From Antricoccus suffuscus (lineage in GTDB: Bacteria; Actinomycetota; Actinomycetes; Mycobacteriales; Antricoccaceae): 64,000 nucleotides of DNA. Shown here piece by piece: positions 1-64,000 of the stretch. The stretch spans positions 62,001 to 126,000 of the forward strand of contig NZ_PVUE01000001.1 in the NCBI RefSeq assembly GCF_003003235.1, in the 5' to 3' direction. The position numbers and the translations under genes are program-made. Each line of letters begins with the position of its first letter. The first letter of the stretch is position 1. The notes under the pieces were generated by a model. The model searched no databases, had not been told where the DNA came from, and saw only the letters and a list, made by a program, of their open reading frames with translations.

Positions 1-376
1 CTAGGTCGGTGCCGGTTTCAGAAAAGCCGCTCGCCGCGACGATCGCCGTGTCGATGCCGATTGCCGCACATTCTCGAATCGCATCAGGAACGGCTTCGGC
101 CGGGAGCACAATCATCGCCAGATCAACGGGGCCGGGGATGCCCGCGATACGCGCGATAGCGGGGATGCCCTGAACTTCGGTGCGCGTTGGGTTGATCGGA
201 TACACCGGACCGCGAAATCCGAAGCGTTTCAGGTAGTCCAGCGGGCGACCAGACATCTTTAGCGGATCATTTGACGCTCCGACCACCGCCACCGAGCCTG
301 GGTACAGCAGATGGCGAAGACTTGCTCGCACCGCGTCGGACGCGCCCTGTCGATTGCCATTCGTCCCCAGCGTCAC
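1..376 (-). CDS. ADP-forming acyl-CoA synthetase, CoA-binding part (cut by window edge)
   Basis: Only the first ~125 codons are inside the window; the rest lies beyond position 1. Reading leftwards from a GTG at 376, the protein has the Rossmann-like CoA-binding domain of NDP-forming acyl-CoA synthetases. It shows SVAVVGASNDP near residue 29, then VYPINP, then a PVDLAMIVLPAEAVPD stretch and an IVAASGFSETG motif. The GTG is chosen because a GAGGGAG ribosome site lies 7 bases upstream (384-390). The family joins an acyl group to CoA with ATP or GTP through a phospho-His intermediate. The phospho-His and ATP-grasp domains cannot be seen here, so a stand-alone CoA-binding subunit is possible. It is divergent from the LysR gene at 509 and paralogous to the full-length gene at 28597. 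Confidence 0.85.
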   Translation of the reverse strand, partial: MTLGTNGNRQGASDAVRASLRHLLYPGSVAVVGASNDPLKMSGRPLDYLKRFGFRGPVYPINPTRTEVQGIPAIARIAGIPGPVDLAMIVLPAEAVPDAIRECAAIGIDTAIVAASGFSETGTDL

Positions 377-471
377 CGGCCAGCTCCCTCAAGTGATGGT
401 CTTCGTTATTGGATCCATCCCAGAGTAGAGGCGTGGATTATCACGCGTCCAATACTGAAGCGCAGCGCGAC

Positions 472-491
472 TATGTATGATCAGCGACATA
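472..491. promoter_or_regulatory. Possible LysR-type operator
   Basis: TATGT and ACATA form a perfect dyad with a 10-base spacer (TGT-N10-ACA core). It lies 17 bases before the LysR start and in the divergent promoter region facing the acyl-CoA synthetase gene. The spacing is close to the T-N11-A layout of LysR boxes. The position suggests autoregulation and control of the neighbour, but this is inference. Confidence 0.35.
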
Positions 492-508
492 ATGGAAGGG
501 AGTGGTAG

Positions 509-1435
509 GTGGAACTTCGCCACCTCGTGGCCTTCGTGGCAGTTGCCGAGGAACTAAGCTTTCGCAAAGCCGCTGAGCGGCTCCAGGTCTCACAACCACC
601 GCTTTCCCAACAGATCAAACGACTGGAGAGGGATGTCGGCGCGCGCCTGTTGGATCGCGACACTCGTCGGGTCGAACTTACCGCCGCCGGCAGCGCATTC
701 CTGATCGAGGCCAACCGCGCTCTCGACGCGGCGCGGGCGGCGAAGATGCGCGCGCGCCAAGCCGCTCAAGGCGATATCGGATCCATCGATCTCGGGTTCA
801 ACGGCCCCGGCAACTCGCACGCGCTCATCCACCTCACGCAGCGGGTACGTACGCGCCTACCCGGTGTTGCCATCGAACTGGTTGGGCCGTACTACAGCGG
901 CGAGATCGTCGACCTTCTGCGCCGTCGCCGCATCGATTGCGGCTTTGTTCGACTGCCGATCGACCTTCACGACTTGCAAGTCCTCGAAGTGGCCCGAGAC
1001 CAGCTGTATCTCGCCGTCCCGGCGGATCATCGACTTGCCAATCGCGACGAGGTGTCGATCGAAGATATCGCCGACGAAGCTGTTGTGAGCGTGCCGCACG
1101 ATCGGGGGTCGGCCGCGGCAGTCGCGATCGACAACGCCTACCTCGCGCACGGAGTGACGGCGCGCCTCAAACGGATCGCTCCAGACATGCACACTCTCAT
1201 GTTGCTCGTCGCATCGGGCGTCGGGTCCGGTTTCATCCTCGGCACTGCCGCACACCTCATGCTTCCTGGTGTCAAACTGATACGGGTACCCGACATCCCG
1301 CCTATTCCGCTGCTTATCGCCTGGCACGCTGAAAACACCAACCCAACGCTCGCACGTGTGATCGACCTGATCGACGGGTCAATCGGAACCCCGCTCCAGA
1401 CCGATCCCGCTTCGCTGAGCTATCAATCGGAATGA
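509..1435 (+). CDS. LysR-family transcriptional regulator
   Basis: A 308-residue DNA-binding regulator of normal LysR length. The N-terminal winged helix-turn-helix is clear: ELRHLVAFVAVAEELSF at the start, then AAERLQVSQPPLSQQIKRLE around residues 22-41. The rest is a periplasmic-binding-like effector domain. The GTG start is preceded by GGAAGGGAG. It diverges from the acyl-CoA synthetase at 376 and is followed by a second LysR gene of the same subgroup. By its position it most likely controls the divergent synthetase in response to a small acid or its CoA ester. No effector can be read from the sequence. Confidence 0.93.
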   Translation: MELRHLVAFVAVAEELSFRKAAERLQVSQPPLSQQIKRLERDVGARLLDRDTRRVELTAAGSAFLIEANRALDAARAAKMRARQAAQGDIGSIDLGFNGPGNSHALIHLTQRVRTRLPGVAIELVGPYYSGEIVDLLRRRRIDCGFVRLPIDLHDLQVLEVARDQLYLAVPADHRLANRDEVSIEDIADEAVVSVPHDRGSAAAVAIDNAYLAHGVTARLKRIAPDMHTLMLLVASGVGSGFILGTAAHLMLPGVKLIRVPDIPPIPLLIAWHAENTNPTLARVIDLIDGSIGTPLQTDPASLSYQSE

Positions 1436-1505
1436 AGAATTACCGCACGACGGTTGAAATTCCGGGTCTTGATCTGTGCATGTCTACTGGATGGAGGGCC
1501 CAGCG

Positions 1506-2387
1506 ATGGAGCTGCGTCATCTTCGCTACTTCCTGGCTGTAGCCGAGGAACTACATTTCAACCGTGCCGCGCAACGCCTGCAAATCCAGCAGCCGCCGTT
1601 GAGTCAGCAGATCCGCCAGCTTGAGACCGAGCTCGGTGTGGATCTTTTTGTGCGTACGACGCGAAGCGTCCGGCTTACTGAGGCGGGCAGGACATTCATG
1701 GAACATGCGTATGAGGCGATTGAGGTAGTCGAGCGGGCTCGTAAGGCGGCGGTGATGGCGGCGCAGGGTCTGACCGGGAAGCTTCGAGTCGGGTTTACGG
1801 GATCGGCGACGTACGCGCTGCTCCCGTTGGTCGCCAAGAGGTTCAAGGAGGCCTACCCGAACGCCGCGTTGGAGGCGCGGGGTGAACTGATCACCTCCGC
1901 GCAGGTGGCCGCGCTACTGTCCCGGCAGCTCGACGTCGCGTTTGGCCGACTCCTCGCCCCGGTCCCGGAGTTGGAGTTGCGTGTGGTCCGCCGCGAGCGG
2001 CTCGAAGTCGCGCTTCCGGCAGATCATCCACTCACGGCTTGCGAGTCCGTCCGGGTCGCGGACCTGGCCGATCAGAATTTCGTCACGTTGCCGGGCAGGT
2101 GGGGGTCGACGACGTATGAGCTGACCATCCGAGCATGTGCCGACGCCGGCTTCTCGCCGCACGTCCTTCAGGAGGTATCGCAGACGTCCACGGTGATTGG
2201 ACTGGTGGCGGCCGGCTTCGGGGTGGCGCTCGTACCGGAGTCGTGTCGGCATATCAATGTGACCGGTGCCGTGTACCGGCCGATCGCCGGTGAGGCGCCA
2301 CGCAGTGACGTGGTGATGGCGTGGCGCCGGAACAATGAGATGCCGCTGCTCCGGCAGTTTCTCGCGCTTTTCGACCACGAAATCTAG
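1506..2387 (+). CDS. LysR-family transcriptional regulator
   Basis: A LysR regulator of 293 residues, paralogous to its upstream neighbour. It opens with MELRHLRYFLAVAEELHF, and the recognition helix region AAQRLQIQQPPLSQQIRQLE follows. The ATG at 1506 is preferred to a GTG at 1476 because GGAGGG (1493-1498) sits at the right distance and the family's MELRH start matches. The C-terminal part is the usual inducer-binding domain. It lies 180 bases upstream of a solute-binding lipoprotein gene, whose promoter carries a dyad, so it probably senses the transported compound or a product of it. Confidence 0.92.
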   Translation: MELRHLRYFLAVAEELHFNRAAQRLQIQQPPLSQQIRQLETELGVDLFVRTTRSVRLTEAGRTFMEHAYEAIEVVERARKAAVMAAQGLTGKLRVGFTGSATYALLPLVAKRFKEAYPNAALEARGELITSAQVAALLSRQLDVAFGRLLAPVPELELRVVRRERLEVALPADHPLTACESVRVADLADQNFVTLPGRWGSTTYELTIRACADAGFSPHVLQEVSQTSTVIGLVAAGFGVALVPESCRHINVTGAVYRPIAGEAPRSDVVMAWRRNNEMPLLRQFLALFDHEI

Positions 2388-2419
2388 AGCAGTGAAGCAC
2401 CTATTATGACGTAAAACAT

Positions 2420-2435
2420 TCTAATAACCATTAGA
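2420..2435. promoter_or_regulatory. Dyad in the promoter of the binding-protein gene
   Basis: TCTAAT-AACC-ATTAGA is a perfect 6-bp inverted repeat in an AT-rich stretch that stands out against the GC-rich surroundings. It lies between the second LysR gene and the binding lipoprotein at 2569. It is a candidate LysR site or part of the promoter; the function is inferred from position only. Confidence 0.35.
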
Positions 2436-2568
2436 TTACACATTTGTCGTACTAGTTTCGGTCGCTCTACGCTCGGCTCGCTCAATAAACTCGCCGAGGC
2501 AATCAATCTTCAACGGACGGTCTTCTATGCCCGATTCGCCTTGCCCTCGGCCGAAAGGGAGGTAAATC

Positions 2569-3825
2569 GTGCATAAGGTCAACCGTGCCATTGTTATCGG
2601 GGCGCTCACATTGACACTTGCCGCGGCCGCATGCAGTACCAAGGGCGGCGACAGCGGGACGGCGAAGACCGGTGCCGGCGGGGTCAAGACCGACTACGGC
2701 GTCACGGACTCGAATATCACGCTCGGCGTGATGACCGACCAGTCCGGCGTCGACAAGACCGACGGTATCGCGGTCACTCAGGGGAACCAGCTGTGGGCGG
2801 ATCAACTTAACGCGAACGGCGGCGTGTGTGGGCGGAAGATCAAGCTCAATGTGCGTGATACCGGTTACGACGCGCAGAAGGCGGTCACGTTATACGGGCC
2901 GATGAAAGACGACGTCGCCGGAATGGTGCAGTTGCTGGGCTCGCCGATTGTCGCGGCGCTGAAAAGTTCCCTCACGTCGGACAGCATGCTGTCGTTGCCG
3001 GTGTCTTGGGCCGCCGGGAACCTCGCAGTGCCGGTGACTATGAACGTCGGTGCCACGTATTCGATCGAGATCCTCAACGGACTGGCCTACTTGCAGGGGC
3101 AGGGTTTGATCAAGGACGGCGACGCGATCGGTCATATCTATATCGCGAGCGAGTACGGTGATGACGCCCTGGCCGGTTCGAAGGCTTACGCGAAGGATCA
3201 CGACATGACTATCGTGGGCGCCAAGATTTCCGCTCAGGATACCGATATGACCGCAGCGGTGACGAGTCTGAAGAGTCAAAACGTGAAGGCCGTGGTAATC
3301 ACGACCGCGTCGGGCCAGACCGGTGGCGTGGCAACCCAGATGGCGGCCCAAGGCCTGGGTAGTCTTCCACTGCTTGGGAATAACCCGACGTTCGCGCCCA
3401 CGATTCTGCAGACGCCTGCTAAGGATGCGATGGCCAACTATTACCGGTCCGCGCCGATCGCGCCGTTCAACTCCGATATCCCGATAGCGCAGAAGATCGC
3501 GGCGGCGTACGACGCGAAATTTCAGGAGCCACCGATGGACAAGGTAGACATCGGCTACGTATTCGGGATGGCGTTCGAGACCGTCCTTCAGAAGGCGTGC
3601 AAGAACAAGGACATGACTCGGGCGGGTCTGGTTAAAGCATCACACGAGGTCAAAGTGGATACCAAGGGATTGACCGCACCGCTGGACTACTCCACCGAGG
3701 GCGAGCCCCCGACGCGCGCGACGTATATCGAGAAGGTGGATCCTTCGGCAAAGGGCGGATTAATGGTAGTTGACGGGCCGACCGCATCGACCGAAGCGAA
3801 GAAATACGAGGTCCAGTCAAAGTAG
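2569..3825 (+). CDS. ABC transporter substrate-binding lipoprotein (branched-chain amino acid type)
   Basis: A 418-residue extracytoplasmic binding protein of the Peripla_BP_6/LivJ type. A lipoprotein signal peptide runs to the lipobox LAAAAC, with the lipidated Cys at about residue 22 and a Ser/Gly-rich linker after it. The mature part starts DSNITLGVMTDQSG, and the GDAIGHIYIASEYGDD region is typical of this fold. The GTG start follows a GGGAGG ribosome site. Such proteins capture branched-chain amino acids, urea, amides or aromatic acids for a Liv-type importer. No permease or ATPase gene is next to it, so it must use a transporter encoded elsewhere or be a remnant of a lost cluster. Confidence 0.9.
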   Translation: MHKVNRAIVIGALTLTLAAAACSTKGGDSGTAKTGAGGVKTDYGVTDSNITLGVMTDQSGVDKTDGIAVTQGNQLWADQLNANGGVCGRKIKLNVRDTGYDAQKAVTLYGPMKDDVAGMVQLLGSPIVAALKSSLTSDSMLSLPVSWAAGNLAVPVTMNVGATYSIEILNGLAYLQGQGLIKDGDAIGHIYIASEYGDDALAGSKAYAKDHDMTIVGAKISAQDTDMTAAVTSLKSQNVKAVVITTASGQTGGVATQMAAQGLGSLPLLGNNPTFAPTILQTPAKDAMANYYRSAPIAPFNSDIPIAQKIAAAYDAKFQEPPMDKVDIGYVFGMAFETVLQKACKNKDMTRAGLVKASHEVKVDTKGLTAPLDYSTEGEPPTRATYIEKVDPSAKGGLMVVDGPTASTEAKKYEVQSK

Positions 3826-3909
3826 CCCGGCTGGTCGTGTCACCGATCGCGTACTTGTATCGCCGAGGACCGGGACACGGGTGGACAGATGATGGCAGAC
3901 CTGAGAGGT

Positions 3910-3940
3910 GATCCGGTAGCCGCTACACGGCTACCGGATC
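3910..3940. terminator. Strong hairpin after the binding-protein gene
   Basis: A perfect 13-bp stem (GATCCGGTAGCCG with its complement) closes a 5-base loop. It lies 85 bases after the stop of the binding-protein gene and between convergent transcripts. There is no T-run, but many actinobacterial terminators lack one. Bidirectional termination is likely. Confidence 0.65.
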
Positions 3941-4094
3941 CCGTACGACGCGCAGCGCGAGGGTCGTCAACTCGTGCGGCAGTTTGCGGCGACGTACCAG
4001 CCCGTCGTGCATGATCACCTCGTTGACGACGGCAAACGATGCACCGGCCCGGGTTCGGCTCTCTGGGGCCAATCGCTTCCCGACCGTGACGAGC
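3923..4094 (-). pseudogene. Unidentified coding remnant downstream of TetR
   Basis: After the TetR stop, the minus strand stays open in another frame for about 55 codons, ending at TAG 3923-3925. It reads like real protein: KRLAPESRTRAGASF, then EVIMHDGLVRRRKLPHELT, then LALRVVRDP. No credible start codon lies in that frame. An ATG overlapping the TetR stop leads into a third frame that soon closes. It may be the tail of a gene damaged by a frameshift or deletion. The family is not recognised, and chance coding-like composition is possible. Confidence 0.3.
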
Positions 4095-4679
4095 TCATTC
4101 GATCCGCACCACCAGGGCCGGCTTGTCCGCGGAGTCAGGGTCCTCGCCGAGTTGATCCCACATCGAGTCGATCATCGGCTGGAGCAGCAGCTGACCCAGT
4201 TGCCGGGTCATCGTTCGGATCACCGTGTGTGCGTCGGACCTGAACGGTGGGACCAAGCCGGCCGCGCGGGCCCGAGCAGTCTCATCGATGGCCAGTTGGG
4301 TCAGCCGTCTCATGAGGTCGCTGTCGGGACCATTGAGCCCTAGTGCCGCACGGCGCACGTAGGTGACCACGAGGGGCTGGTCCGCGAGCATCTCGGCGAC
4401 TGCTCGATCACGGCGCTGGCCGACGTCGCGTGGGGCGCTGTCCGTCGGCACCGACGCGATCGCCTCGGCGAACTGTTCGACAACGTGCAGCTCGACCTCC
4501 TCGCGCAGACGGTTCTTCGTGCCGAAGTGGTGCACGATGAGACCGACCGTTACCCCGGCATCCGCGGCGATACGCCGCATCGAGGTGCCCTCCTCACCGA
4601 GCAGCGCGAACAGCTCGAGCGCCGAGTTGCGGATGCGAGCCTTCGCCGTCAGGTCCTGCTGCCGCGCTGCCACCGTCAT
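4095..4679 (-). CDS. TetR-family transcriptional repressor
   Basis: A 194-residue TetR protein of normal size. The N-terminal helix-turn-helix is seen in RIRNSALELFALLGEEGTSMRRIAADAGV, followed by VHHFGTKNRLREEVE at residues ~49-63. The C-terminal ligand-binding domain is not diagnostic of an effector. It diverges from the acyl-CoA operon that starts at 5001. A dyad at 4746-4768 lies between them, so it is the likely repressor of that operon and of itself, probably relieved by an acyl-CoA as in many catabolic TetR regulators. That role is inferred from layout. Confidence 0.9.
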   Translation of the reverse strand: MTVAARQQDLTAKARIRNSALELFALLGEEGTSMRRIAADAGVTVGLIVHHFGTKNRLREEVELHVVEQFAEAIASVPTDSAPRDVGQRRDRAVAEMLADQPLVVTYVRRAALGLNGPDSDLMRRLTQLAIDETARARAAGLVPPFRSDAHTVIRTMTRQLGQLLLQPMIDSMWDQLGEDPDSADKPALVVRIE

Positions 4680-4745
4680 GGCTCATTCCCTTCGTTCAGC
4701 CTCAAGTCTCGCACCCGTCACAAGACCCTGTACATCCAAGCCAGA

Positions 4746-4768
4746 ATGCTATACAAACATATAGTCAT
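4746..4768. promoter_or_regulatory. Putative TetR operator / divergent promoter
   Basis: An AT-rich imperfect dyad: ATG-CTATA, six bases, then TATAG-TCAT. The arms match except for one extra base. It lies 66 bases upstream of the TetR start and 233 bases before the ligase gene. Size and location fit a TetR operator overlapping divergent promoters. Confidence 0.45.
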
Positions 4769-4894
4769 TGCAACTCGAGGACGAGAGGCATCATCGATGC
4801 ACCAAGCAGCGCTCTGTCGGCCTACCTGCATGTGCGGCCGTGACCACCAAGGAGAACCGATGCCTGAGCTGGTCCGCGGCGGCGACTCGACGCC

Positions 4895-4965
4895 TGCTCT
4901 GCCTCCCCGAGAGCGACTACATCAGCGGCCAGGTGCTCCTCTGCGTCGGCGGCTTCGACGCCTGA
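4895..4965 (+). pseudogene. C-terminal stump of a short-chain dehydrogenase/reductase
   Basis: The reading frame ending at TGA 4963-4965 encodes LPESDYISGQVLLCVGGFDA. This is the hallmark C-terminus of classical SDRs (SDYITGQ...-NGGFDA type), the helix and strand that complete the substrate pocket. Upstream there is no Rossmann domain, no TGxxxGxG and no YxxxK. An AAGGAG-ATG at ~4860 opens another frame. The gene therefore lost nearly everything except its last ~23 codons. It sits 35 bases before the acyl-CoA ligase, so it once formed the left end or a middle part of the same operon. Confidence 0.6.
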
Positions 4966-5000
4966 TACCTCCACCCCTCGCAGACAAAGGATGACCCGAC

Positions 5001-6523
<1,523 letters not shown>

Positions 6524-6524
<1 letters not shown>

Positions 6525-8143
6525 TGACCAACGATGCACTTCTGGAGACGTACGAGATGACTTCCACGAACCACGAGTTTCCGGTGGCCACCGAGGCCGC
6601 CCGAGGCACCACCTACGACCGTCTGATCATCGAGGCCTTGGCGAGGTATCCCGAGCGTGAGGCCTTCGTCCTCGGTGACGTGAGGATGACCTACGCCGAG
6701 GCGGCCGTGTCGATGAGCCGCATCCAGCAGGTCCTCGAGGACCGCGGCATCGTGTACGGCTCCGGAGTGGGGGCGCTCAGCGTCAACATCCCCGAGGTGT
6801 GGTTGACCCAGGCCGCGTCCTACGCGCTGGGTGCTCACTACAGCGGCCTGCATCCCCTCGGCGCCGTCGATGACCATGTGTGGATCTGCGACGACGCCGA
6901 GATCGAGGTGCTCGTCGTCCACCCGATGTTTGCCAAGGTCGGTCTCGAGGTCGCCGAACGATCGAGCTCCGTGCGCCACCTCCTCGTCTTTGGCGAGGCC
7001 GAGGGCACCGAGGACCTCTTCGAGGCCATGCAGTGTTTCGAGGCAAAGCCCCTCGTCCCCGGCCCCGCGGGCGAGGAAGACCTCGCCTGGCTGCAGTACA
7101 CGGGCGGCACCACCGGCCGGCCGAAGGGCGTCATGCTCCCGCACCGCTCCATGGTCGAGCTGGCCCGGGCGGCCCTGACGAGCTGGCAGATGCCGGAGAC
7201 GCCGCGCTATCTCGTGGCGCCGCCCATCACCCACGCCGGCGTACTCCCGCTCTTCTCGACCCTTGCTCGTGGCGGCACCGTGATTCTCCTGCAGGGCTTC
7301 GAGCCGAAGTCCTTCGTCGCGGCCATCGAGCGGGAGCGGGCCAACTGCACCTTCGGCGTGCCGACGATGATCAACGCGTTGCTCGACCACACGACGCCCG
7401 AGGACGGCGACCTGAGCACTCTCGAGTCCTTCTTCTACGGAGCGGCTCCGATCACCCCGGACCGGCTGGCCCAGGCGCTCGAGCGATTCGGCCCCAGGCT
7501 CGTGCAGATCTACGGACAGACCGAGTGCGTGGGCGTGACCGCGAGCCTGCACCGCGAGGAGCACGACCCCATCGGTCGTCCAGAACTGCTCAGCTCGTGC
7601 GGTCGTCCCGTTATAGGCACCGCGGTCCGGGTGATCGACGAGCAGGGGCACGAGGTGCCGGACGGGACCCCGGGAGAACTGTGCGTGCGCTCACGAGCGG
7701 TGATGACCGGCTACTGGAAGTTGCCCGACCTCACCCGGGAGACGCTCCGCGATGGCTGGCTGCATACCGGCGACGTCGCCATGCGTGATGCGCAGGGCTA
7801 TCTGCACATCGTCGACCGGACCAAGGACATGATCATCACCGGCGGTTTCAACGTCTATCCCAAGGAGGTCGAGGACGCGATCGCGACCCATCCCGACGTG
7901 ACCGCCGTTGCCGTGGTCGGGCTGCCCGACGACACCTGGGGCGAGGCCGTCACCGCCTTCGTCGTCGTCCGCGAGGGTGCACAGGTCGATGCGGCCGAGA
8001 TCCAGCAGGTCGTGCGTGACGCCAAGGGAGCCCACCAGTCGCCCAAGGTGGTGCATGTCATCGATGAACTGCCCACGACACTCGTGGGCAAGATCGACAA
8101 GAAGAAGCTGCGTGAGCTCGGACGTGGGGAGCGCGACCGGTGA
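6524..8143 (+). CDS. AMP-forming acyl-CoA synthetase, second paralogue
   Basis: A second ANL ligase (539 residues), clearly diverged from the first. Motifs are YTGGTTGRPKGVM near residue 191, IYGQTEC near 329, DGWLHTGD near 409, DRTKDMIITGGFNVYP near 430, and a C-terminal TLVGKIDKKKL with the adenylating Lys. The ATG at 6524 overlaps the upstream stop. An ATG at 6557 with GGAGAC before it gives a more usual N-terminus and may be the true start. Two different ligases in one operon suggest activation of two acids, or of a starting compound and a later intermediate of the same route. Confidence 0.92.
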
Positions 8144-8952
8144 GCGGCGCGGAGCCGATGGTGACCCGGCAGGATCGAGGACCTGTCACCTGGCTGACCC
8201 TCAACCGACCGGACGCGATGAATGCGCTCGACACGAACCTGCTCGGCGAGCTGGATGTCCACGCCCGGTCGGTGGCGGACGACCCGGCCGTGCGCGTCGT
8301 GGTCATCACCGCGACCGGTCGCGCCTTCTGCGCCGGCGCCGACCTGAAGGCGGTCCTCGGCGCCGGAGACACCCTGGATCCGGCCCGGATGCTCGGCTTC
8401 GAGCGGCAGGCCCAGGCGACTTTCGCCCGGGTAGCCGCCCTGCCCAAGCCGACCATCGCCGCACTCAACGGCATCACGATGGCCGGTGGCCTGGAACTCG
8501 CACTGCACTGCGACCTCGTCATCGCCTCGTCGCAGGCGAGGATCGGCGACGGCCACACGAACTACGGTCTGCTGCCCGGTGCCGGTGGGGCGGCGCGTCT
8601 GCCACGGGTGATCGGTCCGACGCGTGCCAAGTACCTCGCCTTCACCGGTGAGCTACTCGCTGCCGAGCAGGCGATGTCGATGGGTCTGGTCGTCGAGGTC
8701 GTCCCACCGGACGAGCTCGAGCCACGGGTCGAAAAGTTGTCCCAGGCGATCGCCCGGCGCAGCCCGAGCGCACTACGACTCTTCAAGCAGGTCATCGACG
8801 ACGGCCTGGACCAGCCACTGCCTAGCGCCATGCGGCTCGAGCTCCTGGCGACGGCGGAGCACCTGCACAGCGGCGACGTGGACGAGGGCCTGCGGGCCTT
8901 CGCCGAGAAGCGTGAACCGCGATTCACGACCACCGAGGCGAACCATGAATGA
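8140..8952 (+). CDS. Enoyl-CoA hydratase/isomerase family protein
   Basis: A 270-residue crotonase-fold protein. The oxyanion-hole segment GRAFCAGADLK lies near residue 60, and MAGGLELALHCDLV near 113 carries the first catalytic Glu. In the second loop, GDGHTNYGLLPGAGG, the position of the second Glu of classical hydratases is occupied by His. It may therefore act as an isomerase, hydrolase or C-C hydrolase rather than a plain hydratase. Its GTG start overlaps the ligase stop (GTGA), and its stop overlaps the next ATG, so it is translationally coupled on both sides. Confidence 0.9.
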   Translation: MSGAEPMVTRQDRGPVTWLTLNRPDAMNALDTNLLGELDVHARSVADDPAVRVVVITATGRAFCAGADLKAVLGAGDTLDPARMLGFERQAQATFARVAALPKPTIAALNGITMAGGLELALHCDLVIASSQARIGDGHTNYGLLPGAGGAARLPRVIGPTRAKYLAFTGELLAAEQAMSMGLVVEVVPPDELEPRVEKLSQAIARRSPSALRLFKQVIDDGLDQPLPSAMRLELLATAEHLHSGDVDEGLRAFAEKREPRFTTTEANHE

Positions 8953-10081
8953 CACCGCCGAGCTGTCCGACTTCCGGGCCACGGTGCGCGCCCTGGCCCG
9001 CAAGGCCTTCCTCGACGGATACCTCGAGCGGGCGAAGGGGGGGTCCTACCCCCGCGACACCCTCAAGGTCCTTGGCGACAACGGCCTGCTCGGGGTGTGC
9101 CTACCCGAGCAGCACGGTGGCCAGGGGGCCGGGTTGCGGGCACTAGGGATCGCCTGCGAGGAGGTGGCCTACGCCGACTCGGCGTGCGCCTACCAGGTCT
9201 TCGCCAGCAATGTCGCGGCCGAACTGTTCCTCACGACGGGTTCGCCGGAGGTCATCGACGACTGGCTGGCCTCGACGGTCGAGGGGCGGGCGGTGTGCGC
9301 GATCGCGCTCACCGAGCCCGGGTCGGGGTCGGATGCCCAGCGGCTCACGGCCAAGGCCGTGCCCGTCGACGGCGGTTGGGAGCTGTCGGGGGAGAAGACC
9401 TCGATCACCCAGGCGCCTGACGCCGACGTCGCGATCGTCGTCGCGCGGGAGAGCGACTCCGGCCGGATCAGTGCCTTCGTCATGCCGATGGACGCCCCGG
9501 GCATCTCGCGGCAGCGTTTCGATGACCCCGGCTTCCGGGCTGTCGGCCGCGGCTCGATCATGATGGACCGCGTCCTCGTGCCCGGCTCACATCGTTTGGG
9601 GGAGGGCGGTCGGGGCTTCGCGCTGATTATGCAGGAGTTCGACCTGACTCGGACGCTTATCGCCTACATGACACTGGGCATCGCCCAGCGCGCCATCGAC
9701 CTGACGATCGAGCACGTGCGCAACCGCACGAGCTTCGGCAAGCCGCTCAGCCACTACCAGGGCGTTACCTTCCCGATCGCCGAACACCTCACCCACCTCG
9801 CGGCGGTGCGTGCACTGGCGGACTCCACGCTCGATGCGCGCTCCGCCGGCCGGCCGCACACGGTCGAGGCCGCAATGCTCAAGTGGTGGGCGCCACAGGT
9901 CGGCTTCAAGGCCGTCCAGGAGTGCGTCGTCCTCCACGGACACATCGGGTGGTCGGAGGAGATGCCGCTCCAGGCGCTGCTGCGTGACGTCTCCGGCTTC
10001 CAGATCGGCGACGGCACGCCCCAGATCCAAAAGCTCATCATCGCCCGCGCGGCCATCGGCCCAGAGGTTATGGACCGCTGA
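8945..10081 (+). CDS. Acyl-CoA dehydrogenase
   Basis: A 378-residue FAD enzyme that introduces an alpha,beta double bond into an acyl-CoA. The ATG at 8945 overlaps the hydratase stop; the frame stays open far upstream, but that is antisense-like shadow. Seen are CAIALTEPGSGSDAQ (FAD/substrate loop) near residue 119, GEKTSITQAPDADVAIV near 153, the RTSFGKPLSHYQ FAD-binding segment near 260, and HGHIGWSEEMPLQ near 335. The C-terminal IGDGTPQIQKLI has Asp where medium-chain enzymes have the catalytic Glu of YEGT. Such a change occurs in some dehydrogenases acting on cyclic acids; here it is only suggestive. Confidence 0.93.
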   Translation: MNDTAELSDFRATVRALARKAFLDGYLERAKGGSYPRDTLKVLGDNGLLGVCLPEQHGGQGAGLRALGIACEEVAYADSACAYQVFASNVAAELFLTTGSPEVIDDWLASTVEGRAVCAIALTEPGSGSDAQRLTAKAVPVDGGWELSGEKTSITQAPDADVAIVVARESDSGRISAFVMPMDAPGISRQRFDDPGFRAVGRGSIMMDRVLVPGSHRLGEGGRGFALIMQEFDLTRTLIAYMTLGIAQRAIDLTIEHVRNRTSFGKPLSHYQGVTFPIAEHLTHLAAVRALADSTLDARSAGRPHTVEAAMLKWWAPQVGFKAVQECVVLHGHIGWSEEMPLQALLRDVSGFQIGDGTPQIQKLIIARAAIGPEVMDR

Positions 10082-10109
10082 CCGACCCCGTCACCACGAA
10101 GGAGACAGC

Positions 10110-10874
10110 ATGCACTTCGACACCACCGCCGTCGTCACCGGCGGCGCCTCCGGTCTCGGGGAGGCCGCCGCCCGGCGGCTCATCGACCTCGGCGCCACCG
10201 TGGCCGCCTTCGACCTCGACGACGCGAAGGGAGGACAGTTGGAGTCCGAGCTCGGCGAGCGGTACCGGCACCACAAGGTCGACGTCAGCCAGCTTGACCA
10301 GGTCGAGACCGCTGTCGCCGCCGTCGAGGCCGAGCACGGACCCGTCCGGGTCGTCGTCAACGCCGCGGCCGTGCCCGCTCCTGCCAAGCTCTTCAGCAGT
10401 CGGGGCCCTCTGCCGATGGACGTCTTCGACAGGGGGATCAGGGTCAACCTCTACGGTCCGATCCACGTCATGCGCAGCGTGGTCCCGGGGATGGCCGGCA
10501 GCGACCCCGGTGAGGACGGCGAGCGGGGCGTCATCATCAACATCGCATCGGGCGCCGCCTACGAGGGCCAGGTCGGACAGGTGGCCTACAGCGCGTCGAA
10601 GGGTGCGCTCGTGGGCCTGACGATGCCGCTCTTCCGGGAGCTCGCCGCCCACGGCATCCGCGTCATGACCGTGGCCCCCGGCGCCTTCGACACCCCGATC
10701 TACGACCACGTGCCACCGGCGCTGAAGGAGGAGTTGGCCGCCCAGTCGCTCTTCCCGAAGCGGATGGGCCGACCCGAGGAGTTCGGCCTGCTCATCGAGG
10801 AGATCGTCCGCAACCCCATGCACAACGGCCGCACGATCCGACTCGACGCCGGCATGATTCTCGGCCCGAGCTGA
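10110..10874 (+). CDS. Short-chain dehydrogenase (3-hydroxyacyl-CoA type)
   Basis: A 254-residue classical SDR. The cofactor motif TGGASGLG is at residues ~10-17, DLDDAK with an acidic residue suggests NAD(H), and NAAAVP marks the NAG-type strand. The catalytic Ser is in NIASGAAYEGQVG and the YSASK pair lies near 156-160. It resembles HSD17B10-like type II 3-hydroxyacyl-CoA dehydrogenases, including the insertion before the catalytic Ser. That fits oxidation of the hydroxyacyl-CoA made by the hydratase before thiolysis. The start at 10110 follows GGAG. An open frame extends upstream to 9810 but overlaps the dehydrogenase and is not real. Confidence 0.93.
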   Translation: MHFDTTAVVTGGASGLGEAAARRLIDLGATVAAFDLDDAKGGQLESELGERYRHHKVDVSQLDQVETAVAAVEAEHGPVRVVVNAAAVPAPAKLFSSRGPLPMDVFDRGIRVNLYGPIHVMRSVVPGMAGSDPGEDGERGVIINIASGAAYEGQVGQVAYSASKGALVGLTMPLFRELAAHGIRVMTVAPGAFDTPIYDHVPPALKEELAAQSLFPKRMGRPEEFGLLIEEIVRNPMHNGRTIRLDAGMILGPS

Positions 10875-10920
10875 CCATAAGCATGCAGCACAGCCGCGCA
10901 CGGGAACAGGAGAAACGACG

Positions 10921-11337
10921 ATGACCGACACCATCTCCGTACGGGAGGGTCTCTTCCGGGAGACCAACGATGGACCGACCCTGCTCGCGGGGCGGTGTGC
11001 CCAGTGCGCGCGCACCGTCTTCCCGGCGACCGAGCGCTGTCTCGAGTGCGGGGACGACAGCATCGAGAGCGTCGAGCTCGGCGCGGAGGGGGAATTGCTC
11101 TGCGCCACCGTCGTGCACATGGGCAACGGGCGCTTCGACGCCGGGCACAGCGTCGGCTACGTGAGGATGCCGCATGACATCCGGGTCTTCAGCCAGATCA
11201 CCACGAGCGGTGAGCAGCCGCTTCCCTCGGGCACGCCGATGCGGCTCGAGATCGCGCCCCTGTGGCGTGAGGGGGAGCAGGACGTGCTCGCCTACCGATT
11301 CGTCCCGACCACGACCAAGGAGGCCGACGATGCGTGA
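10921..11337 (+). CDS. DUF35 OB-fold / zinc-ribbon acyl-CoA-associated protein
   Basis: A 138-residue protein with an N-terminal rubredoxin-like zinc ribbon (CAQC and CLEC, residues ~26-44) and a C-terminal OB-fold. DUF35 proteins bind acyl-CoA and form tight complexes with thiolase-fold partners, as in archaeal thiolase/HMG-CoA synthase and the sterol side-chain ChsH2-Ltp2 systems. Its stop overlaps the ATG of the thiolase at 11330, the usual sign of a stoichiometric partner. It probably channels or positions the CoA substrate rather than catalysing by itself. Confidence 0.9.
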   Translation: MTDTISVREGLFRETNDGPTLLAGRCAQCARTVFPATERCLECGDDSIESVELGAEGELLCATVVHMGNGRFDAGHSVGYVRMPHDIRVFSQITTSGEQPLPSGTPMRLEIAPLWREGEQDVLAYRFVPTTTKEADDA

Positions 11338-12475
11338 GGTCTTCGTCATCGGTACCGGGCAGAGCGATTTCGGCAAGACCCCGGAGCGCAGCGCCGCGCA
11401 GTTGGGCCGCGAGGCGGCGCTCGAGGCGATCGAGGACGCAGGGATACGGCCCGCCGACCTGCAGGGCGTCTTCTCGTCGCGGGTCTTCGACGCCATGGTC
11501 ACGAGCCAGAGCATCATGAAGGACATCGGTGTCGCCCGAATCGAGATGGTCAACGTGGAGAATGCCTGCTCCGGAGGCGCCACCGCCGTCCGCAGCCTGT
11601 ACAAGGACGTCGCTGCCGGGTTCATCGATATCGGCATCGCTATCGGTGTCGAATCGATGACCACCAGCCCGGTCGCCGGCAAGCTCATCCCGCCGGACAA
11701 GGACGACCTCGACGGCCAGATGGGCTTGACGATGCCGGTGCTCTTCGCCTTGCAGGCCCGGCGCCTGATGGAGACCCACGGGGCCACTCCTGAGGACTTC
11801 GCTCAGGTCTCGGTCAAGGCGCACGACTTCGGCGCGCTCAACCCGCGGGCGCAGTACCGCAAGCGATTCACCGTCGAGGAGGTTCTCGGCTCACGGATGA
11901 TCGCCGACCCGATCACGCTCCTGCAGTGCTGTCCCAACACCGACGGCGCGGCCGCTGTCGTGCTGGCCTCCGCCGAGGTGGCTCAGAGGTACTCCGACCT
12001 GCCGATCCGCATCGCGGGCTCGGCACTGGTCTCCGGGGAACAGGACTTCCGGCGTCCGGACGTCACCTCGATGCCGGCTGGACAGCGGGCCGCGCAGCTG
12101 GCGTATGAGCAGGCGGGTGTCTCGCCCTCCGACGTCGACGTCGTCGAGTTGCACGATGCCTTCGCCAGTGAGGAGATCGTTCACTACGAGGATCTCGGGC
12201 TGTGCGAGCGCGGCGAAGGCGTGGACCTGCTGCGCTCCGGGGCGACCTCCCTCGGTGGTCGGATCCCCGTCAACCCCAGCGGCGGTCTACTCTCCCTGGG
12301 CCACCCCCTGGCCGCATCGGGCGTGCGCACCATCGCCGACATCACCAACCAGTTGCGCGGTCGCGCCGGCGACGTACAGGTGCCGGACGCCCGGGTGGGT
12401 CTCGCCCAGATGCTCGGGGGTGTCGTCAACGGCATGGACGTGGCCGCCGCGAGCGTGCACGTCCTCACACGCTGA
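11330..12475 (+). CDS. SCP-x-type thiolase
   Basis: A 381-residue thiolase-fold enzyme. The nucleophilic Cys lies in ENACSGGA near residue 79, with HDAFASEE near 274 and SLGHPLAASG near 324 giving the two catalytic His residues. With the Cys present it should cleave a 3-ketoacyl-CoA, unlike the Cys-less aldolase Ltp2. The start at 11330 overlaps the DUF35 stop; the longer open frame from 11174 is only read-through. Together with the upstream genes it completes a beta-oxidation cycle. It is followed by the stump of another thiolase. Confidence 0.92.
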   Translation: MREVFVIGTGQSDFGKTPERSAAQLGREAALEAIEDAGIRPADLQGVFSSRVFDAMVTSQSIMKDIGVARIEMVNVENACSGGATAVRSLYKDVAAGFIDIGIAIGVESMTTSPVAGKLIPPDKDDLDGQMGLTMPVLFALQARRLMETHGATPEDFAQVSVKAHDFGALNPRAQYRKRFTVEEVLGSRMIADPITLLQCCPNTDGAAAVVLASAEVAQRYSDLPIRIAGSALVSGEQDFRRPDVTSMPAGQRAAQLAYEQAGVSPSDVDVVELHDAFASEEIVHYEDLGLCERGEGVDLLRSGATSLGGRIPVNPSGGLLSLGHPLAASGVRTIADITNQLRGRAGDVQVPDARVGLAQMLGGVVNGMDVAAASVHVLTR

Positions 12476-12514
12476 TCGTGACTCGTGCCCCATGACCACC
12501 AAAGGAACCAGACC

Positions 12515-13042
12515 ATGAAATCGCCTGTCATCGCAGGGGTCGGCATGAACCCTTCACCAAGCCCGGCGCGTCCGCCACGTATGACCTCATGGCCGCCGAC
12601 GCGGTCCGACGTGCCCTGACCGCTGCGGGTCTCGAACTGACTGACGTCGACCAGGCGTATGCCGCCTACGTCTATGGGGACTCGACTTCCGGGCAGCGTG
12701 GCCTGTACCACGTCGACAAGACCGGGATGCCGATCGTCAATGTCAACAACACCTGCTCGTCCGCGGTGGATGCGCTGTCGGAGAAGTTCGACCTGAAGGC
12801 GCAAGCACGCAGCAGAGTGCAGGATGCAAAGACGACAGCCGCGCACACCGGGCACGACGCGAAAGGTCTTGCGGCGACTCAAATCCAGGCCGCGCCCACT
12901 CGCGTGGAACGGGCTGTCGCCCAGGCGAAGGACGCGGTCACCGACGAGCAGGGCCGCGTGAATTTCGTCAACGCGCGAATCGCCGCGGTGGGCGTTTCCG
13001 CCGGCGGCGATGATCGTGATGTGGAGCAGGCGGCGGCGATAA
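12515..13042 (+). pseudogene. Chimeric pseudogene: thiolase N-terminus fused to DUF3618
   Basis: It begins as a good thiolase gene: ribosome site AAAGGAAC, then MKSPVIAGVGM. A single-base loss near 12553 shifts the frame to PFTKPGASATYDLMAADAV-type thiolase sequence, running as far as VNVNNTCSS at the active-site Cys (~12760). At that point the sequence switches to VDALSEKFDLKAQARSRV, the conserved start of DUF3618 proteins (small actinobacterial membrane proteins). A second frameshift near 13005 separates the body from its membrane anchor and basic tail AAMIVMWSRRRR, which ends at TAA 13040-13042. So a deletion joined two unrelated genes and both halves then decayed. Confidence 0.75.
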
Positions 13043-13676
13043 ACCGGCCCGCCGCCGAACCCGCGCACCTTCACCGGGCGCCCGACACCGACGATACGGA
13101 GAAACCGACGCGCCATCGGAGATCACTATGCCGTCGTGGCGCTACGTCGCCGGCCGCACGCGCTCTTGGACCTTGCCAACGATATTGCTCAAGCAGGTGA
13201 GGGAGCCTGGATCAGACTGGCCGAGTTATCGCTTGACGGCGAATCGGACACAGTGAGGCGACTGTTCGAAGAGCTCTCCACGATTCAGCCGAGGCAAGAG
13301 TTTATACTGCAACTCGAGGCGATGCGCCCCGCGCCATGCCAAGCGTTGCCAGCATCAGTCGAGCGGGATCGCGCGAGGCCGAGGAGCGATGGTCGTAGCC
13401 GATGATGGTCCCCGAAGCAACGAGCGGTGAGGCGCCTAAGAGTGATGCCGCATTTTTCCTGGCGGAATGACCTACGTCTCGGGCCGCGCTACCGGGAGAG
13501 CTGTCCGGAAGAAGCCTGAGCGGGCATCAGCACCACGAGCTATCAGAACCACGCGGGCTGCGGAAATTCGTGTCCCGATTCCGGAAGTCCCGTTCGGAAC
13601 TGGCCCCGCTAGTCGGGCATCAACGGGCGGCCTGACCGTAGTCATCGACAACGTCGCGCCGCCGACAGTATCCGAC
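13043..13676. other. Stretch without a recognisable gene
   Basis: Open frames exist on the plus strand (for example 13136-13405 with AQAGEGAWIRLAELSLDGES, and 13467-13721). None has a convincing ribosome site, family motif or operon context. It lies between two damaged genes and is best read as degraded sequence; I see no RNA gene, integrase or attachment repeat in it. Confidence 0.4.
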
Positions 13677-14195
13677 TCAACGGCGTTCTTTGCCAGCCAC
13701 TGGTGTCGAGTAGAGCGTTGACAGGTGTGAGGCGTAGTCCTCTCGCAGGCTCCGTAGTGTCGCCGCAGTGCGGCCTCCGTGCGACTCGATCTTCCCCGTC
13801 AAGTCGTTCCAGCCCGATGAATGTTGCCCAGCGCGGCAGGCGTCCGGGTCGCGACCGGGCCACATCGTGATCCGGTCCTGGAACCCCGGCAGGGTGCGGT
13901 CGTAAAAGTAGGCCGCGTCCGCTGGTGTTGCCTCGAACCCGTGAAAGGCACTGGCCCACGAGGAATACACGGACGCGATCTCCCGCGCGAGGCCGGGGTG
14001 TGCGGCCAGCAGTACGGCACTAGCTGCGCTTGTTTCACTACGAACGTGGCGTTGTAGTCGCGGACGAAGTCGACCAGCGTCATCGACAGACTCTCTACAT
14101 AGCTGCTCGTCGTTGGAGTCCCACGACCACGGCAGGTCCGTTCCGCCTTTGACGCGTAGCCGGCCCCAGATGTGTTCTGGACTTGGTGTGCTCAA
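13677..14195 (-). pseudogene. DUF4913-type protein gene with two frameshifts
   Basis: DUF4913 proteins are small actinobacterial proteins found with plasmids and integrative conjugative elements. The start (MSTPSPEHIWGRL) and the C-terminal half (HPGLAREIASVYSSWASAFHG, then DRITMWPGRDPDACR) lie in one frame. The conserved middle, MTLVDFVRDYNATF to PYCWPHTP, is in another. Two compensating indels, near 14090 and 14010, would restore a single protein. Its ATG overlaps the stop of the small gene at 14192, so the old operon layout survives. Family assignment is from pattern memory and moderate. Confidence 0.55.
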
Positions 14196-14377
14196 AACGT
14201 GCCTCCGTCAGTGTGCGTAGCGTTTTGCGCAACCTGGTCGCGGTACTGCGCCGCGTGCTGCGCCCGGTTTCTGGTGCGCTGATCGTGACTGAGGATCGTC
14301 ATCGCGGTCACCGCGACTCGTTCTTTGCGCGTGCGGGTAGTGGTCTGTTGCTGCGGGCTCGTGCGCCTGGTCGCCAT
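14192..14377 (-). CDS. Small basic hypothetical protein of the conjugative-element operon
   Basis: A 61-residue polar protein, MATRRTSPQQQTTTRTRKERV at the start and rich in Arg, Thr and Gln, with no membrane segment. The ATG at 14377 has a GGAGCG ribosome site. The stop overlaps the start of the DUF4913 gene (ATGA). It is the only undamaged reading frame in the operon, though at this length that means little. No function is recognised. Confidence 0.45.
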   Translation of the reverse strand: MATRRTSPQQQTTTRTRKERVAVTAMTILSHDQRTRNRAQHAAQYRDQVAQNATHTDGGTF

Positions 14378-14396
14378 CGTTCGCTCCGTGGGTTTT

Positions 14397-14994
14397 CTAG
14401 AGGTCTGTGTAGTCGAAGGTGGAGACCAGCCAGCGGCCATCGCTTTGCTGCGTCACGGTCAGATACATGGTGCGGGTCCGCGGATCGGTGCTCACCGTGC
14501 CGCTGGCGCTGACCCAGTCCCACGTCGCGTTATACGCCCGGTACACGGCGGCGGCGGTGTCCGGCGGCGCGCCGTGGGTGTCTTCGGCGGTGTAGACGTG
14601 CGGCGAGTTGTAGGACTTCATCGACGCGGCGTCGGCCCACTCGGGGCCGGGGGCCGGATGTTCGACCCGCGGCCAGGGCGGGCGTCAATAACGCGCTCAC
14701 GCGGCGGATCCTGTCGAAGTCGCTGACATCGACGGTGGTGTCCCAGGTGACCGGCGCGGTCGCGACGGCCTCGGCGACCGCTTCCGGATTCGTCGCGTTC
14801 ACCGCGGCCGGGTCGATCGGCGCGGGTTTCGGTGGCGGCGCGACCGTGTCCGGCGATCGCGGTGCCATGCTAGTGCCGGTCGTGCGGTCGCGAGTCGGCG
14901 AGTCGGTATTGCCGTTGGTGGTCGTGCACGCGGCGGTCAGCATCACCAGCAGGCCCGCAGCCGCTGCCGTGAAACGGGAACGATGCCGGCTCAT
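14397..14994 (-). pseudogene. Secreted lipoprotein gene broken by one frameshift
   Basis: The N-terminal half is a lipoprotein signal peptide with the lipobox LTAACTTT (Cys near residue 23) and a Pro-rich linker, then TWDTTVDVSDFDRIRRVSALL. A one-base shift near 14665 moves the remainder to another frame: EHPAPGPEWADAASMKSY, then VYRAYNATWDWVSASG and QQSDGRWLVSTFDY. Joined, this gives a ~198-residue lipoprotein like those encoded beside cell-wall hydrolases in actinobacterial conjugation loci. The ATG at 14994 overlaps the stop of the peptidase gene. No catalytic motif is seen. Confidence 0.65.
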
Positions 14995-16064
14995 CCGACC
15001 TTCACCCCTTTACTGGTCAGGATCGGCAGCGGATCGATCGGCGTGCCGTTACTGGCGTACGCGTTGGTCGGTGAGCCGGGTGAGTAGATCTCGAAATGCA
15101 GATGCACCCCGGTCACATCACCGGTCGGTCCCGGCTTTGACGGTGTCGCCTGCTGTGACTTTCAGGCTGCCGGTGGCCATGTGCCCGAACCGCATCTGAA
15201 ACCCGGTGCCGTCCTTGAACGCACCGACGACCGAGCAGCCGTACCCGTCAGTGCCGCACGTGGCGTACGTGATGAATAGGTCGACCGGGGCGGTGACCGT
15301 GCCGGCCGGCTGACCGCGCGGCGTGGCGAGGTCGATACCGGCATGTAGTACGCCCCACCGCATCCCGAACGGCGAGGTGAGCACGGCTCCGGGCAGCGGC
15401 ATCACCCATTCGCCGGGGCCGACCGGCGGCAGCGCCGGATCCAGTGCGCCGGGCGTGGTGCAGTTCCCGGAATTGGTCTGCTGCGCCGGTTCCGGGATTT
15501 TCTGCACGTACTTCTGTGTCTCGGCGAACGGCGGCACGCCTTGGTACTGCTCGATCCTCGCCGGGCCGGCGTTATAGGCCGCCAGAGCCAGCACCACCGG
15601 GTCCGAGCTGGTCGAGGTCGCGATCGGCGTGACACTTGTCAGCAGCGCGCCTATGTACGCCCCTAGCGCGGCGATCGCGGCCTTCGGGTCGAACGGATCG
15701 CCGGTGCCGTAGGCATTCCAGGTCGCGGGCATGAACTGTGCCAGGCCTTGCGCGCTGGCGGGGCTGGTCGCTTTCGGGTTCCACCCGGACTCGGCTTCCA
15801 GCAGCCCCGCCAGGATCGACGCGGGCACCCCCGGACGCGGCCGCTGCGGCCGTCACGAGGGTGTTCCACCCGTTCGGGACGGCACCCGCGCGCAGGCCAC
15901 GGCCCGGCGTGCAGGTGATCGCCGACGACGCGGACGACCCGGAGTCGTCTTGCCGACCGAACAAGTGCGAGCGTGGCCGTGATCGTCACGACCAGGACGA
16001 CTGCGAGGCCCGCGGCGTGGATCTTTAGACCCGTGTTACGGCGGCGGATCGCGGTGGTGTGCAT
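14991..16064 (-). pseudogene. Lytic transglycosylase / M23 peptidase gene with three frameshifts
   Basis: Joining the frames gives a ~355-residue wall hydrolase. It has an N-terminal membrane segment (LAVVLVVTITATLAL, from ATG 16064), then VPNGWNTLV in a second frame. An SLT domain in a third frame shows ASILAGLLEAESGWNP with the catalytic Glu, and SAQGLAQFMPATW, AAYNAGP. An M23 LysM-like domain follows: SPFGMRWG, LHAGIDLATP (metal His and Asp), GHMATG, and after another shift near 15120 the HLHFEIYSPGSPTNAY metal-binding end. Shifts lie near 15955, 15830 and 15120. Such enzymes open peptidoglycan for a type IV secretion channel. It is surely non-functional as written. Confidence 0.75.
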
Positions 16065-16355
16065 TTACCCGCTTACCACCTGAGTGCCGTCGCTGCCCAC
16101 GCTCAGCACCGGCGTGATGCGCCACCGGTACGCGACCAGATCCGCCTCACCGCCGGCGTCGTACCTGGACCGCGGTAACCACCACTCACGCCCTAGTCGG
16201 TGGCCTTCGCGGTGGCGGTCTCGTCGCTGCTGGTGGCGTTCACGACGATCAGGACCACCAACACCACGACTGCGGCTAACGCAAACGGGAGATCGAACGA
16301 GCCGGTCAGTGCATCGAATGCGCGGCGCTGTGTTACCGCTCGATGGCGACGGCAC
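16065..16355 (-). pseudogene. Remnants of two small conjugation-locus proteins
   Basis: One frame encodes FDALTGSFDLPFALAAVV followed by a hydrophobic VLVVLIVVN helix and SSDETATAKATD, ending at TAG 16193-16195. It is a small single-span membrane protein without a visible start. Another frame, ending with TAA directly before the peptidase ATG, encodes EADLVAYRWRITPVLSVG and DGTQVVSG. The order (small membrane protein, then wall hydrolase, then lipoprotein) matches actinobacterial conjugative elements. Neither frame is complete. Confidence 0.4.
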
Positions 16356-16525
16356 GACACCGGGCGCGGCGTCCAGAGGTGCGCAGCGGCTTCGAGCCGT
16401 TGGTATCGACCGCTGTGTCCGCCGTTTCGCGGGCGACGGTGATAGCCAATCGCGCGAGGCCGGGCGCCGACGGACGATGGTGGCAGTTAACGAACGTTCA
16501 CGCGTTGTCTGTAGATTCGCGTGTG

Positions 16526-16994
16526 TTACTGACGGGAGTCAGCGCCCCATCGATTTAGTCGCTGGTCACTGGTGGCGATCGTCAACCCACGGCGGGCGGC
16601 TTGGGCAACGATCATGCGATCGAACGGATCCTTGTGATCCCAACTGAGGCGTCCAGCCTGGCTGCGTCTACGGAATCGATTGCAAGTTCGGTGGCGTTCA
16701 TCGAGTCGAGAGTGTCATTCCATACCGACGAGAGCGCTTCGCCGTCCAGACGGCCGATCTGGGTCTTGATCGCGATCTCCCGTGCTGAGGCTGCACACAC
16801 GACAAGTTCGTCGAACGATTCTGGAACGCCAAGGTTAGGTAGTTGCCCGAAGAACCGAGGCCGGGCGTGTACAGGGGAAAGAATGGCGACCGGCCGGCCG
16901 TGCTTAGTGATGGTGACCGACGCCCGACCGCTCAACTTCAGCGAGCACTGCGTTGAGGCGTCTGTTGGCCTCCTGTGCTGGAAATCGTCTTCAT
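16526..16994 (-). pseudogene. Fused, frameshifted Phd-type antitoxin and PIN toxin
   Basis: From ATG 16994, MKTISS leads, after a shift, into EANRRLNAVLAEVERSG. After a second shift comes VTITKHGRPVAILSP, the hallmark of Phd/YefM antitoxins. The sequence then runs straight into SAREIAIKTQIGRL, the middle of a VapC PIN toxin, so the first third of the toxin (with its first catalytic Asp) is deleted. A third shift gives DPFDRMIVAQAARRGLTIAT, the PIN C-terminal acidic motif, ending at TAA 16526-16528. The gene is a dead toxin-antitoxin pair, joined by an internal deletion. Confidence 0.75.
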
Positions 16995-17026
16995 AGCCCT
17001 TGAACTAGATCAACGGGACGAGTCCT

Positions 17027-17047
17027 ACTAGTTCGAAACGAACTAGT
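17027..17047. promoter_or_regulatory. Perfect palindrome upstream of the toxin-antitoxin remnant
   Basis: ACTAGTTCG-AAA-CGAACTAGT is a 9-bp perfect inverted repeat 33 bases before the antitoxin ATG. Antitoxin operons are autorepressed through such sites, so this is the probable old operator. A second dyad, TAACGA-TGCTT-TCGTTA at 17111-17127, and a repeated GTTAACGAT at 17110 and near 17197 lie in front of the gene at 17246 and may belong to that promoter. Confidence 0.5.
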
Positions 17048-17245
17048 TGCGTGGAACCGTTCCCAGCCGGCGTCGGTCCCGAAGGGCATCTGGTTGAGCC
17101 GTCCCGAAGTTAACGATGCTTTCGTTATGTGCGCGATAAGACAAGCATGACGAGCAAGACAATCGCCCAAATATTGCGGCGATGCATTGTCAGGACGTTA
17201 ACGATCATGTACTAATGAGGGTAACAACTGTAATTCGGAGGACCT

Positions 17246-18679
17246 ATGACATCTCGTGTCGGAATCGCCGCCTACGGCAGCTATATCCCTTACTGGCGGC
17301 TCGGCCGCCAGACCGTCAACACCGCGCTGGGTAAACCCGGTGGCAAGGGCACGCGGGCGGTCGCGTCGTACGACGAGGACACCACGACCATGGCGGTCGA
17401 GGCGGCCCGCCGAGCGGTCGCCGGACTCGATTCCGTCGCGATGTTGGGCGGCGTCATCAGCTCGACCGCCACCCCGATCTATGCCGACAAGACCAACGCG
17501 ACGACCGTGCACGCGGCACTGGAGTTGGACCTCGACGTACGCGTCTCGGACCAAGGCGGTGCGGCGAGGTCCGGGATTGCCGCGCTGATAGGCGGCTTCT
17601 ACCAGCCTGGCGGCACGCTAGTGACACTCGCGGACACCCGCACCGGCGCCAGCGGCGGCGCGGACGAGGTCGGCACCGGCGACGCGGCGGCGGCGTTCGT
17701 CGTCGGCGACGGCCAGAGCCTCGACCTCATCGCCGACCTCGCAGGCACCGGATCGGGGTCCGCGGAGTTCCTCGACCGGTGGCGCGCACCAGGCGAGCCG
17801 TGGGCGGCTACCTGGGAGGAACGTTTTGGTGAAAGCGTGTACGTCGAACTCGCCGGCCGTTCCTTCGAAAACGCGCTGAAGTCCTCCGGTCTCACGGCGG
17901 GTGAGATCAACAAGTTCGCTGTCACGGGCATGTCACCGCGTGCGGCGAAGGCGTTCGCGAAGGGAAGCGGCGTACCGGCCGAAGCCATCGTGCCGGACCT
18001 CGAAGCGCAGATCGGCAACACCGGTACGGCGCACCCCGGCGTACTGCTCGCGGCGATGCTGGACGAGGCCAAGGCAGGGGAGCTCATCGCGGTGACGATG
18101 CTCGCGGATGGCGCTGACACTGTATTACTGCGGGTGACCGAGGCGATCGATAGCTACCGACGGCCACCGTCAGTCCAGCAGCAAATCGCTCAGGGCAACG
18201 AAACGCTGTCCTACCTGGACTTCCTGAGTTGGAAGGGCGCGATCCGCAACCAGACACCGCGTCGCCCGGATCCGGATCGGGCAGTCGCGCCGGCGACGTA
18301 CCGGGACTCGTCGTGGAAATACGGATTCTCCGGCAGCAAGTGCACCGAGTGCGGCACCCGGCACATGCCACCGCAGCGGGTCTGCCTCAAGTGCGGTGCC
18401 AATGACCACATGGTGCACGACAAGCTGTCGGATGTCGGCGCCAAGATCGCGACGTACACGATCGACCACCTTGCCTTCTCGCTGGCGCCGCCAGTGGTCG
18501 GCGTCGTGCTCGACTTCGACGGCGGTGGCCGGTTCTCCTGCGAGATGACCGACTGCGACCCGGAGAAGGTCGCCATAGGACAACGCGCCGAGATGACCTT
18601 CAGGAAGATCTCGACGGCAAGCGGAATTCACAACTATTTCTGGAAAGCTCGCCCAGCGGGCGAAGGGACGACATCATGA
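17246..18679 (+). CDS. HMG-CoA-synthase-like thiolase-fold protein fused to DUF35, catalytic Cys absent
   Basis: A 477-residue fusion. Residues ~1-330 have the HMG-CoA-synthase fold (VGIAAYGSYIPYWRL, DEDTTTMAVEAARRAV, GTGDAAAAFVVGDG, QIGNTGTAHPGVLLAAMLDEA). Residues ~345-470 are DUF35 with a zinc ribbon (CTEC near 364, CLKC near 379) and an OB-fold. At the acyl-Cys site the family reads ACYGGTAAL; here it reads AARSGIAAL near residue 105, so the nucleophile is Ala. It probably acts as an acyl-CoA-binding partner of the thiolase at 18676, with which it overlaps (ATGA). GGAGG precedes the start. Condensation by this subunit alone is unlikely. Confidence 0.88.
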   Translation: MTSRVGIAAYGSYIPYWRLGRQTVNTALGKPGGKGTRAVASYDEDTTTMAVEAARRAVAGLDSVAMLGGVISSTATPIYADKTNATTVHAALELDLDVRVSDQGGAARSGIAALIGGFYQPGGTLVTLADTRTGASGGADEVGTGDAAAAFVVGDGQSLDLIADLAGTGSGSAEFLDRWRAPGEPWAATWEERFGESVYVELAGRSFENALKSSGLTAGEINKFAVTGMSPRAAKAFAKGSGVPAEAIVPDLEAQIGNTGTAHPGVLLAAMLDEAKAGELIAVTMLADGADTVLLRVTEAIDSYRRPPSVQQQIAQGNETLSYLDFLSWKGAIRNQTPRRPDPDRAVAPATYRDSSWKYGFSGSKCTECGTRHMPPQRVCLKCGANDHMVHDKLSDVGAKIATYTIDHLAFSLAPPVVGVVLDFDGGGRFSCEMTDCDPEKVAIGQRAEMTFRKISTASGIHNYFWKARPAGEGTTS

Positions 18680-19869
18680 GCTCACATGGAATCAAGGACC
18701 GCGTCGCCATCATCGGGATGGGCTGCACCAAGTTCGGCGAACGGTGGGACGCCTCTACCTCAGACATGGTCGTCGACGCGACTAACGACGCGTTCGCGTC
18801 CGCAGGCATCAGCAAGGACGCGATCGACGCCTATTGGCTCGGCACTCTGGCCTCCGGTTTCTCGGGGATGACACTGTCCTCCGCGCTCAAGCTCGACTAC
18901 AAACCGGTCACGCGGGTGGAGAACTTCTGCGCCAGCGGCTCGGAGTCGTTCCGCAACGCCTGCTACGCGGTGGCATCCGGCGCGTACGACGTGGTGATGG
19001 CCGTCGGCGTGGAGAAGCTTAAGGACTCCGGCTACTCGGGCCTGGCATACGGCGGCCCGCCGACCAACGGTACGGCGACCACCCTCACCGCACCCGCGCG
19101 CTTCTCGATGCTCGGCCCGGCGTACGCCAACAAGTACGACGTCAAGCGTGAGGACTTCAAGCAGGCGATGACCCACGTGGCCTGGAAGAACCACTTCAAC
19201 GGCGCCCGCAACGAACGCGCGCAGTTCCAGGCCGAAGTGCCCGAATCGAAGATCGCAGCTGCGCCTCCGATCGCCGGCGACCTGGGCGTATTCGACTGCT
19301 CCGGTGTCAGCGATGGCGCCGCCGCGGCGATTATCGTGCGTGCCGAAGATGCGCACAACTACACCGACAATCCGTTGTATGTGAAGGCGCTGTCGTTCGC
19401 GGCTGGGCCGGGCACTGGCACCTACGATCAGTCCTACGACTACACGACGTTCGAAGAAGTCGTCCGGTCGGCGAAGGACGCCTATCAGCAGGCGGGCGTA
19501 ACCTCGCCGAGCGATGACCTGATGATGGCCGAGGTGCACGACTGCTTCACGCCGACCGAGTTGGTGCTGATGGAAGATCTCGGGTTCTCCACCCGTGGCG
19601 CGACGGTCAAGGACACGATGAACGACCGGTTCACGCTCACCGGCGACCTCCCGGTCAACCCGGACGGCGGGTTGAAGAGCTTCGGGCATCCGATCGGTGC
19701 TTCCGGCCTGCGGATGCTGTTCGAGTGCTGGCTGCAACTGCGCGGCGAGGCTCCCGAGAACCGTCAGATCAAGGAAAAGGGACTGCGCTACGGGCTTACC
19801 CACAACCTCGGCGGCGGCCCGGGCGAGTGCGTCTCGTTCGTGTCGGTCGTCGGCGCCGAGAAGGGCTGA
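18676..19869 (+). CDS. SCP-x-type thiolase
   Basis: A 397-residue thiolase-fold enzyme. Active-site elements are ENFCASGSESF with Cys near residue 85, VHDCFTPTELV near 288, FGHPIGASGLR near 337 and NLGGGPGECVS near the end. It should cleave or form a C-C bond next to a CoA thioester. Its start overlaps the stop of the HMGCS-like/DUF35 fusion, which indicates a stable complex analogous to thiolase-DUF35-HMGCS assemblies. A strong hairpin terminator follows at 19920. The physiological ketoacyl-CoA is unknown. Confidence 0.92.
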   Translation: MSSHGIKDRVAIIGMGCTKFGERWDASTSDMVVDATNDAFASAGISKDAIDAYWLGTLASGFSGMTLSSALKLDYKPVTRVENFCASGSESFRNACYAVASGAYDVVMAVGVEKLKDSGYSGLAYGGPPTNGTATTLTAPARFSMLGPAYANKYDVKREDFKQAMTHVAWKNHFNGARNERAQFQAEVPESKIAAAPPIAGDLGVFDCSGVSDGAAAAIIVRAEDAHNYTDNPLYVKALSFAAGPGTGTYDQSYDYTTFEEVVRSAKDAYQQAGVTSPSDDLMMAEVHDCFTPTELVLMEDLGFSTRGATVKDTMNDRFTLTGDLPVNPDGGLKSFGHPIGASGLRMLFECWLQLRGEAPENRQIKEKGLRYGLTHNLGGGPGECVSFVSVVGAEKG

Positions 19870-19919
19870 TCTTCGCCGCCTTTGATTTGCGCCGTACTTC
19901 GCGCTCCTCGTCACACCGA

Positions 19920-19961
19920 TATCCCCCTTGTCATGCCTAAAGCGGCGTGACAAGGGGGATA
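19920..19961. terminator. Bidirectional hairpin terminator
   Basis: A perfect 14-bp stem begins TATCCCCCTTGTCA and its complement closes a 14-base loop that can pair further (GCC/GGC). It separates the thiolase gene from the convergent MFS gene and so can stop both transcripts. Confidence 0.8.
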
Positions 19962-20011
19962 ATGCTGTGACAGGGGACCGTACCTGAGCGCCGCCTTTTT
20001 GCCCCAAACGC

Positions 20012-21367
20012 TTACGTACGCCGCGCGCCGCCGCCGAATACGCACGCCAATGCGGCGACCAGCGCTGCCACGCAGAATCCGTACATCGCGATCGACATTC
20101 CCCGCGCGAGGTCGGCGGCGCCCGCCGCGTAGCCGACGGCGAGGGTCGCGGCGGTGACGCCGAACGCCGTACCTAGGCCGCGGGTCATGTTGAGGATCCC
20201 GGACGCGGCACCGGACTGCCGACGCGGCGCGGACGCCATGATCGAGGCGTTGTTGGCAGGGGTGAAGACGCCGGACCCGATGCCGAGCACGACGAGCCCA
20301 ACGATGAGCCCCCACAGCGAGGATCCGAGCGCGCCGATCAACGCTAGTCCGATAGCGGCGATCAGCATGCCGATCGAGGTGACGAGCCGCGGTCCATTGC
20401 GGTCGCCGAGGTAGCCGGCGATCGGCGCGACGAGGGCGAGCGTGACCGGCAGGATGGTGAGGACGAGCCCGGTGGTCGCGGCCGATTGCAGGTGCGCCGA
20501 GGCCATCGGTACGGCGAAAAGGACACCGAACAGTACGGCGTAGGACAGCAGCCCGCTGACGATCCCGGTGCTGAACGTGCGTGAGGCGAATAGTCGCAGG
20601 TCGATCAGGGGATGCGGCGTACGCCGCGAACGGACGAGGAAGACGGCGCCGATTGTGAGGGCCAGAGCGCCACCGGCGATGGGCCATAGAGCCGCGATCC
20701 CCGGATGACCGACAAACGACAACGCGAGTACGAGTAGGACGATTGACGGGACGAAAAGTGCCAACCCGAGTCGGTCGAACCGGGTACGTTCGGCCAGAGA
20801 CTGGCTCTGCGGCAGAAGGAACCAACCAGCCGTGATGCCGATTATCCCGAATGGGATGTTGACGGCGAAGATCAGGCGCCAGTCGCCGAGAGAGACCAGC
20901 AGTCCGCCGACTGTCGGACCGAGCGCGAGTCCGATGGCCTGGGCCGCTCCTTGTACGCCGATCGCCTTGCTTAGCGAGTCACGCGGCACCGCGGTCGCAA
21001 TAAGGGCGACGCTGTTGGCTTGGAGCATTGCCGCGCCGACCGCCTGCAACACGCGAAAAATAATCAGTGTGGTGAGGTTCGGCGCGAGTGCGCAAAGAAG
21101 TGACGCGACGGTGAAGACGCCGAATCCGTAGACATAGACGCTCTTACGTCCTAGCCAGTCAGAGACCCGCCCGACGGGGGCGACGAGAGCGACGAGCGTG
21201 AGCAGGTAGCTGAGGGCGACCCACTGAACACTGCCGGCACTGGCACCGAACTCCTTCTGCATCGGAGGCAGTGCGAGTGACACGATGCTCGCGTCAAGCT
21301 GTCCCATAAAGGCGCCCGCGCACACGGTGGCAACCGCGATCCAGTGCGCCCTCGGGGATGCGCGCAC
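20012..21367 (-). CDS. MFS drug/H+ antiporter (DHA2/EmrB-QacA type)
   Basis: A 451-residue multi-span transporter with about 13-14 hydrophobic helices. Helix 1 contains GAFMGQLDASIVSLALPPM, typical of 14-span DHA2 exporters. Motif A is GRVSDWLGRKSVYV after helix 2, and motif C is AIGLALGPTVGGLLVSL in helix 5. It exports hydrophobic or organic-anion compounds using the proton gradient. It is divergent from a MarR gene with a palindromic site between them, so export is probably induced by the compound that the downstream catabolic genes handle. Confidence 0.92.
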   Translation of the reverse strand: MRASPRAHWIAVATVCAGAFMGQLDASIVSLALPPMQKEFGASAGSVQWVALSYLLTLVALVAPVGRVSDWLGRKSVYVYGFGVFTVASLLCALAPNLTTLIIFRVLQAVGAAMLQANSVALIATAVPRDSLSKAIGVQGAAQAIGLALGPTVGGLLVSLGDWRLIFAVNIPFGIIGITAGWFLLPQSQSLAERTRFDRLGLALFVPSIVLLVLALSFVGHPGIAALWPIAGGALALTIGAVFLVRSRRTPHPLIDLRLFASRTFSTGIVSGLLSYAVLFGVLFAVPMASAHLQSAATTGLVLTILPVTLALVAPIAGYLGDRNGPRLVTSIGMLIAAIGLALIGALGSSLWGLIVGLVVLGIGSGVFTPANNASIMASAPRRQSGAASGILNMTRGLGTAFGVTAATLAVGYAAGAADLARGMSIAMYGFCVAALVAALACVFGGGARRT

Positions 21368-21510
21368 CCATGACGCGGCGGGACGTTCCCGAAACGCGCG
21401 TAAGACCGCAGTTCCGAGGATAATGAGGGATACCGCCCAATCTCAGTGGAATGTACGTGTGCGGGGTGAACTACCTGCAAAAATCAAGGCCCTACGAGCG
21501 TATCAATAAA

Positions 21511-21528
21511 TGTCTGTCACCGACAGAC
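21511..21528. promoter_or_regulatory. Palindromic operator between MFS and MarR genes
   Basis: GTCTGTC-ACC-GACAGAC is a perfect 17-base dyad (21512-21528) in the divergent promoter region. Its left arm TGTCTGTCAC is identical to that of the site at 22798, and it is related to the site at 30703. It is therefore likely bound by the same regulator, the MarR or TetR protein encoded immediately downstream. Confidence 0.65.
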
Positions 21529-21601
21529 TGTGTGATGAATGCCGAGCGAACTTTTGGTCCGTCGCGCTAGCGGACCCACGCTCTGACGGTAAGGTACGCA
21601 C

Positions 21602-22051
21602 ATGCCGCGCCCTACTTCTAGCACCGCAGGTCTGACCGAGGTCATCACCAAACTTCGCCGAGCGCTGCGTACCAGCATTCGCACGGAGTATTCGTGGGAG
21701 TCGCTTCCGATGGCCCAGGTGGAGTTGATGCAGACCCTTGCCGAGGCGGGGGAGCTCAGAGTCGGCGATCTTGCCGACGTCATGCTTCTCGCGCCTAACA
21801 CAGTCAGCAGCCTGGTGCGACAGGCGGTGACTTCAGGTCGCGCCGAGCGAATCAAGGATCCCGAAGACGGCAGGGTCGCGATAGTGCGTCTCACTAAAGA
21901 TGGCAGCGCCCAGTTGCGGGCGTGGATGAAGGCGCACGAGTCGCGCCTCGGCGTCGCCCTTGCCGAACTCAGCGCAAAGGATCGTTCCGACGTACTCAAA
22001 GCGATCGGCGCGCTGGATCGACTGACTGCCAAGCTAAACGAACTCAAGTAG
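21602..22051 (+). CDS. MarR-family transcriptional regulator
   Basis: A 149-residue winged-helix protein of the usual MarR size. DNA-binding helices include GELRVGDLADVMLLAPNTVS near residues 50-69, followed by the wing DPEDGRVAIVRLT near 92. MarR proteins are dimers that release DNA on binding phenolic or other hydrophobic ligands. It diverges from the MFS exporter gene and precedes a TetR gene by 26 bases, so the two regulators are probably cotranscribed. Confidence 0.92.
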   Translation: MPRPTSSTAGLTEVITKLRRALRTSIRTEYSWESLPMAQVELMQTLAEAGELRVGDLADVMLLAPNTVSSLVRQAVTSGRAERIKDPEDGRVAIVRLTKDGSAQLRAWMKAHESRLGVALAELSAKDRSDVLKAIGALDRLTAKLNELK

Positions 22052-22077
22052 CACACACTCAATTCTGGAGATGGCAC

Positions 22078-22680
22078 ATGGGGCGAGAGCCGGCTGATCG
22101 ATCACCGCGAAGCAGAAACGCCACCTCGCGGGAGCTCGAAAAGGCGGCGCTGACTCTGCTCAAAAAGGACGGCGTGCTTGCCGGGCTCAATCTGCGTGAG
22201 GTCGCCGATCTTGCGGGGGTCAATCGCGGCCTTGTCTATCACTACTTTGGTTCTCGTGGAGAACTTCTGAGGGCGGCCCTACGCCGTGACAGCGAACGCC
22301 GTTCCGACTCGTACCGTGTGGATCCGCCCGGGAGGACCGTGGTCAAACGGATCGAACTATGGACTCGGATGTCCATGAAGTACGCCGAGCAACTACGCCT
22401 CGTGGCGATACTGCTGCTCGATGGTGGTACGCGTGTGCGGTTGATGCCTCGGCGCGACGTAACTCAACATGAGTTACAGGACGATCAGGAGGCGGGGGCA
22501 ATCGGGCCCAACGTCGATCTCATAGCGCTGCACGCGCTCCTACAGGCACATGGAATCGGGTATGCCATTACCCGTACTCAGCTCGCCAAGGAGTTCGGTA
22601 TCGGCGTCCGCGACCTAGACGCGCGCATGGTGGAACTGATGGAGCGCATCGCGGTCGGGCTCGAATCGGACCGCGACTAG
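22078..22680 (+). CDS. TetR-family transcriptional regulator
   Basis: A 200-residue TetR protein. The start at 22078 follows GGAG and removes an upstream extension that overlaps MarR. The helix-turn-helix is LNLREVADLAGVNRGLVYHY with FGSRGELLRAAL after it (residues ~38-70). It sits between two closely similar palindromes (21511 and 22798) and upstream of the acyl-CoA dehydrogenase genes. It is the best candidate for the regulator of the whole 20-35 kb block. The effector may be an acyl-CoA; that is inferred from context only. Confidence 0.9.
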   Translation: MGREPADRSPRSRNATSRELEKAALTLLKKDGVLAGLNLREVADLAGVNRGLVYHYFGSRGELLRAALRRDSERRSDSYRVDPPGRTVVKRIELWTRMSMKYAEQLRLVAILLLDGGTRVRLMPRRDVTQHELQDDQEAGAIGPNVDLIALHALLQAHGIGYAITRTQLAKEFGIGVRDLDARMVELMERIAVGLESDRD

Positions 22681-22797
22681 GTCCCGTCACTGCAATTAGT
22701 ATCGGGGAATACGGGTTGGCGCGCTTCCGGCTTACCGGGAGGTGATGCCGGCAATCAATGATTTCGGCTAGAAGAAACTGTTGACGATATGCTAACG

Positions 22798-22812
22798 TGT
22801 CTGTCACAGACA
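22798..22812. promoter_or_regulatory. Palindromic operator upstream of acyl-CoA dehydrogenase genes
   Basis: TGTCTGT-C-ACAGACA is a perfect 15-base dyad in the 379-base gene-free stretch 22681-23059. TTGACG occurs at 22781-22786 just before it, so it could cover a promoter. It matches the sites at 21511 (same left arm) and 30703 (12 of 15 bases). Apart from this site I see no gene or RNA in the stretch. Confidence 0.65.
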
Positions 22813-23059
22813 TTATCGCACGAAAGCGGACCGCTGCTAGATAGCCAATCGCGCTGACTAAAGGGACCAACCGTCCCCGCGTATACCTCCACTGAAGAAC
22901 AAGGCAACAAACTAAACGGCAGTCTGCCATGCAAGTCCGATATACGCGATTGGGAGTCAACGTGTTAGCCCGGCCAGTTGAGAGTGGGCCAAGTGCGGTT
23001 GCCACGCTGGGCACCGACGATCTCTGCAATTGAAAGGCCTCATTAAATTGCTGTTTCCG

Positions 23060-24183
23060 ATGTCGCCAAAGGCAGCCGACTTGCACAAACGATTGCTGGC
23101 CTTTATGAATGACCATGTGTATCCGGCGGAATCCGTGTCGGAGCACCGGAAACGTGTTGAGAAATCCGCAGCATGGGATGAACCTCCCGTACAGGCGGAG
23201 CTAAAGGACCAGGCTCGCGGTCAAGGGCTGTGGAACTTGTACATGGATGCGGGCGCAGGCCTAAGTCACCTCGACTACGCGCAACGCCCGACTCGGTCAA
23301 CATGGTGATGCTGGAGGCGGTGGCCAACGACGATCAACGCAAGCGGTGGCTTGAGCCGATGCAGAACGACGAATTCAAGTCAGCCTTCGCGATGACTGAA
23401 CCAGATGTCGCCAGCAGCGACGCGACGAACATTTCATGTTCGATCGCCCGCGATGGCGCCAACTACATCCTTAACGGGCGCAAGTGGTACATCAGCGGCA
23501 CGATGAACCCGCGATGTGAGGTCCTGTTCGTCATGGGAGTGACCAACCCGGACGCGCCGCGCTATCAGCGGCAGTCGATAATCGGCGTGCCGATGAAGGC
23601 GCCGGGTGTTGAGGTTGTCCGCCCCATGACGGTGTTTGGCTACCCGGGCGACCAGGCCGAGATCGCTTTCACCGACGTCAAAGTTCCGGCTGCCAACCTG
23701 CTTGGGTCCGAGGGCCAGGGTTTCAAGATCGCGCAGACTCGGCTCGCGGCCGCTCGCCTGCATCATTCGATGCGTCTGGTCGGCCTTGCCGAGCGAGCGC
23801 TCGAGCTAGCCTGTGCCCGAGGCGCGCATCGGGTTGTCTTCGGTGCCCCGTTGAGTCAGGTGGGGACCTTCAGAAATCAGATTGCGGAGTGTCGGCTCCT
23901 AATAGACCAAGCCCGTTTGGTCACCCTGCAGGCGGCAAGCACGGCCGATGAACTTGGTACTGCGGCCGCCCAAAGCCACCTGGCGATATCGAAGGTCGCC
24001 GCTACCCGCATGGCGGTCGCGGTGATAGACCGAGCGGTCGGCATGCACGGCGCGAAGGGCGTTTCGCAGGACACGCCGCTGGCGCGGTGGTGGGCCCGCG
24101 CGCGCGGCCTGCATATTGCGGACGGGCCGGAAGAGGTCCACCTAGAACTGCTCGCCCGAGCCGAACTCGGTCGCCTGGCATGA
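23060..24183 (+). pseudogene. Acyl-CoA dehydrogenase gene with out-of-frame internal deletion
   Basis: The N-terminal domain, from ATG 23060 (MSPKAADLHKRLLAFMNDHV), is intact to GLWNLYMDAGAGLSHLDYA. Homologues then have about 15-20 residues of the APLAE...GR type before the TPDSVNMVMLEAV helix. Here they are missing and the frame changes at ~23282. The rest is a normal large ACAD: FAMTEPDVASSDATNISC, ILNGRKWYISGTMNP, the RVVFGAPLSQVGTFRNQIA FAD segment, and RWWARARGLHIADGPEEVHL. Joined length would be ~375 plus the lost piece. It heads the operon holding two more ACADs. As written no full enzyme can be made. Confidence 0.8.
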
Positions 24184-24237
24184 ACTCCGCGCCCTCGTAC
24201 CATCCGATAACGAGCGAAAGACGATGAAGGAGACCGC

Positions 24238-25365
24238 GTGAGCCTGTCGTTCACCGAGGACCAGACTGCCTTCCGCACATCGGTGCGCGGCGTACTGGCC
24301 CGCCTAGCATCCGCCTCCGGCACGCGTGACTTCATCGAGGGCAGGGCGCCCAGCACCGTCCAGTCGTGGCAGCGTATCGACGAGGCACTCGGCCTGAGCG
24401 CGCTGCCGATCCCCGAGGAGTACGGCGGCCAAGGCGCGTCGTGGTCCGAGGTGGGGATCGTGTTCGAAGAGCTCGGGCGCACCCTCTTCCCGACCCCGTA
24501 TCTGTCCGCGATGACCGCCACGCGGCTGTTGACGATGTGTCGAACCCCTGCGGCCGAGGCGAGGCTAGCGGCAATCGCCGAAAGTACGGCGCGACCCTTG
24601 GTTACCTTCTCCGGCAACCAGCGAACGCGTTTCGATGCCACAGATACCGACCCGCAAGTCGAGGTGCGAGTATCCGGGAAGAGCGGGCTGACTCCGCACC
24701 ATGGCGACGCGGATGCGGTGATCATCGAAGCCACCCTCAACGAAAGAGCGGTCCTCGTCTGGATCCCGGTGAGTGAGGTACAGGTCGAGGTCGTCCCTAC
24801 GGTCGACCTGACTCGGCCAATGTGCACGGTGACGGCAAATTCGGCCGCCGGGACGATCCTGACTGAGACGGATGTCGACGCAATAGTCACGGACGCCCGG
24901 GCGTTCATCGCCATGGCCGTGGCTCTGGAGTCGGTCGGCGGCGCGGATGTATGCCTGACGATGACCGCCGACTACGCGCGCGACCGGGTGCAGTTCGGGT
25001 CAGCGATCGGCTCGTTCCAAGGCGTCAAGCACCGGCTGGCCGACCTGCTGCGCGCGTACGAACCGGCCAAGTCAGCGGCGTACGCGGCACTCGATGCGGC
25101 TGGCGTCCCGGCGAGCCGGGAGTTCGAGCAAGTCAGCAGCATCGCCAAGCTCGTCGCCGACCAGATGTACGCCGGGGTCAGCATCGACTCGATCCAGCTG
25201 CACGGTGCCATCGGCTTCACGTGGGAGTTTGACGTGCATCTTCATTACAAACGAGCGGTCGCCAACCGAGCCCTCGGAGCAAGTGCGCGCGATCATCGCC
25301 GCGCCGTCAAGTCAATGATCGAAGCCCTCCTGCCGGCGCGCTCCGACTGCGAGGTGTCAGCATGA
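24238..25365 (+). CDS. Acyl-CoA dehydrogenase, beta-type subunit of a probable heteromer
   Basis: A 375-residue ACAD with a weakly conserved middle domain. Seen are LPIPEEYGGQGASWSEVGIV near residue 56, DYARDRVQFGSAIGSFQGVKH near 243, and the C-terminal HGAIGFTWEFDVHLHYKRA near 325. That C-terminal signature marks the FadE27/ChsE-like partner subunits of actinobacterial alpha2beta2 dehydrogenases. It starts with GTG after AAGGAG, and its stop overlaps the next dehydrogenase start. A role together with the 25362 gene in oxidising a bulky CoA ester is inferred from this pairing. Confidence 0.9.
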   Translation: MSLSFTEDQTAFRTSVRGVLARLASASGTRDFIEGRAPSTVQSWQRIDEALGLSALPIPEEYGGQGASWSEVGIVFEELGRTLFPTPYLSAMTATRLLTMCRTPAAEARLAAIAESTARPLVTFSGNQRTRFDATDTDPQVEVRVSGKSGLTPHHGDADAVIIEATLNERAVLVWIPVSEVQVEVVPTVDLTRPMCTVTANSAAGTILTETDVDAIVTDARAFIAMAVALESVGGADVCLTMTADYARDRVQFGSAIGSFQGVKHRLADLLRAYEPAKSAAYAALDAAGVPASREFEQVSSIAKLVADQMYAGVSIDSIQLHGAIGFTWEFDVHLHYKRAVANRALGASARDHRRAVKSMIEALLPARSDCEVSA

Positions 25366-26534
25366 GTACGCCGAGCCCGTCTCGAGAACAGCACGATGAG
25401 CTGCGCGAGGAAGTGCGGCAGTGGCTATCGGCCAACACGGATTACGCGCCGCCGATCGGTGGCGCCCATGAAGCTATGGGATACAAGGTCGGCGATGGCC
25501 GCGACGCTTGGGTCGCGCGGCTCAGGGAAGGGCGATGGCTGTGCCTGTCCTGGCCGCAGCGGTTCGGTTGCCGCGAGCTCGACGTTTTCGGCTGCATGAT
25601 CGTCAACGAAGAGTTTGCGCGGGCCGGCGTACCGCGGACCACGCTCGGGATGGGTGAGTCCCTGCTCGCGCCCGCGCTACTTCAACACGGCACCGTTAAG
25701 CAGCAGGACAAGCTGCTGCCGCGAATCCTGTCCGACGAAGATCGCTACTGTCAGGGCTTTTCCGAGCCCGAGCACGGATCGGACCTCGCGCACATCCAGA
25801 CGCGGGCGTCGCTAGACGGTAATCGGCTGGTCGTCAACGGCGAGAAGATCTGGCAGTCAGGTGCGCACAACGCGAACCGGATCTTCATGCTCGTGCGCTC
25901 GGACCCCGACGCCAGCGCGCATCGCGGCATCTCCTACGTGCTCGCGGACATCGTCGACAACGGCGTACGAGTCGAACCGATCCGGATGATGCCCGGCGAC
26001 TACGGGTTCAACCACCTGACATTAAACGACACCATCGTCTCGCTCGATGAGGTCGTCGGCGGGCTGCACAACGGATGGAAAGTCGCGATGACCACGCTCG
26101 GCGCCGAGCGCGCCGGGCAGGTGACTACTCAATATCTTGGCTATCAGCGCGAGTTCGTAGACCTGGTAGGTCGTCTCGACGAGCACGGTCTACTGGATGA
26201 GGAGAACCTGGCCCGGCTGGTCGACCCGTTCATCGAGATTCAGCTCATGAAGTACAACGGGCAGCGCGTCGCCGACGAGCTCCGCGACGGCGTCTCGTCG
26301 GCTGGCCTGTTGGCCGTGGACAAGATCAACTGGTCTGAGTTTCACGTCGGGTTCGGCCGGCTAGCAGCTGAACTTCTGCAGGACTCCGGAATTCGCCGAC
26401 CCGACGGTGACGGCTACGAGCTCACGGGCTTGCAGCGGGCGATGCTGGAGAGCCCTGGCCGCCGCATCGCCCGCGGCACCAACCAGATCCAGAAAAACAT
26501 CATCGGCGAACGCGTGTTAGGACTCCCCAAATGA
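25362..26534 (+). CDS. Acyl-CoA dehydrogenase, alpha-type subunit
   Basis: A 390-residue ACAD that overlaps the preceding one (ATGA). Motifs: LCLSWPQRFGCRELD near residue 65, QGFSEPEHGSDLAHIQT near 130, VVNGEKIWQSGAHNANRIF near 155, and the C-terminal GRRIARGTNQIQKNIIGERV near 370. These features match FadE26/ChsE-type subunits that pair with the 24238 type. Together they would form the FAD dehydrogenase of this cluster, next to an enoyl-CoA hydratase. The substrate cannot be read. Confidence 0.9.
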   Translation: MSTPSPSREQHDELREEVRQWLSANTDYAPPIGGAHEAMGYKVGDGRDAWVARLREGRWLCLSWPQRFGCRELDVFGCMIVNEEFARAGVPRTTLGMGESLLAPALLQHGTVKQQDKLLPRILSDEDRYCQGFSEPEHGSDLAHIQTRASLDGNRLVVNGEKIWQSGAHNANRIFMLVRSDPDASAHRGISYVLADIVDNGVRVEPIRMMPGDYGFNHLTLNDTIVSLDEVVGGLHNGWKVAMTTLGAERAGQVTTQYLGYQREFVDLVGRLDEHGLLDEENLARLVDPFIEIQLMKYNGQRVADELRDGVSSAGLLAVDKINWSEFHVGFGRLAAELLQDSGIRRPDGDGYELTGLQRAMLESPGRRIARGTNQIQKNIIGERVLGLPK

Positions 26535-27223
26535 GCAACGACAACTCGATTGTCATCACCAAGCTAAGCGGCCGTGCGGATATCGCGATCAACCGCCCGG
26601 AGCGGAAGAACGCACTTGTGCCGGCGACCGCAGAGGCGCTGCACGACGCATTTGCCGACGCCGAAAGCGATCCTGAAGTGCGCTGCGTCGTACTGCATGG
26701 GGCTGGCGGCGCGTTCTGTTCCGGTATCGACCTCAAAGACAGTGGGGTCGGGGCCGAGATGGGTGCGGCGATCGGCAAGGTGCACGACCTGCTAGCGAGC
26801 ATGCGTACGCCGACGATCGCGGCCGTCGAACGCTACGCCATCAACGCCGGATCCGGGCTGGCGTTGGGCTGCGACCTTCTGGTGATTGGCGAGACCTCGT
26901 TCCTCCAGATCAGCGAAGCCTCGATGGGCGTCCTCGCTCCTGCCAACGTTGCCTGGCTGACGCAGAAGTTTAGTACCGCGACAGCGCTCCGTTTGACGTT
27001 GAGCGGCGAGCGTTACCCGGGCGCAGCCTTGCCGTCGCTCGGTGTGCCGGCCAAAGTCGTCGCCGACGCGGACGTCCTGACCACCGCGCAGGAGATGGCG
27101 GACCGGGTCGCCGGTTATCCCAATGACGGTGCCGCAAACATGAAGGCCAGCGTGGTGTCAACCGCTGCCGCAGCCGGCGACTTTGAATCCCGGATCGCGG
27201 CGGCCCGCGGCCCCCAGAAGTAA
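26531..27223 (+). CDS. Enoyl-CoA hydratase/isomerase family protein
   Basis: A short (230-residue) crotonase-fold protein, coupled by ATGA to the dehydrogenase. GGAFCSGIDLKD near residue 60 is the oxyanion loop. At the first catalytic position INAGSGLALGCDLL has Gly instead of Glu, whereas the second region QISEASMGVLAP keeps an acidic residue. One-Glu crotonases are often isomerases or have other activities, so hydration is not certain. The C-terminus is shorter than in most hydratases. It is the last gene of the operon and convergent with the metallo-hydrolase. Confidence 0.88.
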   Translation: MSNDNSIVITKLSGRADIAINRPERKNALVPATAEALHDAFADAESDPEVRCVVLHGAGGAFCSGIDLKDSGVGAEMGAAIGKVHDLLASMRTPTIAAVERYAINAGSGLALGCDLLVIGETSFLQISEASMGVLAPANVAWLTQKFSTATALRLTLSGERYPGAALPSLGVPAKVVADADVLTTAQEMADRVAGYPNDGAANMKASVVSTAAAAGDFESRIAAARGPQK

Positions 27224-27252
27224 TCACTGGGCCAGACAGACTTGAGAACTGG

Positions 27253-28566
27253 CTACATGAGACGGAACTTGCCCTCGGAGTTCTCGCGGATCAGATCCAG
27301 GGTGTCGCGGCCCTGGATCTTTGCCGTAGATTCGGCGACCGCCCAGGCGTAAACGCCCTTCGACATCGTCGAGGTGGCGCGCTTTCGGAGTTCGCCGAAG
27401 ATCTCTGCGCGGATTGCGTGCACGTCGAGATTGTCCGGTTCGGCATCGGTAGCGAGCTGGATGAGCTTCGCCGCCACACGTTCGTCGCCGTCGTTGAGCT
27501 CGCGTCGCGCCGTCGCGGCAAGTGCGTCGGCGCCGCCAGCTAGCGTGGCTATCGATTCACCCAAAACCGACCGCCGAGCGGGCTTGAGATTAGATGGATC
27601 GCCGTCGTACCAGCCGCCGTAGAGCCGCCACGCGTTGCGTACAACGAATTCGGGTTCGTCATACGACGGCCGCAGGTATGGCTTGTCCAGGAACTTCTCC
27701 GGTACGTCGACCGAATGCAACGCCGTATCGAGGGTCGCGCCGCTGTTGAGAAGTTCCATCGTGCTGGCGTGCAGATGCTCGAGGTACTCCGCGGAAGTCG
27801 TCATCGCCTCGACGATCCGGTCCTTGCCGACTATGGGAAGTCCGTGTCCGGGCAGCAGGAACCCTGCACCGAGGCCGGCGATCTCGCGCAGCTTTTCAGC
27901 CCACTTCAAGGCATAGCGCTGCACCTTCTGTGGATTACCGGCGTTGGGGCTGGACCAGATGAAGAAATCACCTACGCAGACGACCTTCTTCTGCGGGAAC
28001 CACGCAACCGTCGCGTCGTCAGTCTCGCCGTACCCGTGCGACAGCTCAGCTACCAGTCCACCTTGAGACAGCGTCATTCGCGTGTCGTAGGTGGTGTCTG
28101 GGTAGCGGTAAGTCTTCGGCCAGCGAAGGTCGGGGGCCTGGAACTGGCGCTGGTTGATGACCGTGTTGTAGCCGTTTGTCGATATATAGCGATCAAATCG
28201 GTCTTTGACCGCGGAGTGTGCCACTACTGTGGGTCGGTTCCAGCCGTTGGCGTCGGCCTCCTGGTCGAAGCCTTTCGTGCCCCAGATGTGATCGACGTGC
28301 CCGTGCGAATAGACCGCGTGCCGCAGCGGTTCGGCCGATAGTTTGCGTGTGGCGTCGAACAGAGCCCGGGCGGTGTCGGCCGAACCGGCGTCGAACATCA
28401 GCAGCCCGTCGTCGGTCTCGAAGACATACACGTTGCCGAACGCTGGCCACATGTGCACGCCGTCGGTGATCGCGTGTAGGCCATGCTCTCGTAGATCGCC
28501 ATTGTGATAGGCCATCGCGTCGGACTCTTGGCGCCAGACTTTGTCGGCGTACTCAAGGATATCCAT
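27253..28566 (-). CDS. Alkylsulfatase-like metallo-beta-lactamase-fold hydrolase
   Basis: A 437-residue zinc hydrolase. The MBL core shows the metal motif YSHGHVDHIWG (HxHxDH) near residue 90, a later LSHGYGETDDATV, and LLPGHGLPIVG near 240. Then comes the alkylsulfatase dimerisation region NAWRLYGGWYDGDPSNLKPA near 315. Known linear-alkyl sulfatases are ~650 residues and end with an SCP2-like domain; here the protein stops soon after the dimer domain. It may therefore hydrolyse another ester or lactone. It is adjacent to, and in the same direction as, the ADP-forming acyl-CoA synthetase (30-base gap). Confidence 0.85.
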   Translation of the reverse strand: MDILEYADKVWRQESDAMAYHNGDLREHGLHAITDGVHMWPAFGNVYVFETDDGLLMFDAGSADTARALFDATRKLSAEPLRHAVYSHGHVDHIWGTKGFDQEADANGWNRPTVVAHSAVKDRFDRYISTNGYNTVINQRQFQAPDLRWPKTYRYPDTTYDTRMTLSQGGLVAELSHGYGETDDATVAWFPQKKVVCVGDFFIWSSPNAGNPQKVQRYALKWAEKLREIAGLGAGFLLPGHGLPIVGKDRIVEAMTTSAEYLEHLHASTMELLNSGATLDTALHSVDVPEKFLDKPYLRPSYDEPEFVVRNAWRLYGGWYDGDPSNLKPARRSVLGESIATLAGGADALAATARRELNDGDERVAAKLIQLATDAEPDNLDVHAIRAEIFGELRKRATSTMSKGVYAWAVAESTAKIQGRDTLDLIRENSEGKFRLM

Positions 28567-28596
28567 CGTCCTACTCCCTAATTGTCGTACGTCGGG

Positions 28597-30699
28597 TCAG
28601 TCGTTGATGATGATCAGCGCATCGACCGCCACGAGATGGCCCTCGTGCACGATGATCGGGTTGATGTCGATCTCGGCGTACTCCGGATGCGATTCGATGA
28701 GGTCACCGAGCCCTACGATCGCCGACTCTATCTCGTCACGGGGTACGTCGAGGGCGACTGAAGCCCAGGACGCGAGACTCCTCGCCTCGTCGCGGCTGGT
28801 CGGCAGGAGCAGGGCGCGGCGTGCAGCATGCGGGTTCTCCGCGTCGGCACCGCCCATTCCTACGATGAGCGATGCCCCGAAGATTTCGTCTCGGACGAAG
28901 CCGAGCGCGATCTCATGCGAATGGGCGAGCATGGGTTGTGCAACAAGCACGCAGTCTGGGTCGGTCGAGAGAGTGCCGGCGACTTCGCTAAGTGATTCCA
29001 GCCCCTCCTGGAGGATTTCGCGGGTGACGCCCAGGCGCAATGCGCCGGCTTTGGCGCGGTGTGGAATGTCCGAGGCATCGATCTTCAGGACGAACGGTCC
29101 TTCCCATCCTCGCTTCTCGACCTGCCGCACGACGTCAAGAGGATCGGCGGAACTTGCGGTGTCCACATGCCGGATTCCCGCTGCGGTCGTCAGCGCGGAC
29201 GCCTTGACTTCGGTGAGCACGCTGGTGCCTTCACGTAGTCCGACCTTGCGAGACGCTGGTGCCTCGATGACGGCGGAGGGTGGGTGCGCGGCTGTCGCGA
29301 CCTCGATGTGCCGAAGGAACCCAGCTGTGGTGGTGAAGACGACGCCCGGCATCCCAAGTTCCTCGACGGCGCCTTGCGGTGGGCAGGCCCAGATGAACCA
29401 GGACGGTTTGGTGGCGCCGCCAATTATCGTGGCGAGCTTCTGGTAGTGCTCCATCGCGCGGTCGCCGAAAGTGAGGTATAGAACGAGACCGTCGATGTCT
29501 TGCTGGGCGCAGATGAGCGCGATGAGGTCTGGCAGTTTGTCGATCAGGGTGATGAAGTTGCCGCCGAGATCAACCGGGTTGGAGACGCCGGCGTCTCGAA
29601 TGCCCATGTCCCGAATTGCCTGGATCAGTTCGGGCCTGAGGGGGTCGACCCGGACGTTGAGGTTGGCGAAGCCATCTGCGAGTAAACCACCGGCGCCGCC
29701 GGACATGGTAAGGATGCAGATGTTCGGGTTGGGCGGAAGTGGCCGGTTGCGCAGCGCATCGAGGACACCGGTGACAACGTCTTCATCGCTGCCGACCAAC
29801 GTGATGCCGTGCTGGCGGCACAGCGCCTCCAGAAGCAGGTGATCGCCGGCCGCGGCTGAGGTGTGCGATAAGGCAGCCCGCTGGCCCGCGGCCGAGCGGC
29901 CTACGCTGAGCGCCACTACGAATTTGCCCATTTCCCGTGCGCGATCCCCGAGCTCGGCGAGGCCGACCGCGTTGATACTGCCTTCGAGATAGACGACGAC
30001 GACGCGGGTGCTCTCGTGAGTGAGTATTTCCGCGGCCGCCGCCGTAGCGTCGACCATGCTGCTGTTGCCCACGCTGGCGTAGCTGGAGTACCCGATGCCC
30101 GCGCCATCAAGAAGGTCGGCGAGAACGAATCCGAGCGCCCCACTCTGCGTCGCGATTGCGACCGGACCGGCAGGTTGGGCCGGCCGCACGACGTACACCG
30201 TCGTGGTGATGGAAAGGTCGATCTGTTTGTTGACGATCCCCAGACAGTTGGGGCCAAGGAACGGCATGTCGCCGGCGGCCTCGATCAGCGCCCGTTCGAG
30301 TGCGGCGCCTTCCTCCGTCCCCATTTCGGAGAAGCCCGAGCTGTAGACGATCGCGCCTCCCACCCCAAGGTCATGCGCTTCTTTGACGACGCCAACGGCT
30401 GCGCTCGCCGGGACCGCGACCACGATCAGATCAGGCACCTCCGGCATGTCGCTCAGGGAGAGAGCCCATTTTGCGCGGCTGTCCGGGGCGGCGCGCTTGC
30501 CGATGGCGGTGAGTTCGCCGGTGTACCGAGAGTTCAGGATCTGGTCGACGGTCCTACGACCCCAGCTAAGTTCGCGGTCGGGCGACACTCCGACGACCGC
30601 GATCGACCGCGGGTTGAAGATCTTGCTGAGTGCGCCGGAGCGCTGAGCTGTATCCAATGGACCATCGATTCGTGAGACGTAAACTGCGGGCAACGTCAT
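28597..30699 (-). CDS. ADP-forming acyl-CoA synthetase (fused alpha and beta parts)
   Basis: A 700-residue single-chain NDP-forming acyl-CoA ligase. In order: a CoA-binding domain (SIAVVGVSPDRELSWGR near residue 33), a succinyl-CoA-ligase-like domain (GPNCLGIVN near 149, and ALSHTSAAAGDH near 265, whose His is the expected phospho-His), a flavodoxin-like part (MSGGAGGLLAD near 332), and a C-terminal ATP-grasp domain (GPFVLKIDASDIPHRAKAGAL near 545). It makes an acyl-CoA from acid, ATP and CoA. A palindrome lies only 4 bases upstream of the ATG and no ribosome site is visible, so the message may be leaderless or start slightly downstream. Confidence 0.9.
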   Translation of the reverse strand: MTLPAVYVSRIDGPLDTAQRSGALSKIFNPRSIAVVGVSPDRELSWGRRTVDQILNSRYTGELTAIGKRAAPDSRAKWALSLSDMPEVPDLIVVAVPASAAVGVVKEAHDLGVGGAIVYSSGFSEMGTEEGAALERALIEAAGDMPFLGPNCLGIVNKQIDLSITTTVYVVRPAQPAGPVAIATQSGALGFVLADLLDGAGIGYSSYASVGNSSMVDATAAAAEILTHESTRVVVVYLEGSINAVGLAELGDRAREMGKFVVALSVGRSAAGQRAALSHTSAAAGDHLLLEALCRQHGITLVGSDEDVVTGVLDALRNRPLPPNPNICILTMSGGAGGLLADGFANLNVRVDPLRPELIQAIRDMGIRDAGVSNPVDLGGNFITLIDKLPDLIALICAQQDIDGLVLYLTFGDRAMEHYQKLATIIGGATKPSWFIWACPPQGAVEELGMPGVVFTTTAGFLRHIEVATAAHPPSAVIEAPASRKVGLREGTSVLTEVKASALTTAAGIRHVDTASSADPLDVVRQVEKRGWEGPFVLKIDASDIPHRAKAGALRLGVTREILQEGLESLSEVAGTLSTDPDCVLVAQPMLAHSHEIALGFVRDEIFGASLIVGMGGADAENPHAARRALLLPTSRDEARSLASWASVALDVPRDEIESAIVGLGDLIESHPEYAEIDINPIIVHEGHLVAVDALIIIND

Positions 30700-30702
30700 A
30701 TA

Positions 30703-30717
30703 TATCTGGCACAGATA
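30703..30717. promoter_or_regulatory. Palindromic operator at the synthetase start
   Basis: TATCTG-GCA-CAGATA is a perfect dyad with the same architecture as the 22798 site (12 of 15 bases identical). It abuts the ATG of the acyl-CoA synthetase, so a bound repressor would block initiation or elongation there. Confidence 0.6.
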
Positions 30718-30797
30718 GAACGACCTGTGTCATGCTAGCGGTATCCGAACGCCTTGGCTATACCTAGTTTGCATGATTTGACGGTTCGCTAATAGCC

Positions 30798-30811
30798 GTC
30801 TACCAGTAGAC
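30798..30811. promoter_or_regulatory. Dyad at the promoter of the nitronate monooxygenase gene
   Basis: GTCTAC-CA-GTAGAC is a perfect 14-base dyad. TTGACG at 30778-30783 lies one promoter spacing upstream, so the dyad would cover the -10 region of the rightward promoter. It is related to the other palindromes only loosely. Confidence 0.45.
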
Positions 30812-30843
30812 AATTCGTTCCGTTCATCAAAGGAAGTGCATCC

Positions 30844-31917
30844 GTGGACAAATTCGAGTCGAACCCGCTGTGCCAGGAGCTCGGGTGCGAATACCCGATA
30901 TTCGGTTTCAGTCACTCCGAGGCAGTGGTGGCCGCAGTCTCCAACGCGGGTGGCGTGGGTATTTGGGGCGCGACCCGTAGTACGCCGGAGGAAATCCGGG
31001 ATGGACTCAGGCGGATCCGAAAGCAGGTAGGTGAGCGTCCCTTCGGTGTGGATCTGGTGCTGCCCAAGGGGATGCCGGCCACTGACGACCGCGCCGCGAT
31101 GGAAGCGCAGATACCCGATGAGCATCGCGCCTTCATCAACGGTCTGCGGGAGAAGTACGACGTGCCCGATGACGGTCAGACCGGCATGCGTAGCCGGTTC
31201 GTGCGCTCCGAGGACATGGCCGAGCTTCAGCTGCGCGAGATCCTCAACTCGGACGTCGATGTGTTCGCGATGGGCGTCGGGAGCCCGGAAGCGGCGATCA
31301 CCAGGGCAAAACAGCGGGGCAAGCGTGTCGTTGCGCTCGTCGGCACACCCGTGCACGCCCAGCGCGCGATCGATGCGGGAGCTGAACTCATCGTCGCCCA
31401 GGGGTACGACGCCGGCGCGCATACCGGCGATATCGGCACGTTCTCTCTTGTCCCGCAGGTCGTCGACGCGGCCGGGACGGTGCCGGTGATTGCCGCTGGC
31501 GGGGTAGCGACCGGGAGGCACATTGCCGCGTCCCTCGCTCTCGGCGCGGTGGGCGTCTGGATGGGTACGGCATGGCTGTTCTCCGAGGAGGAGGCCGTGC
31601 ACCCTGTTATCTTCGAGAAACTGCAGGCCGCCGGTTCAGGGGACACCATGCGTTCGCGGGCGGACAGCGGTAAGACGTTACGTCAGATCCGTACCTCGTG
31701 GACCGCCGAGTGGGAGGCGGATGGCGCGCCAACGCCGCTGCGGATGCCGCTGCAGGACATCGTCGTCGGCGACTTCCTCGGTGCCGTTGACCGGGCCGAG
31801 GTCCAAGAGCTCATGCACACGCCGGCCGGCCAAAGTGTTGCCTACTTCAACGAGCGCACCACGGTCGCGGACATCATGCGCGACCTAGTGGCCCAGACCC
31901 GCGAGGCTCTGGGCTGA
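30844..31917 (+). CDS. Nitronate monooxygenase / 2-nitropropane dioxygenase family flavoprotein
   Basis: A 357-residue FMN-dependent TIM barrel starting with GTG after AAAGGAAG. Seen are the substrate/FMN strands PIFGFSHSEAVVAAVSNAGG near residue 18, VALVGTPVHAQRAIDAGAELIVAQG near 161, DAGAHTGDIGTFSLVPQVV near 187, and VPVIAAGGVATGRHIAA near 214. Members oxidise alkyl nitronates, but many paralogues in catabolic clusters act as enoyl-type reductases or have unknown roles. It diverges from the acyl-CoA synthetase and shares the palindromic promoter region. Confidence 0.9.
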   Translation: MDKFESNPLCQELGCEYPIFGFSHSEAVVAAVSNAGGVGIWGATRSTPEEIRDGLRRIRKQVGERPFGVDLVLPKGMPATDDRAAMEAQIPDEHRAFINGLREKYDVPDDGQTGMRSRFVRSEDMAELQLREILNSDVDVFAMGVGSPEAAITRAKQRGKRVVALVGTPVHAQRAIDAGAELIVAQGYDAGAHTGDIGTFSLVPQVVDAAGTVPVIAAGGVATGRHIAASLALGAVGVWMGTAWLFSEEEAVHPVIFEKLQAAGSGDTMRSRADSGKTLRQIRTSWTAEWEADGAPTPLRMPLQDIVVGDFLGAVDRAEVQELMHTPAGQSVAYFNERTTVADIMRDLVAQTREALG

Positions 31918-32069
31918 TCCAAACCATTCGACGCCCTCTCTGACATTGCCGGCGCACGCTGTCAAATTCCTCGAGCCGACATAGCCAGTTCGCCTTGCCA
32001 CAGTCGTTTCTTGCTAGTACTGCATGTTGCTCACTCAACCAACATCTCAAAATGGTTACAAGATCAATA

Positions 32070-32088
32070 GATCTGTATACGACAGATC
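32070..32088. promoter_or_regulatory. Palindromic operator upstream of the ABC importer
   Basis: GATCTGT-ATACG-ACAGATC is a perfect 19-base dyad in an AT-rich promoter region 98 bases before the binding-protein start. Its TCTGT/ACAGA half-sites match those at 21511 and 22798, with a wider centre. Confidence 0.55.
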
Positions 32089-32186
32089 AATATTAGCGTT
32101 TCATCAATGCGCAACCGGCGGGCGCTCGAGTATCGATGGGTAGCACGCCTGCGAAATGGAATGATCTGCCTAGCAGAAGGAGTCCA

Positions 32187-33266
32187 ATGTTCACGCGCAC
32201 AGGAGAACAACGTCATTCGTACAGGGCGACCATCGCCCTCGCGATTATGTCCGTGAGCGTCGCGGGGCTTGCCGCGTGCAGCTCGGACGACTCATCGGGC
32301 GGCGACAATCATGTTGTACTTCAGGAGTACACCGGCGGTTCCGAGTACCTCAACTACTTGACGAAGGAACTGGGGAATTTCAAGAAAGCCGGCATCGATG
32401 CGGAAATCAAAGACGTCTCGAATGGTCCGCAGGCTGTAAACGCCATACTCGCCGGCTCGGTCGATGTTGCGGCCCTGAATCCCACGCTGACCGGACCGGT
32501 GCTCGTCAAGGGCAAGAAGCTTGAGGTGATCAGCGGATACAAGGCCGCCTACCCCGCGCTGACGGGAACCGCCGACATGGCCGGCAAAGAATGGCCGGAC
32601 TCGCTGCTTCAACTCAAAGGCAAGACCGTCGGGGTCATCGCGTTGGGTGGCGCCGATCAGGCGATGTGCCAGATTGCGCTTCGGGCCGCCGGGGTGAAGG
32701 ACAAGGACATCAACTGGGTCGCCACCGGATCCGGGCAAGGAACCGCAGCGGCCATGTCGAGCGGCAAGGTCGCTGGTAGCTGTGCAAGTGATTCACCCAC
32801 CGCGTCACTCGTGGCGAGTGGTCTGCCCGAGCTGTTCAGCTTCGTCAACCCCGTACAACCCCAGGACATTTACCCATCCGAACTACAGGACTACATGGGG
32901 ACCTTCTCGTATTTGCAAGCGTGGGTCGACAGCAGCTGGGCCGAGAAGAATCCCAAGGCCGTCACCGGAGTCCAGAAGGCCTTCGCGCTGACGATCGACT
33001 GGATGAATGAGCCGGGGAATTTCGACAAGCTCGTCAGTATCCTCAAGAAATCCCCGTACTACATCAAAACGCTTTCTGACGAACAGTTCACTGGCTATGT
33101 CAAGCGATCCATACCGATGTACAACATCCAGTTCACGGACAAGGACGCCAAAACTTGGACGGCAATGGAAAAGGAGTTCCGTGATACGACGATGCCGAAG
33201 TCATCTGCATGGGTGAGCTCCGCGGTCGTGAAATCGACGGACGATGTCCAGAAGCTACTGAAGTAG
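32187..33266 (+). CDS. ABC importer binding lipoprotein (NMT1/SsuA-TauA type)
   Basis: A 359-residue substrate-binding lipoprotein. The ATG at 32187 (AGAAGGAG before it) gives a signal peptide ending in the lipobox LAACSS, Cys near residue 30. The mature domain has GIDAEIKDVSNGPQAVNAIL and LAGSVDVAALNPT, the NMT1-like signature, then GKTVGVIALGGADQAMCQIAL. Relatives bind sulfonates, taurine, nitrate, pyrimidine precursors or aromatic acids such as phthalate. Next to oxidative enzymes an organic acid or sulfonate is plausible. ATPase and permease genes follow at once. Confidence 0.92.
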   Translation: MFTRTGEQRHSYRATIALAIMSVSVAGLAACSSDDSSGGDNHVVLQEYTGGSEYLNYLTKELGNFKKAGIDAEIKDVSNGPQAVNAILAGSVDVAALNPTLTGPVLVKGKKLEVISGYKAAYPALTGTADMAGKEWPDSLLQLKGKTVGVIALGGADQAMCQIALRAAGVKDKDINWVATGSGQGTAAAMSSGKVAGSCASDSPTASLVASGLPELFSFVNPVQPQDIYPSELQDYMGTFSYLQAWVDSSWAEKNPKAVTGVQKAFALTIDWMNEPGNFDKLVSILKKSPYYIKTLSDEQFTGYVKRSIPMYNIQFTDKDAKTWTAMEKEFRDTTMPKSSAWVSSAVVKSTDDVQKLLK

Positions 33267-33274
33267 GAGATCCC

Positions 33275-34075
33275 GTGCCAGCAATCAAAGTCACTAAAGC
33301 ATCACATTGGTTCCCCACTCCCAAATCCGGTGTCGTGCACGCACTTCAGGACATCGATCTGACGGTCGAAAAGGGCGAGTTTCTCGCGATCGTAGGGCCG
33401 TCCGGCTGTGGGAAGACGACGCTGCTCAACGCCATGGCGGGCCTGGACAAGCCGCTCGAGGGCGACGTAAGCGTGCTTGGTCATCAGCCGCGGGCCGGCG
33501 ACCCTGAAGTCGGCTACGTTCTGGCCAAAGACTCGCTACTACCGTGGCGCACTGCGCTAGGAAACGCAGCGCTCGGACTGGAGATCCAAGGCGTCTCGGT
33601 GCATGAACGCGAAACGCGCGCTACTGAGGCCCTCGGCGTTATGGGACTCGGCGATTTCACTGGTGCGTACGGCGCGCAACTCTCGCACGGCATGCGTCAG
33701 CGGGTGGCGCTGGCCCGCTCGTTCGCGACGAAGCCCGAGATTCTGCTCATGGACGAGCCGTTCTCGGCGCTCGACGCGCAAACACGGATTCAGGTGCACG
33801 ACGCGTTTCTCGAGGCTTGGGAACGACGGCGGATGACCGTCGTACTGATCACCCACGATCTGACTGAAGCTGTAGGTCTGGCCGATCGGGTGGTGATCAT
33901 GACGCGCCGACCGGGGCGGATCAAGTCGATTCACGAGATCGACCTCCCACGGCCGCGCTCCATGCTCGATCTGCAGGGTAACGACCGGTTCCATCAGATC
34001 TTCGAGACGATCTGGAGCGACCTTCGTGAAGAGGTTATTGAGGACAGCGCATTCGTGAAGGTGGCGGCATCATGA
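33275..34075 (+). CDS. ABC importer ATPase (SsuB/TauB type)
   Basis: A 266-residue nucleotide-binding subunit. Walker A GPSGCGKTT lies near residue 42, the Q-loop region VGYVLAKDSLLPWRTALGN near 82, signature LSHGMRQRVALARS near 136, Walker B ILLMDEPFSALD near 158, and the switch His in LITHDLTEAV. The GTG start 8 bases after the binding-protein stop is chosen because the protein opens with AIKVTKASHWF, as in the family. It powers import by the 34072 permease. Confidence 0.93.
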   Translation: MPAIKVTKASHWFPTPKSGVVHALQDIDLTVEKGEFLAIVGPSGCGKTTLLNAMAGLDKPLEGDVSVLGHQPRAGDPEVGYVLAKDSLLPWRTALGNAALGLEIQGVSVHERETRATEALGVMGLGDFTGAYGAQLSHGMRQRVALARSFATKPEILLMDEPFSALDAQTRIQVHDAFLEAWERRRMTVVLITHDLTEAVGLADRVVIMTRRPGRIKSIHEIDLPRPRSMLDLQGNDRFHQIFETIWSDLREEVIEDSAFVKVAAS

Positions 34076-34950
34076 TGATGCAAACAGAGGCGAAACCTAC
34101 CTCGAGCGCCGCCACTCCCGATGACCGTCCGACACCCACGCGCTCGTTCACCAAGCCAAGGCGCCGACTTCACGAACAGCGACGGATCGTATTTCCGTTG
34201 CAGATAGCGGTGTTTGTGCTGATCGTGGCGGTCTGGGAGATCGCCGCGCGCACCGGAATCGTCGAGGAGCTCTACGTCTCCAAACCGTCGTCGATCGCAG
34301 CGGCCTTCTGGCACTCGATGATTTCCGGAGAACTCGTTGGCGAGCTGGGAACCACTCTGTACGAAACGCTTGTCGGGTTTGCGATCGCCGCCATTCTCGG
34401 GATCGGTGCTGGGCTCCTGATGTATCAGATCCCGTTGTTGAACGCCGTAGTCCAGCCGTATCTCACGGCGTTCAACAACCTTCCCAGGCTGGCGCTTGCA
34501 CCATTGTTTGTTTTGTGGTTCGGTCTGGCATCGATGTCCAAGATCGTGCTCGTCGTGTCACTATGCTTCTTCATCGTCACCTTCAACACTTACGCCGGTC
34601 TCCAAAACGCCAACCGCGATCACTTGCTGCTGGCGAAGACTCTCGGGGCAAAGCGCTTCACGCTGTTCCGCAAGTTCGTCCTTCCGTCCGCCGTACCGAC
34701 TACCTTCGCCGGTCTCCAGCTCGCGCTGACTTATGCGTTTCTTTCGGCCGTCGTGGGCGAGATGCTGTCCGGTTCGTCCGGGCTTGGTGCGGTGCTCCAG
34801 CTGGCACTCACGTCGTACCGGACCGAGGACTTCTTCGCGACTCTGCTGCTCCTGGTGGTCGTGGCAACGATCTTCTCGGGTGTGATGCGGTTGGTTGAAC
34901 GCCGGATCCTACGGTGGAAGCAATACGAACTGCAGGGTGTCGAGAACTAA
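34072..34950 (+). CDS. ABC importer permease (SsuC/TauC type)
   Basis: A 292-residue membrane subunit with about six hydrophobic helices after a 30-residue basic, polar N-terminus. The cytoplasmic coupling loop is AKTLGAKRFTLFRKFVLPSA near residue 188, the EAA-type motif of binding-protein-dependent permeases. Its start overlaps the ATPase stop (ATGA). It forms the channel of the importer with the two preceding genes. Confidence 0.92.
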   Translation: MMMQTEAKPTSSAATPDDRPTPTRSFTKPRRRLHEQRRIVFPLQIAVFVLIVAVWEIAARTGIVEELYVSKPSSIAAAFWHSMISGELVGELGTTLYETLVGFAIAAILGIGAGLLMYQIPLLNAVVQPYLTAFNNLPRLALAPLFVLWFGLASMSKIVLVVSLCFFIVTFNTYAGLQNANRDHLLLAKTLGAKRFTLFRKFVLPSAVPTTFAGLQLALTYAFLSAVVGEMLSGSSGLGAVLQLALTSYRTEDFFATLLLLVVVATIFSGVMRLVERRILRWKQYELQGVEN

Positions 34951-34993
34951 CGCAATCAGAGTCTCTGCTTCTGGTCGAACTTTAAGGAGTCAC

Positions 34994-35977
34994 ATGAAGG
35001 CATGGCAGGTATCAGGACTTGGCGTCCCGTCGGAAGTTCTCACGCTGGCGGAGGTCGAGCAACCCACGATCTTGGACTCGCAGACTTTGGTGCGCATGGA
35101 GGCGGCGTGCGTCGGGTTTCCGGATTACCTGATGGCGCAGGGCCTCTACCACGAGAAGCCGCCGCTTCCGTTTGTGATCGGCGGCGAAGGAGCCGGCCGG
35201 GTCGAGGCCGTCGGCCAAGATGCAGGTCCATGGAAGGTGGGCGATCGGGTCATCGTCGTGTCCGGGCACGCGCACAAGGGGCATCTCGCGGAGTATGTAG
35301 CGGCCGACTCCGATCAGATACTTCCGGTTCCGCCAGATATGGACGCCAACCACGCAGCCGCGCTCTTTGTTGCCTACCAGACGTCGTACGTCGGCATGTT
35401 CCGCCGCGCGGGGCTCGAGGCAGGCGAGACACTCCTCGTGCACGGCGCGAGTGGTGGCATCGGTTCCGCCGCGGTACAACTGGGCAAATCCGCTGGCGCG
35501 ACGGTCATCGCGGTGGCGGGCGGTGCGCGCAAGGTCGCGATCTGTGCAGAACTCGGCGCGGACCACGTTATCGACCACACCGCGGAAGACTTCGTGGCGC
35601 GGGTCAAAGAACTCACCGGCGGCCGCGGTGCGGACGTTATTTACGACTCGATCGGCGGCGACGTCTTCGACCGGTCCCGCCGCTGCATCGCGGTGGAAGG
35701 CCGCTTGCTCGTCGTCGGATTCGCAAGTGGTGACATCCCGCAGGCGCCGGTGAACCACGCGCTGCTCAAGAACTATTCGATCATCGGATTCCGGATGCGG
35801 CCGTTTCGCGACGACCTCGACTACCGCCTCAAAGTGCACAACACCCTGCTTGACCTGTATGCGAAGGGCGAGATCAAACCGTTGACGACGAGATACGACT
35901 TCGCCGATGCGCCGAAAGCTCTCGCGTCGATCGGGGACCGCACGGTGATCGGCCGACCCGTCATCAGAATCGGTTAA
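34994..35977 (+). CDS. NAD(P)H-quinone reductase-like medium-chain dehydrogenase
   Basis: A 327-residue zinc-independent MDR of the quinone-oxidoreductase group. The start follows AAGGAG. Features: MKAWQVSGLGVPSEVLTL start, GGEGAGRVEAVG near residue 65, the Rossmann motif LLVHGASGGIGSAAVQLGKS near 150, and GADVIYDSIGGDVF near 217. No structural or catalytic zinc ligands are evident. It lies 43 bases after the permease gene and is probably cotranscribed. Typical reactions are reduction of quinones or enones such as acrylyl-CoA; the latter would suit the CoA-based context. Confidence 0.9.
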   Translation: MKAWQVSGLGVPSEVLTLAEVEQPTILDSQTLVRMEAACVGFPDYLMAQGLYHEKPPLPFVIGGEGAGRVEAVGQDAGPWKVGDRVIVVSGHAHKGHLAEYVAADSDQILPVPPDMDANHAAALFVAYQTSYVGMFRRAGLEAGETLLVHGASGGIGSAAVQLGKSAGATVIAVAGGARKVAICAELGADHVIDHTAEDFVARVKELTGGRGADVIYDSIGGDVFDRSRRCIAVEGRLLVVGFASGDIPQAPVNHALLKNYSIIGFRMRPFRDDLDYRLKVHNTLLDLYAKGEIKPLTTRYDFADAPKALASIGDRTVIGRPVIRIG

Positions 35978-36103
35978 TCCCCGTCGAATTGTCGGGACTC
36001 TCGGCTTGCGTGGAAGAAATCGGTACGCCAGCGTACATTTTCACTCCACACAGTCGATTTTAAGCACGGTTCATCGTTCGATCGTGGGCGTAGCATCCGA
36101 AAT

Positions 36104-37075
36104 ATGACCCTGTCTAACTCGCCGAACCCGTGGCCGCTCGCCTCCGCGTTACCGATTATCCAAGCGCCGATGGGCCCGGTCAGTCAGCCCAGCCTCATTG
36201 CCGCCGTGATCGGCGCCGGAGGTCTCGGCATGCTGGCCGCCTCCGAACTCAATCCCGATCGGCTGCCGCGCACGATCGAGCAGGTCCGCAGACTCTCGTC
36301 GGGGCCGGCCGAAGCGCTGGGCTGCAACTTCATCCTCGACTTCGACGTCGCCGCCGGGGTTGAGGTCGCTCAGGACCAGGGTGTTCGCATCATCTCGACG
36401 TTCTACGGCGATCCGGCACGGATCCGGCCGCACATCCGTCACGACGTGATCCACCTGCACACAGTCGGTGATGTTGCCGACGCGCTCGCCGCGCGGGACG
36501 CGGGCGTCGACGTACTCGTCGCGCAAGGCATCGAGGCCGGCGGCCACATTCGCGGCACCACCCCATTAAACGAGTTGGTGCCTGCGGTCCGCGAAGCGAC
36601 TGGTCTGCCGGTCGTCGCTGCCGGCGGGATCGCCACCGCCGACGACGTACGTCACGCGTTCGAGCTCGGCGCCTGTGGCGTGTGGGTCGGCACGCGGTTC
36701 GCGGCATCGGAGGAGTCCCGCGCGCATCAGGACTACAAGGACGCGATCGTCGCCGCGAAGGTCGGCGACACGGTCTACACGACGGACTGTTTCGATGCCG
36801 GCTGGGTCGGGGCGCCGCACCGGACATTGAGCAACAGCACGACCGCGATGTATGAGTCGCTCGGCGCGACGTCCGAACGCAATCGAGACATCATCGCGCA
36901 CACGGCGTCGGGCGTGCCGATTCGCCGTTTCGACTACACGCCGCCGTTGATCGGCATGACCGGGGATCTGCTGGCGCTGGCGACGTACGCCGGAGTGAGC
37001 GCGGAGCGGGTGCGTCAGGTCGAACCGGCGGCGGCCATCGTGGCCGACCTCGCCACCGGCGTACCGACAGCCTGA
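36104..37075 (+). CDS. Nitronate monooxygenase family flavoprotein
   Basis: A 323-residue FMN TIM barrel. LPIIQAPMGPVSQPSLIAAV near residue 16 is the FMN-binding start, VLVAQGIEAGGHIRG near 135 carries the catalytic His found in true nitronate monooxygenases, and LPVVAAGGIATADDVRHAFELGA near 167 holds the phosphate site. It is better conserved with characterised nitronate oxidases than the paralogue at 30844. It appears monocistronic; no regulator is adjacent. Confidence 0.9.
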   Translation: MTLSNSPNPWPLASALPIIQAPMGPVSQPSLIAAVIGAGGLGMLAASELNPDRLPRTIEQVRRLSSGPAEALGCNFILDFDVAAGVEVAQDQGVRIISTFYGDPARIRPHIRHDVIHLHTVGDVADALAARDAGVDVLVAQGIEAGGHIRGTTPLNELVPAVREATGLPVVAAGGIATADDVRHAFELGACGVWVGTRFAASEESRAHQDYKDAIVAAKVGDTVYTTDCFDAGWVGAPHRTLSNSTTAMYESLGATSERNRDIIAHTASGVPIRRFDYTPPLIGMTGDLLALATYAGVSAERVRQVEPAAAIVADLATGVPTA

Positions 37076-37156
37076 GCCACCGCAGCCCGGGCGATTGGAC
37101 GACACGTCGTCGAGCGTCTTGGCATGCGACCCTTCAACGGCGACTAATCTGGTGTG

Positions 37157-37525
37157 ATGAGCAACGGCGACCCGACGTACGACGAGTCCCGGATCGCTGA
37201 CCGTCTCGATGAGCAGCGGGCCGCCACCGAGCAACGGATCGCGGAGATGCGCGCGGGATTTGACGGGATGGTCGCGGCGTCCGAAGGATCGAATGCCGAT
37301 GACGAACACGATCCCGAGGGCGCGACGATCGCGTTCGAACGTTCGCAACTGGGTGCCTTAATCGACCAGGCCGAGCTTCAGCTGAGGGAGATCGCGCACG
37401 CCGCACAGAAGATCAGTGACGGCAAGTACGGCGTGTGCGAATCCTGCGGCGCGCAGATCGCGCCGGCGCGACTCGACGCGCGCCCGATTGCCCGCACGTG
37501 TATCAACTGCGCGACTAAACGGTGA
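37157..37525 (+). CDS. DksA/TraR-type C4 zinc-finger protein
   Basis: A 122-residue protein. An N-terminal acidic, probably coiled-coil region precedes a C-terminal zinc finger with CESC near residue 97 and CINC near 118. ALIDQAELQLREIAHAAQKISDGKYGVCE is a DksA-type lead-in (positions ~75-103). DksA relatives reach into the RNA polymerase secondary channel; the actinobacterial versions are poorly understood. A GTG three bases upstream (37154) is an alternative start. Convergent with the MaoC-like gene. Confidence 0.88.
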   Translation: MSNGDPTYDESRIADRLDEQRAATEQRIAEMRAGFDGMVAASEGSNADDEHDPEGATIAFERSQLGALIDQAELQLREIAHAAQKISDGKYGVCESCGAQIAPARLDARPIARTCINCATKR

Positions 37526-37537
37526 CCGCAAGCGCAG

Positions 37538-38401
37538 TCACCCGCCGTATTCGATGAGCCCGTCAGAGATAGCCCGGTCGCCTGCGGTGTTGAGAACCTC
37601 AAACGTGACCGTGTCGGCACCGTCGGCTCCGACAAAACGCGAGTAGGTCAGCGTCAGTGAGGTGGGCACGACGACCATGCCCTTGAAGTCGCCCGCGATC
37701 CGGGTGATCGTCGACGGATCGCCGCCGTAAAGTACGCCGGTAATCGCGGCCACGGAGCGCGCGAGGGTGGCGGTGCCGTGCAGGATCAGCCCATCGAGAC
37801 CGACCTCATGAGCGACCCGCAGGTCGGTGTGAAACGGGTTGTAGATCCGGGCGCACTCGCTGTAGACGTGGCAGGCGTTCGCCGGAATGGACAGTTCGAG
37901 AGCGGGTCCAGTCGCAGCGTCCGGCGGCGTCGATGGGCGTTCCTCGAGCGCGGGAATCACGTCGTCGCCGACGGTATCGGTGCCGCGGTGAATGCTGCCA
38001 TAAAACGTCGTCGCCACTGGTTCGCCTGCGAGAGTGTGAGTCTGGTGTTGCAGCGCGAGGTAGGCCCCGGCCCGGTGCCGGTACGCGCCGACGATCTCGG
38101 GGGTCGTCGTCAGTTCCAGTCCCGCCCGCAGCGGTTGATGGAGCCGGATGTCGTGCCGGACGTGTACGCCGCGGCGGTGTTCTTCGGGCGTCAGCGAGGC
38201 GAGCTCGCGTCCGCGCTTTGTCGCCTCCCACTCCGGGTAGCCCAGCACCATCGGGTGGATCGGCAGCGCGTCGGAGGTCGTGTCGTAGAGGATCGGCGTG
38301 ACGTCATCGATGCCGGCGGCGAAGTTCATCGCCCATCGCGCGTCGATGGTGCTGGAGAACGGGGCGCCGGTAGTGCCGACGAGATCTGAGGAGAGCGGCA
38401 T
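37538..38401 (-). CDS. MaoC-like (R)-hydratase/dehydratase family protein
   Basis: A 287-residue double hot-dog protein. The start at 38401 follows GGATGAACG and removes an upstream extension. The second half holds the hydratase-like catalytic segment YNPFHTDLRVAHEVGLDGLILHGTATL near residue 196, with the Asp and His of the (R)-hydratase motif. The first half (ARWAMNFAAGIDDVTPILYD) is a degenerate copy, as in MaoC fusion proteins. It probably hydrates or dehydrates a hydroxyacyl-CoA. It stands apart from the beta-oxidation operons, downstream of a RibD-C-like gene. Confidence 0.88.
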   Translation of the reverse strand: MPLSSDLVGTTGAPFSSTIDARWAMNFAAGIDDVTPILYDTTSDALPIHPMVLGYPEWEATKRGRELASLTPEEHRRGVHVRHDIRLHQPLRAGLELTTTPEIVGAYRHRAGAYLALQHQTHTLAGEPVATTFYGSIHRGTDTVGDDVIPALEERPSTPPDAATGPALELSIPANACHVYSECARIYNPFHTDLRVAHEVGLDGLILHGTATLARSVAAITGVLYGGDPSTITRIAGDFKGMVVVPTSLTLTYSRFVGADGADTVTFEVLNTAGDRAISDGLIEYGG

Positions 38402-38419
38402 ACGTTCATCCTTACACCC

Positions 38420-38450
38420 GGCCTGGGCGCTCCGCGGGCGCGCCCAGGCC
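38420..38450 (-). terminator. Hairpin between RibD-C-like and MaoC-like genes
   Basis: GGCCTGGGCGC and its exact complement form an 11-bp GC-rich stem around a 9-base loop. It lies in the 107-base gap between two leftward genes, so it most likely ends the RibD-C-like transcript and makes the MaoC-like gene independent. Confidence 0.6.
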
Positions 38451-38508
38451 GCATCGCAAGGGTTTAGGTAAGGGCCGGCACAAATGAAGAACAAGTACGC
38501 CGGAGCCG

Positions 38509-39237
38509 CTAACGCGAGTTGTACTGCATGAATAGGTAGTCGTCCTCTTCGAGCACATGCGCAAGATGCAGGGTCGCGGGCACCTGAAGCGCAGGTCCGG
38601 CGGTGACGCGTAAACGTTGTTCGCCAGCGGCAAGCGGGGCGATGGCGAGGCAGAGTTCGTCGAGCAGCCCCGCCGCAAGCAACTGCGCGAGCAGGTGCGG
38701 GCCACCTTCGGACAGCACCCGCGTCAGGCCGCGGTCCTTCAGGGCATCGATCGCTGCCATCAGGTCAACCGTCTCTTCGCCGGCGATGACGACGTCCGCG
38801 ACCTCGGCCGCAGCGTCACGTTGTTCCTGCGGAGCGCTCTTGGCGGTCAGGATGATGGGGCGAGTCGTGGCCTCGGTGAACAGCGGCGCAGCGAGATCAA
38901 GTCTCAGGGTGCCTGTGACGATTGCTAGTGGCGGGCAGGCGGCCTGTCCGGCGGCGATACGGGCCTGCTGCGTTTCCTCCGACAGCTCGATCGGGCCGTA
39001 TCCCTCGGCGCGTACCGTGCCGGCGCCGACGAGTACGACGTCGGCGATCTCGCGAAGCCGGTGCAGCAGTGCCTGATCCGCGGCACTGGTGAGTGCGCCG
39101 ACCCGGCCATCGACGGTGGCTGCACCGTCGACACTGGAGACCATGTTGACGCGCACATAGCGACCCTCGCTGGAGGGAACCGGGTAAATGTCCGCCAGAT
39201 CGATCTCGTCGGCGGGGGCGGGGTAAAGACGACGCAT
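38509..39237 (-). CDS. RibD C-terminal (pyrimidine reductase / DHFR-like) domain protein
   Basis: A 242-residue NADPH-dependent reductase of the RibD-C family. RVNMVSSVDGAATVDGRVGAL near residue 28 is the substrate loop, VVLVGAGTVRAEGYGPI near 66 the NADPH site, and VLSEGGPHLLAQLLAAGLLDE near 168 the conserved C-terminal motif. The full RibD deaminase half is absent. Many actinobacteria carry such stand-alone copies besides the riboflavin operon; a role in flavin or pteridine-like reductions is possible. Confidence 0.9.
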   Translation of the reverse strand: MRRLYPAPADEIDLADIYPVPSSEGRYVRVNMVSSVDGAATVDGRVGALTSAADQALLHRLREIADVVLVGAGTVRAEGYGPIELSEETQQARIAAGQAACPPLAIVTGTLRLDLAAPLFTEATTRPIILTAKSAPQEQRDAAAEVADVVIAGEETVDLMAAIDALKDRGLTRVLSEGGPHLLAQLLAAGLLDELCLAIAPLAAGEQRLRVTAGPALQVPATLHLAHVLEEDDYLFMQYNSR

Positions 39238-39385
39238 TGGCGCTCCTCATTGCTCGGGTGCCACGCTATCGAAGCGTGAAAGTGCGTAGCGACGCGGACG
39301 CGGCCGTTGCTACCCGGAGCGCGATGCACTGCGGCGCTTCCAAGCTCCGCTGAGGTCTGCGTGACAGACTGTCCGGACGGTCGTC

Positions 39386-39559
39386 ATGTCACTACTGCAC
39401 GAACTAGCGTGGCGGGTGCCGATCGGCGAGCGGGGCGTGGTGCGCGATCAACTTCAGCGGCTGCGCTCCACGGTGCGCGCGCAAGACTTCGATTCCACCG
39501 AACCAGCCCAACTGCAGCAGGCTGCGCGGCGGGTGGAGCACGCGTTGGCTCGCGGCTAG
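39386..39559 (+). CDS. Small hypothetical protein
   Basis: A 57-codon frame from ATG 39386 to TAG 39559: MSLLHELAWRVPIGERGVVR, then an Arg/Gln-rich helix ending ARRVEHALARG. It looks like a soluble helical protein, but it has only a weak ribosome site and overlaps the end of the convergent phosphoesterase gene by four bases. No family is recognised and it may not be expressed. Confidence 0.3.
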   Translation: MSLLHELAWRVPIGERGVVRDQLQRLRSTVRAQDFDSTEPAQLQQAARRVEHALARG

Positions 39560-41493
39560 TTATTGGTACCGATCGCCGTCGGTACGCCGATCCCTTGCGA
39601 GACAGCGCATTCGCGACCGCTCTGGATCTTCTGGCTGCCGAGAGTGATCGTGACCGCCGAGACGTTTTGGCTGGTGGCATTCGCGGTCGGTTCCGCGGTG
39701 TCGCTTCCAGATCGATTGATCTGAAAGCGGACGAGCTTGGTGAATTGACAGTTCACCGCGACGGACTCGATGCTGAACTCGACCGGCGGGGGCGCGGTGC
39801 CGGTATTGATCGCGTCGAGACCGCCGGCGCCGGTCGATCCTTCGACCAGCGTGATCGGGTGGCCCTTTTGCTGGACCTCGCTGTCCTTGTTTTGCGCGTG
39901 AAGATGCCCGGCGTTCGTCTGCCGGATCTGACCGGGTAGGTCCGCGTCCAGCTGGGCGGCGGCGACCGGCTCGTGGGTCGCGAAGATGTCGAAGACGGAC
40001 GAGTGCGCGACGTCTTTGACGGCGCCGTTGACGGCGTGCTGCTCGAGCGGCGTCACCACGCTCGGTTTGTCCGACCCGTATGCGCCCGATCCGCCGTAGA
40101 CCCGCGGATCCGGAAGCGCAGCGATAGTGAGGCCGAATGCGTTGAGTTTCTGCGCGCCTACCCCAAACCCGCTGCCGTCTGCGCTCTTCGTCCCCACCAC
40201 GGTTACGCCGGGAATCGAGCGCATTATCTGGACGGTGGCCGGTGAGTCGTGGTTGCCGGCGAGCCAGATCATCGGGACCTTGGCGGTGAGGGTTTTGAGC
40301 TGATCGAGGTACGTCGGCGTCATCTCGGCAGCCGTGCCGAACTCGGATTCGTCCCCGGTATTGATGATGAGTTTGACCGCGAAGTTGGCGGCGTACTGCT
40401 GCACGAGTGGGTACGTCGCGGCGAGGTGCATGTCCGAGATGAACATGATGTTGTACGACGTCTCGGCGCTCGCGGCCGCGTCGATATTCTGCTGCAGGCT
40501 TTGCTCGATGCCGGCGATGGCGTGGACGACGTCGGTGGCCTTGCTCTGCTGGTTGTAGTAGTCCTGCAGCTTTCCGGGAAACAGTTGGAGAGCGGCGAGT
40601 GTCCCGGTGACCTGCGAGGTGTCGAGCCAGCGGCGGTTGTAGGTGATCGCGCCGTATCCGGCGACGAGCGCGATCACCAGCGTGGCGACCGCGAACTGCA
40701 AGGAGCGGATCCGTAGTTCGTTGGTGCGGTGTGCCTGCCGGCGTAGATAACGCACGGACAAGCTCACCGACACGGCCACAGCTAGTCCGACAAGGACGCC
40801 GATCAGCATTTCTCCTAACAGCCACACCGCGATTGTCGGAATCTGCCGCTGAATGTCCGCCTGCAAACCTTGGACGTACGACGGTCCGTTCCGCGTGGCG
40901 GCCCCGGCGAGGCGTACGACGTCGACCGCTTCGGGACTGATGTGCACGCCGATGGGCAGCCCGTCGACGTGCGGGAATGACCAGTTGCCGATTGTGGTGT
41001 CGGCGCTGAGCCCGGGCCGGGTGAGCAGCGTTCCTTGGACGCTGAAGTGCACGCCGCCGGCGACCGCGCGATACGGGAAGAGGTGCAGCATCGCGGCGGC
41101 GCCGGCGAGGGGCAGTGCGAGGCGCAGGGCCCACCGCATCACGAAACCGACGACTACTTCGAGCACGTGCCATGGTCGGTGTCGCACGCTCGTGAGTACG
41201 CCGGTCAGCCGCCTCCGCACGCTCGCCCGGATCTGGGTGCTGAGCGATGACGGCGGGGTGCTCGCCTCTGTCCTGTGGACATTGGACGAGTCCTCGCCGG
41301 AACTGGGTTCTTGCGCGTCGTTTTCGATACTTCGAGTATGCGACCCGTGGGTAGTCTGCTGATCCGGGCGCTCAGCAAAACAAAACACCGAATATATACA
41401 TGCGATACAGGCGTTACGGTTGACGATGAGCGTCGACCCACGCGAGGGCACGGCGAGTGGCTTCCTGAGAGTTGGTTCAGTTTCGGACCTCAC
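39556..41493 (-). CDS. Membrane-anchored calcineurin-like metallophosphoesterase
   Basis: A protein of up to 645 residues. The N-terminal half has three hydrophobic segments (RWALRLALPLAGAAAML; LLGEMLIGVLVGLAVAVSV; LQFAVATLVIALVAGYGAI). The C-terminal half is a phosphoesterase domain with all metal motifs: FISDMHLA near residue 355, NTGDESEFG near 378, WLAGNHDS near 405, FATHEP near 495 and NAGHLHAQ near 520. The catalytic domain would face outside or be membrane-associated. The start is uncertain: the first ~45 residues lie in AT-richer intergenic-looking DNA, so an internal start is likely. Substrate unknown. Confidence 0.85.
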   Translation of the reverse strand: MRSETEPTLRKPLAVPSRGSTLIVNRNACIACIYSVFCFAERPDQQTTHGSHTRSIENDAQEPSSGEDSSNVHRTEASTPPSSLSTQIRASVRRRLTGVLTSVRHRPWHVLEVVVGFVMRWALRLALPLAGAAAMLHLFPYRAVAGGVHFSVQGTLLTRPGLSADTTIGNWSFPHVDGLPIGVHISPEAVDVVRLAGAATRNGPSYVQGLQADIQRQIPTIAVWLLGEMLIGVLVGLAVAVSVSLSVRYLRRQAHRTNELRIRSLQFAVATLVIALVAGYGAITYNRRWLDTSQVTGTLAALQLFPGKLQDYYNQQSKATDVVHAIAGIEQSLQQNIDAAASAETSYNIMFISDMHLAATYPLVQQYAANFAVKLIINTGDESEFGTAAEMTPTYLDQLKTLTAKVPMIWLAGNHDSPATVQIMRSIPGVTVVGTKSADGSGFGVGAQKLNAFGLTIAALPDPRVYGGSGAYGSDKPSVVTPLEQHAVNGAVKDVAHSSVFDIFATHEPVAAAQLDADLPGQIRQTNAGHLHAQNKDSEVQQKGHPITLVEGSTGAGGLDAINTGTAPPPVEFSIESVAVNCQFTKLVRFQINRSGSDTAEPTANATSQNVSAVTITLGSQKIQSGRECAVSQGIGVPTAIGTNN

Positions 41494-41565
41494 TGTGAGC
41501 CATCACCGCTGGTGGTAAGCGTTATCCCATGCGGTCCTCACATGGCGCGGCGTATTTTCGCTTAA

Positions 41566-43734
41566 GTGACACAGTCCCCGAAGCCGTTAGCTCTCGTTAA
41601 GCTCGTCGTTGCAATCGCCTGTGGCGGGGTCGTTGTTGCGTTAATGCTTTTTCCTGCGGTCGGTGGCGCCGGCCTCGCCACGAAGAGCGGCGCGACCGTG
41701 GTGGCCGATGTGTCCGCCAATTTCGACGCGCAGACGCCATCAACGGTGAGCACCGTGCTCGCCGCCGATGGCAGTGTGCTGACGAGCTACTACAACCAGT
41801 ACCGCACGCCGATCCCGCTGGCCCAGATGGGCAAGTGGGTGCCCAAGGCCATCGTCGCGATCGAGGACCGACGGTTCTACCAGCACGGCGGTATCGACAC
41901 CGCGGGAACACTCCGGGCGGGGCTCCAGGACATCATGACCGGGGGCGTGTCGCAGGGCGGCTCTACGATCACGCAGCAGTTGGTCAAAAACACACTTCTG
42001 TACCAGGCGAAGACGCCGGCCGAGCAGAAGGCAGCGACCGCGGACACCATCGCCCGGAAGCTCAAGGAGGCCAAGATCGCGATTGAGCTCGAGAAGAAGC
42101 TGTCGAAGGATCAGATCCTCGAGAAGTACCTCAACTTGATGAACATGGGCGCCGGTGCGTACGGCGTACGGGCGGCCGCGATCACCTACTTCGGCGTCGA
42201 GCCGGCGCAGTTGACCCTCGACCAGGCGGCGCTGCTGGCCGGGATCGTGCAGAACCCGACGAAATTCGATCCCTTCAACAATCCCAAGGCCGCGAAGGTA
42301 CGCCGCGACACCGTCCTGGCCGCGATGGCGAAGAACGGCGATGTGAGCGAGCAAGACGCCGACGACGCGATGAAGAAGCCGATCGTCCTCAACCCCGGAT
42401 CCAAGCCGGCGCGTTCGTGCTCCGAGGCGCCAAGCAATGGCGGGTTTTTCTGCGACTACCTGTGGACCTACTTGACCAAGACGCTCGGCATCCCCGATAC
42501 CGTGCTCAAGGAACAAGGGCTGACGATCAAGACGTCGTTCCAGCCGTCGTTCCAGGAGTCCGCGACCAACGGCATCCTCGGCGCGAGTTCGGCGCTGGGC
42601 CGCAACTCCAGTATTTTCGGGCTCGACGATCAGCGGCTGGCGATGATGGACGTCCTGGACGCCACGAATGGCCAGGTCCTCGCGCTGGCGGTGAATCGGC
42701 GGTTCGGCAACAACGCCAACGATCCGAGCCAGACATCGGTTAACTATCCGACGGTGCCGGGCGAGGGCGCGGGTTCGACGTACAAGCTGTTCACCGCTGT
42801 CACCGGGCTCGAAGAGGGTGTTGGGACCAACTTCGTCACCGGGGCGAATGCGCCGTACACCTCGAAGAAGTTCAAGAACAACGGCAAACCGTACGTCGTC
42901 AATAACGCCGGCAAGTACGGCGACAACCTGCCGCTGTGGAAGGCGCTCTATCAGTCGGAGAACACCTACTTCGTCGGGCTCGAAGACCAGATCGGCAATA
43001 TGGACCCGATCGTGAACACGGCGACCGCGATGGGCTTGTGGGCGCCCGGCGATACGACGATCGCCAATCAGGTGAAGTCGCAGCAGCAGGCGTCGTTCAC
43101 TCTCGGCCCGGGCTCGGCCAACCCGCTGCGGCTCGCGGTCGCCTACGCGACCAGCGCCAACCGCGGCACCAGGTGTGAACCGGTGCCGGTCACCGACATC
43201 CTCGGCCCGGACGGTCAGCCGCTGGTCAACCCGAAGACTAAGAAGCCCTACTTCACGCCGGGTACCAACTGCACCGCCGACGTCATTCCCTCGGGCGTGG
43301 CGGACACGATCAACAACATCCTGCAAAAGGACGTCATGCCTGGCAACCCGGGGCAGACCGCGGCTCGGGCGTACACCGGTGACGGCCGGCAGATTGCCGG
43401 CAAATCCGGTACGGCGCAGGGCAATGCGTCGTATACGTTCGTCGGCTTCACCCCGCAGGTCGTCGCGTCGGTGATGGCGTACAACCCCGCCAACAACGAT
43501 CCGCTGCCCTCGCCGGGCGCCGGCGAGGAAGGCTTCGGCGGCGGCTATCCCGCGGAGATGTGGCACCTGGCCATGCAAAACATCCTGAACAGCTATCCGA
43601 AGGTCGACTTCCCCCCGCCGGATCCGCAGGTGGAGGCCGGGACGAGTGCGACGAACTCGTCCGGTGGCAACAACAGCAACGGCAGCGGCAACAGCAGTGG
43701 CAGCAGCGCCAGCAGTGGCAACAACGGCAACTGA
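41566..43734 (+). CDS. Class A penicillin-binding protein (transglycosylase/transpeptidase)
   Basis: A 722-residue bifunctional wall synthase starting with GTG. There is one N-terminal membrane helix. The transglycosylase domain shows VAIEDRRFYQHGGID near residue 104, GGSTITQQLVKN near 131, and RKLKEAKIAIELEK. The transpeptidase domain shows the active Ser in GAGSTYKLF near 402, SEN near 465, and KSGTAQ near 612. It ends in a low-complexity Ser/Asn/Gly tail. No PASTA domain is seen. It polymerises lipid II and crosslinks the glycan at the outer face of the membrane. It diverges from the phosphoesterase gene. Confidence 0.95.
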   Translation: MTQSPKPLALVKLVVAIACGGVVVALMLFPAVGGAGLATKSGATVVADVSANFDAQTPSTVSTVLAADGSVLTSYYNQYRTPIPLAQMGKWVPKAIVAIEDRRFYQHGGIDTAGTLRAGLQDIMTGGVSQGGSTITQQLVKNTLLYQAKTPAEQKAATADTIARKLKEAKIAIELEKKLSKDQILEKYLNLMNMGAGAYGVRAAAITYFGVEPAQLTLDQAALLAGIVQNPTKFDPFNNPKAAKVRRDTVLAAMAKNGDVSEQDADDAMKKPIVLNPGSKPARSCSEAPSNGGFFCDYLWTYLTKTLGIPDTVLKEQGLTIKTSFQPSFQESATNGILGASSALGRNSSIFGLDDQRLAMMDVLDATNGQVLALAVNRRFGNNANDPSQTSVNYPTVPGEGAGSTYKLFTAVTGLEEGVGTNFVTGANAPYTSKKFKNNGKPYVVNNAGKYGDNLPLWKALYQSENTYFVGLEDQIGNMDPIVNTATAMGLWAPGDTTIANQVKSQQQASFTLGPGSANPLRLAVAYATSANRGTRCEPVPVTDILGPDGQPLVNPKTKKPYFTPGTNCTADVIPSGVADTINNILQKDVMPGNPGQTAARAYTGDGRQIAGKSGTAQGNASYTFVGFTPQVVASVMAYNPANNDPLPSPGAGEEGFGGGYPAEMWHLAMQNILNSYPKVDFPPPDPQVEAGTSATNSSGGNNSNGSGNSSGSSASSGNNGN

Positions 43735-43743
43735 CGCATCGCC

Positions 43744-43768
43744 GTTTTCCTACTGCCATTAGGAAAAC
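43744..43768. terminator. Bidirectional hairpin terminator
   Basis: GTTTTCCTA and TAGGAAAAC form a perfect 9-bp stem with a 7-base loop, ten bases after the PBP stop and ten before the end of the convergent membrane-protein gene. The AT-rich flanks of the stem give short T/A runs in both directions. Confidence 0.8.
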
Positions 43769-43777
43769 AAGAGGATA

Positions 43778-44248
43778 TTAGGACAAGCCTTTTCGGATAC
43801 GTGCACCGCGCAGCACGAGCGCGGCACGCCCGAGCGCCAGTACGACGAACGCGACCTCCGACGCTGCGCTAGCGATCTTCTCGGTGAACCACACAGGTTC
43901 GTAGATACTGGGAAACGGGCCAATTGCCGGGAGCTTGGTCACGACGCTGAGCAGGACCGCGGCAGCACTAGCGACCATGACTACCGTGGCCACTGCCCAC
44001 GCCGCGGTGCTATCTCGCAGGAGTAGCCACACGGCGACCAACGACGTGACAATCGCCTGAGCAATGAACAATTGCCCCAAAGTGATGGCCGGTCCGACGT
44101 CGTACTGCGAGGCCAGGTGCGCGTGGGTGTACGCCGACACCACCAGCAGCCCGGTCCCTATTCCGCGCGCCGCGAGACGTGCGATACGTCGTGGTCGGCG
44201 ATGCGGCCGCCGGCCGGCCCGGTGAAGTTGGCTTGCGGTGTCGGCCAT
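43778..44248 (-). CDS. Small multi-span membrane protein of unknown function
   Basis: A 156-residue protein with a very basic N-terminus (HRAGRRPHRRPRRIARLAARG) and four predicted membrane segments: GLLVVSAYTHAHLAS, GQLFIAQAIVTSLVAVWLLL, WAVATVVMVASAAAVLLSVV and VAFVVLALGRAALVL. The layout resembles DoxX-sized integral membrane proteins but no motif identifies a family. It is convergent with the PBP gene and divergent from a secreted lipoprotein gene. Confidence 0.75.
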   Translation of the reverse strand: MADTASQLHRAGRRPHRRPRRIARLAARGIGTGLLVVSAYTHAHLASQYDVGPAITLGQLFIAQAIVTSLVAVWLLLRDSTAAWAVATVVMVASAAAVLLSVVTKLPAIGPFPSIYEPVWFTEKIASAASEVAFVVLALGRAALVLRGARIRKGLS

Positions 44249-44481
44249 GAGCTCCGTCCCATTTTTCTTTTCTCTGGGTTTGCCCGTAACACGGTCTGGG
44301 GAGCGGAATCGTTCAGGAGCAGGTTTCTGCCGTCATGGGCCAGATTTGAACCGTGGCCCGTTGAGGCACGTATTACCCGTTGAGCACCGTACGTGGCGCT
44401 TGACAGGTCCGCACCGCGAACCGCCTCTCGGTAGGCAAATTCGCCAGGATGCGGGCATCACCGCTGAAAATCGGAGTAGAG

Positions 44482-45018
44482 ATGCACACACAAACCAAGA
44501 GACTCGTCGTTGCCGTCCTCGGCGCCAGCTCATTCGCATTGGCCGCTTGCGGCGCGCCGTCCCAACCGGCGTCGAGATCGCAGACGGGGCAGCATGTTTC
44601 AGTAAGTGCGACCGCGGTGGTCTCGTCCAGATCAATACCCGGAGTCGGCTCCGTCCTGGTCGACGGCAAGGGCTTCACGATGTATACCTACGACCCGGAT
44701 ACGACAAGCACGATCGCGTGTACCGGGCAGTGCGCCGTGAACTGGCCACCGTTGATGGGCCAGCCAACCAGCACCGACGCGGCTATACCGTCGACGAAGC
44801 TGAGCACCGAGAAGCGGCCCGACGGTACGGCGCAGGCTACCTACGGCGGCCACGCGCTCTACCTGTTCAGTGGCGACAAGGCGCCCGGTCAGGACAATGG
44901 AGATGGCTTAATGGGGGTTTGGCACGTCGTAAAAGTGCCCGCGGGGTCGGCCGCGCCCTCCACAGCGCCATCGACCATGGCACCGTCAACCAACTCGGGC
45001 GGCGGCTACAACTACTGA
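44482..45018 (+). CDS. COG4315-type secreted-repeat lipoprotein
   Basis: A 178-residue lipoprotein; the ATG at 44482 follows GGAG. The lipobox is LAACGA with Cys near residue 23. The mature part holds the family's short repeats: GVGSVLVDGKGFTMYTYDPD, then CTGQCAVNWPPL with its conserved Cys pair, and GGHALYLFSGDKAPGQDNGDG with GVWHVVKV. A Ser/Thr/Pro-rich tail follows. COG4315 proteins are widespread in actinobacteria, outside the membrane, and of unknown function; a metal or heme-related role has been suggested for some. Confidence 0.88.
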   Translation: MHTQTKRLVVAVLGASSFALAACGAPSQPASRSQTGQHVSVSATAVVSSRSIPGVGSVLVDGKGFTMYTYDPDTTSTIACTGQCAVNWPPLMGQPTSTDAAIPSTKLSTEKRPDGTAQATYGGHALYLFSGDKAPGQDNGDGLMGVWHVVKVPAGSAAPSTAPSTMAPSTNSGGGYNY

Positions 45019-45266
45019 CAGGTATGGATTGCCGAGTGAGTGCGACCGCATCGGTTTCGCGTCGAACTGCGGCGGTAGGTAGAAAGCGGTGCCCTGAGGT
45101 CTGCTAGTAGCACCGGTGTGAGCAGCGGGCGCGTCGGCGGATCGGGTCGTAGGACGGCTGAGACCGTGCTGAGGACAGCGGCCCGATCACATCGAATCCA
45201 CATGATCGGTCAGCGATCCTCATCGTGCGAGCGCAACGCTGCGCTGCATGATCGAAGGGTGAGTCG

Positions 45267-45893
45267 GTGAACAGACCATCAGGCCGGAAGTCGCGCCTAT
45301 TAGTCCTAAGCGGTGTAGTCGCCGTGTCCGTTGGCGTCCTGGGCGCGTGCAGCGGCAGCACGAAGACCGCGGGGGCGGAATCGCCGTCGGCGGCCCACAC
45401 CAGCACCGGCGCCCACGCCACAGAGAGCAATCCCCCGGGCGATATTCCCGACACAATCGCGTACGTCGACTACAAGTCCGCGGACGGGGCGGTGCAGTTC
45501 GTCCATCCCGAAGGCTGGTCATCGACGAAATTGCCGAATGGTGTGATGTTCACCGACAAGCTCAACAGTGTCAGCGTCAGCACGACGTCAGGATCCGCCC
45601 CCACCGTGGACTCGGTAAAGAGCACCGTAGTTCCGAAGCTCGGTACGCCGTCCTCGAATGTGAAGGTCAACAAGGTGACCGCGGCGACGCTTCCGGCCGG
45701 TCCCGCGATCAAGGTTCTGTGGCAGACCGATAGTGCACCTGACCCAGTTACCGGAAAGGTCTACCGCAATGACGTCGTGACCTACGTGGTCGGTGCCAAG
45801 GGGTCCGTTACGCGGATGGATTTGTCCGGCCCGGTGGGCGCCGACAACGTCGATCCGTACAAGAAGATGAGCGACAGCTTGAAAATCAAATGA
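45267..45893 (+). CDS. LpqN-like lipoprotein at the head of an ABC/two-component operon
   Basis: A 208-residue lipoprotein: basic start, hydrophobic segment and lipobox LGACSG (Cys near residue 28), then a Ser/Ala/Thr linker. The domain VQFVHPEGWSSTKLPNGVMFTDK is like LpqN/photosystem-PsbP-fold lipoproteins. Its stop overlaps the start of the first ATPase (ATGA). A lipoprotein tied this tightly to an FtsX-type exporter is likely its extracytoplasmic partner or substrate receptor. Starts with GTG. Confidence 0.8.
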   Translation: MNRPSGRKSRLLVLSGVVAVSVGVLGACSGSTKTAGAESPSAAHTSTGAHATESNPPGDIPDTIAYVDYKSADGAVQFVHPEGWSSTKLPNGVMFTDKLNSVSVSTTSGSAPTVDSVKSTVVPKLGTPSSNVKVNKVTAATLPAGPAIKVLWQTDSAPDPVTGKVYRNDVVTYVVGAKGSVTRMDLSGPVGADNVDPYKKMSDSLKIK

Positions 45894-46552
45894 GCGCTGT
45901 CCTCGATGCTACAAACCTGTACCGCTTCTATCACGCCGGTGGTGAAGAAACGCTTGCCCTGCAAGGGGTCTCGCTAAATGTTGACGCCGGGGAGATGGTT
46001 GCCGTGGTCGGCCCGTCCGGGTCAGGCAAGAGCACGTTGCTCGCCTGTCTCGCGGGATTGGACGATCCCGACGGAGGTATGGTCCGCGTGGTCGGGCAGC
46101 GGATAACGCGGACCGGCGAACCGGTCCGTGCTGTGCTCAGATCGCGGCACATCGGCGTACTCCTACAGGGCCATAACCTCATCGATCACTTGACCGTCCG
46201 TGACAACATCGTGCTCGCGCAGACGATCCGGGGCCGGGCGAAGCAGCCGCCTGCGGGCGAGATCCTCGCCCAACTCGGAATCGCAGAGCTCGCGTCGGCC
46301 ATGCCAGGAACCCTGTCCGGCGGCGAAGTTGCCCGTGCCGGCCTCGCGGTCGCCCTCGCAAACGGGCCGGAGTTGCTTCTTGCCGATGAGCCGACCGGCG
46401 AGTTGGACGAGACGAGCGAACGGACCGTGATCGACTTGCTGACCGACTTAACCGGCGCGGGGACCGCCGTCCTCGTCGTCACGCATTCGGATGCGGTCGC
46501 TGCTGCGGCCGGACGCGTCGTAGTGCTCCGCGATGGACGGATCGAACCATGA
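45890..46552 (+). CDS. ABC transporter ATPase 1 (MacB/LolD type)
   Basis: A 220-residue ATPase. Walker A GPSGSGKST near residue 42, Q-loop VLLQGHNLIDHLTVRDNI near 91, signature LSGGEVARAGLAVAL near 142, Walker B LLLADEPTGELDE near 162, switch His in VVTHSDAV. The signature has Glu-Val-Ala-Arg-Ala where most have QQQRV. It is coupled by ATGA overlaps on both sides and immediately followed by a second, different ATPase, so the pair likely forms a heterodimer under one permease. Confidence 0.92.
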   Translation: MSAVLDATNLYRFYHAGGEETLALQGVSLNVDAGEMVAVVGPSGSGKSTLLACLAGLDDPDGGMVRVVGQRITRTGEPVRAVLRSRHIGVLLQGHNLIDHLTVRDNIVLAQTIRGRAKQPPAGEILAQLGIAELASAMPGTLSGGEVARAGLAVALANGPELLLADEPTGELDETSERTVIDLLTDLTGAGTAVLVVTHSDAVAAAAGRVVVLRDGRIEP

Positions 46553-47238
46553 CCGTGACTGAAGTACGCACCGATCCGCTTGTGCAGTGTCAAAATTTGA
46601 CTCTCACCTACGACGGCCAGACCGCCGCGCGAACGGTGCTCAAAGACATCTCTTGCGCGGTCATGCCAGGCGCGCAGATCGCGCTGGTGGGTCCGAGTGG
46701 ATCGGGTAAAAGCAGCTTGATCCACGTGATGGCGGGCCTTATCGCGCCGGACACCGGAGTAATCACGTGGCCCGCGCTCCGCGCGCACCCGACCGAACGG
46801 CCAGGCAAGGTCGTCGTGGCGTTCCAAGCGCCGAGCCTGATCAGCGCACTAGACGTGACCGAGAACATCGAGTTACCACTAGTGCTTGCGGGCGTGAGCG
46901 CATCAGATGCGCGCGTCCAGGCCACGGCGATGCTTGAGTCGCTCGGCCTGGGCCAACTGAGCACCCAACTTCCCGAAGAACTTTCCGGAGGCCAAGCCCA
47001 GCGAGTCGCCCTCGCGCGCGCCCTCGCGACAAAACCTTCGGTGCTTCTCGCGGACGAGCCGACAGGGCAGGTGGATCACCGCACTGCCGCGCAACTGCTC
47101 GACGTCGTTTTCGAACACGCGGCGCGGTCCGGCATGGCAGTCGTCATAGCAACCCACGATCAAAGTGTCGCGGCACGATGCACTACGCGATGGGAAATTC
47201 ACGACGGATCCCTGCAGAACCGAGGTATAGGTAGATGA
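46549..47238 (+). CDS. ABC transporter ATPase 2 (MacB/LolD type)
   Basis: A 229-residue ATPase with Walker A GPSGSGKSS near residue 46, Q-loop VVVAFQAPSLISALDVTENI near 88, signature LSGGQAQRVALARAL near 144, Walker B VLLADEPTGQVD near 164 and switch His in VIATHDQSV. All catalytic elements are intact, as in ATPase 1, so neither is an obviously dead half. It overlaps both neighbours by ATGA. Confidence 0.92.
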   Translation: MTVTEVRTDPLVQCQNLTLTYDGQTAARTVLKDISCAVMPGAQIALVGPSGSGKSSLIHVMAGLIAPDTGVITWPALRAHPTERPGKVVVAFQAPSLISALDVTENIELPLVLAGVSASDARVQATAMLESLGLGQLSTQLPEELSGGQAQRVALARALATKPSVLLADEPTGQVDHRTAAQLLDVVFEHAARSGMAVVIATHDQSVAARCTTRWEIHDGSLQNRGIGR

Positions 47239-49931
47239 TCGGCAGTTGGTGCATCGGACTCGTCCGCCGCGAACGCGGAAGGCTGCTCGGTACGGCGGTC
47301 GGTATCGCCGTGGCGGTCGCGCTTTTGGCGAGCCTAGGCAGCTTTATGTCCTCGGCTAAGGCCACCATGACGAAGCAGGCCACCACCGGGATCGGCGTCG
47401 ATTGGCAGGTCGAGGTTGCGCCTGGCGCGAACGCCACCGACGTACTGACGAAGGTGCGCGCGGAGCCGGGAACGGTGAGGGCCGCCGAGGTCGGCTATGC
47501 CACCAGCCCGGGACTCAGCGCCACGACGATCGCGCCCGGCGCTGCCTCGGCGACCGCCCAGTCGACGAGTGTCGCCCGTGTCCTCGGCGTACCGCATGGT
47601 TACGCGACGTTGTTTCCCGGTCAGGTACGGCTCCTGAGCGGAAGCCTTAATCTGCCGAGCAATGGCGCACCCGTGGGCTTGCTCGCGCAACAGACGGCGA
47701 GCAATCTCGCCGCGCGCGTGGGTGACACAGTGCGAGTCGCCCGGCCAGGAAGCGCCCCGCTGGACGTGACGGTCGGCGGTATCGTGGACCTACCGCATCT
47801 GGACAGCATGTTTCAGAAGGTCGGCGCGCCACCGTCGGCGCAGGCCTCCGCGCCGCCGGACAACGTCGTCATCCTGTCGCACGATCAGTGGGCAGCCAGC
47901 TACCAAGGGGCGCATGCGTCGGCAGCGGAGAATGTGACGACCCAAATCCATGTCGCTCGCGATCGCAATCTTTCCCATGACCCGGCGGCTGCCTACGCAA
48001 TCGTGCTTAGCCAGGCCCACCATCTCGAGTCAAAACTTGCCGGAGCGGGGCAGGTGGGCAACAATCTGGCGGCGAGCCTCGACTCCGCGCGTTCGGACGC
48101 TCTCTACGCGCAAGTGCTGTTCGTCTTCCTCGCGCTACCCGGCGCGGCGCTCGCTATCGCGCTTACCTTCGTCGTGACGGCATCCGGCGAGCCGCGCCGT
48201 CGCCGTGCCCGGTCTCTGCTGCGGTTGCGCGGAGCGCAGACAGGGCACATCATGCGTCTCGCAGCCGTTGAAGGCACGCTTATCGGAGTCGTCGGCAGCC
48301 TGATCGGGTGTCTCGCGGCACTGGTGATCGGCAAGTTCGTCTTCGGCGCCGCCACGTTTGGTTCGACTGTCGGATCGTGGTGGACTGCGATCGCTGGCAT
48401 TGTTATCGCGCTAATCGTCATCTTGGTCCCTGCCTACCGAGATCTGCGACGCTCTAACGTTCTTTCGGCCGGTCAGCAAGTGTCGGAGGTAGCCCGCTCG
48501 ACCAAGGTTGCGCTTCCACTACGGCTCGGTCTCGACATCGTGCTCACTGTCGGTGGGATCGTGGTGTACCTGATTACTAGCCGCGCCGGATATAACCTCG
48601 TGCTCGCGCCGGAGGGCGTGCCCTCGATCTCGGTCGACTACTGGGCCTTTGTCGGGCCGGCAATGCTGTGGGTCGGGCTGGGTCTGCTTGCCTGGCGGAT
48701 CATCGACTTACTACTGCGACGCGGTCGGCGCGCGATCACGACTATGGTCCGTCCGATGTCCGGAACACTTGCTGGCTTCGCGACGACGAGTGCCGTGCGC
48801 CGTCGTGGCACCCTCGCGCGGGCTGGTGTACTTGCCGGCCTCGCGCTCGCGTTCGCGACCAGTACGGCGGCCTTCAACGCGACGTACCACGCTCAGGCCG
48901 AGGTCGACGCCAGGTTAACCAATGGGTCTGATGTCGCAGTGACCGTGCCCCCCGGTACGACGTTGCCCGCCGACACAGGACAGAAGCTGGCGAAGGTATC
49001 GGGGGTCGCCACAGTTGAGCCGCTGATGCATCGCTATGCGTTTATCGGCAGCGACTTGCAGGACCTGTACGGCGTACAGCCCGGGTCGATTGCGAGCGCT
49101 ACTAAACTCCAGGACGCGTATTTCACTGGCGGAACGGCGAGTCAGTTGATGGCTAAACTGGCGCGGCATCCGGACAGCATCTTGGTCAGCCAGGAGACTG
49201 TCAAGGACTACCAGCTCCACCTCGGCGACCAGATCACGTTGCGCCTACAGGACGCGCACAGTCAGCAGACAGTGCCGGTAAAATTCCACTACATCGGGGT
49301 GGCCAAGGAATTTCCTACGGCGCCAAAAGACAGCTTCTTCGTCACTAATTCGTCCTATGTCGCTCAACAGACGAACGACGCCGCGGTGGCGACCTACCTG
49401 ATCAACACCTCCGGGAATCCGCACACGGTTGCGGGGAAGGTGCGTGCCGCGCTTGGCTCCTCCGGCCCGGCGGTCACCGATATCACGACCACTCGTACGG
49501 CGGTCGGATCAAGCCTGACGGCGGTCGACCTCAACGGGTTGACGAGAGTCGAGCTCGGCTTCGGGCTGCTGCTAGCGGTCGCGTGTGGTGGTCTGGTCCT
49601 AGGGCTAGGACTGACCGAACGTCGACGTGACTTCTCGATCCTCAGCGTGTTGGGTGCCACTTCAAAACAGGTCAGGGCCTTCATCCACGTCGACACGGTG
49701 ATTGTCACAGTCAGCGCGCTTGTCATCGGAGGAGCCGTCGGCGCGGCCCTGACGCAGACACTGGTCAAAATGCTCAATGGCGTTTTCGATCCGCCTCCCG
49801 AGGGGCTGACCGCGCCCTGGCTGTATCTGTCTGCCATCGCCGGGCTGTTGGTCGTAGGCGTGGTTGTGGCGAGTGGCATGCTAGCCAAACGGGCCGCGCG
49901 CAGACCAGTCGACGCGCTCAGAGAGATGTGA
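47235..49931 (+). CDS. Duplicated FtsX-type ABC permease
   Basis: An 898-residue permease made of two FtsX/MacB-like halves. A first membrane helix (GRLLGTAVGIAVAVALLASLG) is followed by a ~260-residue outside domain, then helices near residues 295, 345, 380, 435 and 470. A new helix near 530 starts the second outside domain (~545-770), then helices near 780, 820 and 870. The cytoplasmic SVLGATSKQVRAFI near 805 is the FtsX coupling motif. Single-chain permeases of this type move lipids, lipoproteins or peptides by mechanotransmission. It pairs with the two ATPases and the lipoprotein upstream. Confidence 0.9.
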   Translation: MIGSWCIGLVRRERGRLLGTAVGIAVAVALLASLGSFMSSAKATMTKQATTGIGVDWQVEVAPGANATDVLTKVRAEPGTVRAAEVGYATSPGLSATTIAPGAASATAQSTSVARVLGVPHGYATLFPGQVRLLSGSLNLPSNGAPVGLLAQQTASNLAARVGDTVRVARPGSAPLDVTVGGIVDLPHLDSMFQKVGAPPSAQASAPPDNVVILSHDQWAASYQGAHASAAENVTTQIHVARDRNLSHDPAAAYAIVLSQAHHLESKLAGAGQVGNNLAASLDSARSDALYAQVLFVFLALPGAALAIALTFVVTASGEPRRRRARSLLRLRGAQTGHIMRLAAVEGTLIGVVGSLIGCLAALVIGKFVFGAATFGSTVGSWWTAIAGIVIALIVILVPAYRDLRRSNVLSAGQQVSEVARSTKVALPLRLGLDIVLTVGGIVVYLITSRAGYNLVLAPEGVPSISVDYWAFVGPAMLWVGLGLLAWRIIDLLLRRGRRAITTMVRPMSGTLAGFATTSAVRRRGTLARAGVLAGLALAFATSTAAFNATYHAQAEVDARLTNGSDVAVTVPPGTTLPADTGQKLAKVSGVATVEPLMHRYAFIGSDLQDLYGVQPGSIASATKLQDAYFTGGTASQLMAKLARHPDSILVSQETVKDYQLHLGDQITLRLQDAHSQQTVPVKFHYIGVAKEFPTAPKDSFFVTNSSYVAQQTNDAAVATYLINTSGNPHTVAGKVRAALGSSGPAVTDITTTRTAVGSSLTAVDLNGLTRVELGFGLLLAVACGGLVLGLGLTERRRDFSILSVLGATSKQVRAFIHVDTVIVTVSALVIGGAVGAALTQTLVKMLNGVFDPPPEGLTAPWLYLSAIAGLLVVGVVVASGMLAKRAARRPVDALREM

Positions 49932-49965
49932 CGGTGCCGATGCGACTTGACGGGTTCGACGCGCG

Positions 49966-50646
49966 ATGCGATTGCTGATCGTCGAGGATGAGCCGCGCCT
50001 CGCCGTACTGCTGCGCCGCGGTTTCCAAGGCGAGGGGTACGCCGTCGATCTCGCGGACGCCGGCGACGAAGGACTGTGGCGGGCGAGCGAGACCGACTAC
50101 GACGGGGTCATTCTTGACGTGATGTTGCCTGCCATGAATGGCATCGAGGTGTGCCGTCGCTTGCGGTCAGCGGGCCGCTGGGTGCCAATCATCATGCTGA
50201 CCGCTCGGGACCAAGTCGCCGATCGGATCGCCGGTCTCGATGCAGGCGCGGACGACTATCTCGCTAAGCCGTTCTCGTTCGCTGAGCTTGCGGCCCGAAT
50301 GCGAGCATTGATCCGGCGGGGTGAGGTCGACCGGCCCGTAGTGATGGAGATCGGGACACTCACTCTCGATCCGGCGGCTCACACGGCGTACCGCGGACAG
50401 GATCTGCTTGAGTTGACGGCTACGGAGTTCGCCGTCCTCGAACTCCTGATGCGGTATCCGGGCGAGGCGCTCACGCGGACTCGGATTCTTCATCATGTAT
50501 GGGATGTCGCGTACGACGCGACGAGCAATGTGGTGGATCAGCACATAGGACTACTACGTAAGAAGATCGACCGGCCATATGGGCGCGAGGACATCCAGAC
50601 GGTCCGCGGTGTCGGGTATCGCCTTGCGGTGGACACTCAGCAGTGA
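49966..50646 (+). CDS. OmpR-family response regulator
   Basis: A 226-residue regulator. The receiver domain has the acidic pair VEDEP, the phospho-acceptor Asp in VILDVMLP near residue 51, Thr in MLTARD near 79 and Lys in AKPFSF near 101. The winged-helix effector contains LTATEFAVLELLMRYPGEA near 148 and DQHIGLLRKKIDRPYG near 190, ending VRGVGYRL. It lies 34 bases after the permease and overlaps the kinase start, so it is part of the same operon and probably controls it. Confidence 0.94.
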   Translation: MRLLIVEDEPRLAVLLRRGFQGEGYAVDLADAGDEGLWRASETDYDGVILDVMLPAMNGIEVCRRLRSAGRWVPIIMLTARDQVADRIAGLDAGADDYLAKPFSFAELAARMRALIRRGEVDRPVVMEIGTLTLDPAAHTAYRGQDLLELTATEFAVLELLMRYPGEALTRTRILHHVWDVAYDATSNVVDQHIGLLRKKIDRPYGREDIQTVRGVGYRLAVDTQQ

Positions 50647-52106
50647 CCACCGCCGAGCACCAGGCGGCCGCACCACTGGCCGGTGAGCGACGTGCGGGAT
50701 CGCGCATCGTCTGGCCACGCAGCCTTCGAGGTCGACTGTCGTCGGCGTACACCGTCGTCGCGGCGATCGTGCTCTTATTGATGGTGCTCATCTTTCTGCA
50801 CCAGTTCCGCAGTGCTCTACTGACCACGCTCGATCGCAGTCTTGCTGTGCGGGCAGCTTCGTCGGTCGCGGCGCTGCGCGAGGCGGCAACACCTGACTTC
50901 CCGGATACGCAATCGTCTGGGTCGGCGACGAAAGGGACTGACGCTTTCACCGTCGTTTATGACACAACTGGCGCGGTTGCCTCAGCCGAGCCGGTGGGTC
51001 TGACGACCGATCTGATCCCAAAGGCGCAACGGGCCGCCGCGCTCAAAAGTCCGGTGCATGGCGATACGACCGTCATGGGCGCGCGGTTCCGTTTCTACGC
51101 CGTGCCGGTGAGCCGGGCAGACGGGACGTGGCTGGTCGTCGCGGGCGCGAGCTACCGTTCGACGGACCAGGCGGTAGACGCAGTTACTCGGGTGTTGATG
51201 TTCGGCGTACCGATCCTGCTGGTATTGGCCGGTTTTGGGGCGTGGGTTCTCAGCGGACTGTCGTTACGCGGCGTCGGCCGGATGCGGGCAGAGGCCGCCG
51301 ATCTCGGCGCGAATGACGCGTCGGGGCGGGTTAGCGAACCGTCCGCGGAAGAACTTAAGGAGCTGGCTCGCACGTTCAACCGACTGCTGGATCGGCTGTA
51401 CCAGAGCCTTGTTCATCAGCGGGCGCTGGTTGCTGACGCCGGTCACGAACTGCGCACACCGCTCACGGTCCTGCGCACGGAGCTTGAACTTGCCGACAAG
51501 CCGGGACGCAGCCGCGAAGCGCTCGCCGATTCGGTGAACCACGCGAGAGGGGAAGTAGATCGGCTGATCGAGCTCGCTGACGGCCTGTTGTTCCTGGCCC
51601 AGGCCGATCGGGGTGACACGGCGGGGGTGGCCGACCCCGTCAAACCCTTTGACATTGTCGGTGCGGCGGTTCGCGCCTATGAGTCGCGGTTCGCTATTGC
51701 GAAGATCAACCTGGAACAGCGATGTGCGGTGGACCTGATCGTTACCGCCGATGGCAATGCGCTGCGGCGCGCGATCGACAACCTGCTAAGCAACGCGCTC
51801 AACAACACGCCGGACTACGGCACCATCCGGATTGACGTCGACCTGGTTAATGAGGGCTCTGATATCGAGGTCGCCGTGTCGGACACGGGACCGGGGTTTC
51901 CCGCAGAGTTTTTGCCGTACGCGTTTGAGCGGTTTCGCAAGGCGGACGATGCACGCACTCGCGCGCCGGGCGGTGGAAGTGGTTTGGGTTTGGCGATCGT
52001 CCAGCAGATTGCGGCATGGCATGGCGGATCGGTTACGGCAATGAACCTGCCCGCGGGTGGCGCCCGGGTAGTGATCCGGATCCCGATAAAGTCGCCGCTC
52101 CGATAA
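50643..52106 (+). CDS. Sensor histidine kinase
   Basis: A 487-residue membrane kinase: a first helix (VVAAIVLLLMVLIFLHQF), a ~130-residue outside sensor, a second helix (GVPILLVLAGFGAWVLSGL near 185), a HAMP linker, and HisKA with the phospho-His in DAGHELRTPLTVL near 267. The ATPase has the N-box NLLSNALNNTPD near 380, SDTGPGFP near 415 and GGGSGLGLAIV near 445. GTG start overlaps the regulator stop. It likely senses the stress relieved by the cotranscribed transporter. Confidence 0.94.
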   Translation: MTTAEHQAAAPLAGERRAGSRIVWPRSLRGRLSSAYTVVAAIVLLLMVLIFLHQFRSALLTTLDRSLAVRAASSVAALREAATPDFPDTQSSGSATKGTDAFTVVYDTTGAVASAEPVGLTTDLIPKAQRAAALKSPVHGDTTVMGARFRFYAVPVSRADGTWLVVAGASYRSTDQAVDAVTRVLMFGVPILLVLAGFGAWVLSGLSLRGVGRMRAEAADLGANDASGRVSEPSAEELKELARTFNRLLDRLYQSLVHQRALVADAGHELRTPLTVLRTELELADKPGRSREALADSVNHARGEVDRLIELADGLLFLAQADRGDTAGVADPVKPFDIVGAAVRAYESRFAIAKINLEQRCAVDLIVTADGNALRRAIDNLLSNALNNTPDYGTIRIDVDLVNEGSDIEVAVSDTGPGFPAEFLPYAFERFRKADDARTRAPGGGSGLGLAIVQQIAAWHGGSVTAMNLPAGGARVVIRIPIKSPLR

Positions 52107-52152
52107 CTGACCGGTGATGAACGGTCCCGGCGCGTCGATTTCTGATGAGCAG

Positions 52153-52971
52153 CTAGTTGCCAGCGGCGGCCAGCAACGCGGCGGTAATCATCTTGCTGCC
52201 GGCGGCGTTCGGGTGATCGCCATCAGAGGCGAGCAGCCGCGTCGGATCCTTTTCACCGGTCCCTTTGAAGGCGGAATATAGGTCCACGCACACCGCGCCA
52301 GCGAGGTCGGCGGCGCTGCACAGAGCGGTATTGGCCTGCCGGGTCACCGCGTCGCTCCAGGCGAGCTGTTGCTGCCCACTATCCGCTATCGCGACATCGC
52401 CATCAGCAAACACGTTCCAGTAGTTGGTGACGAATACTTTGGTCGGCTGCCCGCCCCGCAGTGCCCGGATTTGCTGCAGGATATGGCCGACGCGTGTTCT
52501 TACCTCGGCGATATCGGGGCCATAGCAGGACTCATCGCAGGCACCGGCTTGCTCGTCTTGCAGGTCCGTGTTCAGATCATTGGCGCCGATGGTGATGATG
52601 ACCGTGCCGGCTTCGCGGACGTCGTTACGTACCTTGTCGGAGTTGTCCAGGTCGGATTCAAGATCCGCGCTCGTCGAACCGGGGACGCCGAGATTGATCC
52701 CCACCGAGCGGTGGCCGCTGGAAGTGGAGATCGCATCGGCAAAGCGGGTGATGAAGTCCTCACAGTTGCAGGCCGTCCCGGCAGTGACAGAGTCACCGAG
52801 ACCGAGTACTACCGGATAGTGCTGAACGGTAGTGCTGCCCGCTGTCTGACCGGGTACTGCTGCTGTGGGGCTGGTTACCGTTACCGCTCCGAGCAGAGCG
52901 AACGTGAGCAGCATTAGGAGCGGGCGCATGAGTCGGCGGCCCGCGCGCCGCCGTATCGCCGCTCTGGTCAC
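52153..52971 (-). CDS. Secreted SGNH/GDSL-family hydrolase
   Basis: A 272-residue exported esterase-type enzyme. The signal peptide RPLLMLLTFALLGAVTVTSP follows a basic start; an ATG at 52929 is an alternative start. Catalytic blocks: GLGDSVTAG (Ser) near residue 58, GVPGSTSAD near 95, ITIGANDLN (Asn) near 125, and DGDHPNAAG (Asp, His) near 254. Four extra Cys (CNCEDF; GACDESCYG) suggest disulfides outside the cell. It could act on lipids, acetylated glycans or cutin-like polymers; the sequence does not say which. Confidence 0.9.
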   Translation of the reverse strand: MTRAAIRRRAGRRLMRPLLMLLTFALLGAVTVTSPTAAVPGQTAGSTTVQHYPVVLGLGDSVTAGTACNCEDFITRFADAISTSSGHRSVGINLGVPGSTSADLESDLDNSDKVRNDVREAGTVIITIGANDLNTDLQDEQAGACDESCYGPDIAEVRTRVGHILQQIRALRGGQPTKVFVTNYWNVFADGDVAIADSGQQQLAWSDAVTRQANTALCSAADLAGAVCVDLYSAFKGTGEKDPTRLLASDGDHPNAAGSKMITAALLAAAGN

Positions 52972-53086
52972 CAGGACACCGTAGTCCCATCGCGCCGCAC
53001 TTGGCCGAGTCCGGGCTGCCGCTCCACCGTCGCCGCGACCGTCTCACAGTCGCACGACGTACCTCCGCGGACGTCACAGAACAAGA

Positions 53087-54196
53087 TCAATAAACCGGCG
53101 CATGACGGCCGGCCGTACGCGACGTACGGGACCGCTGCGTCGCAATGACGATCCACCCGAGGACGACCACGCTCCCCGTGGACAGCACCCGGTACAGCAA
53201 CACCCCCGCCAAGGCCGGCGCGGCCACCGCGCCGGCCACGGTCAAGGCGAGCGTCATCGTTGTCTCTACCGCACCGAGGCCGCCGGGGAGGGGCAGCAGA
53301 CTCCCGGCGGCCATGCCGGCGGTATAGGTCAGCAACAGGACCGCGAAGCTCACGTGGATCCCGACCGCGGCGAGGCACGCGGCCAAGCAGGCAAGGTCGA
53401 GGAACCAGTTGGTGAGCGCCAGGGTCAGCGCAACCAGCCAGTCCCGTCCCGATGACCGTACGGCGTTGAGGTCGGTCAGAATCTCGGCCAGCCGTACATG
53501 TCCGGTTTGGACAGGACGTTGCCTGAGGGTGTTAAACCGCGTCAACACCGAATGCGCCAGCCGGGCCAACGCCTCCGGCTTGCGAGCCACCCGCACCAGT
53601 CCGGCGATCACCAATGCCGTCACCAACAGCTGGGTGATCGCGGTCGGCGCCGAGCTGCTTATCCCGCCGCTGAGGGCCACCCCAAGCAGCCCGATGGCAC
53701 CCAACGTGAGAGTCGACAGCAGGCCGGTGATCGTCAACGACCAGGTGATCCCCGACATTGAGGCGCCCGCGGCGCGGAGCCGCCGAAATGCGTAGGTGGT
53801 CGAGAAGACCGCACCCGCCGGCAGGGTGGTGTGAACAGCGCCGGCGGCGTAGCTAATCGGTACCGTCTGCCGGAGTGAGATTCGGCAGCCGCCGACCGCC
53901 AACGTCCAGCCGCGTAGCGCGGAGAAGGCAACCATTGAAGCAACGGTGCAGGCGAGCCCGGTCAGCAGCCACCACGGAGACGCCGTGGTGGTACTCCGGA
54001 TCGTGGACACCACCGTCGGCGCGGCGCTCGCCATGAAATCGACCACCATGGCTAGTACGAAGACGCCGAACGCGACCCGCCGAGCGGTGGCGAACCGATC
54101 GCTTCTGCGGCCCTGTTGTGCCCTGGGCGCCAGCGGATCTGCACTCGGCGCCTCGGCCGGGTAAGTGCTGATAGCCAGCAGATCTGTCATGGTCAA
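53087..54196 (-). CDS. LPG-synthase-TM/UPF0104 membrane protein
   Basis: A 369-residue integral membrane protein with about eight to nine helices. The family hallmark near the C-terminus, LPLPGGLGAVETTMTLAL near residue 310, and the earlier ISYAAGAVHTTLPAGAVF near 112 fit the lysylphosphatidylglycerol-synthase transmembrane (flippase) domain. There is no aminoacyl-transferase domain. Such proteins flip or tether lipids. Its ATG overlaps the stop of the histidine kinase, so expression is tied to that two-component system, suggesting envelope modification in response to stress. Confidence 0.86.
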   Translation of the reverse strand: MTMTDLLAISTYPAEAPSADPLAPRAQQGRRSDRFATARRVAFGVFVLAMVVDFMASAAPTVVSTIRSTTTASPWWLLTGLACTVASMVAFSALRGWTLAVGGCRISLRQTVPISYAAGAVHTTLPAGAVFSTTYAFRRLRAAGASMSGITWSLTITGLLSTLTLGAIGLLGVALSGGISSSAPTAITQLLVTALVIAGLVRVARKPEALARLAHSVLTRFNTLRQRPVQTGHVRLAEILTDLNAVRSSGRDWLVALTLALTNWFLDLACLAACLAAVGIHVSFAVLLLTYTAGMAAGSLLPLPGGLGAVETTMTLALTVAGAVAAPALAGVLLYRVLSTGSVVVLGWIVIATQRSRTSRTAGRHAPVY

Positions 54197-55599
54197 ATAA
54201 TGGGCGGGTCGTCCTCATCTTTCGTTGGCGGACGGTTGGAATTGGGTAAGAGCGTCTCGGGACCAAAAGTGAACCCAATCCGGGCGCCGCCACCGGATCG
54301 GGACGCGGCCGTGGGCACACCTCCGTGCGCGGCGGCGACCTCGGCGACGATCGCCAGCCCAAGGCCCGATCCGGGCATACTCCGCGCGCCGTCAGTTCGA
54401 TAGAAGCGATCGAAAATCCTGGCCGAGTCGCCGTCGCCGAGCCCCGGCCCTCGGTCGCAGACCTCGACACCGGTGTCGGCGATGGTCACCTCGATCGGGG
54501 TCTGCCCGGTGTCGAATTTCATCGCGTTGTCCAACAGATTCGAGATAGCTCGGGTTAGCGCTTGGGGACGACCGTTCAGCAGCACCGTGTCGGGCCCGTG
54601 CACTATGACTTCGCGTTGGCTGCGGTGTTCAAACCTCGCTGCCAGCGGCCGGGTGAGCGCAGCGAGGTCGACCGGTTCGGCGGCTTCGCTTTCACGACGG
54701 TCCATCGCAAGTTCGATGAGTTCGTTGACTAAGTTGGTCAGTTCCTTGCTCTCGCCGTCGACATCGTCGAGCAATCGTTGCTGGGACTGCGGCGACAGTT
54801 CGCTGAATCGTCGCAGCACGCTCACGTTGGTGCGGAGGCTGGTCAGCGGTGTGCGCAACTCGTGGCCGGCATTCTGCACCAATCGCTGCTGCGCCAGTTT
54901 TGAGGCCGACAGCTGATTGACCATCGACTGCAGCGATGAACCTAATCGACCCACCTCGTCGCGGCCCTGCATGGCGAAATCGGTGCCCTCGGCGCCATCC
55001 CAGCTCACTGTCTCGGCCTTGGCGGCGAGCAGCGTCAGCCGCCGAGTGATACGCCGCGCCAGCAGCCACCCCGCCGCCGCGGCTAGGAACAGGACCCCGA
55101 GTCCTACGAGCAGGGTGACGATGGCGAGGTGGTCGAGCACGCGTGCCGATTCGTTGAGGTCTCGCCCGACTTGCACGGCGCCCTTGTCGCCGCCGAGCGA
55201 CTGGGTCAAGACCAAATAGTCCACGTCTCCAACGGTTACCCGGTCTTCGACTCTCAGCCCCGCGGGCGATCCCTGCGCGATCGCCAGCGCCTTTTTGCTG
55301 ACCGGCAGGCTGACGGTTACCCCGGCCAGGTGAGTGATGGACCCGTCAGTTGCGATCGACTGTGCCGTCTCGACCACCGCGTCGTCGTGGTGTTCTCCGG
55401 GCCCCCGGCCAGTTTCGCTGGTCGCGGTGTTGTCCAGCGTGCCACCGGTGGCTACCGTGTTGACCGCCGCGGAGAGCGAAACGTTGATCTCGTTGTACAT
55501 GGCATGTTGGGTTGTCCGGTACGCCGACCAGCCGACGATGATCGCCACGACGGCCGCGATGATCGCGAACGCGGAGACAAACTTCTGGCGCAGACTCAT
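54193..55599 (-). CDS. Sensor histidine kinase (MprB-like layout)
   Basis: A 468-residue kinase. The ATG at 55599 overlaps the regulator stop, so an upstream extension is rejected. Helix 1 is AFAIIAAVVAIIVGW, the outside sensor spans residues ~35-165, and helix 2 is VTLLVGLGVLFLAAAAGWLLA, followed by a HAMP linker. HisKA has VQNAGHELRTPLTSL near 248. The ATPase has NLLDNAMKFD near 365, the short G1 box CDRGPGLGDGD and GSGLGLAIVAEVAAAHGG near 415. The order kinase, membrane effector, and the domain plan resemble MprAB-type envelope stress systems. Confidence 0.93.
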   Translation of the reverse strand: MSLRQKFVSAFAIIAAVVAIIVGWSAYRTTQHAMYNEINVSLSAAVNTVATGGTLDNTATSETGRGPGEHHDDAVVETAQSIATDGSITHLAGVTVSLPVSKKALAIAQGSPAGLRVEDRVTVGDVDYLVLTQSLGGDKGAVQVGRDLNESARVLDHLAIVTLLVGLGVLFLAAAAGWLLARRITRRLTLLAAKAETVSWDGAEGTDFAMQGRDEVGRLGSSLQSMVNQLSASKLAQQRLVQNAGHELRTPLTSLRTNVSVLRRFSELSPQSQQRLLDDVDGESKELTNLVNELIELAMDRRESEAAEPVDLAALTRPLAARFEHRSQREVIVHGPDTVLLNGRPQALTRAISNLLDNAMKFDTGQTPIEVTIADTGVEVCDRGPGLGDGDSARIFDRFYRTDGARSMPGSGLGLAIVAEVAAAHGGVPTAASRSGGGARIGFTFGPETLLPNSNRPPTKDEDDPPII

Positions 55600-56297
55600 C
55601 GGTCGCCCGTCTCGCCGAGGCGATAGCCGACACCGCGCACTGTCCGGATGAGTTGCGGTGCCCCTGCCAGGTCCAGCTTGCGGCGGAGGTAACTGATGTA
55701 CACCGCCAAGTTCTTGGAGTCCGGGCCGAAGTCGTATCCCCAGATTCGGTCGTAAATCGTGGCATGCGTCAACACAATCCCGACGTTGCGGCCCAACAAC
55801 TCGAGCAGATCGAACTCGGTCTTCGACAGCTCGAGCTCGGAGCGATCCCACCAGGCTCTCCGGCTGGCCGGGTCGATCCTTAGGTCGCCGATCACCAACT
55901 GCTCGGAGGCCGCCGAGGATTCGACTGGCGCGCGCCGCAACAGCGCGCGTAGTCGAGCGAAAAGCTCCTCCAGCTCGAACGGCTTGGCCAGATAGTCGTC
56001 GGCTCCGGCGTCCAGACCGGCTACTCGAGCGCCGAGTTCAACCTGGGCGGTCAGCATCAGGATCGGCAGTCGCAGCCCGTCGGCCCGGGCCACTCGGCAT
56101 ACCCCGAGACCGTCCACCCCGGGCATCATCACGTCCAAAATCACCAGATCATGCGACTGCCGGCGTAGCGCGCTGATCGCCTCGACGCCGTCGGCCACCG
56201 AGGTGACGTGATACCCCTCAAGTTCCATGGCCCGTTCCAAGGATTGCCGGATTGCCCGGTCATCATCGGCTAGCAATAAACGGAGCGCCATTGTCAC
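55596..56297 (-). CDS. OmpR-family response regulator (MprA-like)
   Basis: A 233-residue regulator. LLADDDRAIRQSLERAMELEG near the start, phospho-Asp in VILDVMMPGVDGL near residue 53, MLTAQV near 81, KPFELEELFARLRALLRR near 103, and a winged-helix domain ending VRGVGYRLGE. GTG 56297 or ATG 56291 may be the start; the second gives the family's short N-terminus. First gene of the leftward operon with kinase and LPG-type membrane protein. A palindrome overlaps its start. Confidence 0.93.
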   Translation of the reverse strand: MTMALRLLLADDDRAIRQSLERAMELEGYHVTSVADGVEAISALRRQSHDLVILDVMMPGVDGLGVCRVARADGLRLPILMLTAQVELGARVAGLDAGADDYLAKPFELEELFARLRALLRRAPVESSAASEQLVIGDLRIDPASRRAWWDRSELELSKTEFDLLELLGRNVGIVLTHATIYDRIWGYDFGPDSKNLAVYISYLRRKLDLAGAPQLIRTVRGVGYRLGETGDR

Positions 56298-56305
56298 ATT
56301 GTGAC
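56293..56305. promoter_or_regulatory. Palindrome overlapping the response-regulator start
   Basis: GTCACA-T-TGTGAC is a perfect 13-base dyad covering the GTG start candidate of the regulator and no ribosome site lies upstream of it. It may be an autoregulatory site or part of a leaderless start region; the true start would then be ATG 56291. Confidence 0.35.
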
Positions 56306-56470
56306 CGATGAATCGGGTCGCGCGCCGACACAGTCGCGTTCACTACCGAACTCGCGACGGACTCTTACCCGTTACTTAACGTGTACGACGTCGACGGTGG
56401 GAACCGCCGCCGGCAGATCGCCTCGCTACGGTCCGCCAGTTCGCCCGCAGGACGAAGATCGTTGCGGCGT

Positions 56471-57088
56471 TCAGGCATCGTCATGGTGCCTGGCTGTCTG
56501 CGGTCTTGGCTCTTCAATGCCGTGGAGCACGACCTTGAGCATTTCTTCCAGAGCCGGACCGAGAGGGAACTCGTGCGGGTCGACCTTGATCCAATGATTC
56601 AAGGTGGCGAAGTAGCCTGTGGCCAGCAGTACGCCGACTTGCTCCGCGTCGATCCCCTTCCGTGTCTCTCCGGCGTTTTGGCCCCGGCGGACGTAACCGG
56701 CGATCTCTTGCACCAGATACGGACTGTCGAGGATGTTGGTCGCGTGGATGGTCGCAGTCATCAACGCCACGGTCTCTCGACGAGTCTCCTCATTCAGAAT
56801 CGCCAGTTCGTGCATATATCTGGCAAGTATGTCGCGTGTTGAGTGAGATTGGAGATTCTCGCGCCTAATGGCATCCTGGGCGCGCTGCCGCCGTCGTGCG
56901 CTCCATTCGTGAAGAAATTCCACCTTGCGCTGGAAGTGGTTGAAAACGGTGGCCCGGGCGACATCCGCCCTCTCGGCGATCTCGTCCATGGTGATGTTGT
57001 CGTAACCACGCGCGATGAATAATTCTACCGCGGCCTCGTACACGCGGTTCGAGCGTTGTTGTCGGTGACGGGTACGCCGATCAGTCAC
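56471..57088 (-). CDS. TetR-family transcriptional regulator
   Basis: A 205-residue TetR protein. NRVYEAAVELFIARGYDNIT, then MDEIAERADVARATVFNHF and QRKVEFLHEW form the DNA-binding domain (residues ~14-63). The C-terminal domain contains ATGYFATLNHWI, typical of TetR_C ligand domains. It diverges from the FAH-metallo-hydrolase-ABC gene set starting at 57282, and the ~190 bases between them must hold both promoters (TTGACC at 57173-57178 is a -35 candidate). It is the probable repressor of that set. Confidence 0.92.
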   Translation of the reverse strand: MTDRRTRHRQQRSNRVYEAAVELFIARGYDNITMDEIAERADVARATVFNHFQRKVEFLHEWSARRRQRAQDAIRRENLQSHSTRDILARYMHELAILNEETRRETVALMTATIHATNILDSPYLVQEIAGYVRRGQNAGETRKGIDAEQVGVLLATGYFATLNHWIKVDPHEFPLGPALEEMLKVVLHGIEEPRPQTARHHDDA

Positions 57089-57281
57089 GATGGGGCGCTG
57101 GATGATTGTGGCGATGTTTGATTCATGACTGGACTCCTTGCTGAGAATGCGCTATCGGTTTGCGCCAGAGTATTGACCAAGGGCAAATCGGAGTTCTAAC
57201 TTTAAATCAGTTCGACGCAAGTCCAAGATTAGATTGCAGTCCGACCCGGCACTTCACGTGTTCCGAAAGGCGGATAGTCAT

Positions 57282-58310
57282 ATGCGACTAGTGACGTTTG
57301 TGGCGGGCGTGCAGACGCCCAGGTTCGGCATCTTGCACGACGACGTGATCATCGACCCCCACGCGGTGCTGTATGCCGATGCGGGACTGCGCGGCGTGGA
57401 CACCCAGTCGGCGGGCCTTCACGATGTCCCGCGCGAAATGGTCGCGTTCTTCGAAAGTGGGGACCTCGGGCGAGCGGCGGCGCAGCGTGCCATCGATGTG
57501 GTTGTCGCTCGGGACGGCTCCGGCGATGCGCTTATTGGACCAAACGGTGAGCCGGCGGTGGTTTCTAGCGCCGATGCACGGCTGCTGGCGCCCGTGCCCC
57601 GTCCCCGGCGGATTCGGGACTATTTGACCTACACCGAACATGCGGCCGGATCGGGATTGGCCGTCCCCGAGGCATTCGCGGCAATGCCTATCTGTTACAA
57701 GTGCAACGTTGAGACGATTATCGGTCCCGACGAACCGCTGCTGTGGCCGGGATACACCGAGCAATTGGATTTCGAGCTGGAGCTAGGTTTCTTCACGAAT
57801 GGTCATGGGCGCAATCTGAGCCCAGACGAGGCGTCGGGATTGATTGCCGGCGTCACGATCTTCAACGACGTCAGTGCTCGCGATATTCAGATGTTCGAGA
57901 TGAGCCTGACCATCGGTCCATCAAAAGGCAAGGACTTCTGTACGGCGATGGGTCCGTGCGTACTGACAATGGACGAGGTCGACGAGTGGGACATCACGAT
58001 GACCGCGCGCATCAACGACGAGGTATGGGCCTCAGGCACGACTGAGCACCGTCAGTTCTCGTTCGCTGAGGTCTTGGCGTGGGCGTCGCTTTCTGAAGAC
58101 GTCTACCCGGGTGAGTTTCTGGCGCTAGGCACGGTCGGTGGCGGCTGCGGACTCGAGCTCGACCGCTGGATCCAGCCGGGAGATGTCGTGGAGCTGGAGG
58201 CATCCGGGATTGGCACCCTTCGTAACACCGTGGGGCCCAAGGAGACCTATCCACCCGGCGCCGGAATAGCCAGTTACAAAGGATCACCGCCGGTGCACGT
58301 ACACCACTGA
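57282..58310 (+). CDS. Fumarylacetoacetate hydrolase family protein
   Basis: A 342-residue enzyme; start after GAAAGGCGG, ATG 57282. The catalytic beta-roll domain shows DYLTYTEHAAGS near residue 110, PICYKCNVETIIGP near 129, the metal-binding Glu pair in DFELELGFF near 165, and GVTIFNDVSARDIQMFE near 190 with a metal Asp. GPCVLTMDEV and GTVGGGCGLEL follow. Family members cleave C-C bonds of diketo acids, hydrate or decarboxylate 2-oxo-alkenoates, usually with Mg or Mn, at the end of aromatic or lactone degradation. First of a group with a metallo-hydrolase and a sugar-type importer. Confidence 0.9.
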   Translation: MRLVTFVAGVQTPRFGILHDDVIIDPHAVLYADAGLRGVDTQSAGLHDVPREMVAFFESGDLGRAAAQRAIDVVVARDGSGDALIGPNGEPAVVSSADARLLAPVPRPRRIRDYLTYTEHAAGSGLAVPEAFAAMPICYKCNVETIIGPDEPLLWPGYTEQLDFELELGFFTNGHGRNLSPDEASGLIAGVTIFNDVSARDIQMFEMSLTIGPSKGKDFCTAMGPCVLTMDEVDEWDITMTARINDEVWASGTTEHRQFSFAEVLAWASLSEDVYPGEFLALGTVGGGCGLELDRWIQPGDVVELEASGIGTLRNTVGPKETYPPGAGIASYKGSPPVHVHH

Positions 58311-58395
58311 TCGTGCGGGAGCGTCTTTCATAGCCACTCCTGCGCCGAGCACGCTTGAGAGCTTCAACTCGGAGCCCAGGGAGAGAGGAACCGAG

Positions 58396-59343
58396 ATGGC
58401 AATCGACGCCATTCCGTACACAAAAGGTAGTCATCGACTTACTGAGCGCTGCCACGCCTGGCTCGTTCCGGACGGGACCTGGGGGTGGAGCAACGCGGGT
58501 TTGGTCACCGGCCACGGGCAGTCGCTGCTGGTTGACACCTTGTTCGACTTACCGATGACCAGGGAGATGTTGGCCGGCCTCCGGCCGATCACCGATGAGG
58601 CGCCGATCCGGACCGTCGTCAACACACACGCCAACGGCGATCACTGGTTCGGTAACGAACTCGTGGCCGACGCGGAGATAATCGCCTCGAAGAGCACCGC
58701 CGAAGAGATGGCGGCCAACGGCCCCGACTTGATTCTCGGTCTCTTCGAGCAGCCGGGGGCGACCGGACGATTCGCGCGTCACGCTATGGGGCAGTTCGAG
58801 TTCAAGGGCATCACGCCGACTCCTGCAACACGCACCTTCGAGAAGGAGTTGCAACTGGATGTCGGCGGAACCGAGGTGCGCGTCTACGAGCTCGGTCCCG
58901 CGCACACAGCCGGCGATAGCGTCGTCGTCGTGCCAGCCGAGAAGACTTTGTACGCCGGGGATCTGCTGTTCATCGGAGGCACGCCGATCAGCTGGGCCGG
59001 CCCCGTCAGTAACTGGGTCGCGGCCTGCAAGTTCATGCTCGATCTCGATGTGGACTTCATCGTGCCCGGGCACGGGCCGGTCACTGATAAAGGCGGGGTC
59101 CAAGACGTGATGGACTACCTGGTCTTCGTAGAAAAGGAAGCAACCGCGCGCCACGATGCTGGGATGAGCCCTGAGGACGCGATGCGCGATATCAACCTGG
59201 GTAGGTTCGACCAACTCGACGAGCGTGGTCGGCTGGCGCAGAACGTCCTGGCGGTCTACTACGAACTCGATCCCTCGCTCGAGCGCCAGGACACCCTTGA
59301 AGTTTTCCGCAGGATCGCGGAGCTGGAGGGGTTCACTGACTGA
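58396..59343 (+). CDS. Metallo-beta-lactamase-fold hydrolase with HxNxDH metal site
   Basis: A 315-residue MBL protein. The motif is NTHANGDHWFGNELV near residue 75, so the second His of HxHxDH is Asn, as in the THxNGDHxxGN subgroup. Further metal ligands are in GPAHTAGDSVVVVP near 170 (His) and ADGL-like YAGDLLFIGG near 190 (Asp), then IVPGHGPV near 219 (His). It probably opens an ester or lactone ring. The ATG follows GAGAGGAA, 85 bases after the FAH gene, and both likely serve one pathway fed by the following importer. Confidence 0.88.
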   Translation: MAIDAIPYTKGSHRLTERCHAWLVPDGTWGWSNAGLVTGHGQSLLVDTLFDLPMTREMLAGLRPITDEAPIRTVVNTHANGDHWFGNELVADAEIIASKSTAEEMAANGPDLILGLFEQPGATGRFARHAMGQFEFKGITPTPATRTFEKELQLDVGGTEVRVYELGPAHTAGDSVVVVPAEKTLYAGDLLFIGGTPISWAGPVSNWVAACKFMLDLDVDFIVPGHGPVTDKGGVQDVMDYLVFVEKEATARHDAGMSPEDAMRDINLGRFDQLDERGRLAQNVLAVYYELDPSLERQDTLEVFRRIAELEGFTD

Positions 59344-59403
59344 TGTTTCCCGTCCGTTTGCCGATCATATTTTCGCTATCTCAAGGGGGAGGCGGCTATC
59401 AAA

Positions 59404-60594
59404 ATGGGTGTTCGCATAAGGGGTTATCGAGCGGGGTACACGGGGGCTCTATTGGCCATCGCGTGCGCAGTTCTTATGGCGGCGTCCGGCTGTAGCAGCA
59501 GTCCGACTACATCTCAAAAATCCGGATCGACGGCAGGGGGCGGGGCCGGCGTGGCAGCGGCGAAGGCAGATGTCGCTAAGTATTCGAAGAAGGTGACCGA
59601 CTATCCGGCGATCACAACAGTTTCTGGTGGCGTCGCGAGTCTGAAGGGCAAGTCCATCTGGTATGTACCGCTCGGAGGGTCATTGCCGATCTTCCAGGGA
59701 TTCGGCGTCGGGGTGAAGCAAGCAGCGGAAGCCGCGGGAATGACGGTCCACGTCTGTGACGGACAATTGGTCCCAACTACCGAGGCCTCTTGTCTGAATC
59801 AGGCCGCTACACAGGGTGCGTCTGCCGTTATAGGTGGGTACATCGACTATGTCGACGTGCCGACCGCGTATGACAGTTTGATAACCCATCAGATTCCTGC
59901 GCTTATCGCCGGCGAGCCACCTTCTGGCGGCAAAACCAGTTCGGCGCAGATTGCATTTTATGATGCGACTAAAGCCAGTACTCAGGCGAGCGAGTTGGCG
60001 ATAAATTCCGTGATCGCAGATAGTGCTGGAAATGCCCACATTCTGTATATGGGGATCACGGACACGAAGTCGACGGCAGCCACCGCAAATGCTGCGAAAT
60101 CCTTCACCGCCAAGAGCTGTCCTGGTTGCACCTTCGACCTGGTGATGTATAATACCGCAAACCTCAATAAGGTGGCGTCACTGGCCAGCGCTGCCCTAAT
60201 TTCGCATCCAAACACTAATTACGTGGTTGTAGAGGTGGACTCCGGTGAGCCGGCCGTCATCCAGGGGATCCAGTCGGCGGGATTCGCCAACAAGGTGAAG
60301 CTGACCGCTATCAGCGGGACTCTTCCGACCCTGCAAAAGATCGCGTCGGGGCAGCCGCCGGTGCAGCTATCAGACGTCGGTTCTAGCCCTGTCTACACAG
60401 GGTGGCAATGGGTTGATGCCGTCATCCGCATGATGAAAGGGCAGACGCCAGATTTCACGCCGCCAGTAACGCGTCTGTTTACCAAAGACAACGTCGCTGG
60501 GCTGACTCTCACCCCGGATGCGTATGCGTCTAACGCCTGGTACGGGCCAGATACATTCCAGAGCACCTTCAAGAAGGCTTGGGGAGTCGGGTAG
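59404..60594 (+). CDS. Sugar-type ABC importer binding lipoprotein
   Basis: A 396-residue periplasmic-binding lipoprotein of the Peripla_BP_4 (ribose/galactose/AI-2) class. The signal peptide ends at ASGCSSS (Cys near residue 31), followed by a Ser/Gly linker. The core has GKSIWYVPLGGSLPIFQGFGVG near 83 and QAATQGASAVIGGYIDYVD near 137, then AVIQGIQSAGFANKVKLTAI near 283. The class includes binders of pentoses, hexoses, polyols and inositol, but also non-sugars. Next genes encode the matching ATPase and permease. AGGGGGAGG precedes the start. Confidence 0.9.
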   Translation: MGVRIRGYRAGYTGALLAIACAVLMAASGCSSSPTTSQKSGSTAGGGAGVAAAKADVAKYSKKVTDYPAITTVSGGVASLKGKSIWYVPLGGSLPIFQGFGVGVKQAAEAAGMTVHVCDGQLVPTTEASCLNQAATQGASAVIGGYIDYVDVPTAYDSLITHQIPALIAGEPPSGGKTSSAQIAFYDATKASTQASELAINSVIADSAGNAHILYMGITDTKSTAATANAAKSFTAKSCPGCTFDLVMYNTANLNKVASLASAALISHPNTNYVVVEVDSGEPAVIQGIQSAGFANKVKLTAISGTLPTLQKIASGQPPVQLSDVGSSPVYTGWQWVDAVIRMMKGQTPDFTPPVTRLFTKDNVAGLTLTPDAYASNAWYGPDTFQSTFKKAWGVG

Positions 60595-60602
60595 GCGCCC
60601 GA

Positions 60603-62156
60603 ATGGACAACGCGGCGATGGCCGGCGACGCAGCGCGTCTCGATGTCCAGTCATTGTCCAAGACCTTCGGTACCGCGAAGGTCTTGGACAATGTGGCGTT
60701 GAGCGTCTCGGCCGGCGAGATTCACGGAGTGGCCGGCCAGAACGGGTCGGGAAAATCGACGCTGGTAAAGATCCTCACGGGCTTTCACCAGCCCGATCCA
60801 GGTGGTGTCTACGTCGTGGACGGGGTAGCGATGCGGCATCCGGTGCGGTGGCGCGAGGTGCACGCGGCAGGCGTGTCGGTGGTACACCAGGATCTTGGGC
60901 TACTCGATCAACTGACGGTCGCAGAGAACGTCTGCGTCGGTGGATTTCCGACGTCCCGCTTTGGATACATCGACCGGACCGCGCGTGATCGAGTCACGCG
61001 CGAGACGCTCGCGCGGCTCGGCGTCGATCTGGCCCCGCACAAGTCAGTCGGCTCCTTGACGGCCGCTGAGCGGGCCGAAGTGGCGATCGCTCGCGCGATG
61101 CGTGACCACGACGGTGGGTCGGGGCTCATCATCTTAGATGAATCAACCCGAGCGCTGACCGGTGAAGACCTAGCCCGAATACACGCGTTGCTCGGGAGGA
61201 TCGCGACGGCCGGCAGTGCGGTGCTGATCATCAGCCACAACCTGCCCGAGTTGTTGGCCATCACGGACCGGATGACCATTCTGCGGGATGGCCGAGTAGC
61301 TGGTGCAGGGTTGGTCACGCGCGATCTGTCCGAAGCCGAGATAGCGCGACGCATGTTGGGCGCGGAAGTGGCCGCTATCGCGCCACGTTCGACCAGGGTT
61401 GTGCGCCCAACCGCCGCAGCGGTCGAGGTGAGCGCCTTGAGGAGTCCCCGTATCGGTCCACTCGAGTTCAGCATCGCCGCCGGCGAGGTGTTGGGACTGA
61501 CCGGGGTGCCAGGCAACGGCTACGAAGAGATCCCATACCTTATGACCGGCGCGACACGGGCCGAGTCCGGACAGCTACGAGTTGGCGGCAAGACAGTGAA
61601 CCTGTCCAATTCCTCAGTGTCCCGGTGTATCCGCGCAGGGGTAGTACTCGTGCCCGAACGACGAGACCGCGACGGGCTGGCCTACGAACTCAGCGTGCGC
61701 GACAACATCAGCCTTCCGGCCTTGCGTAGTCGCGGGCGTCCTTGGTACGTCGCGCAGCGGTGGCAGCGCGAGGAGGCTAAAGAAGCCGGCGACCTCTTCG
61801 ACATCCGTCCGCGAAACCCACTGTTGTTGGTGAAGCAGCTCAGCGGCGGCAACCAACAGAAGGTCCTGCTGGCCAAATGGATGGCGCTGGCCCCAGCCCT
61901 CGTCGTGCTCCACGAGCCCACGCAGGCCGTGGACGTCGGAGCCCGTCAAGACATCCTCGCGAGCGTTGAACGCGCCGCCGACAACGGCGCGAGTGTTCTG
62001 CTGGTCAGCAGCGAGCCGGAGGACCTGGCGCTCGCCTGCGACCGCGTCCTGATCCTCGACGAGCAGGGACTATCCCCGGCCAAGGCGCTGACCACCGACA
62101 CCATCCTGGAACAGATCTACGCCCAAAAGCCCGAGTCGGCAGGGAGCCATCCATGA
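60603..62156 (+). CDS. Sugar-type ABC importer ATPase (RbsA-like, two NBDs)
   Basis: A 517-residue tandem ATPase. NBD1 has Walker A GQNGSGKST near residue 48, LTAAERAEVAIARAM as signature, Walker B LIILDESTRAL near 176 and switch His in IISHNLPEL. NBD2 has the degenerate Walker A GVPGNGYEE without the Lys-Ser pair, which is normal for the RbsA class, with LSGGNQQKVLLAKWM and VVLHEPTQAVDVGARQDI. ATG 60603 is chosen; ATG 60618 is possible. A perfect 18-bp inverted repeat lies in codons 17-30 and could affect translation. Confidence 0.92.
   Translation: MDNAAMAGDAARLDVQSLSKTFGTAKVLDNVALSVSAGEIHGVAGQNGSGKSTLVKILTGFHQPDPGGVYVVDGVAMRHPVRWREVHAAGVSVVHQDLGLLDQLTVAENVCVGGFPTSRFGYIDRTARDRVTRETLARLGVDLAPHKSVGSLTAAERAEVAIARAMRDHDGGSGLIILDESTRALTGEDLARIHALLGRIATAGSAVLIISHNLPELLAITDRMTILRDGRVAGAGLVTRDLSEAEIARRMLGAEVAAIAPRSTRVVRPTAAAVEVSALRSPRIGPLEFSIAAGEVLGLTGVPGNGYEEIPYLMTGATRAESGQLRVGGKTVNLSNSSVSRCIRAGVVLVPERRDRDGLAYELSVRDNISLPALRSRGRPWYVAQRWQREEAKEAGDLFDIRPRNPLLLVKQLSGGNQQKVLLAKWMALAPALVVLHEPTQAVDVGARQDILASVERAADNGASVLLVSSEPEDLALACDRVLILDEQGLSPAKALTTDTILEQIYAQKPESAGSHP
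60652..60693 (+). promoter_or_regulatory. Perfect 18-bp inverted repeat inside the ATPase gene
   Basis: CATTGTCCAAGACCTTCG at 60652-60669 is repeated exactly in inverse at 60676-60693, with the 6-base loop GTACCG. It lies 49 bases into the ATPase coding sequence and encodes the ordinary beta-strand residues SLSKTFGTAKVLDN. The mRNA hairpin would be very stable and is placed just after the binding-protein gene. It could protect the upstream message from 3' decay or slow entry into the ATPase frame, setting the usual excess of binding protein. Confidence 0.6.
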
Positions 62157-63190
62157 CTATGACGAAGCGGACGGACAAGAACGAGGACGCCCGCCCTCCC
62201 GCACCGGGTGAGCGTCGTGGCAGGGTTGGCGGCTTTGTCAGGGAGCGGCTCAACGGGCTGGGCGCTCGGTACGCCTTGCTGCTGGTGTGGCTGGCCATGG
62301 CGGTGGTCTACGGCATCCTCATGCCGGACAAGTTCCTGAATGTGTCGACTGTCCAGGCGATTTTCGGTTCTCAGTCGGCCTTACTGCTCCTCGCGGTCGC
62401 ATCGCTGTGCACCATGGTCGTCGGCGAGTTTGACTTGTCGTTCGCCGGCGTAATGGGCGTCTCGGCAACACTCGTCCCTGTCCTGGTCGGGCTGCACCAC
62501 ATGAACATCGTGCTGGCCTGTCTCATTGCCCTCGCCGCCGCGGTCGTATGCGGTGCCATCAACGCATTCTTCATCGTCAAGCTTGGTATTTCGTCGCTGA
62601 TTGTCACGCTCGGAACGGCCAGCCTGTATGTGGGTATCGCAGAGAACATTGCGCACTCCAACACCGTCTCAGTTTTCAACCAGACGTTCTCCAATCTGGC
62701 GCTGACCCAGTTTCTCGGGCTGCCGCTGTCGTTCTACTACGGTCTCGTCGCGTGCTTGGTCTTTGCCTACGTGTTGACGTGGACACCGATGGGGCGGCAC
62801 ATCGTCTTTGTTGGGGCGAACCGAGAAGTGGCGCGGCTGGCCGGGATCAGGGTCGATCGCGTGCGGGCGACGAGCTACATCGTCGCCGGATTTGTCGCGG
62901 GTCTCGCCGGCATCCTTCTCGTCGCCTCTGTCGGCGGCTTCGACCCGACTGCGTCGGCGAACTATCTACTTCCGGCGCTCGCGGCGGTCTTCCTCGGAAC
63001 TGCGATTGTCAAACCGGGACAGTTCAACCCGATGGGCACCTTCCTGGGAATTTACTTCCTTGAGACGGGCATCATTGGGCTCCAATTGCTTGGGTACGCG
63101 GGCTGGGTCGAGGACGTCTTTTACGGCGCCGGACTCGTGCTCGCGGTCACCGCCGCGGTGCTGATTCGCAGTCGTACCAAGACGGCCTGA
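62153..63190 (+). CDS. Sugar-type ABC importer permease (RbsC-like)
   Basis: A 345-residue permease of the BPD_transp_2 class with about nine to ten membrane helices. It has a charged N-terminus, then LLLVWLAMAVVYGILMPDKFLN, SQSALLLLAVASLCTMVVGE-FDLS near residue 75 and VVCGAINAFFIVKLGISSLI near 133. The coupling loop AGIRVDRVRATSYIVAGF near 228 is typical, and PMGTFLGIYFLETGIIGLQL follows near 295. ATGA overlap with the ATPase gene. Completes the importer with 59404 and 60603. Confidence 0.92.
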   Translation: MTMTKRTDKNEDARPPAPGERRGRVGGFVRERLNGLGARYALLLVWLAMAVVYGILMPDKFLNVSTVQAIFGSQSALLLLAVASLCTMVVGEFDLSFAGVMGVSATLVPVLVGLHHMNIVLACLIALAAAVVCGAINAFFIVKLGISSLIVTLGTASLYVGIAENIAHSNTVSVFNQTFSNLALTQFLGLPLSFYYGLVACLVFAYVLTWTPMGRHIVFVGANREVARLAGIRVDRVRATSYIVAGFVAGLAGILLVASVGGFDPTASANYLLPALAAVFLGTAIVKPGQFNPMGTFLGIYFLETGIIGLQLLGYAGWVEDVFYGAGLVLAVTAAVLIRSRTKTA

Positions 63191-63247
63191 CCTAATTCGT
63201 GGTGGAGAGATTAGAGACCTCGTCGTACCCGACAGATGCACGACCGC

Positions 63248-64000
63248 CTAGTTAATCTTGTCCGGGCTGTCGAGCTGAGCGGGCTTGTACTGCTGGATGT
63301 ACTTCTGCATCTCGTCTTTCTTCATCGCCGCGAACAGCAGCGCGTCCTGCTCGGCGTTGAGGTGTACGACGCTCTGGTCGCCGACCATGCCGGTGCCGGT
63401 GTACGGCGCGGTCATGAAGTGGATGTTGGAGGACTTGACGCCACGCATCTCCCAGGCCAGATCGCGCATCAACGACGGCGTGAAGGCGGAGTCAACGGTC
63501 GTATTGCTGGTGAAGATGCCCAGGATGTTGGTCAGCATGCCGATATTGGTGATCGACACCGAGTCGAAGGTTTGCTTCATGACCTGGCGCAGGAAGTTCT
63601 GCTGCCGCTTGACCCGGTCGAAGTCGCCGTTCGGCAGCGTCTTGCGGGTGCGTACGTAGTCGAGCGCGGCCTGGCCCTGCAGCTTCTGCACGCCTTCGCC
63701 GGGGATGTTGACCTCGACGCCGCCGAGCGCGTTGGTCAGGTCCTTGAAGCCGTTCCAATCGATCATCACGACGTGGTCGATGTGCATGTTGGTGAGCTGT
63801 TCGACGGTCTGGACGGCGAGGTCGGGCCCGCCGTACGAGAAGGCAGCGTTGATCTTGTTGGTGCCGTAGCCGGGCACCGGGACCCACGAGTCGCGGGGCA
63901 GCGATACGACGTACGCGGCGGAACGGTCGGACGGGATGTGCACGATCATGATGGTGTCCGAACGCATGGAACCCTTGTCCCACTTGCCGCTGGCGAGCTG
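63248..64000 (-). CDS. LytR-CpsA-Psr (LCP) family wall-polymer ligase (cut by window edge)
   Basis: The C-terminal ~250 residues of an LCP protein; the start and membrane anchor lie beyond position 64000. Seen are MRSDTIMIVHI (Asp), VSLPRDSWVPVPGYG (Arg), NKINAAFSYGGP, and GGVEVNIPGEG with QAALDYVRTRK, all hallmark LCP positions for polyprenyl-phosphate binding. LCP enzymes attach teichoic acids, arabinogalactan or capsule to peptidoglycan. There is no LytR_C extension; the protein ends soon after the core. Convergent with the sugar permease gene, 57 bases apart. Confidence 0.93.
   Translation of the reverse strand, partial: QLASGKWDKGSMRSDTIMIVHIPSDRSAAYVVSLPRDSWVPVPGYGTNKINAAFSYGGPDLAVQTVEQLTNMHIDHVVMIDWNGFKDLTNALGGVEVNIPGEGVQKLQGQAALDYVRTRKTLPNGDFDRVKRQQNFLRQVMKQTFDSVSITNIGMLTNILGIFTSNTTVDSAFTPSLMRDLAWEMRGVKSSNIHFMTAPYTGTGMVGDQSVVHLNAEQDALLFAAMKKDEMQKYIQQYKPAQLDSPDKIN

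Follow-up and report, generated by a model that had tools for sequence, protein, structure and literature searches.

An HMGCS-like/DUF35 fusion that has lost its synthase site and is paired with an intact thiolase in Antricoccus suffuscus: a probable two-protein heteromeric thiolase

The DNA analysed here, referred to below as the window, is a stretch of 64,000 nucleotides from Antricoccus suffuscus (contig NZ_PVUE01000001.1, positions 62,001 to 126,000). Within it lies a pair of genes (Table 1) in which a protein joining an HMG-CoA-synthase-like (HMGCS-like) domain to a zinc-ribbon/OB (DUF35) domain is encoded immediately ahead of a thiolase, the stop codon of the first overlapping the start codon of the second. 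An earlier note on this DNA had claimed such a fusion overlapping an intact thiolase, with two of the three components of an archaeal complex fused and the synthase site dead; the former claim is borne out by the reading frames, the profiles, the ATGA overlap and the thiolase residues Cys85, His288 and His338, and the latter by the domains and by the losses of Cys, Glu and His described below. The pair stands alone between two groups of acyl-CoA genes, one at 5.0-12.5 kb of the window (two AMP-dependent ligases, an acyl-CoA dehydrogenase, an SDR, and a stand-alone DUF35 protein with a thiolase) and the other at 23.2-27.2 kb (three acyl-CoA dehydrogenase-type genes and an enoyl-CoA hydratase). 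The genes that adjoin it, a transglycosylase-like gene upstream and a convergent MFS transporter gene downstream, are unrelated and lie on the opposite strand, which leaves no operon context to point to the substrate. A scan of positions 16900-20100 for promoters and terminators found none, shuffles giving means of 0.5 and 1.9. The one candidate for a second fusion in the same genome, a 479-aa frame at C1:481411, turned out to hold a stand-alone DUF35 gene next to a thiolase-like one.

Table 1. Features of the fusion-thiolase pair, in window coordinates
Feature	Position	Strand	Basis or remark
GGAGG, likely ribosome-binding site 4 nt 5' of the fusion ATG	17237..17241	+	by eye
Fusion ORF, 477 aa: HMG-CoA-synthase-like + zinc-ribbon/OB (DUF35) domain	17246..18679	+	ORF and profile search
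HMGCS-like domain, residues 4-334	17255..18247	+	profile; fold match 6esq_J
Ala75, column of catalytic Glu82 (6ESQ-I)	17468..17470	+	alignment
Ala107, column of nucleophile Cys114 (6ESQ-I)	17564..17566	+	alignment
Thr227, column of His238 (6ESQ-I)	17924..17926	+	alignment; least certain of the three columns
Linker, residues 340-360, low model confidence (346-348 and 352-359 pLDDT < 50)	18263..18325	+	AF2 model
Four zinc-ribbon Cys: 366, 369, 380, 383	18341..18394	+	zf-ChsH2 profile; Cys positions
OB fold (OB_ChsH2_C), residues 398-453	18437..18604	+	profile
ATGA overlap, fusion stop/thiolase start	18676..18679	+	sequence
Thiolase ORF, 397 aa, NF004810 (PRK06157)	18676..19869	+	profile, 590.5 bits vs cut-off 403
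Thiolase nucleophile Cys85	18928..18930	+	kept in 114/114 relatives covering the site
Thiolase His288 (EVHDCF motif)	19537..19539	+	kept in 114/114 covering the site
Thiolase His338 (GHP motif)	19687..19689	+	kept in 113/113 covering the site

The HMGCS-like domain was recognised by the archaeal HMG-CoA synthase profile NF003274 (E 2.7e-39) and its predicted model has the archaeal-type HMG-CoA synthase fold, but the scores curated for that enzyme are not reached (135.2 bits against 244 for NF003274 and 81.7 against 353.35 for TIGR00748). The DUF35 part was identified from sequence, with zf-ChsH2 (residues 362-385) and OB_ChsH2_C both above cut-off, giving the succession of Cys4 zinc ribbon and OB fold that characterises DUF35 proteins. 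An AlphaFold2 model of the fusion based on 56 family sequences has a pLDDT of 88.4 and a pTM of 0.91, and the folds nearest to it are HMGCS-like chains taken from three-component complexes: 6esq_J (Z 44.3, rmsd 2.0, 331 residues aligned), 9skh_A (Z 42.4, rmsd 2.0, 326 aligned), 5mg5_A (Z 41.1, rmsd 2.8, 336 aligned), 5m3k (Z 40.9) and 9vbo_A (Z 39.6, rmsd 2.9, 333 aligned). Free-standing MvaS ranks below these (Z 36.8, rmsd 2.7, 355 aligned).

The synthase site itself is gone. The earlier note had seen the exchange of the synthase Cys for Ala near residue 105; aligned with 6ESQ-I, which alone marks the Cys column, the exchange falls exactly at Ala107, and the loss had been understated: the Glu (Ala75) and the His (Thr227) have disappeared as well. 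With Ala107 and Ala75, the fusion has neither the catalytic Cys nor the Glu of an archaeal-type HMG-CoA synthase, nor does it provide the catalytic synthase subunit of the archaeal thiolase/HMGCS complex. Residues 1-365 contain no Cys at all, the six Cys of the protein all lying at residue 366 or beyond, and this excludes both another Cys at the catalytic site, which the earlier note had named as one of two results that would refute its claim, and a frame error as the source of the missing residue.

Loss of the synthase active site is common to every relative sampled and is not particular to the window genome. The family alignment proposed in the earlier note as a check on the conservation of the change finds the catalytic Cys in 0/123 and the Glu in 0/123 fusion relatives, drawn from Actinobacteria, Acidimicrobiia, Chloroflexi, Proteobacteria, haloarchaea and others, although Ala at the Cys column is itself a minority state (9/123, against Val or Leu in 88). 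The total was reached in three steps. In the first 84 relatives the residues at the Cys column are V61, A7, L6, P4, I3, E1, T1 and one gap, and the Glu column A55, T17, S7 and P5; with 19 plasmid loci (from Actinobacteria, alpha- and betaproteobacteria, and haloarchaea) the count is 0/103 for each residue; and 20 more distant loci, at 27-36% identity, bring it to 123. The tblastn search (E <= 1e-3) found fusion relatives in 519 stretches of the genome collection, of which the 80 best-scoring were read, a set hence biased towards the window protein; the plasmid loci come from 19 of the 42 plasmid records that match the fusion, each read with 5 to 10 kb of flanking sequence, and the 20 further loci were hand-picked from the lower-scoring matches of a 396-genome sample. 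The His of 6ESQ-I column 238, a column that aligns less surely, is present in 2/123. An alternative Cys nucleophile was also considered, but in the close relatives L002-L004 (SDxCGSVRS) the Cys proved to stand three columns before the catalytic one; a Cys occurs within six columns of the catalytic column in 16/103 relatives and in the column itself in none.

The residues around the dead site raise the question of whether the HMGCS-like domain might still be an enzyme that uses other residues, such as Arg108 and Ser109, for a second step on the product. Arg or Lys follows directly after the lost Cys, at window position 108, in 117/123 relatives, Ser109 is conserved in 82/84, and Arg178, Trp190 and Glu192 are conserved in the family but not shared with 6ESQ-I. 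However, nucleophile, Glu and His are all lost, no Cys is available in the first 365 residues, and HMGCS as well as the dead PhlA has a Lys at the place of Arg108, so that this residue may be structural; overall, we rate a second enzymatic activity as quite unlikely.

The situation of the thiolase is the reverse. It has the profile score, the Cys nucleophile and the two catalytic His of a PRK06157 (NF004810) thiolase, and the central result of this analysis is the contrast between a catalytic Cys kept in 0/123 fusions and a Cys85 and His288 kept in 114/114 of their thiolases. Among the first 95 thiolases, Cys85, His288, His173 and Cys290 are each found in 95, and His338 in 94 with one gap. These residue counts rest on an alignment of 115 sequences (95 + 20), the partial L054, L061, L063, L080, L097, L104 and L111 having been left out beforehand, as was L106. 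Three of the 95 (L057, L067 and L092) fall short of 375 residues, and among the 20 the sites are missing from L136, a piece of 52 residues. The predicted model (pLDDT 86.4) is nearest in fold to 6esq_A (Z 54.7, rmsd 1.6, 372 aligned), followed by benzoylsuccinyl-CoA thiolase (Z 52.5), with PhlC lower (5m3k, Z 49.8). The Tyr pair or Tyr/Cys (YDCY) of the Ltp2/Sal aldolases is absent, Cys85 being present and the motif reading EVHDCF.

A thiolase of the same type lies beside the fusion in 123 of the 124 loci inspected: 84/85 chromosomal loci (own locus included), 19/19 plasmid loci, five haloarchaeal ones having the order thiolase-fusion, and 20/20 further loci, in one of which (L136) it is the 52-residue piece, at the end of the stretch. 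The lone exception, L106, has no thiolase match, and its locus ends about 0.1 kb past the fusion. Both genes are on one strand in 84/84 chromosomal pairs, and the thiolase starts no more than 120 nt from the fusion end in 80 of 83 measured pairs, the exceptions being L063 (a two-piece match), L079 (130 nt) and L086 (1,990 nt). This pairing bears on the idea that the fusion is a regulator that binds some other partner or CoA and forms no complex with the neighbouring thiolase. The window genome does have other DUF35 genes and thiolases, and contact between fusion and thiolase is deduced rather than seen, but the recurrence of this one thiolase type beside the fusion makes such a role very unlikely.

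Because the loss of the site is family-wide, because Arg or Lys follows the dead site and because a live thiolase is paired with it, the HMGCS-like domain looks like an old, stable pseudo-synthase and not like a product of decay. In favour of a decaying remnant without a role one could cite that the domain is less conserved than the thiolase and that 5 of the 70 fusion matches are interrupted by a stop codon. Against it stand many near-invariant residues, a fold predicted with confidence and survival in bacteria as well as haloarchaea, and we regard a remnant as extremely improbable.

The distribution of the fusion is broad and uneven. At E 1e-30 it is matched by 57 of the 396 genomes sampled from the phylum, and among the relatives of the window genome it is patchy, with matches in 25 of 61 genomes that extend over the whole length in five, own genome included, and otherwise cover mainly the DUF35 part; a sixth (G037; L026, 428 aa) is a divergent fusion without Cys at the site and stands outside the counts. 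No phage record matches the fusion, and a phage origin was rejected on that ground. Some copies carry misleading annotations, for example hydroxymethylglutaryl-CoA synthase. By our reading of the annotations, genes of acyl-CoA catabolism surround 17 of the 19 plasmid loci, the exceptions being L126, with mainly SDR and VOC genes, and L130, which is isolated. In five of the 19 (L115-L118 and L125, with the same gene order in L115 and L116) genes for ring-hydroxylating dioxygenases lie beside the pair. In Rhodococcus opacus PD630 the pair is accompanied by dioxygenase and ligase genes.

Our preferred reading, to which we give a probability of roughly two in three, is that the pair encodes one heteromeric thiolase in which a live thiolase is joined by a fused pseudoenzyme that serves as scaffold and cavity wall. 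The thiolase subunit would do the chemistry, with acyl transfer via Cys85 assisted by His288 and His338, and would cleave the C-C bond of a 3-oxoacyl-CoA or form it in the reverse direction. The HMGCS-like domain, stripped of Cys, Glu and His, would provide a structural scaffold and would also wall or extend the acyl-CoA cavity, and the zinc-ribbon/OB domain would clamp it onto the thiolase, two polypeptides thus standing in for the three of archaeal and PhlABC-type complexes. Conservation is 0.73 for the thiolase, 0.68 for the OB fold and 0.53-0.58 for the HMGCS-like domain, and evolutionary distances over 72 loci correlate with those of the thiolase at 0.81 for DUF35 and at r 0.63 for the HMGCS-like domain, values which shared ancestry alone would also raise. 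As far as sequence comparison goes, this fits a picture in which DUF35 holds on to the thiolase while the constraint on the HMGCS-like domain is looser and depends on the substrate. Several points count against the preferred reading: the weaker conservation and correlation of the HMGCS-like domain leave room for such looser constraint; the window protein is off-consensus in having Ser230 where 76/84 relatives have His and Val100 where 83/84 have Ala; the window pair has unrelated neighbours; and a few relatives are interrupted, by the stops in fusion matches mentioned above and in the thiolases of L063, L080 and L097, each matched in two pieces.

We infer from the whole that a complex forms and functions in this way, that its members share a cavity and that its substrate may be a bulky or unusual acyl-CoA. 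The intact thiolase residues and the catabolic surroundings of the plasmid copies favour CoA-dependent C-C cleavage of 3-oxoacyl-CoAs, perhaps bulky ones, as the probable reaction in catabolism. A more specific version, which has an outside chance of being right, is a catabolic C-C deacylase in which the emptied HMGCS cavity would connect with the thiolase site and hold the aryl, terpenoid or steroid part of a bulky acyl-CoA while the thiolase removes the acyl unit. If true, soil bacteria and haloarchaea would carry, on chromosomes as well as on plasmids, a degradative, CoA-dependent counterpart of the PhlABC Friedel-Crafts acylase.

An acyltransferase like PhlABC or MucABC, which would move an acyl group to or from a ring carbon (C-acylation or its reverse) instead of carrying out ordinary thiolysis, is an alternative that has all three components in common with the pair, a dead HMGCS-like member among them. 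The dioxygenase genes beside five plasmid pairs also recall, to some extent, ibuprofen degradation, in which excerpts of one paper place ipfDE (thiolase-type and OB-fold proteins) in a step that yields isobutylcatechol and propionyl-CoA (PMC11347016). Against this, the thiolase is nearer to archaeal acetoacetyl-CoA thiolase than to PhlC (191.6 vs 84.1 bits), His288 is present in 114/114 where PhlC has Tyr298 (a position taken from spacing, not from alignment), and the window pair has no ring-hydroxylating dioxygenase in its vicinity, both PF00848 matches of the genome being on other contigs. We consider ring acylation or deacylation unlikely for the pair and hold to the heteromeric thiolase.

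Among known systems, the archaeal thiolase/HMGCS complex (6ESQ) is the closest solved sequence for all three parts and the closest fold for the HMGCS-like domain and for the thiolase. Its three parts are separate proteins of the mevalonate pathway, and its synthase is described as catalytic through Cys114 and Glu82 (PMC6392133). The catabolic benzoylsuccinyl-CoA thiolase BbsAB (7PXP/7PYT) resembles the pair in its thiolase fold. To our knowledge, BbsAB has no HMGCS-like part. Excerpts of a further paper give BbsA as its DUF35 subunit and describe Ltp2-ChsH2 and Sal-Shy (6OK1, 9MYR) as cases in which the thiolase fold is held by a DUF35 domain that forms one protein with another enzyme (PMC12329534); these two differ from the pair in their retroaldol chemistry and residues, and the fusion partner of their DUF35 is a hydratase instead of an HMGCS-like domain.

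The nearest precedent for a dead member is PhlABC (5M3K/5MG5), in which an HMGCS-like subunit lacking Cys and Glu is combined with a DUF35 subunit and with a thiolase-like one that is live. As excerpted, its structural description has PhlA without the catalytic Cys (Gly115) and Glu (Cys83), acyl transfer involving residues of PhlC only, large cavities lined jointly by PhlA, PhlB and PhlC, and a functional enzyme only upon expression of the whole phlABC operon (PMC6392133). The phlABC operon had been described in 2010 as combining an active and an inactive member of the thiolase superfamily with a DUF35 protein, in a text that also speaks, broadly, of fusions between DUF35 proteins and members of this superfamily, which may include the HMGCS-like/DUF35 architecture (PMC2954200). 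Seen against PhlABC, the interpretation offered in the earlier note divides: the role as scaffold or pocket survives as the most economical reading, though not as a new one, whereas the new reaction outcome finds no support, for PhlA is equally dead while only PhlC acts, and the partner here keeps ordinary thiolase residues. Two further acyltransferases, both judged from aligned sequence and PDB title, belong beside it: CsATase of Chromobacterium sphagni (9SKH), which is of the same kind as PhlABC, and the three-component MucABC of Streptococcus macacae (9VBO/9VBT), whose HMGCS-like chain also lacks Cys and Glu (it has Glu at the Cys column and Cys at the Glu column) and whose members are separate proteins. 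MucABC of S. mutans is described in an excerpted source as responsible for tetramate acetylation (PMC10161427).

Our literature search, confined to open-licence texts and thus without most subscription papers, found no study of an HMGCS-like/DUF35 fusion. A pseudoenzyme kept over bacteria and haloarchaea, nearly always with a live thiolase in the inspected loci, is a clean case for the role of dead partners, and since two proteins do the work of three, it may lend itself more readily than PhlABC to studying how a dead subunit affects substrate choice in C-C cleavage or formation. PhlABC consists of three separate proteins in an (A2C2)2B4 assembly that carry out CoA-independent ring C-acylation in antibiotic synthesis, whereas the window pair has the HMGCS-like member without Cys and Glu in one frame with DUF35, making two proteins, a thiolase nearer to true thiolases and relatives in mostly catabolic surroundings. 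The principle of a dead HMGCS-like member, a DUF35 member and a live thiolase is thus already known from PhlABC; what is distinctive here is the family-wide fusion of dead synthase and DUF35, a partner close to the true thiolases, and the mostly catabolic surroundings of the relatives.

The HMGCS-like/DUF35 fusion ORFs of the window's closest relatives (loci L002, L003 and L004) carry a Cys three columns ahead of the lost catalytic Cys, in the motif SDxCGSVRS, and this is a residue that the window fusion lacks. The fusion at locus L026 (genome G037) is shorter, at 428 aa, and more divergent, and its HMGCS-like part reads GGAPAALD at the synthase site, again without the Cys.

At five plasmid loci (L115, L116, L117, L118 and L125), hosted by plasmids of Rhodococcus, Mycobacterium avium, Variovorax and Niveispirillum, the fusion and its thiolase are accompanied by genes for ring-hydroxylating dioxygenases, and in most of these loci AMP-ligase or enoyl-CoA hydratase genes are present as well.

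Other genes considered in the window and elsewhere in the same genome (contig C1)
Feature	Location	Strand	Remark
Thiolase-like gene	L031:6762-7952 (about 481 kb on C1 of the same genome)	-	overlaps stand-alone DUF35 gene
Alkyl-sulfatase-like metallo-hydrolase	27256-28566	-	Lactamase_B + Alkyl_sulf_dimr
107-aa ORF	16612-16935	-	by-eye reading
Possible truncated thiolase ORF	12589-13200	+	N-terminal likeness to SCP2-type thiolase
Second DUF35 + thiolase pair in window, unfused	10921-12475	+	genes overlap

The thiolase-like gene near 481 kb has, on a reading by eye, no Cys at the expected place of the nucleophile (NSFGATASVM), and its product may be an Ltp2-like aldolase. Within the window, the alkyl-sulfatase-like gene adjoins an acyl-CoA dehydrogenase group. 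The 107-aa ORF, which had no Pfam match at 1e-5, appears by eye to join an antitoxin-like start onto a PIN-like tail, and is perhaps a degraded toxin-antitoxin pair.

The unfused DUF35 and thiolase pair adjoins an SDR gene and an acyl-CoA dehydrogenase gene. The 12589-13200 ORF, likewise without a Pfam match at 1e-5, is probably a truncated thiolase: it is SCP2-type thiolase-like from its start to the nucleophile (VNNTCSSAVDAL) and unrelated in sequence thereafter, and VNNTCSSAVDAL resembles VNNNCSTGSTAL of the zebrafish SCP2-thiolase.
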